Shown here one piece after another: positions 1-64,000 of a stretch of 64,000 nt of DNA. This DNA is from Ascidiaceihabitans donghaensis (lineage in GTDB: Bacteria; Pseudomonadota; Alphaproteobacteria; Rhodobacterales; Rhodobacteraceae). The translations under genes and the position numbers were made by a program. Numbering within the stretch: the first letter of the stretch is position 1; each line of letters starts with the position of its first letter. The stretch is from positions 2,480,001 through 2,544,000 of the forward strand of contig NZ_OMOR01000001.1 in the NCBI RefSeq assembly GCF_900302465.1, given 5' to 3'. Under the pieces are notes generated by a model, which was not told the DNA's origin, did not search any database, and saw only the letters and a list, made by a program, of their open reading frames with translations.

Positions 1-231
1 GATTTGACCATAGTAATGCGTGGCCCCGGGCTGAGGGTGAGGCGCCCCGTGACGGTCCAACAAGGCAATCAAATGATCCAGATCAAGGGTGCGGTCACGC
101 GTCGCCGATTTGCCTGATTGCTTGATCGCAATATAGGCGGCTGTGCAAGGCGCTGACATGGACGGGAACGGACGCGCATGCAGTTCGTTGGCCAGTTTGT
201 AGCGCATCGGGTGATCGTCAATAGGGGGCAT
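1..231 (-). CDS. DUF3422 family protein (N-terminal part, runs off the window)
   Basis: The gene starts at an ATG at 231 and reads leftward without a stop to base 1, giving the first 77 residues. The opening, with HPMRYKLANELHARPF followed by SAPCTAAYIAIKQ, is the characteristic N-terminus of DUF3422 proteins, a conserved proteobacterial family of about 400 or more residues whose function is not established. Family members usually have membrane segments near the C-terminus, which is outside the window. A TAGGAG stretch near 249-254 (plus strand) is not in RBS orientation, so translation initiation is not explained by an obvious Shine-Dalgarno sequence. Confidence 0.78.
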   Translation of the reverse strand, partial: MPPIDDHPMRYKLANELHARPFPSMSAPCTAAYIAIKQSGKSATRDRTLDLDHLIALLDRHGAPHPQPGATHYYGQI

Positions 232-348
232 GTCTTGTTCTCCGCTCTTGTAGGAGAGATACGCCCTTTCAGCAAAAAGTCAAACTTTTATTATATTTCA
301 ATAAGTTACCTGAATACAATTGTATACCAAAGGCAAACCGAAGTGGGT

Positions 349-1251
349 TTAATGCCTTTGTCCGTCCCCGGCAGCGCTTTGTAGTTTTTCATGCAGCGGT
401 GAAAACGCCCACTTTGGGTGCGCTTCGGAAATTGCATCCAAGGCGCGTTCGGCAAGAGCGTAATGCCCTGCATCGATGGCAGAATGGATCAAAACCCGCG
501 CAAAGGGCTTGGATAGGCGCAAAGCGTCAAACTGTTTGTCAAAGGACTGCGCCGTCAGGGTACCGCCCCACGCATCGGGTACTATAGTTGAAAGAAGCTT
601 GCCGTTTTTCAGAACATTCGCCGCCTGATTTTTCAGATGTGGTGTTTTCAACCAGATCAGATTGTCCGTTTGCAATCGCATGACGTGTTGTGCGTCTGGT
701 GCAAAAAATGGGTCCGCCAGCACATACACTTTTTTTGCCGAAGCGGCACCTGCAACCCCGTCAGCGTAAGGCCCTGTCCATATGCCACGGCTAAACGGGG
801 CCGGAAAACGCGTCTCAAATGGAACAATCCGTGGATCAAGCGAAGTTTGCGGCGTCAAAGCCACCACCGTAGCCCCCGGTGACAGAGGGGCATAGGCAAG
901 TGCCCCATACCCCCCCATGGAGCTGCCGTAAAAAACCACCTCATCGAACTGTTCAAAAAAACCCTTCTTGCGAAACCGGTCAAGACACGCCCACAAGCTT
1001 GGATGTCGAAACCAGTCGTTTCGGTCCACCATCATGATCCCCAGATGCGACCAGCCGTGTTTGGCCACAAAATTGTAACCCCAAGGATAAACAGGTGCTA
1101 TCGCATCCCTGCTTTTCATACTGTCAAACGTCACCACCAGCCGTTTGCTACGTGGGTAAAACATGACCGCATGCTTTGTCAGCCATTTCGTAAAGCCACC
1201 CGAGTTCTTCGCAGCACTGCCTGCTTCGACGTATTTTTCAAGATCATCCAT
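349..1251 (-). CDS. Alpha/beta-hydrolase-like protein (300 aa)
   Basis: The protein has a nucleophile-elbow motif, YGSSMGGYGA (about residues 108-117), with Ser111 in the GxSxG position, so an alpha/beta-hydrolase fold is likely. The preceding strand VVFYG and the following helix ALAYAP fit that fold. A C-terminal DAGHY segment could hold the His, but I cannot assign it. The last 60 residues look helical and repeat-like (ALAERALDAI). There is no signal peptide, so it is probably cytoplasmic. Related proteins are common in Rhodobacterales and their substrate is unknown. It stands alone, with about 115 bases to the DUF3422 start. Confidence 0.6.
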   Translation of the reverse strand: MDDLEKYVEAGSAAKNSGGFTKWLTKHAVMFYPRSKRLVVTFDSMKSRDAIAPVYPWGYNFVAKHGWSHLGIMMVDRNDWFRHPSLWACLDRFRKKGFFEQFDEVVFYGSSMGGYGALAYAPLSPGATVVALTPQTSLDPRIVPFETRFPAPFSRGIWTGPYADGVAGAASAKKVYVLADPFFAPDAQHVMRLQTDNLIWLKTPHLKNQAANVLKNGKLLSTIVPDAWGGTLTAQSFDKQFDALRLSKPFARVLIHSAIDAGHYALAERALDAISEAHPKWAFSPLHEKLQSAAGDGQRH

Positions 1252-1387
1252 ACGCCTCTGAGTGCCACAAAAATATTGCTACCAAGTTTACAGCCCCTCA
1301 AAATGCAGGTTGAGATTTGCCCTTTCCCCTCGCCTTTTGGCATTTCCGTCAGCTAAGTCTGCGTTGAATTTGAATAACAGGTGATCC

Positions 1388-1825
1388 GTGAAGACCGTAG
1401 AAGACCCCAGATACATTGCCCTACAAGCCGCCGTTGGAGCGACTGTGGCGTTGATGCATGGCCCCGTGGCCTTGGCATTTGTGATTTCAGGAGCAGTGGC
1501 TTTAGCACTTTGGCCCTATGTCCTGTTGTCCCCTGCCGTCAGCTTGCGTCGCAGTTTTTCAAAATCAAACAGGCAAGCCAGCATCGCTGTGTTAAAGGGC
1601 AATTCCAACATTCCGGCGCGTCAGGCCCGCGTCATTGTGTTGGCCATGATCGTGTCGGGGTGTTTGTTCAGCCTAATGGGGCTTGTCTTGTGCGAAGTTC
1701 TGTTTCCCGACCTGTTAGGTCTGACGCTGAGAAACCGCAACGGCATCACAAGCATGGTTCTGGCGGGCGGGTTGTTTGCCCTGTTCAAGACGTTGCAATG
1801 GTACGCAAAAACCCTGTCCAAATAG
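1388..1825 (+). CDS. Small integral membrane protein of unknown function (145 aa)
   Basis: The frame opens with a GTG at 1388 and encodes 145 residues. Hydrophobic segments lie at about residues 12-50 (one or two spans, with ALMHGPVALAFVISG followed by ALALWPYVLL), 83-106 (VIVLAMIVSGCLFSLMGLVLC) and 123-138. A basic loop (SLRRSFSKSNRQ) separates them. I recognise no family. It converges on pntB, whose stop is 51 bases beyond its own, with a terminator-like hairpin between them. An alternative start is not excluded because the RBS is weak. Confidence 0.6.
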   Translation: MKTVEDPRYIALQAAVGATVALMHGPVALAFVISGAVALALWPYVLLSPAVSLRRSFSKSNRQASIAVLKGNSNIPARQARVIVLAMIVSGCLFSLMGLVLCEVLFPDLLGLTLRNRNGITSMVLAGGLFALFKTLQWYAKTLSK

Positions 1826-1829
1826 CAAA

Positions 1830-1853
1830 AAAGCCGGCCCGAAGACCGCCTTT
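1830..1853. terminator. Terminator-like hairpin between convergent genes
   Basis: AAAGCCGG at 1830-1837 can pair with CCGCCTTT at 1846-1853 with one mismatch, flanked by an A-run on one side and T-rich sequence on the other. It lies between the convergent ends of the small membrane protein gene and pntB and could serve both directions. Confidence 0.4.
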
Positions 1854-1875
1854 CTCAAACTTCACCAACCGTGCC

Positions 1876-3309
1876 TCAGTCGATCATCGGCAACAGTTTG
1901 TCTAGGGATGCTTTTGCATCGCCATAGAACATGCGCGTGTTCTCCTTGAAGAACAGCGGGTTCTCGATCCCCGAATACCCTGTCCCCTGCCCGCGTTTGG
2001 ACACGAACACGGTTTTGGCCTTCCAGCATTCCAGAACCGGCATACCCGCGATAGGGCTGTTGGGATCGTCCTGCGCCGCAGGGTTCACGATGTCGTTGGA
2101 GCCGATCACGATGGCGACATCCGTGTCGGGGAAGTCTTCGTTGATCTCGTCCATTTCCATCACGATGTCATAAGGCACTTTCGCTTCCGCCAGCAGAACG
2201 TTCATGTGTCCCGGCAAACGCCCCGCAACAGGGTGAATGGCAAAGCGCACATTCTTGCCTTTGGCGCGCAGCTTGCGGACCAATTCGGCCACACCTGTTT
2301 GCGCTTGCGCCACAGCCATACCGTAACCGGGGATGATGATGACGCTGTCCGCCTCGTTCAAAGCGGTGGCAACACCATCCGCCTCAATCGCAATCTGTTC
2401 ACCTTCAACGGCCATCTGCTCACCTGCAGGACCACCAAAGCCGCCCAAGATCACAGAGACAAACGACCGGTTCATCGCCTTACACATGATGTAGGACAGG
2501 ATCGCACCAGACGAGCCCACAAGCGCGCCCACAACGATCAACAGGTCGTTGCCAAGGCTGAAACCAATCGCTGCCGCCGCCCAGCCGGAATAGCTGTTCA
2601 ACATGGAAACCACGACAGGCATATCCGCGCCGCCGATGCCCATGATCAGGTGGTAGCCGATGAAGAGTGCAGCCAGTGTCATCAAGAACAAGGGCAGGAA
2701 GCCGCCAGTGTTGAAGTACCACACCAGACAAATCAGGGACAAAGCGCCTGCACCTGCGTTCAACAAGTGACCGCCCGGCAGTTTCGTCGCGGCTGAATCC
2801 ACTTTGCCCGCCAGCTTGCCATAGGCAATGACCGACCCTGTGAACGTCACCGCACCGATGAAGATGCCAAGGAACAATTCAACGCGCAGAATGGCAATCT
2901 CGACGCCATCTTTCTTGGCGAGCAAGGCCGCAAAGCCTTCCAACGCCTTTCGTTCGTCTTCGCCCATGGCAAAGACGCGGCCCATTTCAATGTGTGCGAT
3001 GAGGCCGACAAAGACCGCCGCCAGACCGACCAGAGAGTGCATCGCCGCAACCAGTTCCGGCATCTGCGTCATCTGCACTTTGGTGGCCAATTGATAGCCA
3101 ATCATGCCGCCCATGCCGATCAGGATCAGCGAGAGCAACCAATAACCAGCGCCGGGGCCGACCAGTGTCGCCGCCACAGCCAAAGCCATGCCTGCGATGC
3201 CATACCATACCGCGCGTTTCGCGCTTTCTTGACCGGACAATCCACCCAAAGAAAGGATGAAAAGAACCGCTGCGACCACATAAGCCGCTGTTGTAAAACC
3301 GAATTCCAT
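1876..3309 (-). CDS. pntB: NAD(P) transhydrogenase, beta subunit
   Basis: PntB of the proton-translocating transhydrogenase, which reduces NADP+ with NADH at the expense of the proton motive force. The first ~280 residues are a run of hydrophobic helices (from [14 protein letters not shown] to [21 protein letters not shown]), and the C-terminal ~180 residues are the NADP(H)-binding domain III with [13 protein letters not shown] and [14 protein letters not shown], followed by [16 protein letters not shown]. Length (477 aa) fits the family (E. coli 462). It follows pntA by 12 bases, so the two are an operon. Confidence 0.97.
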
Positions 3310-3321
3310 TGATCCGCCCCC

Positions 3322-4911
3322 TTACGATTTCTGGAACATGGCGAGCATGCGCCGTGTGACCAAGAAGCCGCCGAAAATATTGATGCCCGTCATAAAGACC
3401 GAAAGCGCAGCCAGCAGAATGACAAGGCCGGACCCCGATCCGATCTGCATGAGCGCACCAAGGATGATGATGGACGAGATGGCGTTGGTGACAGCCATAA
3501 GCGGTGTGTGCAGCGAATGCGCCACGCCCCAGATGACCTGAAAGCCGATGAAGACCGACAGAACGAACACGATAAAGTGCTGCATAAAGCTGGCGGGGGC
3601 AACAAGACCAACGGCCAACAATGCAATGCCACCCACGGCCAAAAGCGTGACTTGATTTTTGGTCTGTGCTTTGAAGGCCGCCGTTTCTGCGGCGCGTTTT
3701 TCTTCGGCCGTCAGCTCTTTTGGCGCATCTTTCTTAGGCTGCGCGGCAATGGCTGCGATCTTTGGTGGGGGTGGCGGGAAGGTGACTGCCTTTTCATGGG
3801 TCACGGTGGCGCCACGAATGACGTCATCTTCCATGTCGTGGTTGATGACCCCGTCTTTTTCCGGCGTCAGGTCCGTCATCATGTGGCGGATGTTGGTAGA
3901 ATACAGCGTCGAGGCTTGCGTCGCCATACGGCTTGGGAAATCGGTGTAGCCGATGATGGTGACGCCGTTGTCGGTGACGATCTTCTCGTCCATGACGGTC
4001 AGCTTGCAGTTGCCGCCCTTCTCTGCCGCCAAATCGACAATGACAGAACCCGGTTTCATGGCCGCAACCATGTCTTCGGTCCAAAGCTCAGGCGCTTCAC
4101 GGTTGGGGATCAGGGCCGTGGTGATGACGATGTCAATCTCAGGGGCCATTTCGCGGAACTTGGCCAATTGGGCCTCGCGGAACTCTGGCGAAGAGACAGA
4201 GGCATAACCGCCAGTCGCCGCGCCGTCTTGCTGTTCTTCTTCAAAATCGAGGAAGACAAATTCAGCACCCATGGATTCAATCTGCTCGGCCACTTCGGGG
4301 CGCACATCAAAGGCGTATGTGATTGCACCAAGGCTTGTGGACGTGCCAACAGCGGCCAAACCAGCCACACCGGCACCAACAACCAAGACCTTGGCAGGGG
4401 GAACCTTGCCAGCCGCCGTGATCTGACCGGTAAAGAAGCGGCCAAAGTTGTTACCCGCCTCAATAACGGCGCGATACCCTGCGATGTTCGCCATGGAAGA
4501 CAGCGCATCCATCTTCTGAGCACGCGAAATACGCGGGACCATGTCCATCGCGATGACGGTAGAGCCTTTCTTGGCAGCCTGATCGAGCAGTTTCTCGTTT
4601 GCTGCAGGGTTGATGAAGGAAATCAGCGTTTGACCGTCCCGCAGGCGTTTGACTTCTGTCGCGTCCGGTGCGCGCACCTTGGCGACCACATCTGCGGCCT
4701 TCCACAAAGCGGCAGCCGTTTTTACGACCTCAACGCCCGCGTCTTTGTACGACGCATCGTCAAAACCCGCCAGCGCACCTGCGCCCGTTTCAACAACACA
4801 TTCATGACCCAGTTTTTGCAGCTGAAGCGCACTGTCTGGCGTCATCGCCACACGGGCTTCGCCCTCAAATACCTCTTTTGGTGTCCCGATCTTCACTCGA
4901 AAGTCCCCCAT
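3322..4911 (-). CDS. pntA: NAD(P) transhydrogenase, alpha subunit
   Basis: PntA carries the NAD(H)-binding domain I (KIGTPKEVFEGEARVAMTPD at the start; VLVVGAGVAGLAAVGTS around residue 170) and a C-terminal membrane domain after a Pro/Lys-rich linker (PPPPPKIAAIAAQPKKDAPK). It is a single-chain alpha subunit of the E. coli type, not split into PntAA and PntAB. The ATG at 4911 adds five residues; a GTG at 4896 gives the family-typical beginning MKIGTPKE and has GGGG seven bases upstream, so the true start may be 4896. pntB follows directly. Confidence 0.97.
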   Translation of the reverse strand: MGDFRVKIGTPKEVFEGEARVAMTPDSALQLQKLGHECVVETGAGALAGFDDASYKDAGVEVVKTAAALWKAADVVAKVRAPDATEVKRLRDGQTLISFINPAANEKLLDQAAKKGSTVIAMDMVPRISRAQKMDALSSMANIAGYRAVIEAGNNFGRFFTGQITAAGKVPPAKVLVVGAGVAGLAAVGTSTSLGAITYAFDVRPEVAEQIESMGAEFVFLDFEEEQQDGAATGGYASVSSPEFREAQLAKFREMAPEIDIVITTALIPNREAPELWTEDMVAAMKPGSVIVDLAAEKGGNCKLTVMDEKIVTDNGVTIIGYTDFPSRMATQASTLYSTNIRHMMTDLTPEKDGVINHDMEDDVIRGATVTHEKAVTFPPPPPKIAAIAAQPKKDAPKELTAEEKRAAETAAFKAQTKNQVTLLAVGGIALLAVGLVAPASFMQHFIVFVLSVFIGFQVIWGVAHSLHTPLMAVTNAISSIIILGALMQIGSGSGLVILLAALSVFMTGINIFGGFLVTRRMLAMFQKS

Positions 4912-5046
4912 CGTTCATATTCAATAAGCGACACACGCGCTTAGATAAGCGGCAACATGGCGCATTATTCTGCAATGTCCACTACCCTGCAAAAGTTTCC
5001 GATACAAGTCGCGACGCTGCGACGCAGCAACAATATCTGCAAAGAA

Positions 5047-5514
5047 TTACACCCACCGGCGTACTTTTTGTTCGTATCGCCCATAATCTGCCCGAAATTC
5101 GCGCCGCATCCGGTTTTCCTCGGCCACGATAAAGCGACGTTCGATACACCAGACAAAGATCGGGACCAAGGGCAGCGACAGCACGGCGTCCCAGCGCAAA
5201 ACCAGTCCCAACAAGATCAGTGCGTCGCCCAAATAGATCGGATTACGCGACTTTGAAAACACGCCGGACTGGATAATCCTGTTTGGTGTGAGATGTGGGA
5301 TAATTGATGTTTTGTGACGTCGAAATTCGTAAGCGGCCAGTAAGATCACCACCACCCCTGCCCCAACCAGCAATCCGCCCAGCAATTGGGTTATCGGATG
5401 TGCAAGGCTTAGTCCCAAAGGAAGGTAGGTCGCCTGACACCAAGCAATCGCAGCGAAGGCAGCCAACCAAACGGGTGGCACATCTATCATCTCGGGCAGG
5501 GAAAGTTGTTTCAT
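5047..5514 (-). CDS. Isoprenylcysteine carboxyl methyltransferase-like membrane protein
   Basis: The 155-residue protein has four to five hydrophobic stretches (WLAAFAAIAWCQATYL, LGGLLVGAGVVVILLAAYEF, GDALILLGLVLRW, LSLPLVPIFVWCI) and the C-terminal signature of the ICMT/phospholipid methyltransferase superfamily: SRNPIYLGDALILLG and later ERRFIVAEENRMRREF-ADYGRYEQKVRRW. These motifs form the AdoMet-binding half in the family. The substrate in bacteria is not known. It lies 135 bases upstream of pntA on the same strand. Confidence 0.8.
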   Translation of the reverse strand: MKQLSLPEMIDVPPVWLAAFAAIAWCQATYLPLGLSLAHPITQLLGGLLVGAGVVVILLAAYEFRRHKTSIIPHLTPNRIIQSGVFSKSRNPIYLGDALILLGLVLRWDAVLSLPLVPIFVWCIERRFIVAEENRMRREFRADYGRYEQKVRRWV

Positions 5515-5619
5515 TCCCCCTTGTCACCTAACGTCACAACCAGTGCAATGACCCAACGGCACAGTTTGCGACACAAATCCGGGCGACTACCGTGAAACCA
5601 TCTTAAAGGGAGCACTCAT

Positions 5620-6372
5620 ATGTCATTGCAAGGAAAACACGCGCTGATCACCGGCGGCGGCACGGGGATCGGTCTCGACATGGCGCGTAGCCTTGCGGCG
5701 CAAGGGGCGTTGGTTACTATCACAGGTCGTCGGCAAGAGGTTTTGGACGAGGTTGCGACCGCTGGCATGACAGGCATGGCCATGGACGTGCGCGAGGAAC
5801 AGCAAATCGTGGACACAATCGGGGCCGCAGTTGAAGCACGCGGGCCAGTGCAGATTTGCATCGCCAACGCAGGCGTTGCAACAGGCAAGGCCGTGCATAA
5901 AACCGACATGACATTCTGGCGCGACATGATGGCAACCAATTTGGACGGCGCCTTTCTGACCATCCGCGAAAGTCTCGCCTCGATGCGGCACACCGATTGG
6001 GGGCGTGTGATCGCGGTGTCGTCGATTGCGGGCATCCGCGGCGTGCCGGGGGCGGCCTGCTATTCGGCGTCCAAACACGGCATGATCGGACTGATCCGCT
6101 CATTGTCAGAGGACTACATGGGCACGGGGTTTACCTTCAATTCGATCTGCCCCGGCTACGTCGATACCGACATCGTAACCCGCAACACCACGAGCATTGC
6201 CCAACGTGCTGGCATTTCCGAAGATAAAGCACGCGGGATCATGGTGAACACCAACCGGCATCGCCGCTTGGTCGAGGTCGAGGAAGTGACCGCCGCCATG
6301 AATTACATCGTGGGTCCGGGGTCCGGCAGTATAAACGGACAGAACATAGAGATCGCTGGCGGACAGATGTGA
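5620..6372 (+). CDS. Short-chain dehydrogenase/reductase (SDR)
   Basis: Classical SDR of 250 residues: Rossmann glycine motif TGGGTGIG (11-18), the NAG motif at 83-85, and the catalytic Ser134/135, Tyr148 and Lys152 (YSASK). A good RBS (AAAGGGAG) lies upstream of the ATG. The closest-looking subgroup by motif is 3-hydroxyacyl-CoA / 3-hydroxybutyrate type dehydrogenases, but substrate cannot be assigned. It is followed by palindromic DNA and the RAYT gene. Confidence 0.85.
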   Translation: MSLQGKHALITGGGTGIGLDMARSLAAQGALVTITGRRQEVLDEVATAGMTGMAMDVREEQQIVDTIGAAVEARGPVQICIANAGVATGKAVHKTDMTFWRDMMATNLDGAFLTIRESLASMRHTDWGRVIAVSSIAGIRGVPGAACYSASKHGMIGLIRSLSEDYMGTGFTFNSICPGYVDTDIVTRNTTSIAQRAGISEDKARGIMVNTNRHRRLVEVEEVTAAMNYIVGPGSGSINGQNIEIAGGQM

Positions 6373-6376
6373 AATG

Positions 6377-6400
6377 GGGTGCACCAAGGTGCACCTTACC
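6377..6400. repeat. Double GGTGCACC palindrome, left side of the RAYT gene
   Basis: Two GGTGCACC octamers, each self-complementary, lie two bases apart (6379-6386 and 6389-6396) and together can fold into a hairpin. They start 5 bases after the stop of the SDR gene and lie 65 bases before the RAYT start. They could be a terminator, or the REP-like target of a RAYT, given the similar palindrome on the other side of that gene. Confidence 0.5.
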
Positions 6401-6460
6401 CCGCCCTTTTCCCGTCTCACGTTAAACTCCGCTTAACCAAGACGTGGATAGGATCGGGTC

Positions 6461-7084
6461 ATGCCCAATTACATCCGTACACACCGCCCCGGCGCACAGC
6501 TGTTCTTCACCGTCCGTCTTGCAAACCGCAACGGCGACCTGTTTGTGCGCGAAATCGAGCGGCTGCGCCACGCCACACGCATGACCCGCACGCGATACCC
6601 CTTCGAGATCAACGAAATCGTTGTTTTGCCCGCTGTCATCCACACCATCTGGACGTTGCCGCCCGACGATTCTGATTTTAGCACCCGCTGGCGCATGCTA
6701 AAGTCGCAGTTTTCGCGTGGACTTCCTACTCCGGCACACCGCGATCCAGTGACCATACGGCGGGGTGAAAAAGGTATTTGGCAGCGCCGTTTTTGGGAAC
6801 ACCACCTAAAAGATACCGATGATTATGAAGCACACCGGCAAATGATCCTAAAGGCACCGGTGCAGGCTGGGTTGGTGCGCCGCCCACAGGATTGGGCCTA
6901 TACGTCGGTCCACAGAGCCATTCGGCGTGGTGAATATGATCCACAAACACCCGTGGGGCTTTCGTATGCGCCAAGCCCGACAAAAGCGTACAACCCAACT
7001 GCCCCGATGCGCGGCAAGCCACGCCTTACGCGCCATCCTCTTCCCAATGAAAACTCTGCGGTCACAGAGTCAAAGTCGCTCTGA
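6461..7084 (+). CDS. REP-associated tyrosine transposase (RAYT) relative with lost catalytic residues
   Basis: The protein follows the RAYT / Y1-transposase (IS200-like) layout: MPNYIRTHRPGAQLFFTV start, VVLPxxxHTIWTLP, FSTRWRMLKSQFSR, then GEKGIWQRRFWEHHLKDTDDYEAH and PVQAGLVRRPQDW. Two key sites differ from the family. The HUH metal motif normally reads H-x-H in PDHMH; here it is V59-I-H61. The Tyr of the YxHxNPVKHG segment is replaced by Met128 (MILKAPVQAG). The C-terminal 45 residues are extra and basic. The gene is intact in frame, so this looks like a catalytically dead or repurposed RAYT. Confidence 0.85.
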   Translation: MPNYIRTHRPGAQLFFTVRLANRNGDLFVREIERLRHATRMTRTRYPFEINEIVVLPAVIHTIWTLPPDDSDFSTRWRMLKSQFSRGLPTPAHRDPVTIRRGEKGIWQRRFWEHHLKDTDDYEAHRQMILKAPVQAGLVRRPQDWAYTSVHRAIRRGEYDPQTPVGLSYAPSPTKAYNPTAPMRGKPRLTRHPLPNENSAVTESKSL

Positions 7085-7092
7085 ACATGTCA

Positions 7093-7112
7093 AGGTGCAC
7101 TTCAGTGCACCT
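7093..7112. repeat. GGTGCAC inverted repeat, right side of the RAYT gene
   Basis: AGGTGCAC (7093-7100) and GTGCACCT (7105-7112) form a perfect 8-bp stem with a TTCA loop. It lies 8 bases after the RAYT stop and just before the convergent end of the amidotransferase gene. It shares its core with the palindromes left of the RAYT and may be a bidirectional terminator or a REP-like element. Confidence 0.55.
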
Positions 7113-7118
7113 CCCCTT

Positions 7119-7895
7119 TCAAGCGGATTTCAGAGCAGGGCGCATTTCGCCAGCGTCCCAAGCATGCGCCGCTTCACCAAAGGCCGCAAACAAAGGGCGC
7201 GATACCGGATCCATTGCCGCTTGATACTCCGGGTGCCACTGCACCGACAGGGTAAAGCCGGGGGCGCCGTCGATATAAATGGCTTCGGGGGTGCCATCGG
7301 GCGCTGTGCCGTCGACGATCACCCGGTCCCCCGGCGTCTTGATGCCTTGACCATGCAACGTATTTGTCATGACCTCGGACGCGCCCATGACCCGGTGAAA
7401 AACACCGCCGGCGGAAAAAGACACCGCATGACGCAATGCAAACTTTTCTTCGATAGTTCCATCGGGAGGCATGCGGTGATTGTCTCTTCCGGGTAAATCG
7501 CGGATTTCAGGATAAAGAGAGCCCCCCATCGCCACGTTGACTTCCTGAAAACCACGGCAGATGCCCAAAATAGGCAATCCCCGTTCGACGCAAGCGCGGA
7601 TCAAAGGCAACGCCAAGCCATCGCGGTCCCGGTCGAAATCGCCATGCGCAGGCGTTGGGTCTTCGCCGTATTCTTCTGGATGCACATTGGGGCGACCACC
7701 AGTAAATACAAATCCCGCGCAACGGGCCATCAGATCTTCGATGTCGACATGGGTGGGATCTGCAGGGATCAAAACCGGCAAAGCATCACAGACCTGAGAC
7801 ACAGCATCGACGTTCATTTTCCCACCTGCATGGACCTCGTATTCGTCGTTGATCAAATGTGTGTTTGAAATAATGCCGATAATAGGTCGTGCCAT
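7119..7895 (-). CDS. Class I glutamine amidotransferase / gamma-glutamyl-GABA hydrolase-like (peptidase C26)
   Basis: The 258-residue protein has the class I amidotransferase triad: Cys113 in ILGICRGFQ, His221 and Glu223 in QWHPEYQ. The context FTGGRPNVHPEEYGE and DRDRDGLALPLIRACVERGLP is typical of the PuuD family, which hydrolyses gamma-glutamyl-GABA in putrescine breakdown. No other puu gene is nearby, so the substrate is inferred only. It is cytoplasmic, with no signal peptide, and stands alone. Confidence 0.85.
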   Translation of the reverse strand: MARPIIGIISNTHLINDEYEVHAGGKMNVDAVSQVCDALPVLIPADPTHVDIEDLMARCAGFVFTGGRPNVHPEEYGEDPTPAHGDFDRDRDGLALPLIRACVERGLPILGICRGFQEVNVAMGGSLYPEIRDLPGRDNHRMPPDGTIEEKFALRHAVSFSAGGVFHRVMGASEVMTNTLHGQGIKTPGDRVIVDGTAPDGTPEAIYIDGAPGFTLSVQWHPEYQAAMDPVSRPLFAAFGEAAHAWDAGEMRPALKSA

Positions 7896-8022
7896 TCTGT
7901 CCCTCGTGCCTCACTTTGATCTGAATATATAAAGAAAGGGCAGACTATGAAAAGCCCACCCTTTCGCGCAACCGACTGTGCGCATATCCGCATAACGCAA
8001 GATGCGCCAAATTTAGGCGGTT

Positions 8023-8445
8023 CTAGATCTCGCCCGTCAAGCCAGCCGCTTCAATGCCAGCCATCGCTGCAATCGCGTCGTTGTCAGAGGTGTCACCGGT
8101 CACGCCAACCGCGCCAATCACTTCGCCCTTTTTGCCACGCAGCAAAACACCACCCGGCACCGGAATAACCTGCCCTCCGAACACGCCATTGGCGGCATTC
8201 ATGAAATATGCTTGCGCCTCGGCGCGCGCCATCTGGGCTGTACCGGCCATGCCCAACATAACGGAACCATAGGCCTTGCCATGCGCAATCGCAAAGCGGC
8301 CGGGGGCAGCACCGTCGGCACGTTCAAAGGCTTGCACATGGCCGCCCGCGTCCAACACGACAACAGACAATGGCTTCATGCCGTCCTCGGTTCCTTTTTC
8401 CATGGCTTTGCGGACAATGGTGCGGGCTTTTCTCAATGAGATCAT
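8023..8445 (-). CDS. GlcG/HbpS family protein
   Basis: A 140-residue protein matching the GlcG/HbpS (PF03928) pattern: an N-terminal helix, MKPLSVVVLDAGGHVQAFERADGA, then FAIAHGKAYGSVMLG, and the glycine-rich core FGGQVIPVPGGVLLRGKKGEVIGAVGVTGDTSDNDAIAAMAGIEAAGL, written here in part. Family members include heme-binding HbpS and proteins encoded with glycolate oxidase or propanediol genes; the role is usually unknown. Its upstream region holds a short tandem repeat and hairpin. Confidence 0.85.
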   Translation of the reverse strand: MISLRKARTIVRKAMEKGTEDGMKPLSVVVLDAGGHVQAFERADGAAPGRFAIAHGKAYGSVMLGMAGTAQMARAEAQAYFMNAANGVFGGQVIPVPGGVLLRGKKGEVIGAVGVTGDTSDNDAIAAMAGIEAAGLTGEI

Positions 8446-8458
8446 GGTTCTTTTCCTT

Positions 8459-8497
8459 CTCGTAAGGTGGGGCTCGTAAGGTGGGGTTCAGCCCACC
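8459..8497. repeat. 14-bp tandem duplication with hairpin
   Basis: CTCGTAAGGTGGGG occurs twice in tandem (8459-8472 and 8473-8486), and the second copy runs into a GGTGGG/CCCACC hairpin (8480-8497). It lies between the GlcG-family start and the DUF2256 stop. It could be a small intergenic palindromic repeat; the hairpin also lies downstream of the photolyase-DUF2256 pair and could end that transcript. Confidence 0.5.
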
Positions 8498-8638
8498 ATT
8501 TCTTTTTCAACAGGCAAACGGCCAATCAACAGATGAAAACACTCAGGCTGATGCATACGGGCTTTGCGCCGAAGATGAAATGGGACGATGACGCGGTGCC
8601 TTCGAAAAAGTCTGCAATCTATCACGCAACATCCGGAG

Positions 8639-8782
8639 CTAACGTTTGGTCCGGCGGCATCTGTCCGAGCAATAGCGCACCTCGTCCCAGACTTTGGCCC
8701 ACTTCTTGCGCCACACAAACGGCTTGGCGCAGGTGGCGCAGATCTTGGCAGGCAAATCCGCCTTTTTGCGCATTTTTGCCAT
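8639..8782 (-). CDS. DUF2256 domain protein, 47-aa zinc-ribbon-like
   Basis: An ATG at 8782 opens a 47-codon frame reading MAKMRKKADLPAKICATCAK, then PFVWRKKWAKVWDEVRYCSD and RCRRTKR. This matches DUF2256 almost throughout: the DLPxKxC start, CxxC, the W-K/R-K-K-W core, and a second C-x3-C pair (YCSDRC). The four cysteines suggest a metal-binding knuckle. Its ATG is one base after the photolyase stop, so it is translationally coupled to it. DUF2256 genes often sit beside photolyase/cryptochrome genes, which suggests a shared role in light-dependent DNA repair; that is inference. Confidence 0.9.
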   Translation of the reverse strand: MAKMRKKADLPAKICATCAKPFVWRKKWAKVWDEVRYCSDRCRRTKR

Positions 8783-8783
8783 G

Positions 8784-10292
8784 CTAGAATTCGAACCCCA
8801 ACTGTCTTGGATCTGCTTTTTTCGCTTTGGGCGCTTTGGGGCCTACGGGGTCGCGTTGGAACCGTCTTTGACTGTCTTTGCGGCTGGCATGTTTGTGCAC
8901 CACGCGGGCAGCCTCTGAATGAAACGCGCCGCCCTTGCGCACGGCGTGTACGGTTTCGCGGGCAAATCGTGCCGCAGAAACCACATCGACAATCGGGGCA
9001 GGATACGCCAACCGCGACGCGCCGTCCCAAAGCCATGGCTCTTGCAGGTATGCGTCGGGGACATCTGCCAATTCAGGCACCCATGTCCGGGTGAACACCC
9101 CCGAAGGGTCCTGATCGTGGCCTTGTTTAACGGGGTTATAGATGCGCACGGTGTTCATGCCTGTGACCCCGGATTGCATTTGCATCTGTGACCAGTGAAT
9201 GCCCGGCTCATAATCCGTGAACAACCGCGCAAGAACAGGACCCGTACTGCGCCAGTCCAGCCATAAATGATAGGATGCCACAGCCACAACCATCGCCCGC
9301 ATCCGGAAATTGAGCCATCCCGTCGCCTGCAATGACCGCATACATGCGTCCACAAACGGCAAACCCGTCTCGCCCTGGGCCCACGCCTGCAAGCGCACAG
9401 GGTCTGCGTGCTGCGGGCGCATGCCTTCATAGGCGGAATGCAAGCAGCGGTGTTCAAGTGCGGGTTCATCTTCCAGTTTCTGCATGAAGTGATCCCGCCA
9501 CGCCAAACGCGATTGAAACGATTTGAGGGATTTGGCCCACTCTACGTCGCGTGGCCCTACGGCCATCTGCGCCGTTTCCCGCACGGATAGGGTGCCAAAT
9601 GCCAAATGCGGGGACACCCGCGAACAGGCCACAGCCCCCTGCAATGGCGACGACATGTCCCGACGATACGTGCGCCCACGTGTGTCCAGAAAACTGTGCA
9701 ACACCGCCAAACCAGCCGCGCGTCCGCCGGCCTGACGGTCGGGGCACATGTCCTGCAGCCCAAAATCGGGTGCTGGGTCAGACGCAAGCCGCAGCCTTTC
9801 CAAGGCGGTAACAGGCGTTGGTGGCGCGATGATGGCCGAATTGACGTGGCTGTCGCGCCGCCTGGCCCACCCGTTGCGCCCATTCAGGCGGCGCACGACG
9901 CCGCACCCTGCAATCTCCTGCCACCGCACGCCCGTGCCCCGCGCCCATGCGGCCACCGAAAGATCGCGTTTATAGCTCCACCCGTTGCCGGTTTCCTCAT
10001 GGCTGATCATGTGATCAAACGGAACTTGTTTATGAACATCAGCCAAAACGCCTGTGGCCGTTCCCACGCGTTCCACCAGATGCAAGCCCAGCGCATTCAG
10101 GGCCAAGCGCAGTTCAGCCACACTTTCGCGTACAAAAGCCCACTGCCGGTGTGACGCATCGGCCTGCGCCCACAGGTCCGGTTCCCAAACGTACAGTGGC
10201 AAAACAGGCCCCATGGCCATAGCCTGCGCCAACGCCGCATGATCAGCGGTGCGCAAGTCTCTTTTCAGCCATAAAACAATTGGGCGCGTCAT
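8784..10292 (-). CDS. Deoxyribodipyrimidine photolyase / cryptochrome family protein
   Basis: The 502-residue protein opens with RPIVLWLKRDLRTADHAALAQA, the antenna-chromophore (Rossmann) domain of photolyases. The C-terminal FAD domain shows LPFVDACMRSLQATGWLNFR, then DYEPGIHWSQMQMQSG and TVRIYNPVKQGHDQDPSG, the positions that in the family wrap FAD and the adenine. It resembles a bacterial cryptochrome-like clade rather than E. coli PhrB exactly, so CPD-repair activity is probable but not certain. A basic tail (about residues 460-497, KHASRKDSQRRFQRD) is unusual. DUF2256 follows directly. Confidence 0.88.
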   Translation of the reverse strand: MTRPIVLWLKRDLRTADHAALAQAMAMGPVLPLYVWEPDLWAQADASHRQWAFVRESVAELRLALNALGLHLVERVGTATGVLADVHKQVPFDHMISHEETGNGWSYKRDLSVAAWARGTGVRWQEIAGCGVVRRLNGRNGWARRRDSHVNSAIIAPPTPVTALERLRLASDPAPDFGLQDMCPDRQAGGRAAGLAVLHSFLDTRGRTYRRDMSSPLQGAVACSRVSPHLAFGTLSVRETAQMAVGPRDVEWAKSLKSFQSRLAWRDHFMQKLEDEPALEHRCLHSAYEGMRPQHADPVRLQAWAQGETGLPFVDACMRSLQATGWLNFRMRAMVVAVASYHLWLDWRSTGPVLARLFTDYEPGIHWSQMQMQSGVTGMNTVRIYNPVKQGHDQDPSGVFTRTWVPELADVPDAYLQEPWLWDGASRLAYPAPIVDVVSAARFARETVHAVRKGGAFHSEAARVVHKHASRKDSQRRFQRDPVGPKAPKAKKADPRQLGFEF

Positions 10293-10339
10293 GATGCACG
10301 ACCTAGATCAACGCTTTCACAAAGAAACCGTGACCACAA

Positions 10340-10370
10340 AAAAGAGGTGCACAAAATGCGCACCTCTTTT
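10340..10370 (-). terminator. Intrinsic terminator after the 61-aa membrane protein
   Basis: AAAAGAGGTGC (10340-10350) pairs with GCACCTCTTTT (10360-10370), an 11-bp stem with a 9-base loop; in the minus direction it is followed by a T-run. It lies 27 bases after the stop of the 61-aa gene and before the photolyase start, so it isolates the two. Confidence 0.7.
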
Positions 10371-10396
10371 CCACTCATTACCCCTTAACCCCCTAT

Positions 10397-10582
10397 TTAC
10401 CCGTCAAGCGTTTGAACCTCAAAGCCTGACGCGTCGTTTTGGACGCCGACGTCCTGCCCCATAAAGACGAATACGGCCCCGATCGTAAGAACAGCGACGA
10501 ACCCCAAAGCCGCGCCAATGCCCAGCAAGGAAGGGCGGTGGCGGTTGGATTGCTTTTCAATATTCGTGTCAGGTGCTGACAT
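10397..10582 (-). CDS. Small single-span membrane protein (61 aa)
   Basis: A 61-residue frame with an RBS (AAAGGA, 7 bases before the ATG). The N-terminus is polar (MSAPDTNIEKQSNRHRPS), followed by one strong transmembrane helix (LLGIGAALGFVAVLTIGAVFVFMG) and a short acidic tail. This is a plausible N-in, C-out membrane protein of unknown function. It is transcribed divergently from pepN and has its own terminator, so it is likely expressed alone. Confidence 0.72.
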   Translation of the reverse strand: MSAPDTNIEKQSNRHRPSLLGIGAALGFVAVLTIGAVFVFMGQDVGVQNDASGFEVQTLDG

Positions 10583-10749
10583 GGTTACGTCCTTTCATTT
10601 TGCACAGTCGTGCACAGGCGCGGTCGTGCTTCACCAAACAAACCGTTCCGGGCGCAAAAGGTTCCCGGCCTTGCGCAAAAAAGGGCAACGCGCCTTGTGG
10701 CCGCTGCGTGATCGGCCTAGCGTTCCCATCGTTAAACAGGAGATGTGCG

Positions 10750-13293
10750 ATGCGTGATGCGGCCCCCCAAACAATCTATTTGAAAGACTACACGCCCTTT
10801 GGGTTCACTGTCGAAGAAGTCCATCTGACGTTTGATTTGGCCCCGTCCGCCACGCGTGTCACCTCACGGATCAAATTCGCACCCAACCCGGACGCGACAG
10901 ACAAAACGTTTTTCCTGCACGGCGAAGAACTGACGCTGCGGTGGGCCAAAATTGATGGCGAAACCGTAGAACCAACCATCACAGCCGAAGGGCTGACATG
11001 TAACGTGCCGAACATTCCGTTTGTTTGGGAATCCGAGGTACAGATCGATCCCGCAGGCAACACCGCTTTGGAAGGACTGTACAGGTCATCCGGCATGTAT
11101 TGCACGCAATGTGAGGCCGAAGGCTTTCGCAAGATCACCTACTACCCCGACCGTCCTGACGTCATGTCCACCTTCACAGTGCGCATCAATGGGCCCGAAC
11201 CCGTTTTGTTGTCTAACGGCAACCCCGTGGCGTCAGGTAAAGGTTGGGCCGAATGGCACGACCCGTGGCCCAAGCCCGCCTATTTGTTTGCGCTTGTGGC
11301 AGGCGAATTGATCGCACACCCCGGCAAGTTTACCACCATGAACGGTCGCAAAGTCGAACTGAACCTCTATGTGCGCCCCGGAGACGAGCATAAATGCGCC
11401 TTCGGGATGCAAGCGTTGAAGGATTCCATGGTTTGGGACGAAAAAGTCTATGGGCGCGAATATGACTTGGATATTTTCAACATCGTCGCGGTCGACGACT
11501 TCAACATGGGCGCGATGGAAAACAAGGGCCTGAATGTCTTCAACTCTTCCGCGGTTCTGGCCAGTCCCGAGACCTCAACCGACCAGAATTTTGAGCGGAT
11601 TGAAGCCATCATCGCCCATGAGTATTTCCACAACTGGACAGGCAACCGCATCACTTGCCGCGACTGGTTCCAGCTTTGTCTGAAAGAGGGGCTGACAGTC
11701 TACCGCGACAGTCAATTCACCTCTGACATGCGTTCTGCGCCGGTGAAGCGGATTTCGGATGTCATTGATTTGCGTGGCCGCCAGTTTACCGAAGATCAAG
11801 GCCCCCTCGCCCATCCTGTGCGCCCCGAAAGCTTTCAGGAGATCAACAATTTCTACACCGCCACCGTCTATGAAAAAGGCGCAGAAGTGATCGGTATGCT
11901 GCGCACGCTTGTGGGTGCGGATGCCTATTCCAAGGCGGTGGATTTGTATTTTGACCGCCACGACGGGCAAGCCTGCACCATCGAGGACTGGATACAAGTA
12001 TTCGAAGACAGCACCGGCCGCGATCTGGGGCAATTCAAACGCTGGTACAGCCAAGCGGGCACACCACATTTGAAAGTCACCGAAAGCTATGAAGGCGACA
12101 CATACACCCTGACTTTCGCCCAACACACACCGCCCAGCGCAACCACACCGGACCCTAAGCCCCAAGTGATCCCCGTTGCCATGGGTCTGTTGGCCGCCGA
12201 CGGATCAGAAGCGATGGGCACCCAAGTGCTGGAAATCACCAAAGACACCCAAAGCTTTTCGTTTCCCGGACAACCCGCGCGGCCAGTCCCCTCTATCCTG
12301 CGCGGCTTTTCGGCGCCTGTGGTGTTGGATCATTCCGCTGATCATGCGTTTTTGCTGGCCCATGACACCGATCCCTTTAATCGCTGGGAAAGTGCGCGCG
12401 CATTGGCAAAGGGATCATTGATGGCGACAATCCGTCAGGGCAAAGCCCCGGACAGCGCATACCTTGAAGGTCTGACGAAGGTGGTGGCCGACGATAGTCT
12501 TGATCCGGCCTACCGTGCCTTGATGATTGGTTTGCCCGCACAATCCGAATTGGCAGCCAGCCTGCATGCAGAAGGTGACGTGCCTGATCCCGATGCGATT
12601 CATCTGGCTGTCGATGCGATGCGCGAGGCGCAGGCCGAAGCTCTGCAAGATATGCTACATCCCTTGTATGATGCCCATCAGGTGACCCAAGACTATGTCC
12701 CGGACGCGGCCCAGTCGGGCAAACGCGCCCTTGGCAATGCCATGCTGGCACTGATCACCCGCCGCGATGGCGGTGCGGTGGCCCAGGCCCAATACGACAC
12801 CGCCACCAACATGACACAACAGCTTGCAGCCTTGGGCTTTTTGATCGGAGCCGAACAAGGCGACGCAGCTCTTGGCGCATTTGAAGCCCAATGGAAAGAT
12901 GACCGGCTGGTGATGGACAAGTGGTTCGGTCTGCAAGTGATGAAGGCCAAACCCGATGATGCTGCCGATACGGCCACGGCCCTTACACGGCACCATGATT
13001 TCAACTGGAAAAACCCCAACCGCTTTCGCGCCACTTTGGGCGCTTTGGCCATGCATCATGCAGGCTTTCACGCCAAAGATGGATCGGGGTATGCATTGCT
13101 GGCGGATTGGTTGATCAAACTGGATCCAGTCAATCCACAAACCACCGCACGCATGTGTTCCGCCTTTCAAACTTGGCGCCGCTACGATGCCATTCGTCAA
13201 ACCTTGATAAAAGCGCAATTGGAACGCATCGCCAGCACGCCCGGCCTTAGTCGCGACACCGCCGAGATGATTGGACGTATCCGCGAAGCTTAA
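10750..13293 (+). CDS. pepN: Aminopeptidase N (M1 family zinc metallopeptidase)
   Basis: An 847-residue M1 aminopeptidase of the E. coli PepN type. It has the GAMEN exopeptidase motif (MGAMENKGLNVFNS) and the zinc site HEYFHNWTGNR with the downstream Glu in LKEGLTVYRD (HExxH-x18-E). The C-terminal half is the helical domain, ending TAEMIGRIREA. The start is set at the ATG at 10750 (MRDAAPQTIYLKDY), which has AGGAG upstream; the frame is open further left, but that part is not protein-like. The role is general cytoplasmic peptide turnover. Confidence 0.96.
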   Translation: MRDAAPQTIYLKDYTPFGFTVEEVHLTFDLAPSATRVTSRIKFAPNPDATDKTFFLHGEELTLRWAKIDGETVEPTITAEGLTCNVPNIPFVWESEVQIDPAGNTALEGLYRSSGMYCTQCEAEGFRKITYYPDRPDVMSTFTVRINGPEPVLLSNGNPVASGKGWAEWHDPWPKPAYLFALVAGELIAHPGKFTTMNGRKVELNLYVRPGDEHKCAFGMQALKDSMVWDEKVYGREYDLDIFNIVAVDDFNMGAMENKGLNVFNSSAVLASPETSTDQNFERIEAIIAHEYFHNWTGNRITCRDWFQLCLKEGLTVYRDSQFTSDMRSAPVKRISDVIDLRGRQFTEDQGPLAHPVRPESFQEINNFYTATVYEKGAEVIGMLRTLVGADAYSKAVDLYFDRHDGQACTIEDWIQVFEDSTGRDLGQFKRWYSQAGTPHLKVTESYEGDTYTLTFAQHTPPSATTPDPKPQVIPVAMGLLAADGSEAMGTQVLEITKDTQSFSFPGQPARPVPSILRGFSAPVVLDHSADHAFLLAHDTDPFNRWESARALAKGSLMATIRQGKAPDSAYLEGLTKVVADDSLDPAYRALMIGLPAQSELAASLHAEGDVPDPDAIHLAVDAMREAQAEALQDMLHPLYDAHQVTQDYVPDAAQSGKRALGNAMLALITRRDGGAVAQAQYDTATNMTQQLAALGFLIGAEQGDAALGAFEAQWKDDRLVMDKWFGLQVMKAKPDDAADTATALTRHHDFNWKNPNRFRATLGALAMHHAGFHAKDGSGYALLADWLIKLDPVNPQTTARMCSAFQTWRRYDAIRQTLIKAQLERIASTPGLSRDTAEMIGRIREA

Positions 13294-13294
13294 A

Positions 13295-13346
13295 GGGGGC
13301 CAGCCCCCGCCCTGCAGCAACCCCCGGGATTTTTTAGGAAAAAGAC
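13295..13346 (+). repeat. Intergenic repeat family, copy 1
   Basis: Begins with a GGGGGC-CA-GCCCCC hairpin and ends with GGATTTTTTAGGAAAAAGAC. It fills the space between pepN and the next SDR gene. The same two blocks occur inverted at 18980-19032 and again at 53508-53551, so this is a dispersed repeat. The GC hairpin plus T-run could double as the pepN terminator. Confidence 0.65.
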
Positions 13347-13367
13347 CCAAAGAAAAAGGAATATGCC

Positions 13368-14102
13368 ATGTCCAGACCTGTTGTTTTGGTGACTGGAGGC
13401 TCCGCAGGTATTGGTGCCGCCTGTGTCGAGCTGGCCGCACAAAAGGGCTACGATATCCTGCTGAACTACAATTCGGACCTAAACGGCGCCAATGCAGCCC
13501 GTGTGTCCGCCGAGGCCCACGGCGCCCATGTCATCCTTGTGCAGGGCGACGTGTCCAAGCCGCAGGATGTGGACCGTATCTATGACACCCTTGATGCCGA
13601 ATTTGGCGCGATGCATGCATTGATCAACAACGCAGGCATTGTCGGGCAGAAGGCCAAATTGGTCGACATGGATTACGCCCGCATTGCGCGTATGTTCGAG
13701 GTCAATCTGCTGGGCGCCGTGATGATGGCCCAAGGGGCTGCGCAACGATTGCGATCAGGTGGCAGCATCATTAACATTTCCTCAGCCGCCGCACGTTTGG
13801 GATCTGGCAACCAGTATGTAGATTATGCCGCTTCAAAAGGGGCTATCGATACATTTACCAAAGGCTTGTCCGACGAATTGGCCCCGCAAGGCGTTCGCGT
13901 CATGGCCGTGCGCCCCGGTCTTATCGAAACTGACATCCATGCCAAAGGCGGAGAACCCGACCGCGCAGAACGTCTGGCCCACATGGTGCCAATGCAGCGC
14001 ACCGGGTCCGCCATGGAAATCGCCCGCTCCGTATTGTGGTTGATGTCGCAGGACGCAAGCTACATCACGGGCTCTGCTTTGGATGTGACGGGAGGCCGGT
14101 AA
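13368..14102 (+). CDS. Short-chain dehydrogenase/reductase (SDR)
   Basis: A 244-residue classical SDR: TGGSAGIG (9-16), NNAG (87-90), Ser138/139, Tyr153 and Lys157 (YAASK), and the terminal SALDVTGG typical of the glucose 1-dehydrogenase / FabG-like group. The residues after the glycine motif (NYNSD) suggest NADP(H) binding less than NAD(H), but cofactor choice is uncertain. It has a purine-rich RBS (AGAAAAAGGAA). It is not similar enough to the SDR at 5620 to be a recent duplicate. Confidence 0.85.
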   Translation: MSRPVVLVTGGSAGIGAACVELAAQKGYDILLNYNSDLNGANAARVSAEAHGAHVILVQGDVSKPQDVDRIYDTLDAEFGAMHALINNAGIVGQKAKLVDMDYARIARMFEVNLLGAVMMAQGAAQRLRSGGSIINISSAAARLGSGNQYVDYAASKGAIDTFTKGLSDELAPQGVRVMAVRPGLIETDIHAKGGEPDRAERLAHMVPMQRTGSAMEIARSVLWLMSQDASYITGSALDVTGGR

Positions 14103-14152
14103 CTGTATAAGATGTCGCTTCAATAACATTCAGTAAAGAGTAAGAGGATCAC

Positions 14153-14683
14153 ATGCCGTTCATTCTGGGACTTATCGGATTGGCCACAGCCGCCTATTTC
14201 ATGGTCATTCGTGCAAGACGTGGCGCGGAAATGGCGTCTGAGCTGATGGATGTCGCCTCTGACGTGCGTGCAGCCGCCCGTCGCTTTGGATTTCGACGCA
14301 AGCAAAACATCCATCCCGTCGACAGCATCGACGACCCGAAACTGGCTTTGGGCGGATTGTCCGCGGCCTTTATGGCGTTGGACGATCTTCCGACCCAAGA
14401 CGGGCGCACCGCGTTGGACGCACAGCTGCGCAAACACCTGGAGTTGGACGGCCAGCAGGCACAGGAAATCGCAGTCCTTGGGCAATGGTTTGTGGAAACT
14501 TGCGGCGGGGCAGATGCGGCTGTGAAACGCCTGTCAAAACGGCTGTATGCACTGGACAAAGGGCAAAGCTTTGGCGTGTTGATGGCCGTTATTCAGGGCA
14601 CAATGCACAGCACAGGACACCCGTTGTCCACGCGCCAATCAGAGGCTTTGGTGGATATCAAACGCGCATTCCATCTGTCATGA
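14153..14683 (+). CDS. Membrane-anchored protein of unknown function, TerB-like helical domain possible
   Basis: A 176-residue protein with an N-terminal hydrophobic anchor (FILGLIGLATAAYFMVI) followed by RARRG, so it probably spans the membrane once with the bulk in the cytoplasm. The rest is helical: DDPKLALGGLSAAFMALDDL then LRKHLELDGQQAQEIAVLGQWFVE, reminiscent of TerB-type helical domains, but I cannot confirm this. It overlaps the next gene by four bases (ATGA), so the two are co-translated. Confidence 0.7.
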   Translation: MPFILGLIGLATAAYFMVIRARRGAEMASELMDVASDVRAAARRFGFRRKQNIHPVDSIDDPKLALGGLSAAFMALDDLPTQDGRTALDAQLRKHLELDGQQAQEIAVLGQWFVETCGGADAAVKRLSKRLYALDKGQSFGVLMAVIQGTMHSTGHPLSTRQSEALVDIKRAFHLS

Positions 14684-15108
14684 CGGACTTCGACTACACG
14701 CGATCGGGACGAAACCGCGCAACACTGCTGACGGTTTTGGCGGTGTGGGCCTGTGTCCTTGCATTGGTGTTTTGGATCGATATGGCCCTATGGATCGCTG
14801 CGATCCTATGCGCTGCAACTTTGCCCGCGCTATATGATCTGGTCACGGCGCGCCAAGCCGGAATGACGATTGCCGCTACAGACATCACCTGGTTTGCGGG
14901 GGCCAAGACAGGCAAAGTGGCGTGGAACCGTGTGGACCACGTACGCTTTGACACCCGATTGGACCTTTCTGTCCGAATGGCATTGGTCTTACACAACGGA
15001 CGGCGGGTGAAAGTTCCTTTTGAAGCCACACCACCCGCAGACGCCATCGAAGCGGACCTGAAAAACAGAGACATCAAGACCGAAAGACACCACTTCGGCT
15101 TTATGTAG
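14680..15108 (+). CDS. Small membrane protein with PH-like C-terminal region (142 aa)
   Basis: The ATG at 14680 overlaps the stop of the previous gene, giving 142 residues. Two hydrophobic helices (LLTVLAVWACVLALVFWI and WIAAILCAATLPALYDLV) are followed by a soluble beta-rich stretch (ITWFAGAKTGKVAWNRVDHVRFDTR, RVKVPFEATPPADAI). That arrangement resembles bacterial PH-domain membrane proteins (bPH2/YdbT-like), but no specific motif proves it. It forms a two-gene unit with the upstream gene. Confidence 0.7.
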   Translation: MTDFDYTRSGRNRATLLTVLAVWACVLALVFWIDMALWIAAILCAATLPALYDLVTARQAGMTIAATDITWFAGAKTGKVAWNRVDHVRFDTRLDLSVRMALVLHNGRRVKVPFEATPPADAIEADLKNRDIKTERHHFGFM

Positions 15109-15130
15109 CTGGACCGGTCAGTCTTTCGCG

Positions 15131-15829
15131 TTATGGCCGCGCTTTGGGCCGTATCGCATCGGGCAAAGCGCAATAGGGTTGCCGTTTTAACCAACCTGCC
15201 ATGTCGGCCCGCTTGGCGGTTGAGCGCATTGGCCCCCAGTCGGCGCTAACGCCACGCCACTTGCGATCCTTGCCGTGCACAAGCCCGTCCCGCGGCACGG
15301 TAACGGCCATAATACGCACCGCACAGCTTAGGTTGGCCGCACCGTTTCGCAGTGCCTCACCGGTGCCGACATTGCATTTGTAGCCGCGCGCCGTCGCAGG
15401 CAGGATTTGCAACAGACCGTACCAACGCCCGCCTCCGCCAACGGCCCGGGGCTTGTAGGTGCTTTCGAATTTCGCCAGTGCAGACATAAAGCCAAGCCAA
15501 AACGCACGCCGGTCGGCTTCATTTGCATCCGGATAGCGGGGACACCAGTTTTGAATATCTCCGGGCACCATGTCCGTCAGGGGCTTTCCATGGGTCTTCA
15601 AAGCGGTCAACGCTGCCCTGTTCCACAACAAATGGCCCGGCTGATGGGTCCAACGGGTGCGCGGCATATGGCCTGATCTGGCCTTGGGGCGCAGGTCTTT
15701 AACTGAATTTCCGTCAGCGCCCAGAACCACGTCTTGGCTAGCGTCTGGACGCAACGGTTCGTTTGGGACAGCAGCCACAGGCATTGCCAGAAGAACCATG
15801 GTTAACAAAAGAGAGGTCGCGTGTTTCAT
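15131..15829 (-). CDS. Lytic transglycosylase (SLT domain), exported
   Basis: The protein starts with a signal peptide (MKHATSLLLTMVLLAMPVAA, cleavage likely after AVA or AAV). The SLT fold motifs are visible: FMSALAKFESTYKPRA with the catalytic Glu in FES, then RWYGLLQILPATARGY (YGLxQI-x-PxTA). Family members cleave the MurNAc-GlcNAc bond of peptidoglycan with 1,6-anhydro product formation. Two or more Cys (NWCPRY, YKCNV, LSCAVR, PYC) suggest periplasmic disulfides. It faces the TTAA-rich CtrA-box region on its upstream side. Confidence 0.85.
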   Translation of the reverse strand: MKHATSLLLTMVLLAMPVAAVPNEPLRPDASQDVVLGADGNSVKDLRPKARSGHMPRTRWTHQPGHLLWNRAALTALKTHGKPLTDMVPGDIQNWCPRYPDANEADRRAFWLGFMSALAKFESTYKPRAVGGGGRWYGLLQILPATARGYKCNVGTGEALRNGAANLSCAVRIMAVTVPRDGLVHGKDRKWRGVSADWGPMRSTAKRADMAGWLKRQPYCALPDAIRPKARP

Positions 15830-16030
15830 GCGAAACTATGCAAATATGTATCTGCAGATTGCAAGTCTGGCCAATCTGAACGAAGCTCGGGTGAAACAAT
15901 GACAGGGTCCCGTGACGACTGTTTCGCGCTATGCGTAAATTCTTTGCGCAGACAGCTGAGCGACGCAGAATGCTGCTTCTCCCTCATAAAGAGCAACTTC
16001 CGCTACCGTAACGGGAACTGAGGCAAAATG

Positions 16031-16046
16031 TTAAGGTTTTGTTAAC
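16031..16046. promoter_or_regulatory. CtrA-type binding site (TTAA-N7-TTAAC)
   Basis: TTAA at 16031-16034, seven bases, then TTAAC at 16042-16046: an exact match to the full CtrA consensus of alphaproteobacteria. It lies in the divergent region between the lytic transglycosylase and the gene at 16163, and could regulate either. If it overlaps a -35 element for the rightward gene, transcription would start near 16075, which favours a translation start later than 16070. Confidence 0.6.
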
Positions 16047-16162
16047 AAAACAAGCCGTTTTGACAAAACATGAGCGCGAAACTTTCGCCTCCGCGCCACG
16101 TTTCGGCCCCATTGCTTGGTCAGATTAGGGTCAGTTCTTTAATGGTCCAGGATGGTCTGTCT

Positions 16163-17476
16163 ATGCAATTGGCATCTTATTTTTCAAAAACGGTTAACCC
16201 TATTTTGGGCGCCTTCAAACGCGCCACCCCCCAGATTGACGAAGACGGCGTTGTTGTGCCTCACGCGCATGTTCGTCCAAAACGTATCGCCACACGCCAA
16301 AAACAAACGCCGACCCAAAACGATAGCGACGCACTGGTGATCCCCTGCCCCGATCCCACGGCCGAGGACCGCGAACGAGACTTTCACCAGATGCGCGGCC
16401 AACGTCTGGCACGGCAAGAAAACTGGGATGATATTTCAAGCGCCATTCGATTGGCCGACCGATCCCTTAGCAAAACGTCGGGCGGTATGCCGGTCGCGGA
16501 TCTGATAAGCTATGGCGCACGCGCAGACGTTGTACAGGCCTGTGAACACGCATTGCTTTCGGGAAAACCAGCCAAGGGTGCGCCCATTCTAGCCGGAATT
16601 GAAGCGCTTGAAGAGGTGCTGGCTGAGTGCGGTCAAGACTATACCATCGCCGCCGTCGTGGCCCATGCACATATGGACATCGCATGGGCATGGCGTGGGA
16701 CGTGCTGGGACGCTGAGGTTTCCCAACGCAACAAAGAAGCTTTCCAAGCCCACTTTGATCGCGCCCGTGACATTCTGGACCCCTTTCAATCCTTGACGCC
16801 AAAGCCTGCATTTCTGGCCGCCGCTGAATGTGCTTTGCGTGGTGGGTGTCCTGACGGGAAATTAAAAATTGCTGATGCATACCAGCAACTTATCGATCTG
16901 GATCCGGAAAATGCACGCGCGATGCGTGCCATGGGCAACCATTTGCTTCCACGCTGGTTCGGAGATTACAACCAACTGGAACTAGAAGCGCGCCGTACCG
17001 CATCACGGACACAAAGCACGTGGGGCGCTGGCGCGTACACTTGGGTTCAGCTGGATGCGATCGCCTTTGACGACGAGGCCTGTGCGCGGCTTGATGTTTC
17101 GTTCTTTGTGGACGGCCTGCATGACATTCTGGAGCGCACGAACAACCAGTACATTGTGAACCTGATGGCGGCGTATTGCGCCAACACGATGGGCAACGCC
17201 CGTGGCGGGCATGACGAAGCGGATCAGGTGCGCAGCCAGATCGCAGAATGCGCCAAGTGGATCATTCGCGAACACCTGACCGAATTGCACCCGATGATCT
17301 GGGCGCATGCGGCACGCGGTTTTGACAATTCATTGCGGGTGCGGTGCCCTGACCGTTTCGCGGCAGCCGGTCAAGCCGATGCATTGCGCATTATCGGCAA
17401 TCTGTTTCGGCCTGACATCGCAGCGGGCCGCAAGGTTGTTTTCACGGAAGACGGGCCTGTCACCCGCCCTGCGTGA
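16163..17476 (+). CDS. Conserved-looking protein of unknown function (437 aa)
   Basis: I do not recognise this protein. The frame is open from an ATG at 16070, but I prefer the ATG at 16163 (MQLASYFSKTVNP), which has AGGATGG upstream and lies at a plausible distance from the CtrA box. The region from about residue 100 on is helical and repeat-like, for example IRLADRSLSKTSGG, AAVVAHAHMDIAWAWRG and YQQLIDLDPENARAMRAMGN, which suggests TPR-like helices. The N-terminal 70 residues are basic and low in complexity. No signal peptide is seen. Confidence 0.65.
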   Translation: MQLASYFSKTVNPILGAFKRATPQIDEDGVVVPHAHVRPKRIATRQKQTPTQNDSDALVIPCPDPTAEDRERDFHQMRGQRLARQENWDDISSAIRLADRSLSKTSGGMPVADLISYGARADVVQACEHALLSGKPAKGAPILAGIEALEEVLAECGQDYTIAAVVAHAHMDIAWAWRGTCWDAEVSQRNKEAFQAHFDRARDILDPFQSLTPKPAFLAAAECALRGGCPDGKLKIADAYQQLIDLDPENARAMRAMGNHLLPRWFGDYNQLELEARRTASRTQSTWGAGAYTWVQLDAIAFDDEACARLDVSFFVDGLHDILERTNNQYIVNLMAAYCANTMGNARGGHDEADQVRSQIAECAKWIIREHLTELHPMIWAHAARGFDNSLRVRCPDRFAAAGQADALRIIGNLFRPDIAAGRKVVFTEDGPVTRPA

Positions 17477-17500
17477 TTGCGTGCACGTTCACGGTACCGG

Positions 17501-18007
17501 TCAAGTCGATGCCAATCGCCGTGCTGCAGCAGCAAGCAACAGACGCGAATAAAGCTTGTGCGGCGTTAAAAGCGTCTCAAACACAGGTCCCATACGGGGT
17601 GGCCTGCCGCCTTTGGCAGGCTCCGGCACAACGACGGACCCGAAAAAAAGTCGCGTTCCAGTATCGCTCGGGGCCACGTGCAGCCATGATTTGGTACGCC
17701 CTGCATCCAGCACAATCTGATCCTTTGCGCGGGCTTCTACCTTCCAGACAGCCAAAGTCGTAGAAGCCCCGGACGCCAAGGCCAAAACGTCTGCATCATT
17801 GGACGGGGCACGGGCCAAAAGGCGCAAAACCAGACGTTCGGCTTTGAAAATCCCAGAGGTGTAGAAAGCCAAGATAAAGGCCTGTAAATCAACGTCCCGC
17901 TTTACGTCGCAGGTAAAGCAATCCGTATAGGTGATTGGCTCTGACAGATGGTACGCATGCAGGGCGGTTTCAGGCAGGTCGCATTCTGTGATGTCCATGG
18001 GGCACAT
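17501..18007 (-). CDS. Hypothetical protein, DUF2867-like (168 aa)
   Basis: A 168-residue cytoplasmic protein, beta-rich, with DCFTCDVKRDVDLQAFILAF near the N-terminus, SWLHVAPSDTGTRLFFGSVVV in the middle and a helical end (HKLYSRLLLAAAARRLA). This order resembles DUF2867 proteins (small single-domain proteins, SRPBCC-like), but I offer that only as a possibility. It converges with the gene ending at 17476, with 24 bases between the two stops. Confidence 0.6.
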   Translation of the reverse strand: MCPMDITECDLPETALHAYHLSEPITYTDCFTCDVKRDVDLQAFILAFYTSGIFKAERLVLRLLARAPSNDADVLALASGASTTLAVWKVEARAKDQIVLDAGRTKSWLHVAPSDTGTRLFFGSVVVPEPAKGGRPPRMGPVFETLLTPHKLYSRLLLAAAARRLAST

Positions 18008-18080
18008 CCTTTCAGCATGACCCTAAGTCTGCACATCCACATGTGCCATAGGCCGCAATGCCGCAGACCCGCACGCCGTA

Positions 18081-18106
18081 GGCTCGGGACCCATTAATCC
18101 TGAGCC
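18081..18106. mobile_element. 26-bp end-to-end relic of a MITE-like element
   Basis: GGCTCGGGACCCATTAATC (18081-18099) is the left terminal sequence of the element at 18691-18975 with one change, and it runs straight into the right terminus TCCTGAGCC (18098-18106). It is flanked on both sides by TA (18079-18080 and 18107-18108), as is the full element. It looks like the two ends left after deletion of the interior. As a side effect it can form a hairpin (TAGGCTC / GAGCCTA) upstream of the P-loop gene. Confidence 0.55.
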
Positions 18107-18142
18107 TAGACCAACGCCCTGCCCGTTTGTATCAGTTGCGGG

Positions 18143-18658
18143 ATGAACAGAATCATGATCATCGGTCAAGCTGGATCAGGCAAATCGACCTTGGCCCGAT
18201 ACATCGGTCGCCATGGCAATCTACCTGTGGTCCATATCGACTTGATCCATTGGAAAACCGGCTGGATAGAACGCACACAAGCCGAAAAAACTCTGCTTGT
18301 TTTGGATGCTATTGCGCAAGATCGGTGGGTTTTTGAGGGCGGAAACTCTACAACCTATCCACAACGCATGGCGCGGGCCGATACCCTGATCTGGTTGGAC
18401 TTACCCGCCCTGTTGCGCTTGCGCCGCGCAGTCTGGCGATCAGTGAAACACTACGGATCAAACCGTCCCGATTTACCTAAAGGCTGCCCGGAACGCCTGG
18501 ACGCATCTTTTTATCGCTGGATCTGGCGCACGCGACACAGCGGGCGGGCTTCGCTGAAAAACTGGTTCGAAACAGCGCCACCACATCTGCAAAAGTATCA
18601 CCTGCAATCTAAACATGACGTCATGCGGTGGGTGCACAACACCTTTCCCGATACTTAA
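18143..18658 (+). CDS. P-loop nucleoside/adenylate kinase-like ATPase (topology-modulation-protein type)
   Basis: A 171-residue protein with a Walker A motif near the N-terminus (IIGQAGSGKSTLARYIG, about residues 6-22) and a hydrophobic Walker B-like strand (ADTLIWLDLPALLRLRRAVWR). The pattern HIDLIHWKTGW followed by WVFEGGNSTTY is typical of the small 'AAA / adenylate kinase / FlaR' group of proteins, which are poorly characterised. Arg-rich helices after the Walker B strand form the lid in this group. The gene sits between a MITE relic and the full MITE-like element. Confidence 0.8.
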   Translation: MNRIMIIGQAGSGKSTLARYIGRHGNLPVVHIDLIHWKTGWIERTQAEKTLLVLDAIAQDRWVFEGGNSTTYPQRMARADTLIWLDLPALLRLRRAVWRSVKHYGSNRPDLPKGCPERLDASFYRWIWRTRHSGRASLKNWFETAPPHLQKYHLQSKHDVMRWVHNTFPDT

Positions 18659-18690
18659 AATTCGCTCTGCGGACACGAACCGCATAACTA

Positions 18691-18975
18691 GGCTCAGGAC
18701 CCATTCATCTTAATATCTCAGTTTTCCTGATTTGGTTTGTGATGAGGCGCAGTTGCGCGGGAATAGTGGTTCTATTTCAAGCAGATGCAACGATAGTCAC
18801 GGGCCAAATCAGGGAAATCGGAGACGCGATTTTCACTTCATCTCTGCGCCCCAAAGGGGCGACATCTCAGCGTCTTGAGCCGCTTGAAAAGAGAACCACT
18901 CTTATCGTCACGTCCCAAGACTCCGATATTTCGTGAAAATCGCGCTGAGGCATTAAGATTAATGGGTCCTGAGCC
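18691..18975. mobile_element. MITE-like element, 285 bp, no coding capacity
   Basis: The ends are inverted repeats: the first 24 bases from 18691 (starting GGCTCAGGACCCATT) match the last 24 bases read inverted from 18975 with one mismatch. Both sides are flanked by TA (18689-18690 and 18976-18977), consistent with TA or a longer TNA-type target duplication. Inner blocks are also mirrored: GTGGTTCT about 70-80 bases inside the left end has a counterpart at similar depth from the right end. It contains no ORF of note and so would be moved by a transposase elsewhere. It fills the space between the P-loop gene and gatB. Confidence 0.7.
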
Positions 18976-18979
18976 TAAG

Positions 18980-19032
18980 GTCTTTTTCCCCGAAAAATCC
19001 CGTGGGAGACGCAAAGCCTCGGGGCTGGCCCC
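18980..19032 (-). repeat. Intergenic repeat family, copy 2 (inverted)
   Basis: Read on the minus strand it begins with GGGGCCAGCCCC and ends with GGGATTTTTCGGGGAAAAAG followed by AC, the two blocks of the family seen at 13295 and 53508. It begins 3 bases after the TA that ends the MITE-like element and lies 67 bases upstream of the gatB start, so the gatB promoter must be in or beyond this repeat. Confidence 0.6.
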
Positions 19033-19099
19033 ATCCGCGCTTGCCCCCGTCCAGACCGTGATTTATGACAAGGCAAACGCATACCCAAGAGGCCCGCAC

Positions 19100-20608
19100 A
19101 TGCTTGACCTGACCTATGACAGCCCGAAGATCAAAACGATTGCTGGCGCACAGCACGATTGGGAACTGGTGATCGGCATGGAGGTGCACGCACAAGTCGC
19201 CTCGAACGCGAAACTCTTTTCGGGGGCATCCACTCAATTCGGGTCAGAACCCAATTCAAACGTGTCGTTTGTGGACGCGGCCATGCCCGGCATGCTGCCT
19301 GTCATCAACGAATACTGCATCGAACAGGCCGTGCGCACAGGGCTGGGCCTCAAGGCCGAAATTAACTTGAAATCTGCATTCGACCGCAAAAACTACTTCT
19401 ACCCCGACCTGCCGCAAGGCTATCAAATCAGCCAGCTTTACCACCCAATCGTTGGCGAAGGGGAAGTGCTGGTCGAAATGGGCGACGGCACAGCGCGCAA
19501 TGTGCGCGTCGAACGCATCCATATGGAACAGGACGCGGGCAAATCCATTCACGACATGGACCCGAACATGTCCTTTGTGGACGTGAACCGCACAGGCGTC
19601 TGCCTGATGGAAATCGTCTCCAAACCCGACATCCGTGGCCCCGAAGAGGCCGCCGCCTACCTCACCAAGCTGCGTCAAATTCTGCGTTACTTGGGCACTT
19701 GCAATGGCGACATGCAATCAGGCGCAATGCGCGCCGACGTCAACGTATCCATCTGCCTGCCCGGCCAATACGAAAAATACCAAGCAACCCAAGATTTCAG
19801 CCACCTCGGCACGCGCTGCGAAATCAAAAACATGAACTCCATGCGCTTCATTCAGCAGGCGATTTTGGTCGAAGCCAAGCGCCAGATCGCCATCGTGGAA
19901 GCAGGCGGTGAAGTGGACCAAGAAACCCGGCTCTATGACCCCGACAAAGGCGAAACCCGCTCCATGCGCTCCAAAGAAGAGGCGCACGACTACCGCTATT
20001 TCCCCGACCCCGACCTGCTGCCTTTGGAAATTGAGCAGGCGTGGGTAGACGACATCGAAGCAAACTTGCCCGAACTGCCCGATGCTAAAAAATCGCGCTT
20101 TATCAATGACTTTGGACTAACAGACTATGACGCGTCAGTTCTGACAGCAGAATTGGAGTCCGCAGACTACTTTGAACACGTCGCACAGGGTCGTGACGGC
20201 AAGACCTCGGCCAACTGGGTCATCAATGAGCTTTTTGGCCGTCTGAAAAAAGATGACCGCGACATCGAAGACAGCCCCGTCACCCCTGCGCAACTCGGCG
20301 GCATCATCGACCTGATCGCATCAGACGCGATCAGCGGCAAAATCGCCAAAGACCTCTTTGAAATCGTCTACACCGACGGCGGCGATCCGGCGCAAATCGT
20401 TGAAGATAAAGGCATGAAGCAGGTCACAGACCTTGGCCCGATCGAGGCAGCACTTGACGAAATCATCGCCGCCAACCCTGCACAGGTGGCCAAGGCCCAG
20501 GAAAACCCGAAGCTGGCAGGCTGGTTCGTGGGTCAGGTGATGAAAGCGACAGGCGGCAAAGCCAACCCCAAAGCGGTGAACCAACTGGTGGCGCAAAAGT
20601 TAAGATAA
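19100..20608 (+). CDS. gatB: Asp-tRNA(Asn)/Glu-tRNA(Gln) amidotransferase subunit B
   Basis: GatB of the GatCAB amidotransferase, which converts Glu-tRNA(Gln) or Asp-tRNA(Asn) to the amidated form. The start MLDLTYDSP at 19100 fits the family; the frame is open 225 bases upstream through the repeat DNA but without family sequence there. Signatures seen: [37 protein letters not shown] and [14 protein letters not shown], then the C-terminal tRNA-recognising YqeY domain ending [14 protein letters not shown]. Length 502 residues. gatA and gatC are not in the window. Confidence 0.97.
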
Positions 20609-21678
20609 TGGATAAACTCAAAGTGTTGGGCTTCGCAGTCGTCTTCGCCGCCCTAAACACTGCGTTCCCCGTTATTGCACAAGAGGCATACAAAAACACC
20701 TGTGACCCAGCCCATTACACGGTATGCATAGATCTTTCTGAAAAATACGAGAACGGCTACGCCCCTTTCCCGCAAGACCCAGATCGCGCCGAGACTTTGC
20801 GAGAGAGTGTGTTGTCGTATGCACGTGCAAACTGTGGCAATGGCAAAGGTAAAACGTGTTCCGTGCTTTCAAAGCATTTTTATAAGTTATCTTTTTCCGA
20901 AAAAACTCCACCTGAAGAGTATTTAGCACAGCTTGTTACCATACGTATGCTTGCCAAAACAGGATGCGCCGCCGGTGACCCCGAGGCATGCTTTTTCTTG
21001 TCGGCAAACACCTCGCGTGACTACCGTAATCTTCGACTACAAGCTCTTATGATTGAGACGCGTGGGCGTGACGACCAAAGTGATCAGCTTCATGACTTAC
21101 GCACCACGCTCGATGCAGAAACCGACATGTGGTACGCACAAACGAAAACGCATGCGCAATCTATTTTTGATGCCTTACACCCAAATTGCAGCCCCGCGGC
21201 ACCAGAAATCTGTGGCGCTATGGCCGATGCCGCACGATACCTCGAACACACCGAGCCAACGCGTTTGGCTCTTTACGATCAAGCCTGCTTTGGCGGAGCA
21301 CCACAGTTTTGTGAGGGCTTAGGGAATCAGCTGTTTTCAATATTGAATGAAGTGGACGCGGACACCAAAGCGCAAACCGCTGCGCGTCTTGAAACCGCCT
21401 GCGCCGATGGCCTCGCCGAGGCTTGTGCTGCGCTCCTGCCTGCCATCCCATTGTTCCCCATAGAAAATTTTTCTGCCGCTGCCACTCCGTTTCAAACCCG
21501 TGCTTGCACATCAGGACACACCAAAAGCTGTGGCGCACTCGGACGAAGAGTTTTCAAAGCCTATCTCAAATCTGAAAATACCGCAGACCTGCAAAATGCC
21601 CGCAACTACCTTGAATCAGGGTGTGCCGGAGACGACGTATCGGCCTGCCACATGCTCGAACATCTCTCCAAAGGTTAG
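20608..21678 (+). CDS. Secreted cysteine-rich Hcp/Sel1-like repeat protein
   Basis: A signal peptide (KVLGFAVVFAALNTAFPVIAQ) precedes a mature part with at least five copies of a two-Cys repeat with seven residues between cysteines, for example GCAAGDPEAC, ACFGGAPQFC, ACADGLAEAC, ACTSGHTKSC and GCAGDDVSAC. This spacing is typical of the disulfide-bonded SLR repeats of Helicobacter cysteine-rich proteins. Location is probably periplasmic. Its ATG shares a base with the gatB stop (TAATG), so expression is coupled to gatB, an unexpected partner. Codon and base composition are somewhat AT-richer than the surroundings. Confidence 0.78.
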   Translation: MDKLKVLGFAVVFAALNTAFPVIAQEAYKNTCDPAHYTVCIDLSEKYENGYAPFPQDPDRAETLRESVLSYARANCGNGKGKTCSVLSKHFYKLSFSEKTPPEEYLAQLVTIRMLAKTGCAAGDPEACFFLSANTSRDYRNLRLQALMIETRGRDDQSDQLHDLRTTLDAETDMWYAQTKTHAQSIFDALHPNCSPAAPEICGAMADAARYLEHTEPTRLALYDQACFGGAPQFCEGLGNQLFSILNEVDADTKAQTAARLETACADGLAEACAALLPAIPLFPIENFSAAATPFQTRACTSGHTKSCGALGRRVFKAYLKSENTADLQNARNYLESGCAGDDVSACHMLEHLSKG

Positions 21679-21782
21679 CCGACGCGGCGTCGACATTGAC
21701 AGATCACACTCCACTCGGAAGGCTGACTTTATGACAAATGTCCTTTTTCACCTTACCCTTGGGGGCCAATGCGGCGTGAAAC

Positions 21783-22994
21783 ATGAGTGACCTCTCGGAC
21801 ACGATCATCAGCTGGCTGAACGATCAGGCGCTGACTGACGATGATCTGTCCATCACGCTTTCCGGCTTGGCCAAGCGTTTGCTGGACGGCGGCATCCCCG
21901 TGGCACGGATCAACGTGGGCCGCTCCTTGCTGCACCCCACCATTGTCGCAATCAACGCGGAATGGAATGTGGATGTGCCCCACGTCGAAGTCTCAAGCAT
22001 CCCCCGCAAGTTCGTGCACTCAGGACTGTTCGACAACACCCCCTTTGGCGACATCGTGGCGCGTCGTGTCCATAGCATTCACGCGGATCTGAAAGACCCC
22101 GCGGTGCTGGCCCAATACCCGATGTATGAGAAATTCAAACAGGACGGCATCATCGGTTATGCCGCCTTTGGTCGCCATTTTGGCAAGGACATCGGCGCAC
22201 AAAAAGGCATCGGTTTTGATTTCAACGGGGCCGCGGTTTCCTTTTCCACCCGCCGGTTCTCGGGGTTCTCAGACGCCGATGTCGACACATTGGACCGCAT
22301 AATCCCCGCCCTCTGCGTCTGCAGCCGCGTCCACAACGACACATTCCTGATGCAGGCCACGCTGGAAACCTATCTCGGGCGACACTCCGCTGGGCAAGTC
22401 CTGAGCGGCAAAATCGAACGCGGCGAAGGCGAGATCATCGAATGCGCGATCCTCTATTCCGACCTCAAAGGGTCGCTGGGACTGTCGCAAACCATGGACA
22501 TGAACAGCTACTTCGACACCGTAAACGCCTACTTTGACTGCACCGCGCGGGCCGTGACCGAACATGGCGGCGAGGTGCTGAAATTCATCGGGGACGGCGT
22601 GCTGGCGATCTTTCCCATCGACAACACCACACGGCCCCGCGCCAATATGTGCGCTGCCGCCCTGTCCAGCGCCCAAGAGGCCTTTGCCCGCGCCGCCCAT
22701 GAAAACATCACACGCGCCACAAACAACCTGCCACCGCTGGAATTCGGGATCGCCTTGCACGTGGGCGAAGTGCTTTATGGCAATGTGGGCACCGAAAGCA
22801 GGCTGGATTTCACCGCCACTGGCCCCGCCGTCGGGCTCGCCGCGCGGGTCGAGGCCCACACACGCAGCGCAGACACACCGCTGCTGGCCACCGAAGACTT
22901 CGCCAACGCCTGCCCCACACCCGCTGCGCCACTAAAGCCTGCAAACCTGCCCGGCTTTACACAGCCCGTCGCCCTTGCCACCTACCCGATTTAA
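21783..22994 (+). CDS. Class III adenylate/guanylate cyclase-type protein
   Basis: The C-terminal ~180 residues are a class III nucleotide cyclase domain: CAILYSDLKGS with the first metal-binding Asp, VLKFIGDGVLAIFP with the second Asp and the substrate Lys, and LDFTATGPAVGLAARVE. In active homologues the last motif reads N-x-A-x-R, with Asn and Arg stabilising the transition state; here Gly replaces the Asn. The N-terminal ~200 residues are a regulatory domain shared with other alphaproteobacterial cyclases, of unknown ligand. No membrane helix is seen. Activity is likely but may be reduced. Confidence 0.85.
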   Translation: MSDLSDTIISWLNDQALTDDDLSITLSGLAKRLLDGGIPVARINVGRSLLHPTIVAINAEWNVDVPHVEVSSIPRKFVHSGLFDNTPFGDIVARRVHSIHADLKDPAVLAQYPMYEKFKQDGIIGYAAFGRHFGKDIGAQKGIGFDFNGAAVSFSTRRFSGFSDADVDTLDRIIPALCVCSRVHNDTFLMQATLETYLGRHSAGQVLSGKIERGEGEIIECAILYSDLKGSLGLSQTMDMNSYFDTVNAYFDCTARAVTEHGGEVLKFIGDGVLAIFPIDNTTRPRANMCAAALSSAQEAFARAAHENITRATNNLPPLEFGIALHVGEVLYGNVGTESRLDFTATGPAVGLAARVEAHTRSADTPLLATEDFANACPTPAAPLKPANLPGFTQPVALATYPI

Positions 22995-23013
22995 CCCCTG
23001 ACACAGAGACATC

Positions 23014-23496
23014 ATGCCCGAAACAGCCCCCTTCCGCTCAGACCTACTGACCGTTCTGCCCGAATGGATCGACTACAACGGCCACCTTAACATGGCCTAT
23101 TATTCGGTGCTGATGGATCAAACCGCTGACGAAGCATACCCTCAATTCGGCTTCGGCCCCGACTATCTGGCCCAAACCGGCTGCACGACCTATGTGGCTG
23201 AATTCCACATCTGTTACGTGCGCGAATTACACGAAGGCGACCGTGTCTACGGCACCATCCAAATGCTGGATTACGACAAAAAGCGGTTCCACATGTATCA
23301 AGAGCTTTGGCACGAAGACGGGTGGCTGGCAGCCACGGGTGAGGCTTTGACACTGCACGTCGACCAATCCGGCCCCAAAGTCGCGCCCATGCCCGCGGAC
23401 GTTCTAGCCAATGTCGGCAAAATGTTCGAGGCGCATAAATCGCTGCCCCGACCGGAACGGGCAGGACGCAGCATCGGGATCAAGCGAAAAGGGTGA
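23014..23496 (+). CDS. Acyl-CoA thioesterase (hot-dog fold)
   Basis: A 160-residue hot-dog thioesterase: EWIDYNGHLNMAYYSVLMDQTAD contains the catalytic-type Asp in the D-x-x-G-H-x-N motif. The following TYVAEFHICYVRELHEGDRV and HEDGWLAATGEALTLHVD fit the 4HBT family. Close relatives in alphaproteobacteria are linked to carnitine and betaine metabolism, but no such genes are nearby. It begins 19 bases after the cyclase stop, so the two may be cotranscribed. Confidence 0.85.
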   Translation: MPETAPFRSDLLTVLPEWIDYNGHLNMAYYSVLMDQTADEAYPQFGFGPDYLAQTGCTTYVAEFHICYVRELHEGDRVYGTIQMLDYDKKRFHMYQELWHEDGWLAATGEALTLHVDQSGPKVAPMPADVLANVGKMFEAHKSLPRPERAGRSIGIKRKG

Positions 23497-23792
23497 TCGC
23501 CCCGCCACGACACCGCAACAAGAAACAGCGCCATCGGCACATTGACCTTTGGCATTCCCTTTTCGAAAGGGCATCGGGTTTGACGCTATTTCACCTGATT
23601 TCCTGAGGGTAAGATGTTATTTTTAATGTGTTTTTCGGCGCGGCAACAGTTTCGACCCGTCAGGGCATATTTATGTAAGTCGCGACACAGGACGGTTTTG
23701 GCGAAATTCAAGGTGCCATAGGTTTTACCGTGGCCCCTTTTCCCCCTTTCGCCCCCCTGCTATACCGCGACCTCAATCGCCAAAGGTGCACC
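23497..23792. other. Noncoding gap with one small hairpin
   Basis: No convincing coding frame in these 296 bases. CCCTTT (23557-23562) and AAAGGG (23566-23571) form a 6-bp stem with a TCG loop, about 60 bases after the thioesterase stop; with the weak T content after it, this is at best a weak terminator. The remainder is presumably the promoter region of the DUF4177 gene. Confidence 0.35.
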
Positions 23793-24299
23793 ATGCCAAA
23801 CTACCAGTATCGCGTCGTTCCAGCCCCACAAAAGGGTCTTAAAGCCAAAGGAGTACGCACGCCCGAAGCGCGATTTGCCAATGCGTTGGCTGATCTGATG
23901 AACACGATGGGGGCAGAGGGTTGGGAATATCAACGCGCCGAAACCTTGCCATCAATTGAACGTGCAGGCCTAACCAAAACCACCACCGAATGGCGCAATG
24001 TACTGGTGTTTCGCAAGCTTCGTGAAGATGATCTTTCGAACTTCACACCTGAACTGTTGGCCGCCCCTGCGCCCGTCGCTTTGGACGCAAAAGACGATGT
24101 CATGGAAGCCCCTGCAGAAGAGATCGTTGAAGACGCCGCAGATGGGTTTGAAACCGAAGATGAGCACCCCGGCGGCCAAGACGGGGCCATCCAGATGCTG
24201 TCGGATAATGGCGTTGAAGAGCTGTCCGACGTCGCTGGCATGACGAACTCTCTTGAACGCCTTGCAGCCTCAAGAAAACCTAAAGAAACAAGCGATTAA
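23793..24299 (+). CDS. DUF4177 domain protein
   Basis: The start MPNYQYRVVPAPQKG at 23793 gives a 168-residue protein; the open frame upstream is out-of-family. The first ~85 residues fit DUF4177: YRVVPAP, then FANALADLMNTMGAEGWEYQRAETLP, and WRNVLVFRK, a small beta-alpha-beta domain of unknown function. The second half is an acidic, low-complexity tail (DDVMEAPAEEIVEDAADGFE). Start codon and RBS overlap the palindrome GGTGCACC. Confidence 0.8.
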   Translation: MPNYQYRVVPAPQKGLKAKGVRTPEARFANALADLMNTMGAEGWEYQRAETLPSIERAGLTKTTTEWRNVLVFRKLREDDLSNFTPELLAAPAPVALDAKDDVMEAPAEEIVEDAADGFETEDEHPGGQDGAIQMLSDNGVEELSDVAGMTNSLERLAASRKPKETSD

Positions 24300-24308
24300 A
24301 CCGCAGAT

Positions 24309-24578
24309 CTAAACGTCCAGATCAAGCGCCAGAGCATGAATACGCCCCACAAGCTCTTTGCCCAAAGCCGCGTGAACAGCGCGGTGACGGGCGATTCGAG
24401 ATTGCCCTTCAAACGCTGTGGATCGGATACGCACATTAAAATGGCTTTCGCCGCCTTCCTGAAACCCTGAATGCCCACGATGGCTTTCACTGTCATCCAC
24501 CACCTGCAACTCGCGCGGCGCGAAGGCCTCGCTAAGACGCATTTCCATTTCGTCTGCAACCCGCATTTTTTCGCCCAT
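24309..24578 (-). CDS. bolA: BolA family protein
   Basis: An 89-residue BolA: LQVVDDSESHRGHSG, EGGESHFNVRIRSTAF and LVGRIHALALDLDV. The invariant His-containing stretches (SHRGH, ESHFNV, IHAL) are present. In partners with monothiol glutaredoxins, BolA proteins handle [2Fe-2S] clusters. It diverges from the J-domain gene (74 bases between starts), a common arrangement in Rhodobacterales. Confidence 0.93.
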   Translation of the reverse strand: MGEKMRVADEMEMRLSEAFAPRELQVVDDSESHRGHSGFQEGGESHFNVRIRSTAFEGQSRIARHRAVHAALGKELVGRIHALALDLDV

Positions 24579-24651
24579 TTGTGTCTCTGCCCCCTTGGCA
24601 CCGTGTCTCCTTCATCTAAACTGCACAGCCTGAGTCGAAAAGGTATTCCTG

Positions 24652-25281
24652 ATGTCTAAGTCTGACCCCTTCGGATTCGATATGTCCGTGTCCTCCGCCA
24701 AAAAGAAAAACCCGCGCGGTCGTCGCGGCATGTCCGGGGCATCCGAGACGTCTCGTCGTATCTGTGACCATGAAGGATGCAATGAGGCCGGAAAGTTCCG
24801 TGCGCCAAAGGCCCCTGATGTGCTGGACGACTTCTTTTGGTTCTGTCAGCAGCACGTGCGCGAGTACAATTTGAAATGGAATTTCTTCGACGGCACAACC
24901 GAAGCGGAAATCAACGCCCAACAGTCTAAGGATAAGGTCTGGGAACGGGCCACAAAACCGGTCGGAGACCCCGAAGCGCGGGCTTGGGCGCGGTTGGGTA
25001 TCGAAGACCCCCATCAGGTTCTGGGTGCAAATGCGACCCAAAACCCCGGACGGGGTGGTGCCAAAACAGGGCGTAAGCTGGCCCCGACAGAACGCCGTGC
25101 GGTCGAGGTTCTGGAAGTCGACGACAATGCGACCAAAAAGGAAATCCGCAAAGCATACAAAGCGCTTATCAAGGTGTTGCACCCGGATATGAACGGCGGC
25201 GACCGGTCCCAAGAAGAACAGCTGCAGGAGGTTGTTTGGGCATGGGACCAATTGAAAGGCAGTCGCAGCTTTAAAGATTGA
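24652..25281 (+). CDS. J-domain (DnaJ-like) protein with C-terminal J domain
   Basis: A 209-residue protein whose J domain is at the C-terminus: VEVLEVDDNATKKEIRKAYK, then VLHPDMNGGDRSQEEQLQEV. The HPD motif that stimulates DnaK is intact. The N-terminal part is basic and disordered (SSAKKKNPRGRRG), followed by a Cys-containing segment (CDHEGCNEAGKFRAP and WFCQQHVREYN) that may bind metal. This is the conserved alphaproteobacterial co-chaperone near cobS/cobT. A strong terminator follows. Confidence 0.9.
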   Translation: MSKSDPFGFDMSVSSAKKKNPRGRRGMSGASETSRRICDHEGCNEAGKFRAPKAPDVLDDFFWFCQQHVREYNLKWNFFDGTTEAEINAQQSKDKVWERATKPVGDPEARAWARLGIEDPHQVLGANATQNPGRGGAKTGRKLAPTERRAVEVLEVDDNATKKEIRKAYKALIKVLHPDMNGGDRSQEEQLQEVVWAWDQLKGSRSFKD

Positions 25282-25311
25282 AAACCATCCGTCTTTGAAT
25301 GTTGCAGTGAC

Positions 25312-25336
25312 AAGGGGCCTTTGGGCCCCTTTTTTT
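25312..25336 (+). terminator. Rho-independent terminator after the J-domain gene
   Basis: AAGGGGCC (25312-25319) pairs with GGCCCCTT (25324-25331), followed by five further T residues: a strong intrinsic terminator 30 bases past the stop. It separates the J-domain gene from the response regulator. Confidence 0.88.
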
Positions 25337-25405
25337 CTGCGTTGGAATTCACCGTCGCCACGGAAGAATCACACGCCTTTAGGTTGCGAGGCGATTTGAC
25401 CGCGG

Positions 25406-25420
25406 TTAAGTCGCCATTAA
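25406..25420. promoter_or_regulatory. CtrA-type box (TTAA-N7-TTAA) upstream of the response regulator
   Basis: TTAA at 25406-25409 and TTAA at 25417-25420 are separated by exactly seven bases, the CtrA spacing. More TTAA tetramers follow at 25438, 25499, 25513 and 25523 without the N7 spacing. The 300-base region between the J-domain terminator and the response regulator has no gene and is AT-rich. The box lies about 230 bases before the start codon, which is far for direct activation unless the leader is long. Confidence 0.5.
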
Positions 25421-25635
25421 GTTGCGCCATGCAAAGGTTAATCAATGCCGATTTTGCCCCCTGAAAACAAAGGAAAAAGTCGGGCCAATTTCCTAAAGTT
25501 AACTTTTCGCGCTTAAGAACTGTTAATTCCACACGGGCAAACTTCCGCATAAGTTGCAAATTTGTGTAAAATTTAACAGTAGTTTTACCCATTCACCTCA
25601 AAACCGTGCCACCGAAACAAAATGGCAGGCATGCG

Positions 25636-26031
25636 ATGAAATGTTTGATTGTAGAAGACGACCCACAGCTGTGCGACATTCTACGTGCGCTAATGGAAGA
25701 AATGGGCCATGATGCAGTATGTGTGCACAGTATTGCCGCTGCCATGCGCAAACTGGCCTGTGCCAAATACGAACTTGTGGTCATGGAATATCAAATGCCC
25801 GACGGCACCACAGAACGCTTAAGCGATCATGTGTCGATGTTCTGTCCCAATTCGCGTGTCATCATGATAACGGGCAATCCGGTTTTCATTCACGGCGAAC
25901 ATTCCGTCTTTACCCCAGGCGTTGACTGGTTGCTGCGTAAACCCCTGCCCACCCGTGATCTTGAAGCTCTGGTCAGCTATGCCGCAAAGGACGTCGATCA
26001 CTGCCCCACGGCAATGATGGCTTTGCCCTGA
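25636..26031 (+). CDS. Single-domain response regulator with Glu at the phospho-acceptor site
   Basis: A 131-residue receiver domain with no output domain. Asp8 and Asp9 (IVEDDP), Thr79 (IMITG) and Lys102 (LRKPLP) are all present. The position of the phosphorylated Asp is Glu51 (VVMEYQMPDG, normally a D before xxMP). Glu often mimics the phosphorylated state, so the protein may be constitutively 'on' or phosphorylation-independent. The start at 25636 (MKCLIVEDD) fits receiver domains; ten residues upstream are optional. No kinase gene is adjacent. Confidence 0.85.
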   Translation: MKCLIVEDDPQLCDILRALMEEMGHDAVCVHSIAAAMRKLACAKYELVVMEYQMPDGTTERLSDHVSMFCPNSRVIMITGNPVFIHGEHSVFTPGVDWLLRKPLPTRDLEALVSYAAKDVDHCPTAMMALP

Positions 26032-26177
26032 CCTGCACACGCAATTGACGCTGCGTCATCAACTGGCGTCATCGGTAGACAGATATTGGCCCTTCCCCTT
26101 GTCCTTTCGCGCTATATGTTGCACGACGTGCTGAACAGTTTTCTCGGCTGACATATTCAACAAAAGGACGACGTGCG

Positions 26178-27164
26178 ATGGCGGATGGTGCAATGGACAT
26201 CAATGCAAAACCAACTCAAGAGATTTCCGTTCGCGACGTCTTTGGTATTGATACAGATATGGTTGTTAAAGGTTTTGCGGACCGCACAGAGCGCGTTCCG
26301 GAATTTGACAGCACCTACAAGTTTGATCCCGACACAACGATGGCGATCCTTGCAGGCTTCAACAACAATCGCCGTGTGATGATCCAAGGTTATCACGGCA
26401 CAGGTAAATCCACTCACATCGAACAAGTGGCCTCGCGCCTCAACTGGCCTGCCGTACGTGTGAACCTCGACAGCCACATTTCGCGGATCGACCTGATCGG
26501 TAAAGACGCCATCAAACTGAAAGACGGCAAGCAAGTCACTGATTTCCAGGAAGGCATTCTGCCTTGGGCACTGCGCAACCCAACTGCGATTGTGTTTGAC
26601 GAATACGACGCAGGCCGCGCGGACGTCATGTTTGTGATCCAGCGTGTTCTGGAAAAAGACGGTAAGCTGACCTTGCTCGATCAAAACCAAGTAATCGAAC
26701 CACACCCCTATTTCCGCATTTTCGCGACCGCCAACACGGTCGGCTTGGGTGACACCACGGGTCTGTATCACGGCACGCAGCAGATCAACCAAGGCCAGAT
26801 GGACCGTTGGTCTTTGGTCAGCACGCTGAACTACCTGTCGATTGACGCAGAAACCGCGATTGTTCTGGGCAAAGCGCCACATTACAACACGGAAAGCGGT
26901 CGCAAGATCGTCAAGCAGATGGTGACCGTGGCCGACCTGACGCGCACAGCCTTTATGAACGGTGATCTGTCCACGGTGATGTCGCCGCGGACCGTCATTG
27001 CATGGGCCGAAAACGCGCAGATTTTCCACGACGTGGGATATGCTTTCCGCCTGTCGTTCCTGAACAAATGCGACGAGCTTGAGCGCCAGACGGTTGCCGA
27101 GTTCTATCAGCGCTTGTTCGATGAGGAATTGCCGGAAAGCGCTGCATCAGTGAGCTTGGGTTAA
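26178..27164 (+). CDS. cobS: Cobaltochelatase subunit CobS (AAA+)
   Basis: CobS of aerobic cobalt insertion into hydrogenobyrinic acid a,c-diamide. It is an AAA+ ATPase: Walker [10 protein letters not shown] (71-79), Walker [12 protein letters not shown] (residues 136-146), followed by a MIDAS-independent C-terminal helical part. Length 328 residues agrees with the family. An RBS (AAAGGACG) precedes the ATG. cobN is not in the window; CobS and CobT form the AAA+/MoxR-like motor partner for CobN. Confidence 0.96.
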
Positions 27165-27184
27165 CCACAGCCAAGGGAGGCATC

Positions 27185-27886
27185 ATGCACCTCGGCTTGA
27201 TCGGCGGCATTGGTCCGGCATCTACAGTTGTCTATTATCAACGGCTGACCGCAGCGATGCGGTTGGCTGGTGTTCCGCTTGAACTGACAATGGTCAACGC
27301 GGATGCCAATGTCTTGGTCAAAAACAACCTTGCGGATGATCGTGTGGCACAGGCGCAGGTTTACGCCGGGCTGATCGACCGATTGAAAGCCGCCGGTGCC
27401 GATTGCGCGGTCATCACGTCGCTGGGTGGGCATTTTTGCTTTGATGAAACGGTGGCTGTGTCTCCGCTGCCTTTGGTCAGTGGCGTCGCCCCGCTTGACG
27501 CTGCATTTGTGGAACAGGGCATTGAAACCGTTGGCCTTTTGGGAACGGCTGTTGTGATGCGCACGAAGCTTTATGGGCAATTGACCAAGACAAAGGCAAT
27601 CGCGCCTGCAGACATTGATGCGAGCGGGCAAATGTATCTCGATATGGCCCTTTCAAGTGTTTGCACAGATCCACAACGCAGCGCGTTTTTCCAACAAGGT
27701 CAAAGCCTGATAGACGCGGGCGCTGATGCGGTGGTGTTGGCAGGCACCGATTTGAACCTCGCATTTGACGGGCGCGACACAGGCTATAAAGTGATCGACG
27801 CATTAGACGTGCATGTGTCCCTTCTGGTCGATCTCGCAACCGGCAAGGCCAATCTGGCCGATCATTCAACAGGCGTATCCGTATGA
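27185..27886 (+). CDS. Aspartate/glutamate racemase-like protein without catalytic cysteines
   Basis: A 233-residue member of the Asp/Glu racemase fold family: [17 protein letters not shown] at the start. Active members use two cysteines in CNTxH and GCTE motifs. Here the corresponding positions are Ser79 (TSLGGHFC) and Gly187 (LAGTDLN), so both are absent; a nearby Cys85 could partly substitute. It sits between cobS (20 bases) and cobT (4-base ATGA overlap), a placement found in Rhodobacterales, hinting at a cobalamin-linked role. Racemase activity is doubtful. Confidence 0.8.
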
Positions 27887-29760
27887 GCAATCCATCAGAC
27901 AACCCAGCCGACGCGTTCAAAAAGGCCCTTTCCGAGGCCACCAAGGTCATGGCCAATGATCCGGAGTTGAATGTCAGCTATTCCGTCGATCCGGCTGGTT
28001 TGTCCGGTGACGCGATGCGCTTGCCACAAGTATCGCGCCGCATGACCCGCGACGAGGTTTTGTTGGCACGGGGAACGGCAGATGCGCTGGCCCTGAACCG
28101 CCGCTATCACAATGGCCAAACCCACGCCCGTTATGCCCCCAAAGGTGAAATGGCGCGGGAATTGTACGAGGCGATGGAAACCGCGCGTTGCGAGGCTGTT
28201 GGTGCACGCGACATGCCAGGAACAGCCGGCAACATCGACGCCAAAATCGGCCATGAGGCCATGCGCAAAGGCTACGATCAGGTCAAACAGGCCTCGGATG
28301 CGCCCCTGTCCGTGGCGGCTGGCTATCTGATCCGCCATATGGCAACGGGCCGCGATTTACCCTCTGGTGCGCAGAACGTGATGGAGCTGTGGCAGCCGTT
28401 CATCGAACAGCAGGCCGGTGGCACGTTGGACAATCTTGAGGGCATCCTTGACGATCAGGCATCGTTTTCAAAGTTTGCACGGCAGATCATCAAAGATTTG
28501 GGTTATGGCGACCAGTTGGGCGATGACCCCGACCAGATCGACGATGATCAACAAGACGAAGCCGAAGATGGTGGCGAAGAGGAACAAGAACCCGATAGCA
28601 CGGGCCAGGACGATCAGGACAACGAGGAAAGCGAAGGCACGCCCGAGCAGTCGCAGGACGAACAGCAAGACGCGTCGCAGGCCGAAGTCTCCATGGACGA
28701 GATGGCTGATCAGGAGCTTGGCGAAGAGGCAGAAATGCCGGACGGCGAAGCGCCTTTGGAACCCCCTGCCCCGCAACCGTTTTCTGATGCTGATCCGGAC
28801 TATCTGGTTTATATGCCCGATCACGACGAAGAAATTCGCGCCGAGGATCTTGCGGAACCTGTTGAGCTGGAACGCCTGCGGGCCTATCTGGACCAGCAGC
28901 TGGAACCGCTGAAAGGCGCGGTATCACGTCTTGCAAACAAGCTGCAACGCCGGCTTCAGGCGCAACAGAACCGGTCATGGGAATTTGACCTTGAGGAAGG
29001 CACATTGGACGCGGGCCGCCTGGCGCGTGTTGTCGCCAACCCGACCACCCCATTGTCGTTCAAGGTCGAAAAAGACACCGAATTCCGCGACACCTGCGTC
29101 ACGCTGTTGCTTGATAACTCGGGGTCCATGCGTGGCCGCCCGATTTCTATCGCGGCCATTTGCGCTGACGTTCTGGCCCGCACGCTGGAACGCTGCAACG
29201 TCAAGGTCGAGATCCTTGGCTTTACAACACGCGCCTGGAAAGGTGGCCAAGCACGTGAAGCATGGCTGAATGACGGTCGCCCCCAACAGCCGGGCCGATT
29301 GAACGACCTGCGCCACATCATCTACAAATCCGCTGATGCCCCATGGCGTCGTGCGCGTCCAAACCTTGGATTGATGATGAAAGAAGGCCTGCTGAAAGAA
29401 AACATTGATGGTGAAGCGCTTGAATGGGCGCACCGCCGCATGGCTGCCCGTCCCGAAGCCCGTAAAATCCTGATGGTGATTTCGGATGGCGCCCCTGTGG
29501 ATGACAGCACATTGTCCGTGAACCCTGCCAACTATCTGGAAAAACACCTGCGTGACGTCATTGCGATGGTTGAAAAACGTCGCGCGGTCGAGTTGCTGGC
29601 GATCGGCATTGGCCATGACGTGACACGGTACTACGATCGTGCTGTGACGATCACGGATGTGGACCAGTTGGCTGGTGCCATGACAGAACAACTGGCGGCC
29701 TTGTTCGATAGTGACCCTCGTGCACGCGCGCGTGTCATGGGCATGCGTCGCGTAGGCTGA
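27883..29760 (+). CDS. cobT: Cobaltochelatase subunit CobT
   Basis: CobT, 625 residues, overlapping the preceding gene by four bases. The N-terminal part ([21 protein letters not shown]) is the helical region; a long acidic, Gln/Asp/Glu-rich linker occupies about residues 210-300; and the C-terminal vWA domain carries the MIDAS motif ([13 protein letters not shown], DxSxS) and ends [19 protein letters not shown]. It works with CobS to drive CobN. Confidence 0.96.
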
Positions 29761-29770
29761 TATAACTGGA

Positions 29771-29792
29771 CCCTCCGGGGGAGGTTTATTTT
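29771..29792 (+). terminator. Hairpin with T-rich tail after cobT
   Basis: CCTCC (29772-29776) and GGAGG (29780-29784) form a short GC stem with a three-base loop, followed by TTTATTTT. It lies 12 bases after the cobT stop, before the aminopeptidase P gene, and may terminate the cob operon, although such CCTCCGGGGGAGG blocks also occur as intergenic repeats in this order. Confidence 0.55.
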
Positions 29793-29816
29793 GCGAGATG
29801 AAAAGGGATCTGTAGC

Positions 29817-31607
29817 ATGTTTCAATCGTTTGAGGTGACAGCAAGGCCCGAGCAAGGCCCCCCCAGACTGGCGAAATTGCGCGATCTGATGACAACATTG
29901 GGCATCGACGGCTTTTTGATCCCACGCGCCGACGCCCATCAGGGCGAATATGTCTCTGCCCGCGACGAACGTTTGTCGTGGCTTACAGGATTTACAGGAT
30001 CGGCCGGGTTTTGTGTGGCTTTGCAAAGCAACGCTGGCGTCTTTATCGACGGGCGTTACCGCACCCAAGTTAAGGCGCAGGTTGCAGATGTTTTTACCCC
30101 TGTTCCGTGGCCCGAAGTGTCGATGGGCGCATGGTTGATTGAACAGCTGCCAGACGGCGGAAAAGTCGGATTTGATCCCTGGCTGCACACTGTCGCCCAG
30201 ATGGAACAAACCCGCGCAATTTTGTCGGACAAGGGCATCACATTGGTTCAGGTGGAAAATCTGGTCGATGCGATCTGGGATGATCAGCCCGCCCCTGCCA
30301 TGGAACCCGTTAAACCCCATCCTCTTGAGTTCGCGGGAGAAGCCCATCACGACAAATGCGTGCGTTTGGCGGACACGCTGCGACAGGCTGGTCAATCCAG
30401 CGCTGTCATCACGTTGCCGGATTCCATTTGCTGGCTGCTTAACATCCGCGGCGCTGATATTCCACGCAATCCGATCGCACAGGGCTTTGCAATCCTGCAC
30501 GCGGATGCCCGAGTTGATTTGTTCATGGATGCGGCAAAACTGAATGATGTCATGGATCATCTGGGGCCAAACGTCACAGTTCATGCTCCAAATGACTTTC
30601 TGGATCGCTTGGCCGGATTAACAGGCGCCGTTCGTCTTGATAAAACATCCGTGCCGGTTTGTGTTGCCGACGCTGTCGGCGCCTTGGCTGTATGGGGCGA
30701 TGATCCATGCGCCCTTCCCAAAGCCTGCAAAAACCCAGCAGAGATCGCAGGCAGCGCCGAGGCACATTTGCGCGATGGTGCAGCTGTTGTCGAACTTTTG
30801 GCGTGGCTAGATGCCCAAGCCCCCGGAACATTGAGCGAAACGCAAGTTGTCAGCCAACTGGAGGCCAACCGTCGCCGCGACAACGCCCTGCAGGACATCA
30901 GCTTCGAGACCATCGCAGGCACAGGCCCCAACGGTGCAATCATGCATTACCGTGTGACCGAAGACACCGACAGCCGCCTTGAAGACGGTCATCTGATTGT
31001 GTTGGACAGCGGCGGTCAATATCTGGACGGCACGACCGACATCACCCGCACCATTGCAATTGGCACCCCTGCACTGGAAGCACGGCAGGCCTTTACGCGT
31101 GTTCTGGCTGGTATGATCGCCATGAGCCGTTTGCGCTGGCCCGAAGGGTTGGCAGGCCGCGACATCGAATCCATCGGGCGTTTGCCGCTTTGGATGGCAG
31201 GACAGGATTTTGACCATGGATTGGGCCATGGCGTGGGCGCGTATCTCAGTGTCCATGAAGGCCCTCAACGCCTAAGCCGCGTCAGCACAGTGCCGTTGCA
31301 ACCCGGCATGATCCTGTCCAACGAACCCGGGTATTACCGCGAGGGCGCTTTTGGTATCCGGATTGAAAATCTGATCGTTGTGGAAAATGCCGCCGATTTG
31401 CCTGGCGGCGATGCACATCGTGCGATGTTGAATTGGAGGACTTTGACGTTTGCCCCCATTGATCGCAGGCTGATCGTGCCGGAAATGTTGGATGCAGGGG
31501 CACGTGACTGGCTGAACGCTTATCATGCTGAAACTTTTGAGAAAATCTCGCCGCGCTTGTCCCCTGAAACAGCATCCTGGCTGCGTGACGCAACGCGCGC
31601 TTTGTGA
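29817..31607 (+). CDS. Aminopeptidase P family (Xaa-Pro aminopeptidase, M24B)
   Basis: A 596-residue creatinase/prolidase-fold protein. It has an N-terminal pair of creatinase-N domains and a C-terminal M24 metalloprotease domain with metal ligands in VLDSGGQYLDGTTDITR (two Asp), GHGVGAYLSVHEGP (His) and NEPGYYREGAFGIRIEN (Glu, Glu). It cleaves N-terminal residues ahead of proline. The length (about 600) is the long form seen in eukaryotes and alphaproteobacteria, longer than E. coli PepP. No signal peptide. Confidence 0.93.
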   Translation: MFQSFEVTARPEQGPPRLAKLRDLMTTLGIDGFLIPRADAHQGEYVSARDERLSWLTGFTGSAGFCVALQSNAGVFIDGRYRTQVKAQVADVFTPVPWPEVSMGAWLIEQLPDGGKVGFDPWLHTVAQMEQTRAILSDKGITLVQVENLVDAIWDDQPAPAMEPVKPHPLEFAGEAHHDKCVRLADTLRQAGQSSAVITLPDSICWLLNIRGADIPRNPIAQGFAILHADARVDLFMDAAKLNDVMDHLGPNVTVHAPNDFLDRLAGLTGAVRLDKTSVPVCVADAVGALAVWGDDPCALPKACKNPAEIAGSAEAHLRDGAAVVELLAWLDAQAPGTLSETQVVSQLEANRRRDNALQDISFETIAGTGPNGAIMHYRVTEDTDSRLEDGHLIVLDSGGQYLDGTTDITRTIAIGTPALEARQAFTRVLAGMIAMSRLRWPEGLAGRDIESIGRLPLWMAGQDFDHGLGHGVGAYLSVHEGPQRLSRVSTVPLQPGMILSNEPGYYREGAFGIRIENLIVVENAADLPGGDAHRAMLNWRTLTFAPIDRRLIVPEMLDAGARDWLNAYHAETFEKISPRLSPETASWLRDATRAL

Positions 31608-31688
31608 CAACTCTGGCGTGAAGCTTCGGCTTCTGATAAACGGTTTTTTCACGCTTTCCGGGGAAAGACGTATAGGAAGGACGACATC

Positions 31689-32033
31689 ATGGCTGACCAC
31701 ATCAAAGTGCGCAATGCAGCAGGCGTATGGACTGTACGCGCAGGCGGCGCTGTCTTGGGCGAGAGCCGCGCGGCACTGGAACTGACCGAAGGGGACTATC
31801 CACCCGTCATCTATTTTCCACGTGAAGACATCGCCATGGCGTTTCTGGACAAAACCGACAAATCCACCCATTGCCCCCACAAAGGCGACGCCACTTATTA
31901 TTCGGTGGTGACAAAGTCGACCACGCTGGAAAACGCGGTCTGGAGTTACGAGGCACCGCTTGACAGCGTATCACGTATCGAAGGCCATTTGGCATTTTAC
32001 ACTGGCGACGGCATCACAGTCGAAGAGATCTAG
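31689..32033 (+). CDS. DUF427 domain protein
   Basis: A 114-residue protein fitting DUF427: KVRNAAGVWTVRAGGAVLGES, DYPPVIYFPREDIAMAFLDKTD, STHCPHKGDATYYSV, and AVWSYEAPLDSVSRIEGHLAFY. The C-x-H-K-G-D block is characteristic. The function is unknown. RBS GGAAGGACGACATC lies just upstream. It follows the aminopeptidase by 81 bases and converges with the ClC gene. Confidence 0.9.
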   Translation: MADHIKVRNAAGVWTVRAGGAVLGESRAALELTEGDYPPVIYFPREDIAMAFLDKTDKSTHCPHKGDATYYSVVTKSTTLENAVWSYEAPLDSVSRIEGHLAFYTGDGITVEEI

Positions 32034-32125
32034 GCGCAAGACCCGTTCCATCATCAAATAAATCATCTTCGGGTCGCCACAGAAGCGATCCGGCACAATT
32101 TTGCGCCTTCGTCAGGATTGGTTGC

Positions 32126-33814
32126 TTAAGAATGTTCTTCTGCGGCTGTGGCCGCCAAGGCGCGATTGTAGGCCTTTAGTGCATCCACATGAAACAACGC
32201 GCCCCACAGCTCAGGTGGGCTGTTTTCGCCGCTGAGGGTGACAACGGGAATGAAGGGCACTGAAGACAGGTCAAACATAGGCATCGCCACCTCAAGCGTC
32301 GCGTTCCCGTCCACATATATGCCGTCACCGATCATCTCCCAGCAGGCTTGTTCGTCTGCCGCACGGGGATCCTCCATGTCGCGCATCACTGTGGCCACGC
32401 GAAACATCGACAACAGGTAAGCCTGTGGACCAGCGGCCAAATGCACATCGCGCCGTTCCAATTGCGTCAAAAAGAAACTGCGATCCACAATACGGGACGC
32501 CAGCGCCGTCGACATGGACACTGCCACCATCACGGCAAGCCCTGTCTGCCAGTCTCCGGTCAATTCGAACACAATCAAGGTTGTGGATATCGGCGCCCCA
32601 AGCACCGCTGCGGCCACGGCACCCATTCCAGCCAATGCATAAAGTGTAACTGTGCCGGACACTTCTGGAAAAACGGCTGTTGCAATCAGGCCAAAGGCCA
32701 ATCCGGACATCGCGCCAATCATCAGAGACGGCGAAAACACCCCCCCGCCCATGCGGCCAGCCATGGTGATGGCGACCGCGACCACCTTGATGGCAACAAA
32801 GCCGATGACCACCAACAGATCCAACTGCCCCGTCAACGCAAGCGACGTGGTTTCATAGCCAACACCGATGATATGCGGGTAGAAGATTGCGATGCCGCCC
32901 AGCATGGCCCCCGCCACGGCAGGGCGCAGCCAACGTGGCAATCCGGTTTTGGCTTGCACAAGATTGCCGATGTCTTCCGCCCAGAACACCGAGCGCATCA
33001 AAACAACTGCGATCAATCCACTAACCAATCCAAGCATCAAGAATGCGGGCAGTTCGACATAGAATTGCAAGGCTTCGGGTGCCGGCAATATAAACTCTGT
33101 GACCCCCCCATATTCAATTCGGTTGATCACTGTGCCTGCGACGGCTGCAATGACGATGGGGGCAAAAGCGTGCACTGCGAAATGGCGCAATACGACTTCC
33201 AAAGCGAACAGTGCCCCTGCGATGGGTGCGTTAAAGCTGGCGGACACCGCGGCGGCCACAGCACAGCCCAACAAATCGCGCCCGGTGATGCCGTCCGCGT
33301 TGATATAGCGGCTGACCTTGGTGGCGATGACCCCAGCCAAATGTACCACCGGCCCCTCACGCCCCGTAGAGCCGCCAGAGGACAAGGTGATGAAAGACGC
33401 CACCGCTGACGCAATGCCCGCACGTGTTTCGACGCGACCTTCGCGCATCGCCGCCCCTTCGATCACATCCGCCACGCTGCGCACACGCCCGTCCGGCGTA
33501 AACTTGTGCAAGATCAGCCCAACGACCAGACCGCCCACGATAGGAATGACCAAGACCCAATACCACGCCAGCGATTGCGCAAAGGAATGAAGGTACTGAA
33601 TGTCATCGGTGCCGTATAAAAACGCCTGTAAGGCTTCGATACCTTTGCGGAAAAACAGTGCGGCAAAACCCGATGCGATGCCAACAGCCAAAGCGATAAA
33701 CCAAAACTGTACCTGACTTGGCCCCTGCGCACGCAAAGCTGTCCACATGCGCCGAAACGCTGTCGCTGCTTCTTGCCCTGTGGCCCGCAGTAAATTGGTA
33801 AGCGCCTTTGGCAT
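32126..33814 (-). CDS. ClC family chloride channel/antiporter with C-terminal CBS-like region
   Basis: A 562-residue ClC protein: about 10-12 membrane helices from residue 37, the filter-region motif GREGPVVHLAGV holding the gating Glu, and GGGVFSPSLMIGAM (the GxFxP motif). In the first filter loop, SSGGSTGREGP replaces the usual GSGIP, so the pore-lining Ser is not at its standard place. The C-terminal 110 residues resemble a degenerate CBS pair. It likely exchanges chloride or another anion for protons; selectivity is not inferable. Confidence 0.92.
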   Translation of the reverse strand: MPKALTNLLRATGQEAATAFRRMWTALRAQGPSQVQFWFIALAVGIASGFAALFFRKGIEALQAFLYGTDDIQYLHSFAQSLAWYWVLVIPIVGGLVVGLILHKFTPDGRVRSVADVIEGAAMREGRVETRAGIASAVASFITLSSGGSTGREGPVVHLAGVIATKVSRYINADGITGRDLLGCAVAAAVSASFNAPIAGALFALEVVLRHFAVHAFAPIVIAAVAGTVINRIEYGGVTEFILPAPEALQFYVELPAFLMLGLVSGLIAVVLMRSVFWAEDIGNLVQAKTGLPRWLRPAVAGAMLGGIAIFYPHIIGVGYETTSLALTGQLDLLVVIGFVAIKVVAVAITMAGRMGGGVFSPSLMIGAMSGLAFGLIATAVFPEVSGTVTLYALAGMGAVAAAVLGAPISTTLIVFELTGDWQTGLAVMVAVSMSTALASRIVDRSFFLTQLERRDVHLAAGPQAYLLSMFRVATVMRDMEDPRAADEQACWEMIGDGIYVDGNATLEVAMPMFDLSSVPFIPVVTLSGENSPPELWGALFHVDALKAYNRALAATAAEEHS

Positions 33815-33865
33815 TGATCGTGGTTCGCCCTTTTCAACTGTCTAGGACAATACAGAAGCCACGAA

Positions 33866-33906
33866 AAGAGGCGCACGGTAGATTTGAACCCAAACATACG
33901 CCTCTT
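33866..33906. terminator. Weak hairpin between recN and the ClC gene
   Basis: AAGAGGCG (33866-33873) and CGCCTCTT (33899-33906) form an 8-bp stem with a 25-base loop and T residues on either side. It lies just after the recN stop and could terminate recN, though the long loop is poor for an intrinsic terminator. It is not a tRNA. Confidence 0.3.
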
Positions 33907-33927
33907 AAGCGCAGTTGTGTCAGCGTA

Positions 33928-35574
33928 TTACCCCAACAGCGCTTTGGCGGCACCACGGGCTTCGTCAGTGATGGTGTCGCCCGCAAGCATACGTGCGATT
34001 TCATCCACACGTTCATCTTGATCCAAAGGCACCACGCGACTTGTGGTCATGCCCTTGGCAACGGATTTTTCCACCCGCCAGTGGTGTGCCCCAAGGGCTG
34101 CAACCTGCGGTGAATGGGTCACCACAAGAACTTGCCCATCTTCTGCCAAAGCGGCCAAGCGGCGCCCCACAGCATCAGCAGTTGCCCCACCGACGCCACG
34201 GTCGATCTCATCGAAAATCATCGTGAGGCCGGCCTGACCGCCCGCCAAACAAACCTTCAACGCCAGCAAAAACCGGCTAAGTTCACCGCCCGACGCGATT
34301 TTGTTCAAAGGACCAGAAGGCGCACCGGGGTTTGTGGCCACACAAAACGCGACAGCATCCTGCCCGTCTGGACCGGGTGTTTCAGCCGTCACCTCTGTTG
34401 TGAAAACGGCGCGTTCCATCTTGAGAGGGGCAAGTTCCGATGTGACGGCCTTGTCAAGCTTTGCGCCTTGTTTCTGACGCATCGCCGTGAGGGCATCCGC
34501 CGCTTGGGCATAACTGGCTTCCGCATCCTGAAGGGCTATGCGTAAATCGGCAAGGTCGGCGTCACCGGCATCCAACGCCGCCAGCTTTTTCGTCAAGGTG
34601 TCTGTCAATGCGGCAAGGTCATCAGCTTGCACATCATGCTTGCGGGCCATTGCGCGGATCGCAAACAGGCGTTCTTCGGTGTCTTCAAGATCGGCAGGAT
34701 TGAAAGACAATGTGTCAATGCACGCCACAATGCCTTCCATGGCCTCGTCCAGTTCGACCATCGCACGGTTCAGCGCGCCTATGGGGGCTTCCAGATGGCC
34801 TTCTGCTTTGTCTGCCACGCCATCCAACCAACGAATGGCATTGCCCATGCTCGCCTCTGCGCCGTCTTGGCCCAAGGTTTGATACGCCCGCACGATGTCT
34901 TCGCGGATGCGTTCCGCCCCCTGCATCATACGTCGTTTCGTATCCAGATCCGCCTCTTCTCCGGGAAGTGGTGCCAAGGCGCCCAGTTCAGCGACGGCGT
35001 GGCGCAAAAATTCTTCTTCGTCGCGGATGGCTTGCATGGCATCTTCGGCGGCAGCCAGCGTTTTGCGTGCTTTGCCCATGGTTGACCATGTTTTGCGCAC
35101 TTTGGATTTTTGCGTCTCAAGCCCTGCGAATTCGTCCAGAATGGCCCTGTGTCCACGCGGATTCAGCAAGCCACGATCATCGTGCTGGCCGTGCAGTTCC
35201 AGCAAGGTTTCAGACAAGGCCCGCAAAACTTCACCCGAACAACGGCGGTCGTTGACCCAAGCGGTCTTGCGCCCGTCAGCTGTGTTGATACGCCGCAAGA
35301 TCAGCTCGTCGCCGCCAGGCAATCCGGCTTCTTCCAGCACGCCATGCGCGGGATGGCCTTCGGGCAAATCAAACCAAGCCGTCACTTCACCATGGTCTGC
35401 GCCTTGGCGCACCAGATCAGCACGGCCGCGCCATCCAAGCACAAAACCCAACGAATCCAACAAGATAGATTTGCCTGCACCGGTCTCGCCCGTCAACACA
35501 TTCAGACCGGGTTGAAACGCAAGTTCCAACCGGTCAATGATCAGCATGTCTGAAATATCAAGACCACGCAGCAT
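33928..35574 (-). CDS. recN: DNA repair protein RecN
   Basis: A 548-residue SMC-like ATPase. The N-terminal Walker A reads LTGETGAGKSILLDSLGF (about residues 27-44); a coiled-coil and helical mid-part follows; and the C-terminal ABC-type signature SGGELSRFLLALK plus Walker B LTMIFDEIDRGVGG are clear. RecN acts in recombinational double-strand break repair. It follows bamD by 36 bases at the distal end of the envelope cluster. Confidence 0.96.
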   Translation of the reverse strand: MLRGLDISDMLIIDRLELAFQPGLNVLTGETGAGKSILLDSLGFVLGWRGRADLVRQGADHGEVTAWFDLPEGHPAHGVLEEAGLPGGDELILRRINTADGRKTAWVNDRRCSGEVLRALSETLLELHGQHDDRGLLNPRGHRAILDEFAGLETQKSKVRKTWSTMGKARKTLAAAEDAMQAIRDEEEFLRHAVAELGALAPLPGEEADLDTKRRMMQGAERIREDIVRAYQTLGQDGAEASMGNAIRWLDGVADKAEGHLEAPIGALNRAMVELDEAMEGIVACIDTLSFNPADLEDTEERLFAIRAMARKHDVQADDLAALTDTLTKKLAALDAGDADLADLRIALQDAEASYAQAADALTAMRQKQGAKLDKAVTSELAPLKMERAVFTTEVTAETPGPDGQDAVAFCVATNPGAPSGPLNKIASGGELSRFLLALKVCLAGGQAGLTMIFDEIDRGVGGATADAVGRRLAALAEDGQVLVVTHSPQVAALGAHHWRVEKSVAKGMTTSRVVPLDQDERVDEIARMLAGDTITDEARGAAKALLG

Positions 35575-35610
35575 GTGGGTTATTCCGTGGCGTACGTGCG
35601 ATGCCGCACT

Positions 35611-36486
35611 TTACAACCAACGACCTTTAAGCATCTGACGATAAATCTGGCGCAACCAGCTGTCGCCTGCCGCTTCCAGTTCCAACCCGCGCCCTGTCAA
35701 CAGCTTGTAGCTGTCTTCGTACCAATCCGTAGACCGGTAGTTGTAGCCCAGAATAGCGCCCGCGGTTTGTGCTTCATCGGTCAATCCAAGGGACAAATAG
35801 GCTTCGACCAGACGGTGCAATGCCTCGGCGGTGTGTGTGGTTGTTTGGAAATCCTCAACAACAACACGGAACCGGTTGATGGCGGACGCATAGTGATCAC
35901 GGCGCAAATAATAGCGGCCAATTTCCATTTCCTTGCCCGCAAGGTGGTCAAAGGCCAGATCGAATTTCAAAACCGATGTTTTGGCATATTCGCTGTCTGG
36001 ATAGCGTTCGATCACGTCACGCAAAGATTGCAAGGCTTGGAAGGTCAAACCCTGATCGCGGCCCACTTCGTCGATTTGGTCATAGTAGGACAACGCCAAC
36101 AGATACTGCGCATAGGCTGCATCGTCTTCATCGGGGTAAAAATCAATGAAACGCTGCGCAGCAGAGCGGCTGTTTGGGTAGTCCTTGTCGCGGTGGTGCG
36201 CAAAGGCTTGCATGATCAAGGCACGTTGCGCCAAATCGGAATAGGGGTACAGGCGTTCAATTTCGCCAAAATAGAACGCCGCCTCAGAGGGTTGGCGATT
36301 TTCAAGTTCATATTCGCCACGCTCAAAAATCTGTTGGGCGGTGAATTCTTCCAGCGGAATGACCTGTTGGTTAAACACGCTGCCTCGCGTCGGGCGGTCC
36401 CCACCGCCGCATGCCGCAAGCATAGCCGCTACAAGCACAACTCCGGTCAGACGCACAGTGCGTTTGCCCAATTGTCGCTTTGTCAT
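35611..36486 (-). CDS. bamD: Outer membrane assembly lipoprotein BamD
   Basis: A lipoprotein signal sequence with an LAAC lipobox (VAAMLAACGGG) is followed by TPR-like helices: GEYELENRQPSEAAFYFGEIERL, YPYSDLAQRALIMQAFAHHRDKDY and QRFIDFYPDEDD. This is BamD (ComL/YfiO), an essential part of the BAM complex that inserts outer membrane beta-barrels. Start choice: the ATG at 36486 gives a normal-length signal peptide; longer options exist at 36501, 36525 (with GAGG upstream) and a GTG at 36549. The location between lpxC and recN is conserved in this order. Confidence 0.93.
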   Translation of the reverse strand: MTKRQLGKRTVRLTGVVLVAAMLAACGGGDRPTRGSVFNQQVIPLEEFTAQQIFERGEYELENRQPSEAAFYFGEIERLYPYSDLAQRALIMQAFAHHRDKDYPNSRSAAQRFIDFYPDEDDAAYAQYLLALSYYDQIDEVGRDQGLTFQALQSLRDVIERYPDSEYAKTSVLKFDLAFDHLAGKEMEIGRYYLRRDHYASAINRFRVVVEDFQTTTHTAEALHRLVEAYLSLGLTDEAQTAGAILGYNYRSTDWYEDSYKLLTGRGLELEAAGDSWLRQIYRQMLKGRWL

Positions 36487-36666
36487 CGTGTGTTGGCCCA
36501 TATTTTGGTATCCACCACTCACCATGTCTGTCGTCCTCACCACAGTCACCCACCCCGTTCAGAGCATTCTTGAGTACGTCCTAACACAATAATTTACCAT
36601 GCAAAACGATGATTGCACCTGAAATCAGCATTTGTGTAAAAGTGATGGCCGTTCCACCAGATGCAG

Positions 36667-37590
36667 TTATGCAACCTGCGGAATTTCATCCCATACCAGC
36701 CCGTATCCAGGCAACCGCGTGGCCATCTGAGCATCGCAAACCACCATGCGCACAGCGCCCGGCGTCGCAAAGGCTTTACGCAGCAAAGTATTGGTCAGCG
36801 AATGGCCGGACCGCACGCCCGTGTACCGCCCGATCAGCGGGGCACCGGCCAAGGCCAGATCGCCTAAAGCGTCCAACATTTTATGGCGCACAGGTTCATC
36901 CGAATGACGCAAACCACCCGGGCTTAGAACCGCGTCACCATCAAAAACGACCGCATTCTGGCCCGGCACACCACCCAAAGCCAACCCGTTGGCTTGCATA
37001 GCGTCCACATCGGCCTGACGGCAAAAGGTGCGGCTGTCGCACAATTCGCGGGCAAAGCTGCCGTTGTTCATACGCAAGGACTTGTGTTGACGGCCGATAG
37101 CGGCGTCGTCAAACTCGATCTCGAAATCAATGTAAAGCGTATCCGCGGGGGACAATGTCGCAGTGGCATCGCCTTCTGTAACCGTTACGGTCTGCATGAT
37201 TTCAAACGCGCGTACAGGGGCGTCCAACACCCGCACACCGCGCTGCATGATACCACGCACGAACGGCACGGCAGATCCATCAACGATTGGTACTTCAGGT
37301 CCGTCAATCTCAATCAGAGCGTTGTGGATGCCACAGCCTGCAATCGCAGCCATTACATGTTCCACAGTGGACACCGTGACTCCGGATGCATTTTCAAGTT
37401 TCGTGCACAAAGGCGACCGGTTCACAACGTCCCAACGCGCCGGGATCAAACGATCCCCTTCGTTCAAGTCCACCCGTGAAAACCAAATCCCGTGCTCGGC
37501 CCCTGCAGGACGAATCGTCAGCGTCGCCGGAGCGCCGGAATGCAATCCGCGTCCGGAAAAGCTGATGGGTGATTTGATCGTTGTCTGCAC
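36667..37590 (-). CDS. lpxC: UDP-3-O-acyl-N-acetylglucosamine deacetylase LpxC
   Basis: LpxC, the first committed step of lipid A synthesis. Zinc ligands and active-site motifs are visible: ISFSGRGLHSG, STVEHVMAAIAG (His), and HKMLDALGDLALAG (His and Asp). I start it at the GTG at 37590 (VQTTIKSPISFSG), with GAGG six bases upstream; the frame extends further left with non-family sequence. Length 307 residues. It follows ftsZ after a terminator, so it likely has its own promoter. Confidence 0.96.
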   Translation of the reverse strand: MQTTIKSPISFSGRGLHSGAPATLTIRPAGAEHGIWFSRVDLNEGDRLIPARWDVVNRSPLCTKLENASGVTVSTVEHVMAAIAGCGIHNALIEIDGPEVPIVDGSAVPFVRGIMQRGVRVLDAPVRAFEIMQTVTVTEGDATATLSPADTLYIDFEIEFDDAAIGRQHKSLRMNNGSFARELCDSRTFCRQADVDAMQANGLALGGVPGQNAVVFDGDAVLSPGGLRHSDEPVRHKMLDALGDLALAGAPLIGRYTGVRSGHSLTNTLLRKAFATPGAVRMVVCDAQMATRLPGYGLVWDEIPQVA

Positions 37591-37745
37591 GTAGAACCTC
37601 AAAGTGTCGCGCACTTGGCGCTGTTGAGATGTACCTACGTAACGCCCCCTCACATAACAACTCAATCTTTGTAACGGTCTGAAACATGACTGTCACAAAA
37701 CGGCAGAAAGATGCCGCGTGCCTTGTAGGCCGTTGATAACACGTG

Positions 37746-37773
37746 AAAAAGGGCCGCCCAAAAGCAGCCCTTT
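37746..37773 (-). terminator. Intrinsic terminator after ftsZ
   Basis: On the minus strand AAAGGGC pairs with GCCCTTT around a small interior mismatch and two more GC pairs, with a TTTTT run behind it. It lies about 40 bases past the ftsZ stop and before lpxC, and ends the division cluster transcript. Confidence 0.78.
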
Positions 37774-37814
37774 GTCACGAATTAAGACTTACTCAATTCG
37801 ATATTTTTACCAAT

Positions 37815-39446
37815 TCAGTTCGCTTGACGACGCAAAAACGCGGGGATTTCGATCCGCTCCTGCTCTGGGTCGGCAGCTTCGGCTGGACGCGGTGCAGGTG
37901 CTGCGGCGGCTTGTTGCTGCACAGGCGGTTGCTGGCGTACTGCAGGTTGCTGCGGTGCGCGTTCGGCGCCTTGTTCTGCGTGACCTGTCATGCGGTTGAT
38001 CAACGAATTGATCCCAAAGCGTGGACGCTCTTCTGCAGCTGGCTGGCTTGGTGCAGCCTGTGGGGCTGCTTGTTGCTCGGCCTGAGGGGCTGCTTTTTGG
38101 GCCGCGGCACGCAAACGCGCCAAAGCCTCAGGCGATGGTGTGCCAGGTGCAGGTGCACGAGGTGCGACGAAGGCCTGCGGTTCAGCTTCCAGTTCTGGCT
38201 GCGGTTCAAACGCTTCGACACGCGGCTGGTACGCAGGTGGTGGCAGGTCGTCCTGCGCGGCCACTGGTGTTTCATCCGCAAAGATATCTTCAGCCATGTC
38301 AGATGCAGCGGCTTGTTCAACATCCAAACCGTCGAATTGCGGCTGAGGTGCAGCAGCTTGTGCGACTTGGGTTTGCGGTGCTTCTTCATACACAGGTGCG
38401 GCAGGCGCTTCGGCTGTCACGGTTGCTGTCAAAGGCGCGTGCATGCTGCGGCGCGGCACAGGAATGTCCGTTTGCACATCCAACGCGTCGATGCCTGTGG
38501 CAACAACGCTGACGCGCATCATGCCTTCCATGGCTGTATCCAGAGTGGAGCCCACGATGATGTTGGCCTCTGGATCGACTTCTTCGCGGATGCGGTTGGC
38601 CGCTTCGTCCAGTTCGAACAATGTCAGATCGTGTGCGCCTGTGATGTTGATCAGAACGCCTTTAGCACCGCGCAGGCTGATTTCGTCCAGCAGCGGGTTC
38701 GCGATGGCTTTTTCTGCGGCCTGGATCGCGCGATCTTCGCCGTCCGCCTCGCCTGTGCCCATCATGGCCTTGCCCATTTCGTCCATCACGGAACGCACAT
38801 CGGCAAAGTCGAGGTTGATAAGGCCGGGACGCACCATAAGGTCTGTCACGCCTTTAACGCCTTGGTACAAAACGTCATCCGCCATGGAAAACGCTTCGGT
38901 GAAAGTGGTTTTTTCGTTGGCAAGGCGGAACAGGTTCTGGTTGGGAATGATGATCAGCGTGTCGACAACCTTTTGCAACGCCTCAACGCCATCTTCGGCC
39001 TGACGCATGCGCTTGGCGCCTTCAAACTGGAAAGGCTTGGTCACAACGCCGACAGTCAAGACACCCAATTCGCGGGCCGCTTGCGCGATGATTGGTGCCG
39101 CACCCGTCCCGGTGCCGCCCCCCATGCCAGCCGTGATAAAGCACATGTGTGCGCCCGCCAGATGATCAACGATCTGTTCAATGCTTTCTTCGGCAGCGGC
39201 GGCGCCGACGCTTGCGCGGGCCCCTGCCCCCAAGCCTTCAGTGACCTTGATGCCCAGCTGCACACGCGTCGTGGACGCGGATTGCTGCAGCGCCTGCGCG
39301 TCTGTGTTGGCGACAACAAAGTCCACACCATCCAGCTGCTTTTCGATCATATTGTTGACCGCATTGCCGCCAGCGCCCCCGACACCGAACACGGTAATAC
39401 GAGGTTTCAGTTCGTCCTGTCCGGGCATCGAAAGGTTCAAAGTCAT
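37815..39446 (-). CDS. ftsZ: Cell division protein FtsZ
   Basis: The tubulin-like GTPase that forms the Z ring. The GTPase signature [15 protein letters not shown] is present, with [22 protein letters not shown] around the T7 loop region. After the globular core (to about residue 320) comes a ~200-residue Gln/Pro/Ala-rich linker, long for the family, then the C-terminal tail [12 protein letters not shown] that binds FtsA and other partners. The start [10 protein letters not shown] at 39446 is the family start; ten further residues are open upstream. Length 543. Confidence 0.97.
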
Positions 39447-39618
39447 GTATGTGTCCGCCTGTTTTCGAATCCGCATTCGCGGGTTTTTTTGCCTAATCCG
39501 CCTTTAACTTAGCCGTTTTTGCTTGCAGCGTCACCCAAAAAACACAGATTTGCCCCAAAATATGGGCGGAATCCTGCCAAATTTCACGGTATTTCGCGTG
39601 CGGACCCAGATATAGGGG

Positions 39619-40953
39619 TTACCAGTTGTCGCGGAACCACTTAACGGCGCGGCGCAAGCTGCGTTTGGGGTAACGGTCTGCGGGAATATCGAAGTCCCAC
39701 CATTCGTCTTGCGGATGCGCTGCAAACAAGGACAGTCCAACTGCAGACGCAAACCCCGGACCCGTCGCCGCTTGTGGCAGGCCATGCACACGCAAAGGCC
39801 GGCCCAAACGCACTTGGTGGCCCAGAATTTTGGATGCCAGTCCGTCAAGACCGGGAATTTGACTGCCCCCGCCTGTCAGAACAATTTGCTGGCTTGGCAA
39901 ATGGTCAAAGCCAGCAGCGTCAAGCCGCGCACGGACTTCTTCCAGAATCTCTTCAACACGCGGCCGCATGATGCCGATCAATTCGGCGCGCGACGCGGTA
40001 CGGCGGTCATGTTCGTAATCACCGGTGTCGCCGCCAATCTCGATCATCTCACGGTCGTCCATGCCCGTGGCATGAACCCCACCATAGAATGTCTTGATGC
40101 GTTCGGCATTGGCTGTGGGCACTTGCAGGCCCAATGAAATGTCCGACGTCACATGATCGCCGCCCATACGCACCGCATCACCGTAAATCATGTGCTTCTT
40201 GATAAAGATCGACACACCGGTGGACCCGCCCCCCATATCAATGCAGGCGGCGCCAAGTTCCTGTTCATCTTCCACAAGGGCTGCAATGCCAGAGGCATAG
40301 GCCGAGGACGCGATCCCCGCCAGTTCCAGATCACAGCGTTTTATGCAATGGGCCAAGTGTTGCACCGACATTGCGTCGACGGTCAGCATGTGCATGTCCA
40401 CGCTTAGCTCATTGCCAAGCTGACCACGCGGGTCGCTGAGGCCAGACCGGTGATCGAGCGCAAAATTCACCGGCTGCGCATGCAGCACTTCGCGCCCTGC
40501 CCCATAGTCCGGCACATCACAGCTGGCCAACACACGGGCCACATCGTCTTCGGTCACGACCTGACCATCCAAGCCGATTTGCGCGTCCAGACCATAGCTG
40601 CGCGGATCGCCGCCGCCATAACATGCAATGACATGATCGACGCGTATGCCCGCCATCTTTTGGGCCGCTTGCAAGGCTGTGCGAATGGCGCGTTCGGTTT
40701 CAGCCATTGCGGAAATCTCGCCAAAACGCACACCACGCGAACGGGTCGTGGCCGCCCCAATGACGCGAAAGCCCGACTGACCGGCCAAAGACCCGATTTC
40801 GCCGTCGCTTTCCAGATCGGCAGAACCGTCAAAGCGCAACACAAGACAGGCAATCTTGGAACTGCCGACGTCCAGAATAGCCACCACACCGCGTTGCATT
40901 GCCACTTTGCGCATGTTGCGCATGCTGCGTTGGCTGCCGTACAAATCCATCAT
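39619..40953 (-). CDS. ftsA: Cell division protein FtsA
   Basis: An actin-like ATPase that tethers FtsZ to the membrane. Motifs: VVAILDVGSSKIACLVL (phosphate 1), GAACIDMGGGSTGVSIF (phosphate 2), QIVLTGGGSQIPGL (adenosine). The C-terminal amphipathic end (RYPKRSLRRAVKWFRDNW) matches the membrane-targeting helix. Length 444. ftsQ ends 4 bases upstream; ftsZ starts 172 bases downstream, enough for a separate ftsZ promoter. Confidence 0.96.
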   Translation of the reverse strand: MMDLYGSQRSMRNMRKVAMQRGVVAILDVGSSKIACLVLRFDGSADLESDGEIGSLAGQSGFRVIGAATTRSRGVRFGEISAMAETERAIRTALQAAQKMAGIRVDHVIACYGGGDPRSYGLDAQIGLDGQVVTEDDVARVLASCDVPDYGAGREVLHAQPVNFALDHRSGLSDPRGQLGNELSVDMHMLTVDAMSVQHLAHCIKRCDLELAGIASSAYASGIAALVEDEQELGAACIDMGGGSTGVSIFIKKHMIYGDAVRMGGDHVTSDISLGLQVPTANAERIKTFYGGVHATGMDDREMIEIGGDTGDYEHDRRTASRAELIGIMRPRVEEILEEVRARLDAAGFDHLPSQQIVLTGGGSQIPGLDGLASKILGHQVRLGRPLRVHGLPQAATGPGFASAVGLSLFAAHPQDEWWDFDIPADRYPKRSLRRAVKWFRDNW

Positions 40954-40957
40954 AACC

Positions 40958-41827
40958 TTACTGCCCTATCTGCCGGATGCGCCACATCTCGGTGGTGGCG
41001 TTCTTGTTCATTTGGACTGTGGGACGTTGCCCCAGCCGCATATCCACACGCGCGACATCGCGGCTTAGGACGTCTTGGGCGCCCTCAAGTGCGATGACCC
41101 GTTCCAGCGCACGCACCGGATTTTCAGTTGGTAACAAAATGCGTTGGTCGCGGTCCAGAACCACATCCCAGCGTCGTTCCCCCATGCGCACAAGACCGCG
41201 CAGCCGGTCACCCAAGGGGGCCGCCACGTCGAGCAACTCAAGCGCCTGAGAGATGTAGGTATTGGCCCCGTCCCCCGCAATCAAAGGCAAATCGGACCGG
41301 TCCACACGGAACGGAATATGCGCCACATGCGCACCCGTCGCGTCGACCAACGACAGGCTGGAGTGGTTGCGCCAGACGGCCACAGGTACCCGTGGCGTCA
41401 CGTCGACCTCTAAAACACCACCCGGCCTGATCCGTAAAGCGGCCTCGGCGACAGGTGGTAAATCCGTAATGGTTGTGCGCATGGCTTCAAGATCCAGATC
41501 AAATGAGCTGATCGGGAAATCGAGGGCCAGATTGGCGCGAATGTCTTCAGACATCTGCGTATCAACACCATCGATCGCCATCAAAGTGACCATAAATTCA
41601 GGGCGTTCCTGAATGGCCGCGCGGGTATCAGCCACGCTGTCGCGGATGGCTTGTTGGCGTTCGGGATTGGCAAAATAGGCAGTGCCCAGTGTCAGCGTCA
41701 GCACAAAAGGCACACCAACCCGCAGTCCAAACCGAAAACCAGGCGTCAGCATCAACCGCTGCAAGCGCCATGACCAGCGCGACGGGGCCGGATCAGCCTT
41801 GGGGGTGCGGCGCTTTAGCGATTGCAT
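40958..41827 (-). CDS. ftsQ: Cell division protein FtsQ
   Basis: A bitopic division protein with a short cytoplasmic tail, one transmembrane helix (FGLRVGVPFVLTLTLGTAYF) and a periplasmic POTRA plus beta domain (FMVTLMAIDGVDTQMSEDIR). I start it at 41827 (MQSLKRRTP), where GAGG lies 7 bases upstream; that places the start inside the ddl 3' end with a 13-base overlap. It bridges FtsB/FtsL to the rest of the divisome. Confidence 0.92.
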   Translation of the reverse strand: MQSLKRRTPKADPAPSRWSWRLQRLMLTPGFRFGLRVGVPFVLTLTLGTAYFANPERQQAIRDSVADTRAAIQERPEFMVTLMAIDGVDTQMSEDIRANLALDFPISSFDLDLEAMRTTITDLPPVAEAALRIRPGGVLEVDVTPRVPVAVWRNHSSLSLVDATGAHVAHIPFRVDRSDLPLIAGDGANTYISQALELLDVAAPLGDRLRGLVRMGERRWDVVLDRDQRILLPTENPVRALERVIALEGAQDVLSRDVARVDMRLGQRPTVQMNKNATTEMWRIRQIGQ

Positions 41828-42735
41828 GACGCGTCCTCTACCATCCAGCGACACAGCTGTGGAAAAGTGATGCCGACCGCTTCGCCTTGTTCGGGCGTCA
41901 ATGAGGTTGCCGTCATGCCGGGCTGGGTGTTGGTTTCAAGCAGGATCAACCCATCGACGCCACGCGTCTCGTCCCAACGGAAATCAGTGCGCGACACACC
42001 GCGACATCCCAAGGCGGTGTGGGCGCGTTTGGCGTAGTCCATGCACAATGCAAAAATCTCGGATGGCACGTCGGCAGGCACCACATGGGATGATCCGCCC
42101 TCTTTGTATTTGGCGTCGTAGTCGTACCACCCGGTGGTAAGAATATCAGTCACCGTCAAGGCACGGTCGCCCATCACAGTTGTTGTCAATTCACGGCCCG
42201 GCGCAAAGGTTTCGACCATCACCTCATCGGGCATGTCGTCGTCCAGCTGCGGTGGCCCGTTGTTTTCGACCTCAACCAGATACACCCCGACCGAGGACCC
42301 TTCGTTGTTGGGCTTCACCACGTAGGGCGGTTCCATCACATGGGCCGCACGGACGTCATCGCGCTTGGCAATGATGCTTTTGACAATGGGCAATCCGGCC
42401 TGTGCAAACACGTCTTTGCTGCGCTGTTTGTCCATGGCCAAGGCGGAGGCCAAAACGCCAGAGTGGGAATAGGGAATACCCAACCATTCCAGCACGCCCT
42501 GTACGCAGCCGTCTTCGCCCCAACGGCCATGCAGGCAATTGAGAACAGCATCCGGTTTGATGTCTTGTAAACGCGCAACAAGATCGGGGCCGGCGTCGAC
42601 CTCGATCGCGTTGATATTTTCTTCCCTCAATGCAGCGGCGCAGGCTTTGCCTGTGAACAGGGACACCTCGCGCTCTGCGCTTGGGCCGCCCATCAATACC
42701 GCCACGTTTCGGGGTGTCCTGCTCGACTGACCCAC
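41815..42735 (-). CDS. ddl: D-alanine--D-alanine ligase
   Basis: A 306-residue ATP-grasp ligase: VAVLMGGPSAEREVSLFTG, CLHGRWGEDGCVQGVLEWLG, PYVVKPNNEGSSVGVYLV and ILLETNTQPGMTATSLTP. It makes the D-Ala-D-Ala dipeptide consumed by MurF. It follows murB by 95 bases and overlaps ftsQ by 13 bases, coupling dipeptide supply to the division genes. Confidence 0.96.
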   Translation of the reverse strand: MGQSSRTPRNVAVLMGGPSAEREVSLFTGKACAAALREENINAIEVDAGPDLVARLQDIKPDAVLNCLHGRWGEDGCVQGVLEWLGIPYSHSGVLASALAMDKQRSKDVFAQAGLPIVKSIIAKRDDVRAAHVMEPPYVVKPNNEGSSVGVYLVEVENNGPPQLDDDMPDEVMVETFAPGRELTTTVMGDRALTVTDILTTGWYDYDAKYKEGGSSHVVPADVPSEIFALCMDYAKRAHTALGCRGVSRTDFRWDETRGVDGLILLETNTQPGMTATSLTPEQGEAVGITFPQLCRWMVEDASCNR

Positions 42736-42830
42736 CGTGGTGCCTCTAATGTCCCGGACCCTTTTGCGGATCCTTTATTATTGTGCCAATTTTGGCGTTG
42801 TGTCTGCGGGGCTATACCCAGTTGAGCGCC

Positions 42831-43748
42831 TTATTTCTCACCGACCCGCATAATTTCCCATTCTAGCGTGATACCACTGGAATCGTAAACCTTTTTTCGT
42901 ACATCTTCACCCAATCCTTCCAGATCGGCAGCCGTGGCATTGTCGGCATTGATCAAAAAATTCGAGTGCATCTCGCTCATCTGTGCGCCGCCTTTGCGTG
43001 CGCCGCGCATGCCTGCATCATCAATCACCTTCCACGCCTTGAGATCATGTACATCGTCCGCCTGCCCCGTTGACGAAAAACCGGCAGGATTGCGAAAGGT
43101 GCTGCCAGCGCTTCGGTCTTTTGTGGGTTGGGATGCATCCCGCTTGGCGATTTGATCGGTCATACGCGCATGAAGCGCCTCGGGAACGCCTTCGGGCGCT
43201 TCAAAGGTCGCCGAAATCAGCACAGCACCTTTGGGTAAGTCACTTTGGCGATAGGAAAAATTCAGATCTTGGGGTGTCAACGTCACAACATCACCGTTGC
43301 GCAAAACGGCCTGTGCCGACACCAGAACATCTGCAGTGTAGCTGCCGTAGCACCCCGCATTCATGCGCACAGCCCCGCCGATACTGCCCGGAATGGTGCG
43401 CAAAAACGTCAAATCCAGTCCAGCGTCCGCAGCCTTACGGGCCACATGCGCATCCAGTGCCGCAGCGCCCGCTGTGACACGGGTGCCGTCAATTTCTATC
43501 CCGTTGAACCCGCGCCCCATCCGGATCACCACAGCCCTTATGCCGCCGTCGCGCACAATCAGGTTGCTGCCTACACCTATGGGGAAAACCGCCACATCGT
43601 CGGGCAATTCACGCAAGAAAGCGCTTAGGTCTTCGACATCCGCTGGGCGAAATAGAAAATCCGCAGGCCCGCCTACGCGCAACCACGTCAAATCCGAAAG
43701 TTCCCGGTCGGGCGTTACCGTGCCGCGCACCTGTGGCATTTCAGTCAT
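42831..43748 (-). CDS. murB: UDP-N-acetylenolpyruvoylglucosamine reductase MurB
   Basis: A FAD-dependent reductase: [36 protein letters not shown], then [15 protein letters not shown], and [11 protein letters not shown] with the catalytic Ser. Length 305 fits MurB type I/II. Its ATG overlaps the stop of the 35-aa gene by four bases, so it is translated in series with the mini-membrane cassette. Confidence 0.96.
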
Positions 43749-43852
43749 GTGTCGTCTTCCGCTTCGGGCACCTGCGCCAAAGCACACCACGCCGCAAACA
43801 TCATCAGCAACGAAACGGGCAAAAACAGCACCACCAGAATAATCTCGATCAT
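43745..43852 (-). CDS. 35-aa single-span membrane peptide
   Basis: An ATG at 43852 opens a 35-codon frame: [20 protein letters not shown] then [15 protein letters not shown]. Nearly the whole peptide is one transmembrane helix, with a short acidic C-terminus. It has 4-base overlaps with both neighbours (the 87-aa gene before and murB after), which is strong evidence of real translation. No known family. It is the last of six small membrane genes between murC and murB. Confidence 0.72.
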
Positions 43853-44112
43853 AGCGTTCCCCGATCTTTGCGGGTTCGGCCCCAGACCCATCCCATAACG
43901 GCACACGCGCTTTGGAACAGCGCAAACGCGATAATGGCAAGCATGGGCCCTTCAGACATCGGCGGGATGCCCAGCACGTTCCAAAAAATCAGCGCCAACG
44001 CGAGGATCGCCGTCAAAAGCCATCCGAAATACAGCAAAAACCGTTGTTGCGACAAAATTACAAAACTGACGCAGCCCATCAAGATAACGGGGATAAAAAA
44101 GACAAAGCTCAT
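43849..44112 (-). CDS. Small membrane protein (87 aa)
   Basis: The start at 44112 ([13 protein letters not shown]) overlaps the previous gene's stop by four bases; the frame is open upstream but inside that gene. Three hydrophobic segments are seen ([55 protein letters not shown]), then a basic tail ([10 protein letters not shown]). The function is unknown. The stop overlaps the 35-aa gene start. Confidence 0.75.
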
Positions 44113-44366
44113 GACGCGCCCTTTCCGCCCAAACGGCGCACCCAGCGGCCCAGATAAATCACGGGCCAGCGCAGGATCGACATGCCTGCCGCCAATATCA
44201 GCAAGCCTACCCAAGGGCCGTTTTCCCATGTCACGTACCCCACGATCGGGATGCCGATGGCAATCAGGATATAGGCATTGCGCCAGTGCATGTCTTTACT
44301 GGGTGTCATGGCCAGAACATTGGCGATCAACGCCCAAAGGCAGGCCAGAATTAAGGATGTGCTCAT
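44109..44366 (-). CDS. DUF2484 family membrane protein (85 aa)
   Basis: MSTSLILACLWALIANVLAM, then about three hydrophobic helices and the ending SILRWPVIYLGRWVRRLGG match DUF2484, a small membrane family found in the murB-murC region of Rhodobacterales. Overlaps of four bases occur on both sides. It resembles its immediate neighbour (44363-44614), for example in the A-C-x-W opening and the R-x-P-x-x-Y-L ending, so the two are tandem paralogues. Confidence 0.82.
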   Translation of the reverse strand: MSTSLILACLWALIANVLAMTPSKDMHWRNAYILIAIGIPIVGYVTWENGPWVGLLILAAGMSILRWPVIYLGRWVRRLGGKGAS

Positions 44367-44614
44367 TTTGGCAACTCCGGTTCTTCCCCCCGAAGCCGCG
44401 CCAGAAGATAGCGCAGCGGATTTCGAAACATCGACACAAAAGCAGCAAGCGCCGCGACAGCGGCAAGCGGATGGACCTGAAACCCGATCCAAACGATCAA
44501 AACCGGGGCCGCGATCAGCAAAATCACTCCCGGTATATATTGACGGCGCATAGGCAACATCGCGCATGCAACCGATGCAAAAACCCAAGTGATACACGCG
44601 AACAAAAGGGTCAT
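44363..44614 (-). CDS. DUF2484-like membrane protein, tandem paralogue (83 aa)
   Basis: The start at 44614 (MTLLFACITWVFASVAC) overlaps the preceding stop by four bases. Helices: FACITWVFASVACAML, GVILLIAAPVLIVWIGF, LAAVAALAAFVSMF, then RNPLRYLLARLRGEEPE. The pattern matches the DUF2484 neighbour with little sequence identity outside the anchor residues, so the duplication is old. The function is unknown. Confidence 0.75.
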   Translation of the reverse strand: MTLLFACITWVFASVACAMLPMRRQYIPGVILLIAAPVLIVWIGFQVHPLAAVAALAAFVSMFRNPLRYLLARLRGEEPELPK

Positions 44615-44982
44615 GGGTTTGCCCCTTCCTTGCGAAGGCGCATCGCCCACCCAAGCCACGCACCTAAAAGATAGTACACAAAGGCAGGCACAATCACGAT
44701 TGCTGCAAATATCACCAAGATCATGATCAAATCACCCATGAACAAGGCGGCCCCGATCACCATTGCAAAAAGGCACAGACCGAACAGCACTGCCACTGCT
44801 TTGAACGCAAACATGTATCCCAAACGCGCCAGCACAAACCCGATCGGCGCCATGATCAGCCCGACAAAGAACAGCGGCAAGATCTCGGACATGTTCACGG
44901 GGATGGAATCGCCTTCGTTGATGCCGGCTTGCGCTGCAGAGGCCGTGAAGACTAGAAAAAAAGCGGCACAGAAACGGGTCAT
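44611..44982 (-). CDS. Membrane protein with signal-like N-terminus (123 aa)
   Basis: [20 protein letters not shown] looks like a cleavable signal peptide, followed by a short hydrophilic stretch (INEGDSIPVNMSE) and three to four hydrophobic helices (LFFVGLIMAPIGFVLA, AVAVLFGLCLFAMVIGAALF, LIMILVIFAAIVIVPAFVYYLL). The end is basic (WAMRLRKEGANP). I recognise no family. Four-base overlaps occur on both sides. Confidence 0.75.
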   Translation of the reverse strand: MTRFCAAFFLVFTASAAQAGINEGDSIPVNMSEILPLFFVGLIMAPIGFVLARLGYMFAFKAVAVLFGLCLFAMVIGAALFMGDLIMILVIFAAIVIVPAFVYYLLGAWLGWAMRLRKEGANP

Positions 44983-45263
44983 AGTGATCGCGCCCGCAAA
45001 ACGCGTTCAGAAAAACCGACACCCACAGACAGACCGATGAACGCGGGCAACGCAACCTCAGTCAACGTCGAGTAGGCAAAGCCCTTCGAAAGCATGGCGA
45101 AACTGTCTGGCAAGGCCTGCCAATACAGCACCGCCAGACTGGTGCCGCCGCATGTAAGAATAGTCCATTTGGTCCGCGCCATGCCTTTGTGTACCAGAAA
45201 GACGCCTCCCAAACCGCCAAACACCGCAGGGGCCAAAGTCACCATGGTATCAAACCAACTCAC
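44979..45263 (-). CDS. Small membrane protein (94 aa), directly after murC
   Basis: [24 protein letters not shown] opens a two- to three-span membrane protein, with [18 protein letters not shown] and [16 protein letters not shown] later and a basic end (ERVLRARSL). Its ATG overlaps the murC stop by four bases, so its translation depends on ribosomes finishing murC. No known family. Confidence 0.75.
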
Positions 45264-46669
45264 GCAGCCCCCTTCATCAGACGATCAGGTAAGCCGTTGG
45301 CCCAGGTCGAAATCGTCCCGGCCCCAAGGCATACAACCATATCGCCGGGGCGGGCTTGTTCGCGCACAAGGCGTTCAAGATCGGCCTCGTCGTTCACGGC
45401 GCGCGCATGACGGTGGCCATGGCGGATCAGCCCTGCGACCAGATCGTCGCGCCCTGCCCCTTCAATCGGCTCTTCGCCGGCGGCAAACACCTCTGCGATG
45501 CCCACCACATCCGCGTCGTTGAAACAGGCGCAGAATTCGTCAAAGTGGTGCGAAAGGCGCGTAAAGCGATGCGGTTGATGCACCGCGATCACGCGGCCTT
45601 CGCTTGCCTGACGGGCCGCTTTCAACACGGCGGCAATCTCAACCGGGTGGTGGCCATAATCATCAATAATCGTCACACCGTCTATTTCGCCGACTTTGGT
45701 AAATCTTCGGTTCACACCACCAAAATTGGCCAAGGCTTCGCGAATTTCATCGGTTTTCATGCCCAAATGGCGCGCGACAGCCACAGCAGACAGCGCGTTG
45801 GACACATTGTGGTCCCCCGGCATGGGCAAAGAACAGCCCTCTATCACCTTGTCCTCGGATTGCAGCGCTATATCAAACATCGCAACGCCGCCTTTGTAAT
45901 GCAGGTTCACGGCCCGCACGTCAGCCTGCGCATTGAACCCATACGTTACAACGCGGCGGTCGGTGATCTTGCCAACAAGGCTTTGCACGTCAGGATCATC
46001 GGTGCAGCACACGGCAACACCGTAAAACGGAATGTTGGACACGAAATCCAAGAACCCCTGATGCAGCGCCTCTTCTGTGCCCCAATGTTCCATATGTTCG
46101 GGGTCGATGTTGGTCACAATGGCGATGGTGGCGGGCAAACGATTGAACGTGCCGTCGCTTTCGTCCGCTTCAACCACCATCCATTCACCAAGGCCCACAC
46201 GCGCGTTCGAACCATAGGCGTGGATGATGCCACCATTGACGACCGTGGGATCAAATTTGCCCGCCACCATCAATTCGGCCATCATTGTGGTGGTTGTGGT
46301 TTTGCCATGGGTGCCTGCAATCGCAATATTGGATTTCAAGCGCATCAGTTCCGCCAGCATCTCGGCGCGGCGCACGATAGGAAGGCCGCGCGCACGGGCC
46401 GCGTCCAGTTCAGGGTTGCCCGGTTTGATGGCAGACGAAATGACCACCACGGCCGCATCCTCAATGTTCTCGGCCCGCTGACCCTCAAAGATCAACGCGC
46501 CTTGCGTCTGCAAACGGTCGGTGATTTTCGAGGTTTTCAGATCAGACCCCTGCACCACATATCCATGGTTCAAAAGCACCTCGGCAATGCCCGACATGCC
46601 AATGCCACCAATGCCAACGAAATGAATGGGGCCCACGTCTCCGGGCAGTTTTGTGGCGGCTGCGTTCAT
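45260..46669 (-). CDS. murC: UDP-N-acetylmuramate--L-alanine ligase MurC
   Basis: Mur ligase, 469 residues: [21 protein letters not shown] (UDP site), [19 protein letters not shown] (P-loop), and [18 protein letters not shown]. It adds L-Ala to UDP-MurNAc. It overlaps murG (46666-46669) and the 94-aa gene (45260-45263) by four bases each. Confidence 0.97.
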
Positions 46670-47781
46670 GCGCGTGCTCCTTTATTGGGGTGGCTGTGTT
46701 GGGCCAGAGTTTCAACCATATGAACAAGCGCTTCTGTGGCGTCAGGTTTGCCAGCATTTAACGCGGCGCGTGACATCATCAGGGCTGCATCGGGCGTGCC
46801 CAGAACGGTTTCGATTTGGGCCGTCAACGCTTCGGGGGTCAGCATGTTCTCAGGGATCAAAATAGCACCGCCTGCCTCAACCAAACCACGCGCATTGGCG
46901 GTTTGATGATCGCCGGTCGCCGCCGCAAAAGGCACCAGAATGGAAGGACGCCCGATAACAGATATGTCTGCAACCGAAGATGCGCCTGAACGGCTGATGA
47001 CCAACTGTGCTTCGGACATGCGGCGCGGCACGTCTTGGAAAAAGGGCTGCACATCGGCGTTTATCCCGTTTTCGGCGTAAAAGCTGCGCACACGGTCTTC
47101 GTCTTCGCCACGCGCCTGATGGCTGACACGAATGTTTTGCAACATCGCCATCGGCAGGGCGGCAATCGCAGGCGGCACCACATCCGACAGAATGCGCGCC
47201 CCTTGGGATCCGCCAATCACCAGCAATTCCATCGGGTAGTCACCGGGTTGGATATACCCTGCCCCTGCCCGTTCCAGAACCGCACCGCGCACTGGGTTCC
47301 CCACATGCACGCCCTCGATCCCTTCGGCCAAATCCGTCGGCCAAGTGCCACACGCCACGGCATCGACACGCGGCGCAAACAGCTTGTTGACGCGCCCCAA
47401 GATGCCGTTTTGTTCGTGGATCATGCGTGGCTTGCGCAACAGGGTCGCCGCCGCCATCGCAGGAATAGTCGGATAGCCCCCAAAGCCCACAACAACATCA
47501 GGCTTGTCCCGCATCATTTTGAAAGCGGCCGTGATCACGCCGCCGGCAATACGAAACGGCACCAACGCTTTGGCCGCAAGCCCCCCGCGTGCGAAGGTTG
47601 CGCTGCTGATCTGTTCAATCTCGGTGGTGTGCGGAAATCCGCCAGTATAGCGTGCCCCACGGGCATCGGTGCTGAGCTTCACGCGCCACCCTTTTGCCAA
47701 CATCGTCTCGGCCAGCGCCTGGGCCGGAAACATATGTCCGCCCGTGCCACCTGCCGCAATCATCAACAAAGGTTGGTTCAT
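46666..47781 (-). CDS. murG: N-acetylglucosaminyltransferase MurG
   Basis: The glycosyltransferase that makes lipid II from lipid [20 protein letters not shown] (first G loop), [35 protein letters not shown] and [24 protein letters not shown]. Length 371. Membrane-associated on the cytoplasmic face. Overlaps ftsW and murC by four bases. Confidence 0.97.
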
Positions 47782-48947
47782 TTCATACGTCCCCGGCCCA
47801 ATAGCTCGCTGATCTCGCCCTGCGGACGCGACCGTGTGAAGGCCAGAAGCATACCCAAGGCAATCCCCGACGCAATGACTGACGATCCACCGTAGCTGAC
47901 AAACGGCAAAGTCATGCCTTTGGCGGGCAACAGACGCACAGCGACGCCCATATTGATCATCGCCTGAACACCAAACATGCAGGCCAATCCGGTGCCTGCC
48001 AAACGAATGAACGGATCACGTTCACGCACCAAACGCAGCAGTGATCGCACCACAATCCCCGCATACAAAGCGATGATGCACATCACCATGATCAGCCCGT
48101 ATTCTTCGGCAGCGACCGCAATAATGAAATCTGTGTGCGCATCCGGCAGCGACCACTTCACCTGACCTTCGCCCACCCCCACACCAAACAGACCACCTTC
48201 ACGAATGGCATTTGTGGCATAGCCAAGCTGGGTGGTGGGATCGACATCGGCGCTTAAAAACCCGTCAATGCGGCGCGCGAAATGTTCCGAATTGGCGTAG
48301 GCAACAGTCCCTGCAACAACAACCAGTCCCGCCATGCCCACCAGCAAAAGCATGGGTGCGCCAGCCACAAAATACATCACGCCCCAGCCAAACAACACCA
48401 GACATGCCTGACCAAAGTCGGGCTGCATCGCGAGCATAAAAACGATCGTCACGCATAAGATAAAGGACCATGTGCGGCCCGGAGGACCGTTCAATTCGTG
48501 TCCCGCCGCCAACATCCAAGCCGCCACAACCACAAAACCGGGTTTCAAAAATTCAGACGGTTGCACCGACGCAAAGCCAAGCGAATACCAACGCACCGCC
48601 CCTTTGCCAAAATCCGTACCAAAGAACGGCAACATCGCCAAAGCAACAAAAGCGCATAAAAACCCAAGAACCGCGAGGCGTCGCACAACCAAAGGCGTCA
48701 TCATAGACGTTAAAATCATCGCCAACAGCGCAACACAGCCAAAAAACGCTTGGCGCTGCACGTAGTGAAAGGGTTCAAATCCGTTTTTGGCTGCAAGTGG
48801 CGGAGACGAGGCCAGCCCAAGCAAAAGCCCCACAGCAAACAGGATCAAAATGCACGACATCGCCCATTTATCAATTGTGCGCCACCATTTGGGAAGGATC
48901 GGTTCACCCCGCTGAACGGGAACCGCGCCATAGACCATTTCAGTCAT
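47778..48947 (-). CDS. ftsW: Peptidoglycan glycosyltransferase FtsW (SEDS)
   Basis: A SEDS family polymerase of 389 residues with about ten membrane helices. Seen: [22 protein letters not shown] (part), [20 protein letters not shown] with the family signature, [20 protein letters not shown] and [18 protein letters not shown]. It polymerises septal glycan together with FtsI. It starts the ftsW-murB chain of 4-base overlaps; upstream lies a 250-base gap with no gene that must hold a promoter if murD is not cotranscribed. Confidence 0.96.
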
Positions 48948-49138
48948 GGGTACTGCCTTTACACTGCCTCTTTGCTCGCATGTTTTGCAACAGGAGCTGC
49001 CCCATTCTTGGGATCTAGCGCCAAGTATAGCGTGTTTTGGTGCGCAGCGCTACTGCCAATTGCGCTGACGCAGAAGGCCACAACCAGATTTAGACCGGCA
49101 CGGAAAAAGCGCCAAACCGGCGTGGATAGGACGTGCGG

Positions 49139-49315
49139 ATGGTGGATATTTCCAATGCGGCTTGCGCGTCTTGGGGATCAGCCCGCAGGGGTTATCCCCA
49201 GTTACCGGCCAAATGTACCACGTGTCGGGTAATCATCGGACTGGTTCGCTTTCATTCCGCGCAACACATTGGCCAGCGGCGGGCGCAGGAATGGCGCATT
49301 GGAAATATCCACCAT
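49139..49315. repeat. 21-bp perfect inverted repeat spanning the 3' end of the peroxiredoxin-like gene
   Basis: The 21-base sequence starting ATGGTGGATATTTCCAATGC at 49139-49159 is repeated exactly, inverted, at 49295-49315. The second arm is inside the coding region (the codons for MVDISNA of the peroxiredoxin-like protein); the first is in the noncoding gap before ftsW. The pair could form a long-range hairpin at the 3' end of the transcript. Confidence 0.7.
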
Positions 49316-49729
49316 GCGCAAGACGCCTTCCGGCATAATCACGAACAACCCGGGTTCCGCAAAAGCACGCCCGTCTGCCTCTTGGGGAGAGCGCGGATTT
49401 GACACATAAAGCCCCATCGAAATCATCTGATCCGTCGTCAATCCATACCCGATCGGCATGCTGAGTGCGCATTCGGATTGCATTTTCGCCGCTTTGTCTT
49501 GCGGATCTCCCGACGCCACAACCACATCACAGCCTGCGGCATGAAAGTCAGGTAAAAGTGCTTCAAGATCCGCCAAGTATTCCACACACAAAGGGCAGTG
49601 TAACCCACGGTAAATGATCAATAATTGCCAGTCAAAACCCTTTGATGGCGTGCCCAGTGAAAGCCGGCCTCCACCCAGTGCCGCCACATCTTGTGTTGGG
49701 AAAACCTCACCTGTGTTCAGTGCTTGCAT
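49202..49729 (-). CDS. Peroxiredoxin-like (AhpC/TSA) family protein
   Basis: A 175-residue thioredoxin-fold protein. The start at 49729 (MQALNTGEVFPTQ) precedes LLIIYRGLHCPLCVEYLADLE, where Cys45 and Cys48 form a CxxC rather than the single peroxidatic Cys of typical peroxiredoxins. DVVVASGDPQDKAAKMQSEC and FAEPGLFVIMPEGVLRM complete the fold. It probably reduces peroxides or disulfides in the cytoplasm. It lies divergently from the HI0933-type flavoprotein gene (97 bases between starts). Confidence 0.8.
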   Translation of the reverse strand: MQALNTGEVFPTQDVAALGGGRLSLGTPSKGFDWQLLIIYRGLHCPLCVEYLADLEALLPDFHAAGCDVVVASGDPQDKAAKMQSECALSMPIGYGLTTDQMISMGLYVSNPRSPQEADGRAFAEPGLFVIMPEGVLRMVDISNAPFLRPPLANVLRGMKANQSDDYPTRGTFGR

Positions 49730-49825
49730 GATCAAATCCTTCTTTCTTTGTCCAAACTGTCGCAGGCTGCGCGGCATTTGCCAAGACGGCTTGACCCCTT
49801 TGGGCCGCTCTGGCACTGCAAAACC

Positions 49826-50995
49826 ATGCAAACTGACACGTTGATCATTGGCGCGGGCGCTGCGGGCCTGATGTGTGCGGCCCATGCCCCCGGACACGTG
49901 CTGATCGTGGATCACGCCAAAAAACCGGGAGAGAAAATCCGTATTTCTGGCGGGGGGCGCTGTAATTTCACCAACATGTATTGCGAGGCCCACGCCTTTT
50001 TGTCGCAAAATCCCCACTTCGCCAAATCGGCGCTGGCGCGGTACACGCAATGGGATTTTGTCGAACTGGTGGACAGCTACGGCATCAAATGGCACGAAAA
50101 GACGTTGGGCCAGCTTTTTTGTGACGTTTCTGCCAAAGACATTGTCGCCATGCTGCTGGATCTGTGCGCCAAAAACGACGCTGAGGTCCGGCTTGAAACC
50201 AGCGTGAAGGCAATTGAGCAAAATGCCGACGGGTACAGCGCCACGTTGGTGACTGGCAGCACGCAAACGCGTCTCTCCTTCAAGAACCTCGTCATCGCAA
50301 CAGGCGGCAAATCAATCCCGAAAATGGGGGCCACCGGGTTCGCCTATGATGTGGCGCACCAATTTTCTATCCCTGTGACGGACATCCGTCCTGCCCTTGT
50401 GCCTTTTACCTTCCCCGAGAACCGGTTTACGCCGTTGGCTGGCGTCGCTTTGCCGTCCCGCGTAACTGCAGGTGCGGGACAATTCGACGAAGCGATGTTG
50501 TTTACGCACCGTGGTCTTTCCGGCCCCGCTGTTTTGCAGGCCTCAAGCTATTGGGTCGAAGGCGATGTCATCACCTTGAACATTGACCCCGCCAACACAC
50601 TGATGCAGGCGCTGCGCGACAAGCGTCAGACTTCGGGGCGCAAGAACTTGACGACCGAACTGGCCACGTTACTGCCGGGGCGGCTGGTTGAATTTCTAAC
50701 GGACGAGCTGGCCCTGAGCGGAAACCTTGCCGATCAATCCGACGCACGGCTTGGGCAAATCTGCGAGGCGTTGCAGAACTGGCAGCTGTCCCCCAACGGC
50801 ACCGAAGGGTATCGCACTGCTGAGGTCACACTGGGTGGCGTCGATACGGATGCGCTGTCGTCCAAGACAATGGAATGCAAAGATGTGCCGGGCCTCTATT
50901 TCATTGGCGAAGCGGTGGATGTGACGGGTTGGCTTGGCGGCTACAACTTCCAATGGGCATGGGCCTCGGGCATGGCCTGTGCGCGCAGCCTATGA
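49826..50995 (+). CDS. HI0933 / YhiN-type FAD-dependent oxidoreductase
   Basis: A 389-residue flavoprotein. The start MQTDTLIIGAGAAGLMCAAH at 49826 leads to the Rossmann motif GAGAAG; the signature GEKIRISGGGRCNFTNM is diagnostic of this family, as is YFIGEAVDVTGWLGGYNFQWAWASG at the end. The reaction is not known. It overlaps the next gene by four bases (ATGA) and interrupts the minus-strand dcw cluster. Confidence 0.9.
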   Translation: MQTDTLIIGAGAAGLMCAAHAPGHVLIVDHAKKPGEKIRISGGGRCNFTNMYCEAHAFLSQNPHFAKSALARYTQWDFVELVDSYGIKWHEKTLGQLFCDVSAKDIVAMLLDLCAKNDAEVRLETSVKAIEQNADGYSATLVTGSTQTRLSFKNLVIATGGKSIPKMGATGFAYDVAHQFSIPVTDIRPALVPFTFPENRFTPLAGVALPSRVTAGAGQFDEAMLFTHRGLSGPAVLQASSYWVEGDVITLNIDPANTLMQALRDKRQTSGRKNLTTELATLLPGRLVEFLTDELALSGNLADQSDARLGQICEALQNWQLSPNGTEGYRTAEVTLGGVDTDALSSKTMECKDVPGLYFIGEAVDVTGWLGGYNFQWAWASGMACARSL

Positions 50996-52098
50996 GCGAT
51001 AACATCATCGGATACATGGCCTTGCCGCCAAGCCGCCTATGGACCTACACCAAGTGGTTCGCGATCCTTTGGGTGATTTATGCTGTGATTGTGGGCGACG
51101 CGGTGATTACCTATTTTATGTTGCAGGCCACCTTGGCACCGCTGATTTTCATTGCCTTGTTTGCCACCCTCAAAACCAACACGACCCTGATCAAGACCCA
51201 ACGGTTTTGGCCCTGCCTTCGCGAGGCCGTCGCATGGGCGCTGATGATGACCTACTGGGCTTTTATTCTGGTGATTTCATGCAACTTGTTCATGCCCACT
51301 GGTGTCAGCTTTTTAACAACTGGGGGACCGGCGGATGGGACATTTTGGGGGGACCTGCTGCGTGTCTACGACTTTGCAGGTCTTTGGCAGGTGGCTGGCC
51401 GTGATCTGGTCGTTTTCTTTATGGACATGTGCCTATTGTTGTTTTGCACGTCCTTCTTTCGCGACAAAGGCATATTCGCCACGCTGGCAAATGCAGACGC
51501 CATCATTTTGTTTGTAACAACGCTGGCTATTCTTGCGGCAGACGCATCCGTGACGTTGATCTTTCAAGGCATAACTTTTGATTTAGGGCTGATCTTTGCA
51601 GGATTTGTCCAGATCATTGCCGACAGATTGACCTGGCTTATTTGGGCCGTCAGCAACCTGGAGCTTTCGTTTTGGGCCTACTGGGACGCCATCAAAGACC
51701 AATTTATCCAAGGGCAAGGCAACCCTTTGTTTCTGACGTCGGCTATGCCGATCGTGTTGCTTTTGGTGGCCTTCACCAAGCTACGTGGACAACAAACACC
51801 CGCGGACGGTGATGCAAGCAACCCATACAGCGGACGCGTTACGCTGATTTTTCTGAGTGTCGTGCCAGCGTTCATTTACATCATCGGCGTACACGGTTCG
51901 CTGCTAGAGGTGTTTGATGGCACAGAACGCGGGCTGATGCGTATCGTTATGGTGCTTTACACCGTCGCCGCGTTCGCCGTGTTTTTATTGTTTGCAGCGT
52001 TGATTTTGCTGGGCCCACTGTATTCGACGGAACGCATGCTGCGTTGGTCGCGGGCCACAGCAGAACCACTGCACGACGAGACCAAAACGCTTCCCTAG
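50992..52098 (+). CDS. Polytopic membrane protein of unknown function (368 aa)
   Basis: The ATG at 50992 overlaps the flavoprotein stop. I count about nine hydrophobic segments (for example [84 protein letters not shown] and [16 protein letters not shown]). No conserved motif identifies a family. Its TAG and the murD TAG overlap on opposite strands in one CTAG. Confidence 0.72.
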
Positions 52099-53495
52099 TC
52101 GGAAAGCCGCGCCACAACCTGAGCTGCAAAATCTTCGCCGCGGCGTTCAAAACTATCGTATTGGTCAAAGCTGGCGGCGGCCGGTGCCAACAAAACAACA
52201 TCCCCCGCTTCCGCATCCGCGATCGCAGCCGCAACGGCCTCGGCCATTGTCGTGCACACTTGGGTCTCAGCATCCAGCTGCATGGCAAATTGTGCAGCTT
52301 CGCGTCCGATCACATAGGCTTTCAGCACCTCGCCAGACACTGCGTTCAACCCCTCAAGCCCGCCTTCCTTTTGTAGCCCACCACAGATCCAGCGAATGCG
52401 CTTAAACGCCTGCAACGCCTTGGCCGCGCTGTCTACATTGGTGGCTTTGCTGTCGTTGACATAACGCACGCCCTGCGCCTCGGCGATGGTTTGTGAGCGG
52501 TGCGGCAAACCGCCGAATGTATGAAACGCCGCTTCGATCACCTTCGGGGCCAACCCCAAAGCACGGCACGCAGCATAGGCCGCACAGGCATTTTGATGGT
52601 TGTGTGCGCCGGGCAATCCCGCAACGCTGCGCAAATCTATGGAGGCAGCTTGTCGTCCCTTGCGGTACTCCGACAAGAACCCTTTGCGTGCAAAGACCTG
52701 CCACCCCGGCCCTGTCAGCTTTTCCTCGACAGAAATCCGCATGACACGGTCGTCTGTTGGCCCTTCGGACAGTTGCCCTGCCAAAAAGCGCCCTTCGTCT
52801 TCGTCCACACCGACAATGGCACGGTCGGGGCCCCCTTCAGAGAACAACCGCCGCTTGGCCGCAAAGTACCCGCCCATCCCGTGATGCCGGTCCAGATGGT
52901 CGGGGGACAGGTTGGTAAAGACGGCAATGTCCGGAGTGAGGCTGCGCGCCAATTCAGTCTGATACGACGAAAGCTCAAGCACCACCACTTCACCGTCAAT
53001 AGGCGGATCAATATCCAGAACGCCCCGTCCGATGTTGCCCGCCAACTGACATGGACGCCCGACATGTTCCAAGATGTGGTGGATCAATGCTGAGGTTGTC
53101 GATTTACCATTCGATCCCGTCACAGCGACCACTTGCGGGGTGATGTCGAAATTGTTCCAGTCCGATGTGGCAAAGCTTTGGAAAAAGAGCCCGATGTCAT
53201 TGTCGACAGGCACACCAGCCGCCAAGGCTTTGGACACAACGGGGTTCGGCGCCGGGTAAAGATGGGGGATACCGGGTGACACAATCAGCCGTGCAACATC
53301 ATCAAAAGCACCTTGCTTTTTAAGGTCACGACACGTCAACCCATGCGTTTCCGCCGCCACACGCGCAGCTTCATTGTCATCCCAACAGATCGGTGTCGCA
53401 CCGCCATCAACCAGCGCCAGAGCAGCAGAAAGGCCGGAGCGCCCCAGCCCTAGAACAGCCACGTTTTTACCCGATAGACCTTGAACTGTAATCAT
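52095..53495 (-). CDS. murD: UDP-N-acetylmuramoylalanine--D-glutamate ligase MurD
   Basis: Mur ligase, 466 residues: [21 protein letters not shown] (UDP site), [21 protein letters not shown] (P-loop), [12 protein letters not shown] and [18 protein letters not shown]. Adds D-Glu to UDP-MurNAc-L-Ala. A GTG at 53504 could extend it by three residues. It is separated from ftsW by three unrelated genes, and from mraY by the third copy of the intergenic repeat. Confidence 0.96.
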
Positions 53496-53507
53496 CGTTT
53501 GCACATT

Positions 53508-53551
53508 GGAGGCTAGCCCCCAAACCCCTAGGATTTTTTTAGGAAAAAGAC
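53508..53551 (+). repeat. Intergenic repeat family, copy 3
   Basis: GGAGGCTAGCCCCC followed by GGATTTTTTTAGGAAAAAGAC, the same pair of blocks as at 13295 and (inverted) 18980, but with a shorter middle. It lies between mraY and murD inside the dcw cluster, where such repeats are unexpected because the region is usually compact. Confidence 0.6.
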
Positions 53552-53567
53552 ATTCGGCGTGTGCCGG

Positions 53568-54650
53568 TTACCGTACCTTCAGCGTCGCCAGCCCGATCAT
53601 TGCCAAGATCAAAGAGATGATCCAAAACCGGATGACGATCTGTGGTTCGGCCCAGCCTTTCTTTTCATAGTGGTGATGGATGGGTGCCATCAAAAACACC
53701 CGTTTGCCTGTGCGCTTGAAATAGAGCACCTGTATGATCACCGACATTGCCTCAACCACGAACAGGCCGCCGACGATCGCCAACACCAATTCGTGTTTGG
53801 TGCTGACTGCAATCGCGCCCAAGGCCCCGCCCAAAGCCAATGACCCCGTATCTCCCATGAAAACAGCAGCGGGGGGGGCGTTGTACCACAAAAAGCCTAA
53901 TCCGCCGCCGAACAGACCTGCGGTAAAGATCAGGATTTCGCCGGTGCCAGGCACATAGTGCACATCCAGATATTCCGTGAAATCCACGCGCCCCACTGCA
54001 TAGGCAATCACGCCCAAAGTCCCTGCTGCAATCATCACAGGCATAATCGCCAAGCCATCCAGACCGTCCGTCAGGTTCACCGCATTCGCAGCCCCAACGA
54101 TCACGATGATCGAAAACGGTATGAACAAATAGCCAAGGTTGATCAGCGTGTCTTTGAACACAGGCAAAGCCAGTTGGTTTTGCAACGCCTCCGGGTGGTT
54201 GATGGCTGCGACATAGGCCGCGATCCCTGCGATAAGGAACCCCAAAAGCAAACGGACTTTGCCCGAAACACCCGCCGTCGTCTGCTTGGAAACCTTCGCG
54301 TAGTCGTCGGCGAACCCGATGGCGGCAAAGCTGAGCGTCACAAACAAAACGATCCACACAAAAGGGTTGTCCAAACGCGCCCACAGCAATGTGGATGTGG
54401 TCAAAGCGCCCACAATCAGCAGTCCACCCATGGTCGGTGTACCTGCTTTTGCAAAATGCCCTTCGGGGCCGTCATCGCGAATGGGTTGGCCTTTGCCTTG
54501 GCGGCGGCGCAGCACGTTGATCAGGGGTTGCCCGAACAGAAACCCGAACAAAAGCGCTGTCATGAAAGCCCCGCCTGCGCGGAACGTGATGTAGCGGAAC
54601 AGGTTGAAAAAGTCCCCCCCATCGGAAAGTGCTGTCAACCAATAGAGCAT
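53568..54650 (-). CDS. mraY: Phospho-N-acetylmuramoyl-pentapeptide transferase MraY
   Basis: A 360-residue, roughly ten-helix transferase that makes lipid I. Signatures: [38 protein letters not shown] (DDxxK), and [22 protein letters not shown], then [11 protein letters not shown], all as in the family. It follows murF by 31 bases. Confidence 0.97.
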
Positions 54651-54681
54651 TTCCGCCCCCTCTACTCACGATTTAGTGTTT

Positions 54682-56103
54682 TTATGCGTTGGAACGGGGA
54701 TGGCCCATTTTACGGATGGCGTCAACGATTAGCCCCAGTTTCATCGACAAAGACCCCTTCGCCAACACCACATCACCCGCATCCAAGCTTGTGCGGACAT
54801 CGATCTGATCCGAAGTCTGCGCCCATTGCCCGCGCCTTTGATCGGGTAAAGCATCGTAGAAATGCCGCATCAACGGGCCAATGCAATGTATCACGTCCAG
54901 TTCTTGAACAAACGGCAAGTCCGCAAGGCCCGCGTGCAGCGGCACCTCGTCCGACCCAAGCTCTTTCATGTCACCGACAAATGCGACACGGCGCCCCTTG
55001 CCCACGCGCCCGACATCATCGACTGGCTCTGCGGCAGCCAACACTTCCAAAGCCGCCGCCATGGACGTGGGGTTTGCGTTGTAGCTGTCGTCGATCAATT
55101 CCAGCGTCAGGTGGGTCTCCACAGGATCCAGCACAATCGTTTCGCGTGCACCGCGTCCTTTGTATGGCGACCAACGCCCCAAAGACGCTGCCGCCAGCGC
55201 GAGATCAGCGCCCAAAGCCTCGCAACAGGCCAGTGCCCCCAACCCGTTCATCGCAAAGTGCCGGCCAGCCGTGTTGATCTTGAACAGCAGCGGCTTTTCA
55301 AAGGCTTCGGCTTGCACAACGGTTGTGTCTCCTTGAATAGACACATTTTTCAAAACGTAATCAAAGCCGTGTTCGCCAAACCCGATGTCTCGGCGCTTCA
55401 TGTCATGCGCTTTGGATTGCAAGATTGCAGCCGTTTCAATGTCGTTGTTGATGACAGCCGATCCGCCATATTCCAGCCCTTCCATGATGCTGGCCTTCTC
55501 GACCGCAATGCCGGAAATGTCGTCAAAGGCTTCCAAATGCGCGGCCGCCACCGTGGTGATCATCGCCACATGCGGGCGTGCCATCTTGGCCAAAGGCGCG
55601 ATTTCGCCGGGGTGGTTCATGCCGATCTCGATCACCGCGTATTCGGTGTCCGCGGGCATCCGCGCCAGGGTCAATGGCACCCCCCAATGGTTGTTGTAAG
55701 ACGCGACAGAGGCATGGGTGCGCCCCTGATCGCCCAACATGTCGCGCAGCATTTCCTTGGTCGATGTTTTGCCAACAGACCCTGTCACCGCCACCACACG
55801 GGCATCGGTGCGCGCCCGTGCCGCAACGCCCAAAGCTTCGAGCCCGGACAAGACATCTGCAACAATCAGCAACGGTGCAGTTTCGTCCATCCCGTCAGGG
55901 ATGCGCGAGACCAGCGCAGCGCTGGCGCCTTTCTCCAAGGCTTGGGCCACGAAGTCATGCCCGTCACGGGCCGCTTCCAACGCCACAAACAAATCGCCCG
56001 GTTCTATCGTGCGGGTATCGATGGACACGCCCGTCGCCTTCCACGGAACAGTGACTTTGCCACCAGTGGCTTGCGCCGCCGCATCCGATGTCCAAAGGCT
56101 CAT
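54682..56103 (-). CDS. murF: UDP-MurNAc-tripeptide--D-Ala-D-Ala ligase MurF
   Basis: Mur ligase of 473 residues: DTRTIEPGDLFVALEAARDGHDF, VVAVTGSVGKTSTKEMLRDML (P-loop), YNNHWGVPLTLARMP and ELIDDSYNANPTSMAAALEVL. Joins the D-Ala-D-Ala made by Ddl. Overlaps murE by four bases. Confidence 0.97.
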   Translation of the reverse strand: MSLWTSDAAAQATGGKVTVPWKATGVSIDTRTIEPGDLFVALEAARDGHDFVAQALEKGASAALVSRIPDGMDETAPLLIVADVLSGLEALGVAARARTDARVVAVTGSVGKTSTKEMLRDMLGDQGRTHASVASYNNHWGVPLTLARMPADTEYAVIEIGMNHPGEIAPLAKMARPHVAMITTVAAAHLEAFDDISGIAVEKASIMEGLEYGGSAVINNDIETAAILQSKAHDMKRRDIGFGEHGFDYVLKNVSIQGDTTVVQAEAFEKPLLFKINTAGRHFAMNGLGALACCEALGADLALAAASLGRWSPYKGRGARETIVLDPVETHLTLELIDDSYNANPTSMAAALEVLAAAEPVDDVGRVGKGRRVAFVGDMKELGSDEVPLHAGLADLPFVQELDVIHCIGPLMRHFYDALPDQRRGQWAQTSDQIDVRTSLDAGDVVLAKGSLSMKLGLIVDAIRKMGHPRSNA

Positions 56104-57584
56104 GCCAGTCTCCCCTCAAGGGCTGCAACCGCAACACTTGCCTGTTCTGCATCGTCAAAGGGCAACACATCATCGCCGACGATTTGCCCGCTTTCATGAC
56201 CTTTGCCCGCAATCAACAGCGCGTCGCCCGGACCAAGGGTGTCAATGGCCCGCAAAATCGCTTCGGCGCGGTCGCCCACTTCCGTGGCCTCTGGGCAGCC
56301 TTCCATCACCGCCGCGCGGATCAATGCAGGATCCTCAGAGCGCGGATTGTCATCGGTCACAAACACAACATCCGAATTTTCCGCCGCCGCCCGCCCCATC
56401 AAAGGTCGCTTGCCCGCATCCCGGTCCCCGCCAGCACCGACAATTGCCACCAATCGCCCCATCACATGCGGACGCATGGCCGAAAGCGCCGTGGACACCG
56501 CGTCGGGTGTGTGGGCGTAATCCACAAACACCGCAGCCCCATTGGCACGAGTTGCGGCCAATTGCATCCGGCCTCGCACAGTGGTGAGATGTTCAAGCGT
56601 GTCAAAGACATGGTCGGGTTTAGCGCCACAAGCGATTACAAGTGCCGCGGCCAGCATGACATTGTCAGCCTGAAACGCCCCCAAAAGGTTCAAACGCGTC
56701 TGATAGGTTTTTCCCAGATATGAAAAACGCAGGTCCTGCCCCGTCGCATCCATCCGTTGTGCCACCAATTGCAAGTCCGCGCTTGTCCGCCCAACGGTGA
56801 TCAAACCTTGGCCCCGCACCGTTGCAATCGCCACCATATCAACGCCGTGCGCATCATCCATGTTAATGACAGCGGTGCCATCCTCGGGCAGCACGCGCGC
56901 GAACAATCCCGCTTTGGCGTCGAAATAGGCTCCAAATGTTTCGTGATAATCCAGATGGTCTTGGGTGAAATTGGTGAACCCCGCCGCCTTCAGAACAACC
57001 CCGTCCAAACGGCGTTGGTCCAACCCGTGCGAGGACGCTTCCATCGCCGCATGGGTGATGCCTTCAAAAGCTGCCTGTTTCAAAGTGCGGTGCAATGTGA
57101 TCGGTTCTGGTGTTGTGTGGTTCAAAGGGGCAGCCCACGATCCTTCCACCCCCGTGGTGCCAAGGTTGACGGCCTCAATATCCAATTCGTTCCAGATCTG
57201 GCGCACAAACGTGGACACGGATGTTTTGCCATTGGTGCCTGTGACTGCGATCATCGTTTTGGGCTGTGCCCCGAAAAACAAGGCGGCTGTGCGCGCCATG
57301 GTTTCGCGCGGTGTTTCAGACACAACCAACGCCGCATTCCCGTCGCGCAACGCCTCTGCTGCGATCAAAGCACCTTCGGGATCGGTCAAAATGGCCGCCG
57401 CCCCTTTGGCCAACGCGGCTTTTACAAATGTCGCCCCATGGATGTTGCTGCCGGGCATAGCGCAAAACAAGCAGCCCGGACGGACCTCGCGGCTGTCCAC
57501 CGCCATCGACCCCAATACCGGATTCGCGTCCCCCACGGCCATCAGACCCAAAGATTTCAAAGAGATAGAGATCGGAGTGACCAT
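56100..57584 (-). CDS. murE: UDP-MurNAc-tripeptide synthetase MurE (meso-DAP adding)
   Basis: Mur ligase of 494 residues: DSREVRPGCLFCAMPGSNIHGA, MIAVTGTNGKTSVSTFVRQIW, MEASSHGLDQRRL and FVTDDNPRSEDP. The DNPR motif in the last block is the one associated with meso-diaminopimelate specificity. It lies 18 bases after ftsI and overlaps murF by four bases. Confidence 0.97.
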   Translation of the reverse strand: MVTPISISLKSLGLMAVGDANPVLGSMAVDSREVRPGCLFCAMPGSNIHGATFVKAALAKGAAAILTDPEGALIAAEALRDGNAALVVSETPRETMARTAALFFGAQPKTMIAVTGTNGKTSVSTFVRQIWNELDIEAVNLGTTGVEGSWAAPLNHTTPEPITLHRTLKQAAFEGITHAAMEASSHGLDQRRLDGVVLKAAGFTNFTQDHLDYHETFGAYFDAKAGLFARVLPEDGTAVINMDDAHGVDMVAIATVRGQGLITVGRTSADLQLVAQRMDATGQDLRFSYLGKTYQTRLNLLGAFQADNVMLAAALVIACGAKPDHVFDTLEHLTTVRGRMQLAATRANGAAVFVDYAHTPDAVSTALSAMRPHVMGRLVAIVGAGGDRDAGKRPLMGRAAAENSDVVFVTDDNPRSEDPALIRAAVMEGCPEATEVGDRAEAILRAIDTLGPGDALLIAGKGHESGQIVGDDVLPFDDAEQASVAVAALEGRLA

Positions 57585-57602
57585 GCCCGCTGCCTTTTCG
57601 GC

Positions 57603-59390
57603 TCAGTTGCTGCTGGTCAGCGTTATATCAGCCAAGGACACCGGTTCAACGGTTGGACGCATCCCCAACAACGGGGCCACGCGGCGGATCATTTCCGCGG
57701 CAACAGGCACTGCGGTCCAACCCGCGGTGCGACGCGGTTTGTCACCTGATGTCTCGACCGGTTCGTCCAACGTCACAACCAGCACGTATCTGGGGTCATG
57801 GGCGGGAAAAATGGACGCGAACGTCGCAATCACCTTGTCGTCGTAATATCCGCCACGCGGGCGTGGTTTATCGGCGGTGCCGGTTTTGCCACCCACTGCG
57901 TAGCCTTCGACTTCTGCAAAACTGGCTGTGCCTTCGGACACAACCTTACGCAGCATTGTGCGCGCAGCAGAGGCCGCATTGGTGCTCATGACGCGTGGAC
58001 CATGTTTCGCGCCATCCTGTTTCAGAATGGTCGGAGTTACCGCAAATCCGCCATTTGCAATGGCGGCATATCCGGCCGCCAAATGCATGGGCGACGACGA
58101 CAACCCGTGACCGTAAGATATTGTAACAGCAGACAAATCCGTCCAACGTTTGGGCAACAGAGGCTTGCCGCCCGATGCTTCGACAATTTCGAAATCGGTG
58201 GGTTCAAAAAAACCCATGGACTTCAGAAATTCTTTTTGGCGCTTTGACCCGATTTGTAAAACCATTCGGCCCGTGCCCCGGTTCGATGATTTCACGATGA
58301 TATCGGTCACGCTCAGCGTGCCATAGTTCTTGTTGCGGAATTCGCCAATCGGATAACCACCGACGCGCATCGGGCCATCTGTTTTGATCATGGTCGACGG
58401 GTTGACCAACCCAAGGTCTACAGCTTGGGCTGCTGTGAAAATCTTGAACACCGACCCCAATTCATAAACGCCCTGCACAGAACGGTTGAACAAGGGGTCG
58501 TCACCCTTGTCGCCTTGTGTGATCGGGCGTGGTCGGTTGTTGGGATCAAAGTCCGGCAAAGATACAACCGAAATGACTTCGCCGGTGTGCACATCCATCA
58601 AAACGGACGTCGCACCCTTGGCGTTCAGAAGCTTCATGCCACCATAAAGCACGCGTTCGGCTGCGGCTTGCACCGTCAGGTCCAACGACAATTCCAAAGG
58701 CCGGTTGCCATTGGCCGGATCACGCAAATACTCGTCGAAATATTTTTCCACTCCCGCAACGCCGATGACTTCGGCAGCTGACACGCCTTCCTTGCCAAAA
58801 GACGCGCCGCCCATGACGTGTGCGGCCAAAGATCCGTTCGGGTACAAGCGCATGTCGCGCGGCCCAAATAACAGGCCCGGATCGCCAATATCATGTACGG
58901 CCTGCATTTGCTCGGGGCTGATTTTCTTTTTCACCCACAGAAACTTACGCTTTCCTGTGAAGTCCTTTAGCAACCGTGCAGGATCGAGATCGGGAAAAAT
59001 ACCAACCAATGCTTTGGCGGATCCTTCGGGGTCAATCAACTGGTGCGGTTGGGCGTAAAGAGCATGCGTTTCGAAGTTGGTGGCCAGCAAATTGCCATTG
59101 CGGTCTACAATGTCCGCGCGTTGCGCCGAGATTTTCGCCCCTAATGCGGCCGAACGTGGTTCAACCGGATCAGATGTTGCAAGCATTCCCATACGCCCAC
59201 CCACAACGGCAAACGCGCAAAAGAAAAACATGCCCAGCACCAGCAGACGCCCTTCGGCACGGGACCGTGCCCGCGCTTGCATATCTTCATGACGAATGCG
59301 TTTGTTTTCGCGTTCAATCGCGTCCGGGTTCACACCATTTTCACGTGCTTCAAGGATACGGGCCAGAGGGCGTAACGGGATACGGATCAT
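57603..59390 (-). CDS. ftsI: Peptidoglycan D,D-transpeptidase FtsI (PBP3)
   Basis: A class B PBP of 595 residues with an N-terminal membrane anchor (LLVLGMFFFCAFAVVGGRMG), a dimerisation domain (AADIVDRNGNLLATNFE region), and the penicillin-binding domain: SxxK in GSVFKIFT, SxN in KSSNRGTG, and KTG in VGGKTGTADKPR. It cross-links septal peptidoglycan. Overlaps ftsL by four bases. Confidence 0.96.
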   Translation of the reverse strand: MIRIPLRPLARILEARENGVNPDAIERENKRIRHEDMQARARSRAEGRLLVLGMFFFCAFAVVGGRMGMLATSDPVEPRSAALGAKISAQRADIVDRNGNLLATNFETHALYAQPHQLIDPEGSAKALVGIFPDLDPARLLKDFTGKRKFLWVKKKISPEQMQAVHDIGDPGLLFGPRDMRLYPNGSLAAHVMGGASFGKEGVSAAEVIGVAGVEKYFDEYLRDPANGNRPLELSLDLTVQAAAERVLYGGMKLLNAKGATSVLMDVHTGEVISVVSLPDFDPNNRPRPITQGDKGDDPLFNRSVQGVYELGSVFKIFTAAQAVDLGLVNPSTMIKTDGPMRVGGYPIGEFRNKNYGTLSVTDIIVKSSNRGTGRMVLQIGSKRQKEFLKSMGFFEPTDFEIVEASGGKPLLPKRWTDLSAVTISYGHGLSSSPMHLAAGYAAIANGGFAVTPTILKQDGAKHGPRVMSTNAASAARTMLRKVVSEGTASFAEVEGYAVGGKTGTADKPRPRGGYYDDKVIATFASIFPAHDPRYVLVVTLDEPVETSGDKPRRTAGWTAVPVAAEMIRRVAPLLGMRPTVEPVSLADITLTSSN

Positions 59391-59740
59391 GGCTGGTCTC
59401 CGGTGTTGGATACATCAACGGGATTGGTAATGGGCAGCGTTTCGTCGTCTTCAACCACGGGATATGACACTTGATCGATCATGCCGAACTGGTCAGGTGT
59501 GATGGGCAGCAGCCCCAAGCTGTCGAAATTGATGTCGGCCAATTCGCGCAACCGGTCGGGGCGGTTCAGGTAGGCCCATTCCGCCCGCAAAACAGCCAAC
59601 CGCGCATGGCTGGCACGAATTTCTTTACGCAGCTGATCGGTTTCGGCCAAAGACTGTTGCGTGGCATAGTTTTCGCGGTAGGCCCAGAAGGCCAGACCAA
59701 CGACACCTAGAACTGTCAATATATACAATACAGTGCGCAT
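59387..59740 (-). CDS. ftsL: Cell division protein FtsL
   Basis: A small (117-residue) bitopic protein: one transmembrane helix (TVLYILTVLGVVGLAFWAY) followed by a coiled-coil (SLAETDQLRKEIRASHARLAVLRAEWAYLN) and a short Pro/Asp tail. The heptad-like pattern and location between rsmH and ftsI identify it as FtsL, partner of FtsB and FtsQ, despite low sequence conservation. It overlaps rsmH by one base. Confidence 0.88.
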   Translation of the reverse strand: MRTVLYILTVLGVVGLAFWAYRENYATQQSLAETDQLRKEIRASHARLAVLRAEWAYLNRPDRLRELADINFDSLGLLPITPDQFGMIDQVSYPVVEDDETLPITNPVDVSNTGDQP

Positions 59741-60723
59741 TATTTGCCCTCGACCGTCGGCATGCCCAACGCCTTTGCGTCCACCAACCCGCTTGGCGCG
59801 TCTGTGCGTGTCGCCACCCGTAATTTGGCCGATCTTGCTCGCGGGTTCGCCGCAACCTCATCTGCGTCCGCGGCAATCGCCTTGCGCGATTTGACCGTAA
59901 ATTGCGCAGGCAGTTTTTCTGTTTCGGGCGCAAAACGATTGGCGTTGGCCTGATTGCCGGATCGCGCGGTCAAAAAGCGTTTGACCATGCGGTCCTCGAC
60001 GGAATGGAATGTCACAACAGCCAATTGCCCGCCCGGTTTCAGTGCCCGCTCTGCGGCCATAAGCCCCTGAAACAATTCCCCGTATTCGTCATTCACCGCG
60101 ATGCGCAACGCCTGAAAACTACGCGTGGCGGGATGGGATTGATTGGGTTTGGGGCGCGGCAAACAAGATTCTATGATGCCTGCAAGGCGCAATGTGGTCG
60201 TGATAGGTTCAAGCGTCCGTTCGCGTACAATCGCCTTGGCAATCCGGCGAGACGCGCGCTCTTCACCGTAGTGAAACAGAATGGCCGCGATGTGTTCTTC
60301 GGCGCCTTCATTGACGATATCGGCGGCAGACAGCCCATCTTGCGACATGCGCATGTCCAAAGGCCCGTCGCGCATAAAGGAAAAACCTCGCTCGGCCAGA
60401 TCAAGCTGCATAGAGCTAACGCCAAGATCCAGAACCACCCCGTCCAGGTCCTGCGCATAGTCGTCCATCTTAGAAAACACGCCTTGTGTCAGGGTAATAC
60501 GGTCGCCGTAGTCCCCTACCCAAGGGGCGGCCATTTCAAACGCCAATGGGTCGCGGTCCACACCCACGACATGATCCGCGCCAGCATCCAAAAGATGTTT
60601 GGTATAGCCCCCTGCCCCGAACGTGCCATCCAGCCAGCGCCCCTGCACAGGGTCACAGGCTTTGATAATCGCGTTGATCAGCACCGGAATATGTGGCCCA
60701 GTTTCCTGACCGCGGTCCGACAT
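59740..60723 (-). CDS. rsmH: 16S rRNA (cytosine1402-N4)-methyltransferase RsmH (MraW)
   Basis: A 327-residue methyltransferase: [19 protein letters not shown], the AdoMet site [11 protein letters not shown]-type sequence ([19 protein letters not shown]), [22 protein letters not shown] and [17 protein letters not shown]. Modifies N4 of C1402 in the ribosomal P site region. It overlaps mraZ by one base (TAATG-like junction). Confidence 0.97.
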
Positions 60724-61214
60724 TATTCCATGTCCCCGTCCAGATAGACAGAAGGATCAAGATCCGGATCGAACCCATCGTCATCCAATGCCGCGATGCT
60801 GTCATCGTAGGCTTCGGGGGTCCAGATTTCGAACGTATCGCCAGAAGACACAAAGCGCGCCATGCCATTCAGACCGATTTTGTCGCGCAGCTTGGCAGGC
60901 AAAACGATGCGGCCTGTATCGTCCACAATCACCTCAACGGATTGCGCGGAATACAAACGCTCCATCGCTTTTCGCTTGGCGGACCCACGTGGGAATTTTG
61001 CAATTTTGTCGTCGACCTCGTCCATGGCTTCTATCGTGAAGCCTTCAAGGTAGTCGCGCGTCGCGCCGCCATAGACAAGGATGATGCGCGGCGGCAAACC
61101 GTCGGTCCAGTCCGGGTCACAGGCTTCGATCACACGGCGAAAAGAGGCCGGTATGGATACCCGCCCCTTCGTGTCGACCTTATGGTCGCTTTCGCCTCTG
61201 AACCTGCGTGCCAC
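60723..61214 (-). CDS. mraZ: Transcriptional regulator MraZ
   Basis: MraZ, 163 residues with the tandem AbrB-like half-domains: [22 protein letters not shown] and ...[16 protein letters not shown], with the D-x3-R motif in each. The start is the GTG at 61214, which gives the usual MARRFRG-type beginning. In E. coli MraZ represses its own cluster by binding TGGGN repeats; two such arrays lie upstream here (61499-61543 and 61672-61696). The rest of the cluster follows without gaps. Confidence 0.93.
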
Positions 61215-61277
61215 TGGCCTGCTTCCGTCCCTTGTTTGCGTGCGCGTCCGCACTGAATTCATGTCCCCGTGGTGGAT

Positions 61278-61320
61278 GTAAAAACGGCGGGTTGATCTGC
61301 TGCCACTGATCAACCCGCCG
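61278..61320 (-). terminator. Strong intrinsic terminator in the mraZ leader
   Basis: CGGCGGGTTGATC (61285-61297) and GATCAACCCGCCG (61308-61320) form a perfect 13-bp stem with a 10-base loop; in the direction of mraZ transcription it is followed by GTTTTTAC. It is 64 bases upstream of the mraZ start, in the same direction, so RNA polymerase must pass it to express the cluster. Confidence 0.9.
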
Positions 61321-61490
61321 CCATTGTCCCGCTTGGCGGGAAGTCCAGCTGCGCGCGCCACCTGGGGGGATGTCTGCTCGCTCGCGCGCCGGATCTCTTG
61401 GTCTGATGAAAGCGAGGTGCCTGTATGAAACCTGCTAGAGTTTTGTTTTTGTGTGGGGTCGTTTGGTGCCCCGTGGTCTCGTTCTCATCC
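61279..61490 (-). ncRNA. Candidate attenuated leader RNA of the dcw cluster (UpsM-like)
   Basis: In Rhodobacter sphaeroides the mraZ 5' leader ends at a terminator and yields the abundant small RNA UpsM (about 200 nt). Here the same layout is seen: a ~200-base noncoding stretch ending exactly at the terminator, with a further hairpin TCCCGC/GCGGGA at 61328-61342. The 5' end is my estimate from length; no promoter sequence is certain. No reading frame of note is present. The stretch 61215-61727 otherwise holds only these regulatory features. Confidence 0.55.
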
Positions 61491-61498
61491 GATGCACT

Positions 61499-61543
61499 AG
61501 GGATGCCATGGGAATGCATGGGCTGACAAGGGATTATTTGGGT
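61499..61543 (+). promoter_or_regulatory. MraZ-box array 1 (five GGG units, 10-bp period)
   Basis: Units of the form (A/T)GGGN start at 61499, 61509, 61519, 61529 and 61539, each followed by a five-base spacer: AGGGA, TGGGA, TGGGC, AGGGA, TGGGT. Known MraZ sites in E. coli are three TGGGN repeats with five-base spacers. The units are on the strand opposite mraZ, about 290 bases before its start and next to the likely start of the leader RNA. Confidence 0.75.
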
Positions 61544-61671
61544 AGAATGGTACTACAGGTGGTTATCGAGAGGTCTGAAAAACAAGATATTGTGGTGAAA
61601 TCGGGGAGTTCTGTGGCTCAAATTGGGATTTGTGTCTACACAAACACTACATCTGGTGCCAGCAGAACATA

Positions 61672-61696
61672 CCCCAAAGCTGCCCATGAATTCCCA
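61672..61696 (-). promoter_or_regulatory. MraZ-box array 2 (three TGGGN units)
   Basis: Read on the minus strand, TGGGA (61696-61692), TGGGC (61686-61682) and TGGGG (61676-61672) are spaced by exactly five bases, the canonical three-unit MraZ box and in the same orientation as mraZ. A partial pair (TGGGA, TGGTA) recurs at 61842-61828, sharing the 13-base block CCATGAATTCCCA with array 2. Confidence 0.7.
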
Positions 61697-61727
61697 AAAA
61701 AATTTAATTATTTTTAGGAGGCAATTG

Positions 61728-61835
61728 ATGTTCTCTTTACGTTCTCGCGCTGGATACGTCACATATCGCGAAGTGCGCACGCATTCCAAGCAAATTTTGC
61801 ACTTTGATTCGCGCAAATCGCTACAAATACCATGA
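61728..61835 (+). CDS. Possible 35-aa small protein with a perfect RBS
   Basis: TAGGAGG lies 6 bases before the ATG at 61728, a textbook Shine-Dalgarno sequence rare in this window. The frame encodes MFSLRSRAGYVTYREVRTHS then KQILHFDSRKSLQIP and stops at 61835. The peptide is basic and not obviously membrane-bound. It lies between the two MraZ-box sites, diverging from mraZ. It may be a real small gene, a leader peptide, or chance. Confidence 0.35.
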   Translation: MFSLRSRAGYVTYREVRTHSKQILHFDSRKSLQIP

Positions 61836-61940
61836 ATTCCCATAACGGGTTGGCGATTAAATATTCCATTCGAACGACGATTGACCGTCCTTGTACAAGC
61901 ATCCAGGCGTCGCTTATGGTTAGAAAAACTGAAAACGATT

Positions 61941-62684
61941 ATGACAAACATCCTTACATTGCTGCGCGACAGTTGGCGGCTGGTTTCTCAAAACTTCACA
62001 AAAACCGCCTCCCTATGCGCTTTACCCATCCTGCTCATTGTTCTGAGCGGTGCTGTTCTTTTCGGTACGCAGCACCTCTTGCCAAAGGCAACGTTTCTTG
62101 CCATTTCGCCTATCCCCAAAATCATCTCATGGGGCATTTACTTCATCGCTGTCGTGCTTTTGGCCGTGCGTTGGCACCGCTATGCTCTGCTGGGCACTGC
62201 AAGCACGAAAATCAACACGACCTCTGCCTTCGCGCCTTTCAAAAAATATGCCCTCAACTCGGTCATCTTTTTCGTAATTGTGTTATTCTCAGCGCTTGCA
62301 GTTATGGCGATATGGGCGATTGTCTTTACGCTGACTGGAACGACAGAAAGTATCGTCCGCTCACCAGTGCAAATGCTTCTTCCGGTTTTGATGTATTTAG
62401 TCGCAATTTGGATTGGATTGCGCATCTCATTAATCCTACCCGCCGCATCACTTGAAAAAAAGATGTCCATAAAAGACAGCTGGGCCGCGACGGCCACAAT
62501 AAAGTGGGCAGCCTTCGCAGCCTACTTGATAATCTTCATTGCTTTCACACTCATAGGAATACTCCTGAATGAAGCGATAGGGGAAATCGGTAAGAGCTTT
62601 GTAGCCTTTGCTCAAACCCTATTTTCACTAAGCCTAATTAGAGTAATCTACGCTAAGCTCGTGCAAAACGACACAGCGGCTTAA
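61941..62684 (+). CDS. AT-rich polytopic membrane protein (247 aa)
   Basis: The likely start is the ATG at 61941 (MTNILTLLRDSWRLVSQNF); 20 more residues are open upstream. About six hydrophobic segments: ASLCALPILLIVLSGAVLF, IISWGIYFIAVVLLAV, YALNSVIFFVIVLFSALAVM, LLPVLMYLVAIWIGL, WAAFAAYLIIFIAFTLIGIL, and FVAFAQTLFSLSLI. Base composition is clearly AT-richer than the neighbours, suggesting recent acquisition or relaxed selection. It converges with apbC with a 4-base overlap of the two coding ends. No family recognised. Confidence 0.72.
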   Translation: MTNILTLLRDSWRLVSQNFTKTASLCALPILLIVLSGAVLFGTQHLLPKATFLAISPIPKIISWGIYFIAVVLLAVRWHRYALLGTASTKINTTSAFAPFKKYALNSVIFFVIVLFSALAVMAIWAIVFTLTGTTESIVRSPVQMLLPVLMYLVAIWIGLRISLILPAASLEKKMSIKDSWAATATIKWAAFAAYLIIFIAFTLIGILLNEAIGEIGKSFVAFAQTLFSLSLIRVIYAKLVQNDTAA

Positions 62685-63751
62685 GCCATCCCACCGTCAA
62701 TCAAGCCTTTGGCGATCTGCGCATAGGCCTGCGCCATCGGCCCGTCGCCTGCTGCAATCGGTGTGCCGCCGTCGCCCGCAAGGCGCGTGTCCAGATCAAT
62801 CGGCAACGCCCCAAGCAATGGCACGCCCATCTTGTCGGCCTCGGCGGCAACTCCGCCCTGCCCGAAAATCTGATGTTCTGACCCGCAATCGGGGCAGACA
62901 AACATCGACATGTTTTCGATCAGGCCCAGTACTGGCGTCTTGAGCGTCGCAAACATATCCAGTGCCTTGCGCGCATCAATCAGCGCCACGTCTTGCGGCG
63001 TGGACACCACAATCGCGCCTGTCAGCTCGGACTTGGTACATAGTGTCAGTTGCACGTCACCTGTGCCCGGGGGCAAATCGACAAGCAGAACATCCAGTTC
63101 GCCCCACTCCACCTGCCCCAGCATTTGCTGTAACGCCCCCATCAACATAGGGCCACGCCAAACCACCGCCTTGCCTTCTTCCATCATGAAACCGATAGAC
63201 ATCAGCGTCACACCATGAGCGTGCAAGGGAATGATCGTTTTGCCATCCGGCGACGCGGGGCGTTTGTTCACACCCATCATACGCGGTTGCGAGGGGCCGT
63301 AGATGTCGGCGTCCAGCAGGCCAACTTTGCGGCCCTGTTTGGCCAAGGCGACGGCAAGGTTTGAAGACACAGTAGATTTGCCGACGCCACCCTTGCCCGA
63401 TCCAATCGCCAAAATGCGCTGTACGCCGGACGGCTTGGTTGGGCCGTCTTGTGGCTTGGGGTGGCCCCCGATTTTCAAGTTGGGCGGCGGGGCTTTTGCG
63501 GCGGGGCCATGCGCTGTCAATGCGGCAGACACTTTAGACACCCCGTCCAATTCCATCACAACGGCTTCTGCGGCTTTGCGCGCCCCTTCCATCTGGGCGG
63601 CGATTTCGGGCGACGGTGCCTCAACCACAAAACTGACGCTGTCGCCGTTGATCGTGACTGCTCGGATCATGTCCCGACTGACCAGTGTATCGCCGCCAGG
63701 CAGCCCCACACGGGACAAAGCGGATAGGACGTCTTCTTTGGTCACGGACAT
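62681..63751 (-). CDS. apbC: Mrp/ApbC family Fe-S carrier ATPase
   Basis: The start MSVTKEDVLSALSRVGLPGG at 63751 gives 356 residues. The N-terminal ~90 residues are a DUF59/MIP18-like domain; the ATPase follows with the deviant Walker A IGSGKGGVGKSTVSSNLAV and VLLVDLPPGTGDVQLTL; and the two Cys of CPDCG (MSMFVCPDCGSEHQ) that bind the cluster are present. It carries or inserts [4Fe-4S] clusters. The frame is open 60 bases upstream of 63751 with non-family sequence. Confidence 0.94.
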   Translation of the reverse strand: MSVTKEDVLSALSRVGLPGGDTLVSRDMIRAVTINGDSVSFVVEAPSPEIAAQMEGARKAAEAVVMELDGVSKVSAALTAHGPAAKAPPPNLKIGGHPKPQDGPTKPSGVQRILAIGSGKGGVGKSTVSSNLAVALAKQGRKVGLLDADIYGPSQPRMMGVNKRPASPDGKTIIPLHAHGVTLMSIGFMMEEGKAVVWRGPMLMGALQQMLGQVEWGELDVLLVDLPPGTGDVQLTLCTKSELTGAIVVSTPQDVALIDARKALDMFATLKTPVLGLIENMSMFVCPDCGSEHQIFGQGGVAAEADKMGVPLLGALPIDLDTRLAGDGGTPIAAGDGPMAQAYAQIAKGLIDGGMA

Positions 63752-63890
63752 ATGGCGCGTCTCCTTTAATGTAGTCACTGGTGTAATTGTGCTTTTTGAA
63801 CAAAAGAACAAGGCATTCCGTCAAGGCCTACTTAATTCGCAAACCGCATTAATATTAAGCATTTGAATTTCAAGGTTAATGCTATGCAAT

Positions 63891-63905
63891 TGCTGCATGG
63901 CAGCA
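63891..63905. promoter_or_regulatory. TGCTGC-N3-GCAGCA palindrome (PhaR-like)
   Basis: TGCTGC (63891-63896), ATG, GCAGCA (63900-63905) is a perfect inverted repeat containing CTGC-N3-GCAG, the core described for PhaR, the regulator of polyhydroxyalkanoate granule genes in Paracoccus. Further TGC-rich DNA follows (GTGCAGGCGCAGCA near 63923). It lies about 90 bases before a start codon at the right edge. This assignment is tentative. Confidence 0.35.
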
Positions 63906-63992
63906 TTGAAAAACTAATCATTGTGCAGGCGCAGCATTGGCATATGTTACCCCTAACGAACGACGCAGTAGCCAACGAAAGACGAGATAATC

Positions 63993-64000
63993 ATGGCATA
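63993..64000 (+). CDS. Start of a gene running off the right edge
   Basis: ATGGCATA at the end of the window is preceded by GACGAGATAATC, an acceptable RBS context, and by a promoter-like AT-rich gap of about 240 bases. Only two codons are visible, so the product cannot be named. Confidence 0.35.

Follow-up and report, generated by a model that had tools for sequence, protein, structure and literature searches.

A predicted MraZ operator overlying the UpsM/mraZ promoter in Rhodobacteraceae, with helically phased arrays upstream

The dcw cluster in the window (the whole 64-kb stretch of DNA analysed) is preceded by a five-unit array of GGG triplets, array A, which most probably represents an MraZ operator fused with the core promoter of UpsM and mraZ, such that MraZ would repress its own synthesis by promoter occlusion. 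Two further predicted MraZ boxes, arrays B and C, lie upstream in the opposite orientation and are separated from each other by whole helical turns, and to a repression loop joining arrays A, B and C we would give an even chance. The positions of these elements are listed in Table 1.

MraZ is among the most widely conserved cell-division regulators, and little is understood of how its ring exploits a series of repeated sites. From the composite promoter/operator one would expect both dcw and UpsM to be autorepressed, and the phased distal arrays allow the bridging of separate DNA segments by MraZ rings to be tested directly. Of these components, MraZ boxes, MraZ autoregulation and UpsM were known before; for an alphaproteobacterial MraZ operator, a fused promoter/operator or phased distal arrays, no description was found in the open-access literature, a scope outside which several key MraZ papers fall and which leaves absence unproven.

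Table 1. Features of the mraZ leader region, in window positions
Feature	Positions	Strand	Basis
mraZ, first dcw gene	60723–61214	−	Open reading frames, alignment; two MraZ domains (Pfam PF02381, 1e-15)
UpsM sRNA homologue / dcw operon 5′ leader	61278–61493	−	Intrinsic terminator, leader length
Array A, five-unit predicted MraZ operator	61499–61543	+	Repeat counts, conserved register
Predicted UpsM/mraZ core promoter inside array A	61500–61529	−	Family logo; TSS by analogy with R. sphaeroides
Array B, sense predicted MraZ box TGGGAATTCATGGGCAGCTTTGGGG	61672–61696	−	Repeat scan, family conservation
Array C, sense predicted MraZ box TGGGAATTCATGGT	61829–61842	−	Repeat scan, family conservation

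Array A and the promoter predicted within it

Array A reads AGGGA TGCCA TGGGA ATGCA TGGGC TGACA AGGGA TTATT TGGGT on the plus strand, and its GGG triplets start at 61500 (U1), 61510 (U2), 61520 (U3), 61530 (U4) and 61540 (U5), in exact 10-bp steps. It is located 286–328 bp upstream of the mraZ GTG, with the GGG triplets antisense to mraZ, a minus-strand gene. The run of five units noticed in the sequence-only reading is real (61500–61542, plus strand) and constitutes the sole run of four or five GGG at any period of 5–20 bp in the whole window, with no comparable run in 100 dinucleotide-shuffled versions of the same stretch. Within the 4.08-Mb genome, the pattern GGG(N7GGG)x3 matches array A (two overlapping matches) and one isolated position at 2.83 Mb, against three matches for the reversed pattern used as a control, all of these counts being small. 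Single GGG triplets are common, as a chance origin of the periodicity would require; such an origin is nonetheless exceedingly improbable and is refuted by the shuffles together with a register that is conserved in about 190 leaders.

An MraZ box consists of at least two GGG(N)/TGGG units repeated every 10 bp and precedes mraZ where the dcw cluster begins, and array A has this arrangement. Both the unit and the spacing equal those of the E. coli box, and the identity proposed from the sequence is in this way backed by comparison. Its proposed placement upstream of the dcw cluster and along the promoter is likewise upheld, through a conserved promoter-like core situated inside the array. Across the genome the motif is essentially confined to the mraZ leader, so that control by MraZ is probably limited to its own operon here.

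The predicted core promoter is interlocked with the operator units. Specifically, the predicted −10 (CATCCC, 61505–61500, minus strand) coincides with U1, the 18-bp spacer contains U2 and U3, and U4 abuts the predicted −35 (TTGTCA, 61529–61524, minus strand). The core logo of 139 Rhodobacteraceae leaders is TTG[AC]TT-17-[CT]ATCCC, and an element composed of a TTGAC-like motif, 16–18 bp and a TATCCC-like motif is found inside the array at 27 of 30 alphaproteobacterial mraZ loci outside this family. A consensus promoter scan returned no match, because the alphaproteobacterial −10 at this position is TATCCC or CATCCC; the CATCCC of the window is far from consensus.

Among the sRNAs of R. sphaeroides UpsM is the most abundant; it is characterised by a single transcription start site (TSS) about 270 nt upstream and by RNase E processing of the transcript. 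The window contains a long mraZ 5′ UTR with a strong intrinsic terminator, formed by a hairpin at 61322–61283 followed by T5 (−29.1 kcal/mol, z −7.0), and the leader itself folds with a z of −4.95. The leader extends about 216 nt to the end of the terminator and a further 64 nt to the conserved mraZ start, GTG at 61214 on the minus strand, giving a total of about 280 nt. Additionally, the motif TTTCATACAGG is present in 145 of 162 family leaders. In R. sphaeroides (PMC5089854), the mraZ 5′ UTR measures 268 nt, its terminator yields the 206-nt sRNA UpsM, about 62 nt follow before mraZ, and roughly one transcript in 100 reads through into dcw; the window agrees with this leader in its length and in where the terminator and the promoter lie. 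Transferring these distances, with the UpsM start at 268 nt, places the predicted TSS near 61493, just downstream of the promoter-like element. An Rfam scan of the leader returned no family, and UpsM itself is unmatched by any Rfam family.

Downstream of mraZ, the cluster continues with rsmH (mraW), an ftsL-like gene and a penicillin-binding protein gene. On the opposite side, a divergent ORF (61941–62684, plus strand), probably encoding a membrane protein and showing no Pfam match, lies between apbC/mrp and mraZ; several relatives have apbC immediately before the leader.

Conservation of the register, orientation and association with mraZ

The register was counted as sense-strand CCC (equivalent to antisense GGG) per offset in 139 distinct Rhodobacteraceae leaders aligned on the promoter-like core. 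CCC frequencies at offsets −40, −30, −20, −10, 0 and +10 are.10,.48,.09,.42,.91 and.50, respectively, with off-phase values near array A ranging from 0 to about.05. The 10-bp register is seen again in 50 further genera that were unused in building the profile, in which slots −30 and −20, both outside the anchoring profile, reach.36 and.08. Conservation of the 10-bp period in relatives, which had been named beforehand as a check, is thus borne out in both sets. The accompanying view that five units are more than expected did not survive the same comparison: arrays of four to five units occur in several other alphaproteobacteria, and all five slots are filled in 2 of the 139 family leaders, belonging to the window species and one congener only. 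What the family conserves is a layout of five slots, some of them generally vacant: the usual pattern retains U2, U1 or U3, and U5, and U4 is filled in about 9% of relatives.

These counts also bear on a G-quadruplex, which would fold on the non-coding strand from four or five G3 tracts separated by 7-nt loops and would control mraZ. Such control has been proposed for S. aureus, in which a G-rich motif located below the mraZ promoter was shown to form a parallel G4 (PMC11796246). Array A formally fits G3N1-7, yet such a structure is very improbable here, since relatives conserve the register and not the tract number: at least four contiguous tracts are found in 3 of 139 leaders, and leaders with only two tracts still maintain the 10-bp register. 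Moreover, loops of exactly 7 nt are weak, and the units keep a flanking T/A that a quadruplex would not need.

The sequence-only reading had described array A as antisense to mraZ and had set it apart in this respect from a second array, most likely the sense array B. The plus-strand orientation is correct, but it is no oddity, since it proves to be the rule across alphaproteobacterial arrays. Outside Rhodobacteraceae, an antisense pair is present at 28 of 30 mraZ-containing alphaproteobacterial loci, the arrays being antisense in 28 of 28 cases and sense in none. Beta- and gammaproteobacterial loci carry a sense pair near the start codon in 10 of 22 cases and an antisense pair there in none. 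The antisense orientation is, across the loci compared, a class-level inversion in Alphaproteobacteria that places the predicted operator on the promoter.

The presence of the repeat tracks the presence of mraZ. The region upstream of rsmH was inspected at 19 loci in genomes without detectable mraZ, and the TGGGN6TGGG pair is absent from 18 of them, with a single locus (1/19) keeping the array, as against 28/30 where mraZ is present. This co-loss in 18 of 19 genomes speaks against a regulator other than MraZ as the reader of the 10-bp GGG array, as do the agreement of the motif with the MraZ box of E. coli and its restriction to the mraZ leader; a CenR ChIP signal at the R. sphaeroides mraZ promoter that lacks CenR's own motif (PMC9275681) could be taken in favour of such a regulator, which we consider unlikely.

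The one exception, locus L355 (genome G291), belongs to a 0.8-Mb alphaproteobacterium without detectable mraZ and has TTGACG-CCCAGCTATTCCCATGT-TATTTT in front of rsmH. This element retains two operator units, which suggests that the loss of mraZ was recent, and its −10 has drifted towards consensus.

Helical phasing of arrays B and C and the proposed repression loop

The array B pair is present in 100 of 139 family leaders and clusters 182 bp upstream of U2, and array C is present in 96 of 139, at 273–371 bp. Sense TGGGN6TGGG pairs occur in 93 of the 139 leaders versus 4.8 in shuffles, with the control spacings N5 and N7 occurring in 8 and 18 leaders versus 4.2 and 6.6. In the window, C and B are spaced by 146 bp (13.9 turns), on a 10.5-bp grid, and in the family this spacing extends from 104 to 198 bp with values near 125, 135, 146, 156, 167, 176, 187 and 198. 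Across 62 genera, a period of 10.5 bp fits best (95% CI 10.4–10.7, R =.73). When the genera are divided into two non-overlapping sets, each recovers nearly the same period and phase (10.5/9.4 and 10.7/9.0), and in 43 disjoint pairs of close relatives with a changed C–B spacing the differences cluster around multiples of 10.5 (p < 5e-5).

Several simpler origins of this rhythm were rejected. The replication in split genera and the disjoint nearest pairs argue against shared ancestry, and the gain or loss of units, which proceeds in 10.0-bp steps, is excluded by a bootstrap interval of 10.40–10.70; the subset with two units only gives a period of 10.4 (CI 10.15–10.70, n = 14). Periodicity is also not a property of any distance in the region, as the distances in family leaders from array A to the start codon and from array A to the UpsM motif show no 10.5-bp rhythm. 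The distance from the UpsM motif to the start codon gives a weak z of 6.0 at 10.5 and has its maximum at 12.2. Phasing between C and A is present and weaker than that between C and B (paired test p =.008), and spacing alone leaves the face of A relative to the inverted B unfixed.

MraZ forms rings with one DNA-binding surface per subunit. At array A, successive subunits would contact one GGG unit per helical turn along one face of the DNA, and MraZ seated over U1–U5 would cover the −10, the spacer and the −35, so that RNA polymerase would be shut out. This occlusion would repress UpsM and, through terminator read-through, also mraZ and the whole cell-division cluster, thereby establishing autorepression; we infer such binding and repression at array A from sequence comparison. 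Arrays B and C would act as further MraZ boxes, inverted relative to A and lying on the same helix face as each other, and one ring or ring pair would probably bridge B, C and A into a repression loop. The loop is proposed because the B–C spacing comes in whole helical turns: steps of 10.5 bp argue for co-facial MraZ complexes and probably for a DNA loop, and co-facial operators at whole-turn spacing, as found for C and B, are what looping calls for.

A loop-free arrangement is a tentative alternative, in which MraZ would occlude the promoter at A, arrays B and C would be operators of a second promoter further upstream (an SOS-controlled one at the LexA-like box, for instance), and the phasing would come from contacts that RNA polymerase or a different protein makes there. 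It accommodates the fixed position of a LexA-type GAACN7GAAC between C and B, 229–232 bp upstream of U2, as well as the sense orientation of array B, shared with the E. coli box, which follows its promoter. However, a C–B spacing of 104–198 bp in 10.5-bp steps is more easily reconciled with a pair of co-facial sites than with one local promoter complex, a LexA-like box occurs in a minority of leaders whereas the phasing is family-wide, and no second conserved promoter was seen.

Extended beyond the window, the looping arrangement becomes a proposal on which our confidence is evenly divided, namely that Rhodobacteraceae MraZ rings loop A (inverted, on the promoter) with B and C (direct, co-facial) to control UpsM and the cell-division cluster, and that in Alphaproteobacteria generally the operator and promoter would form one composite, with the −10 TATCCC serving as an operator unit, inverted relative to beta- and gammaproteobacteria. 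The overlay of the predicted operator on the UpsM promoter and the helical phasing of B and C go beyond what had been noticed from the sequence.

Other elements are distributed around the arrays. A LexA-type SOS box, GAACGTAAAGAGAAC, occupies 61730–61744 (minus strand) of the window, and GAACN7GAAC at the position given above is found in 19 of 139 leaders, or 27 in either orientation, versus about 1 in shuffles; the box hints that DNA damage feeds into the control of the cell-division leader. Between B and A lie two NrdR-like palindromes, AAACAAGATATTGTGG (61580–61595) and ACACTACATCTGGTGC (61644–61659). The NrdR-like sequence ACACWATATNTWGTGT, at three mismatches or fewer, is found in 81 of 139 leaders versus 0.6 in shuffles, and a similar pair lies upstream of a ribonucleotide reductase large-subunit gene in the same genome. 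DnaA-box-like TTATCCAC/GTGGATAA occur upstream of array A in relatives (for example L019 and L022), in 22 of 139 leaders versus 1.4 in shuffles.

Comparison with known MraZ sites and looping repressors

The leader of the window resembles the UpsM/dcw UTR of R. sphaeroides as set out above and differs from it in the MraZ operator and arrays B and C, which the available excerpt of PMC5089854 does not describe for that UTR. The Mycoplasma MraZ site consists of direct repeats AAAGTG[T/G] (Fisunov 2016, cited in PMC8475190); several direct repeats, there bound by oligomeric MraZ, are shared with the window, whereas the Mycoplasma site has another unit sequence and a single array. In Burkholderia cenocepacia, MraZ binds four 10-bp-spaced repeats at the dcw promoter in gel shift, and repeats of this spacing at the dcw promoter are likewise shared; that site, however, is downstream of the −10 and overlaps the TSS, and upstream arrays are not reported (PMC7761207).

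In E. coli, the MraZ box that precedes mraZ is built of TGGGN units with a 10-bp period (Eraso et al. 2014, cited in PMC8475190). Unit, period and position upstream of mraZ are common to both, and negative dcw autoregulation would be expected in each. The three units that the sequence-only reading had ascribed to E. coli need correcting to four in register in K-12 (TGGG, TGGG, TGGG, GGGG), and Burkholderia also has four. The E. coli units are sense, located at the TSS, downstream of the −10 and within 45 bp of the start codon, whereas those of array A are antisense, lie on the −35/−10 and are 286–328 bp from the mraZ start. Array A departs in this from the E. coli and Burkholderia examples, in which the units are sense and follow the −10, an arrangement that is not known to be required for binding.

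Looping repressors of the AraC, GalR and lambda CI type depend on the helical phase between distant operators, and helical phasing of distant predicted operators is what the window has in common with them. The two differ in that the phasing here is read from natural spacing variation only, and in that the protein would be a closed ring engaging direct-repeat arrays.
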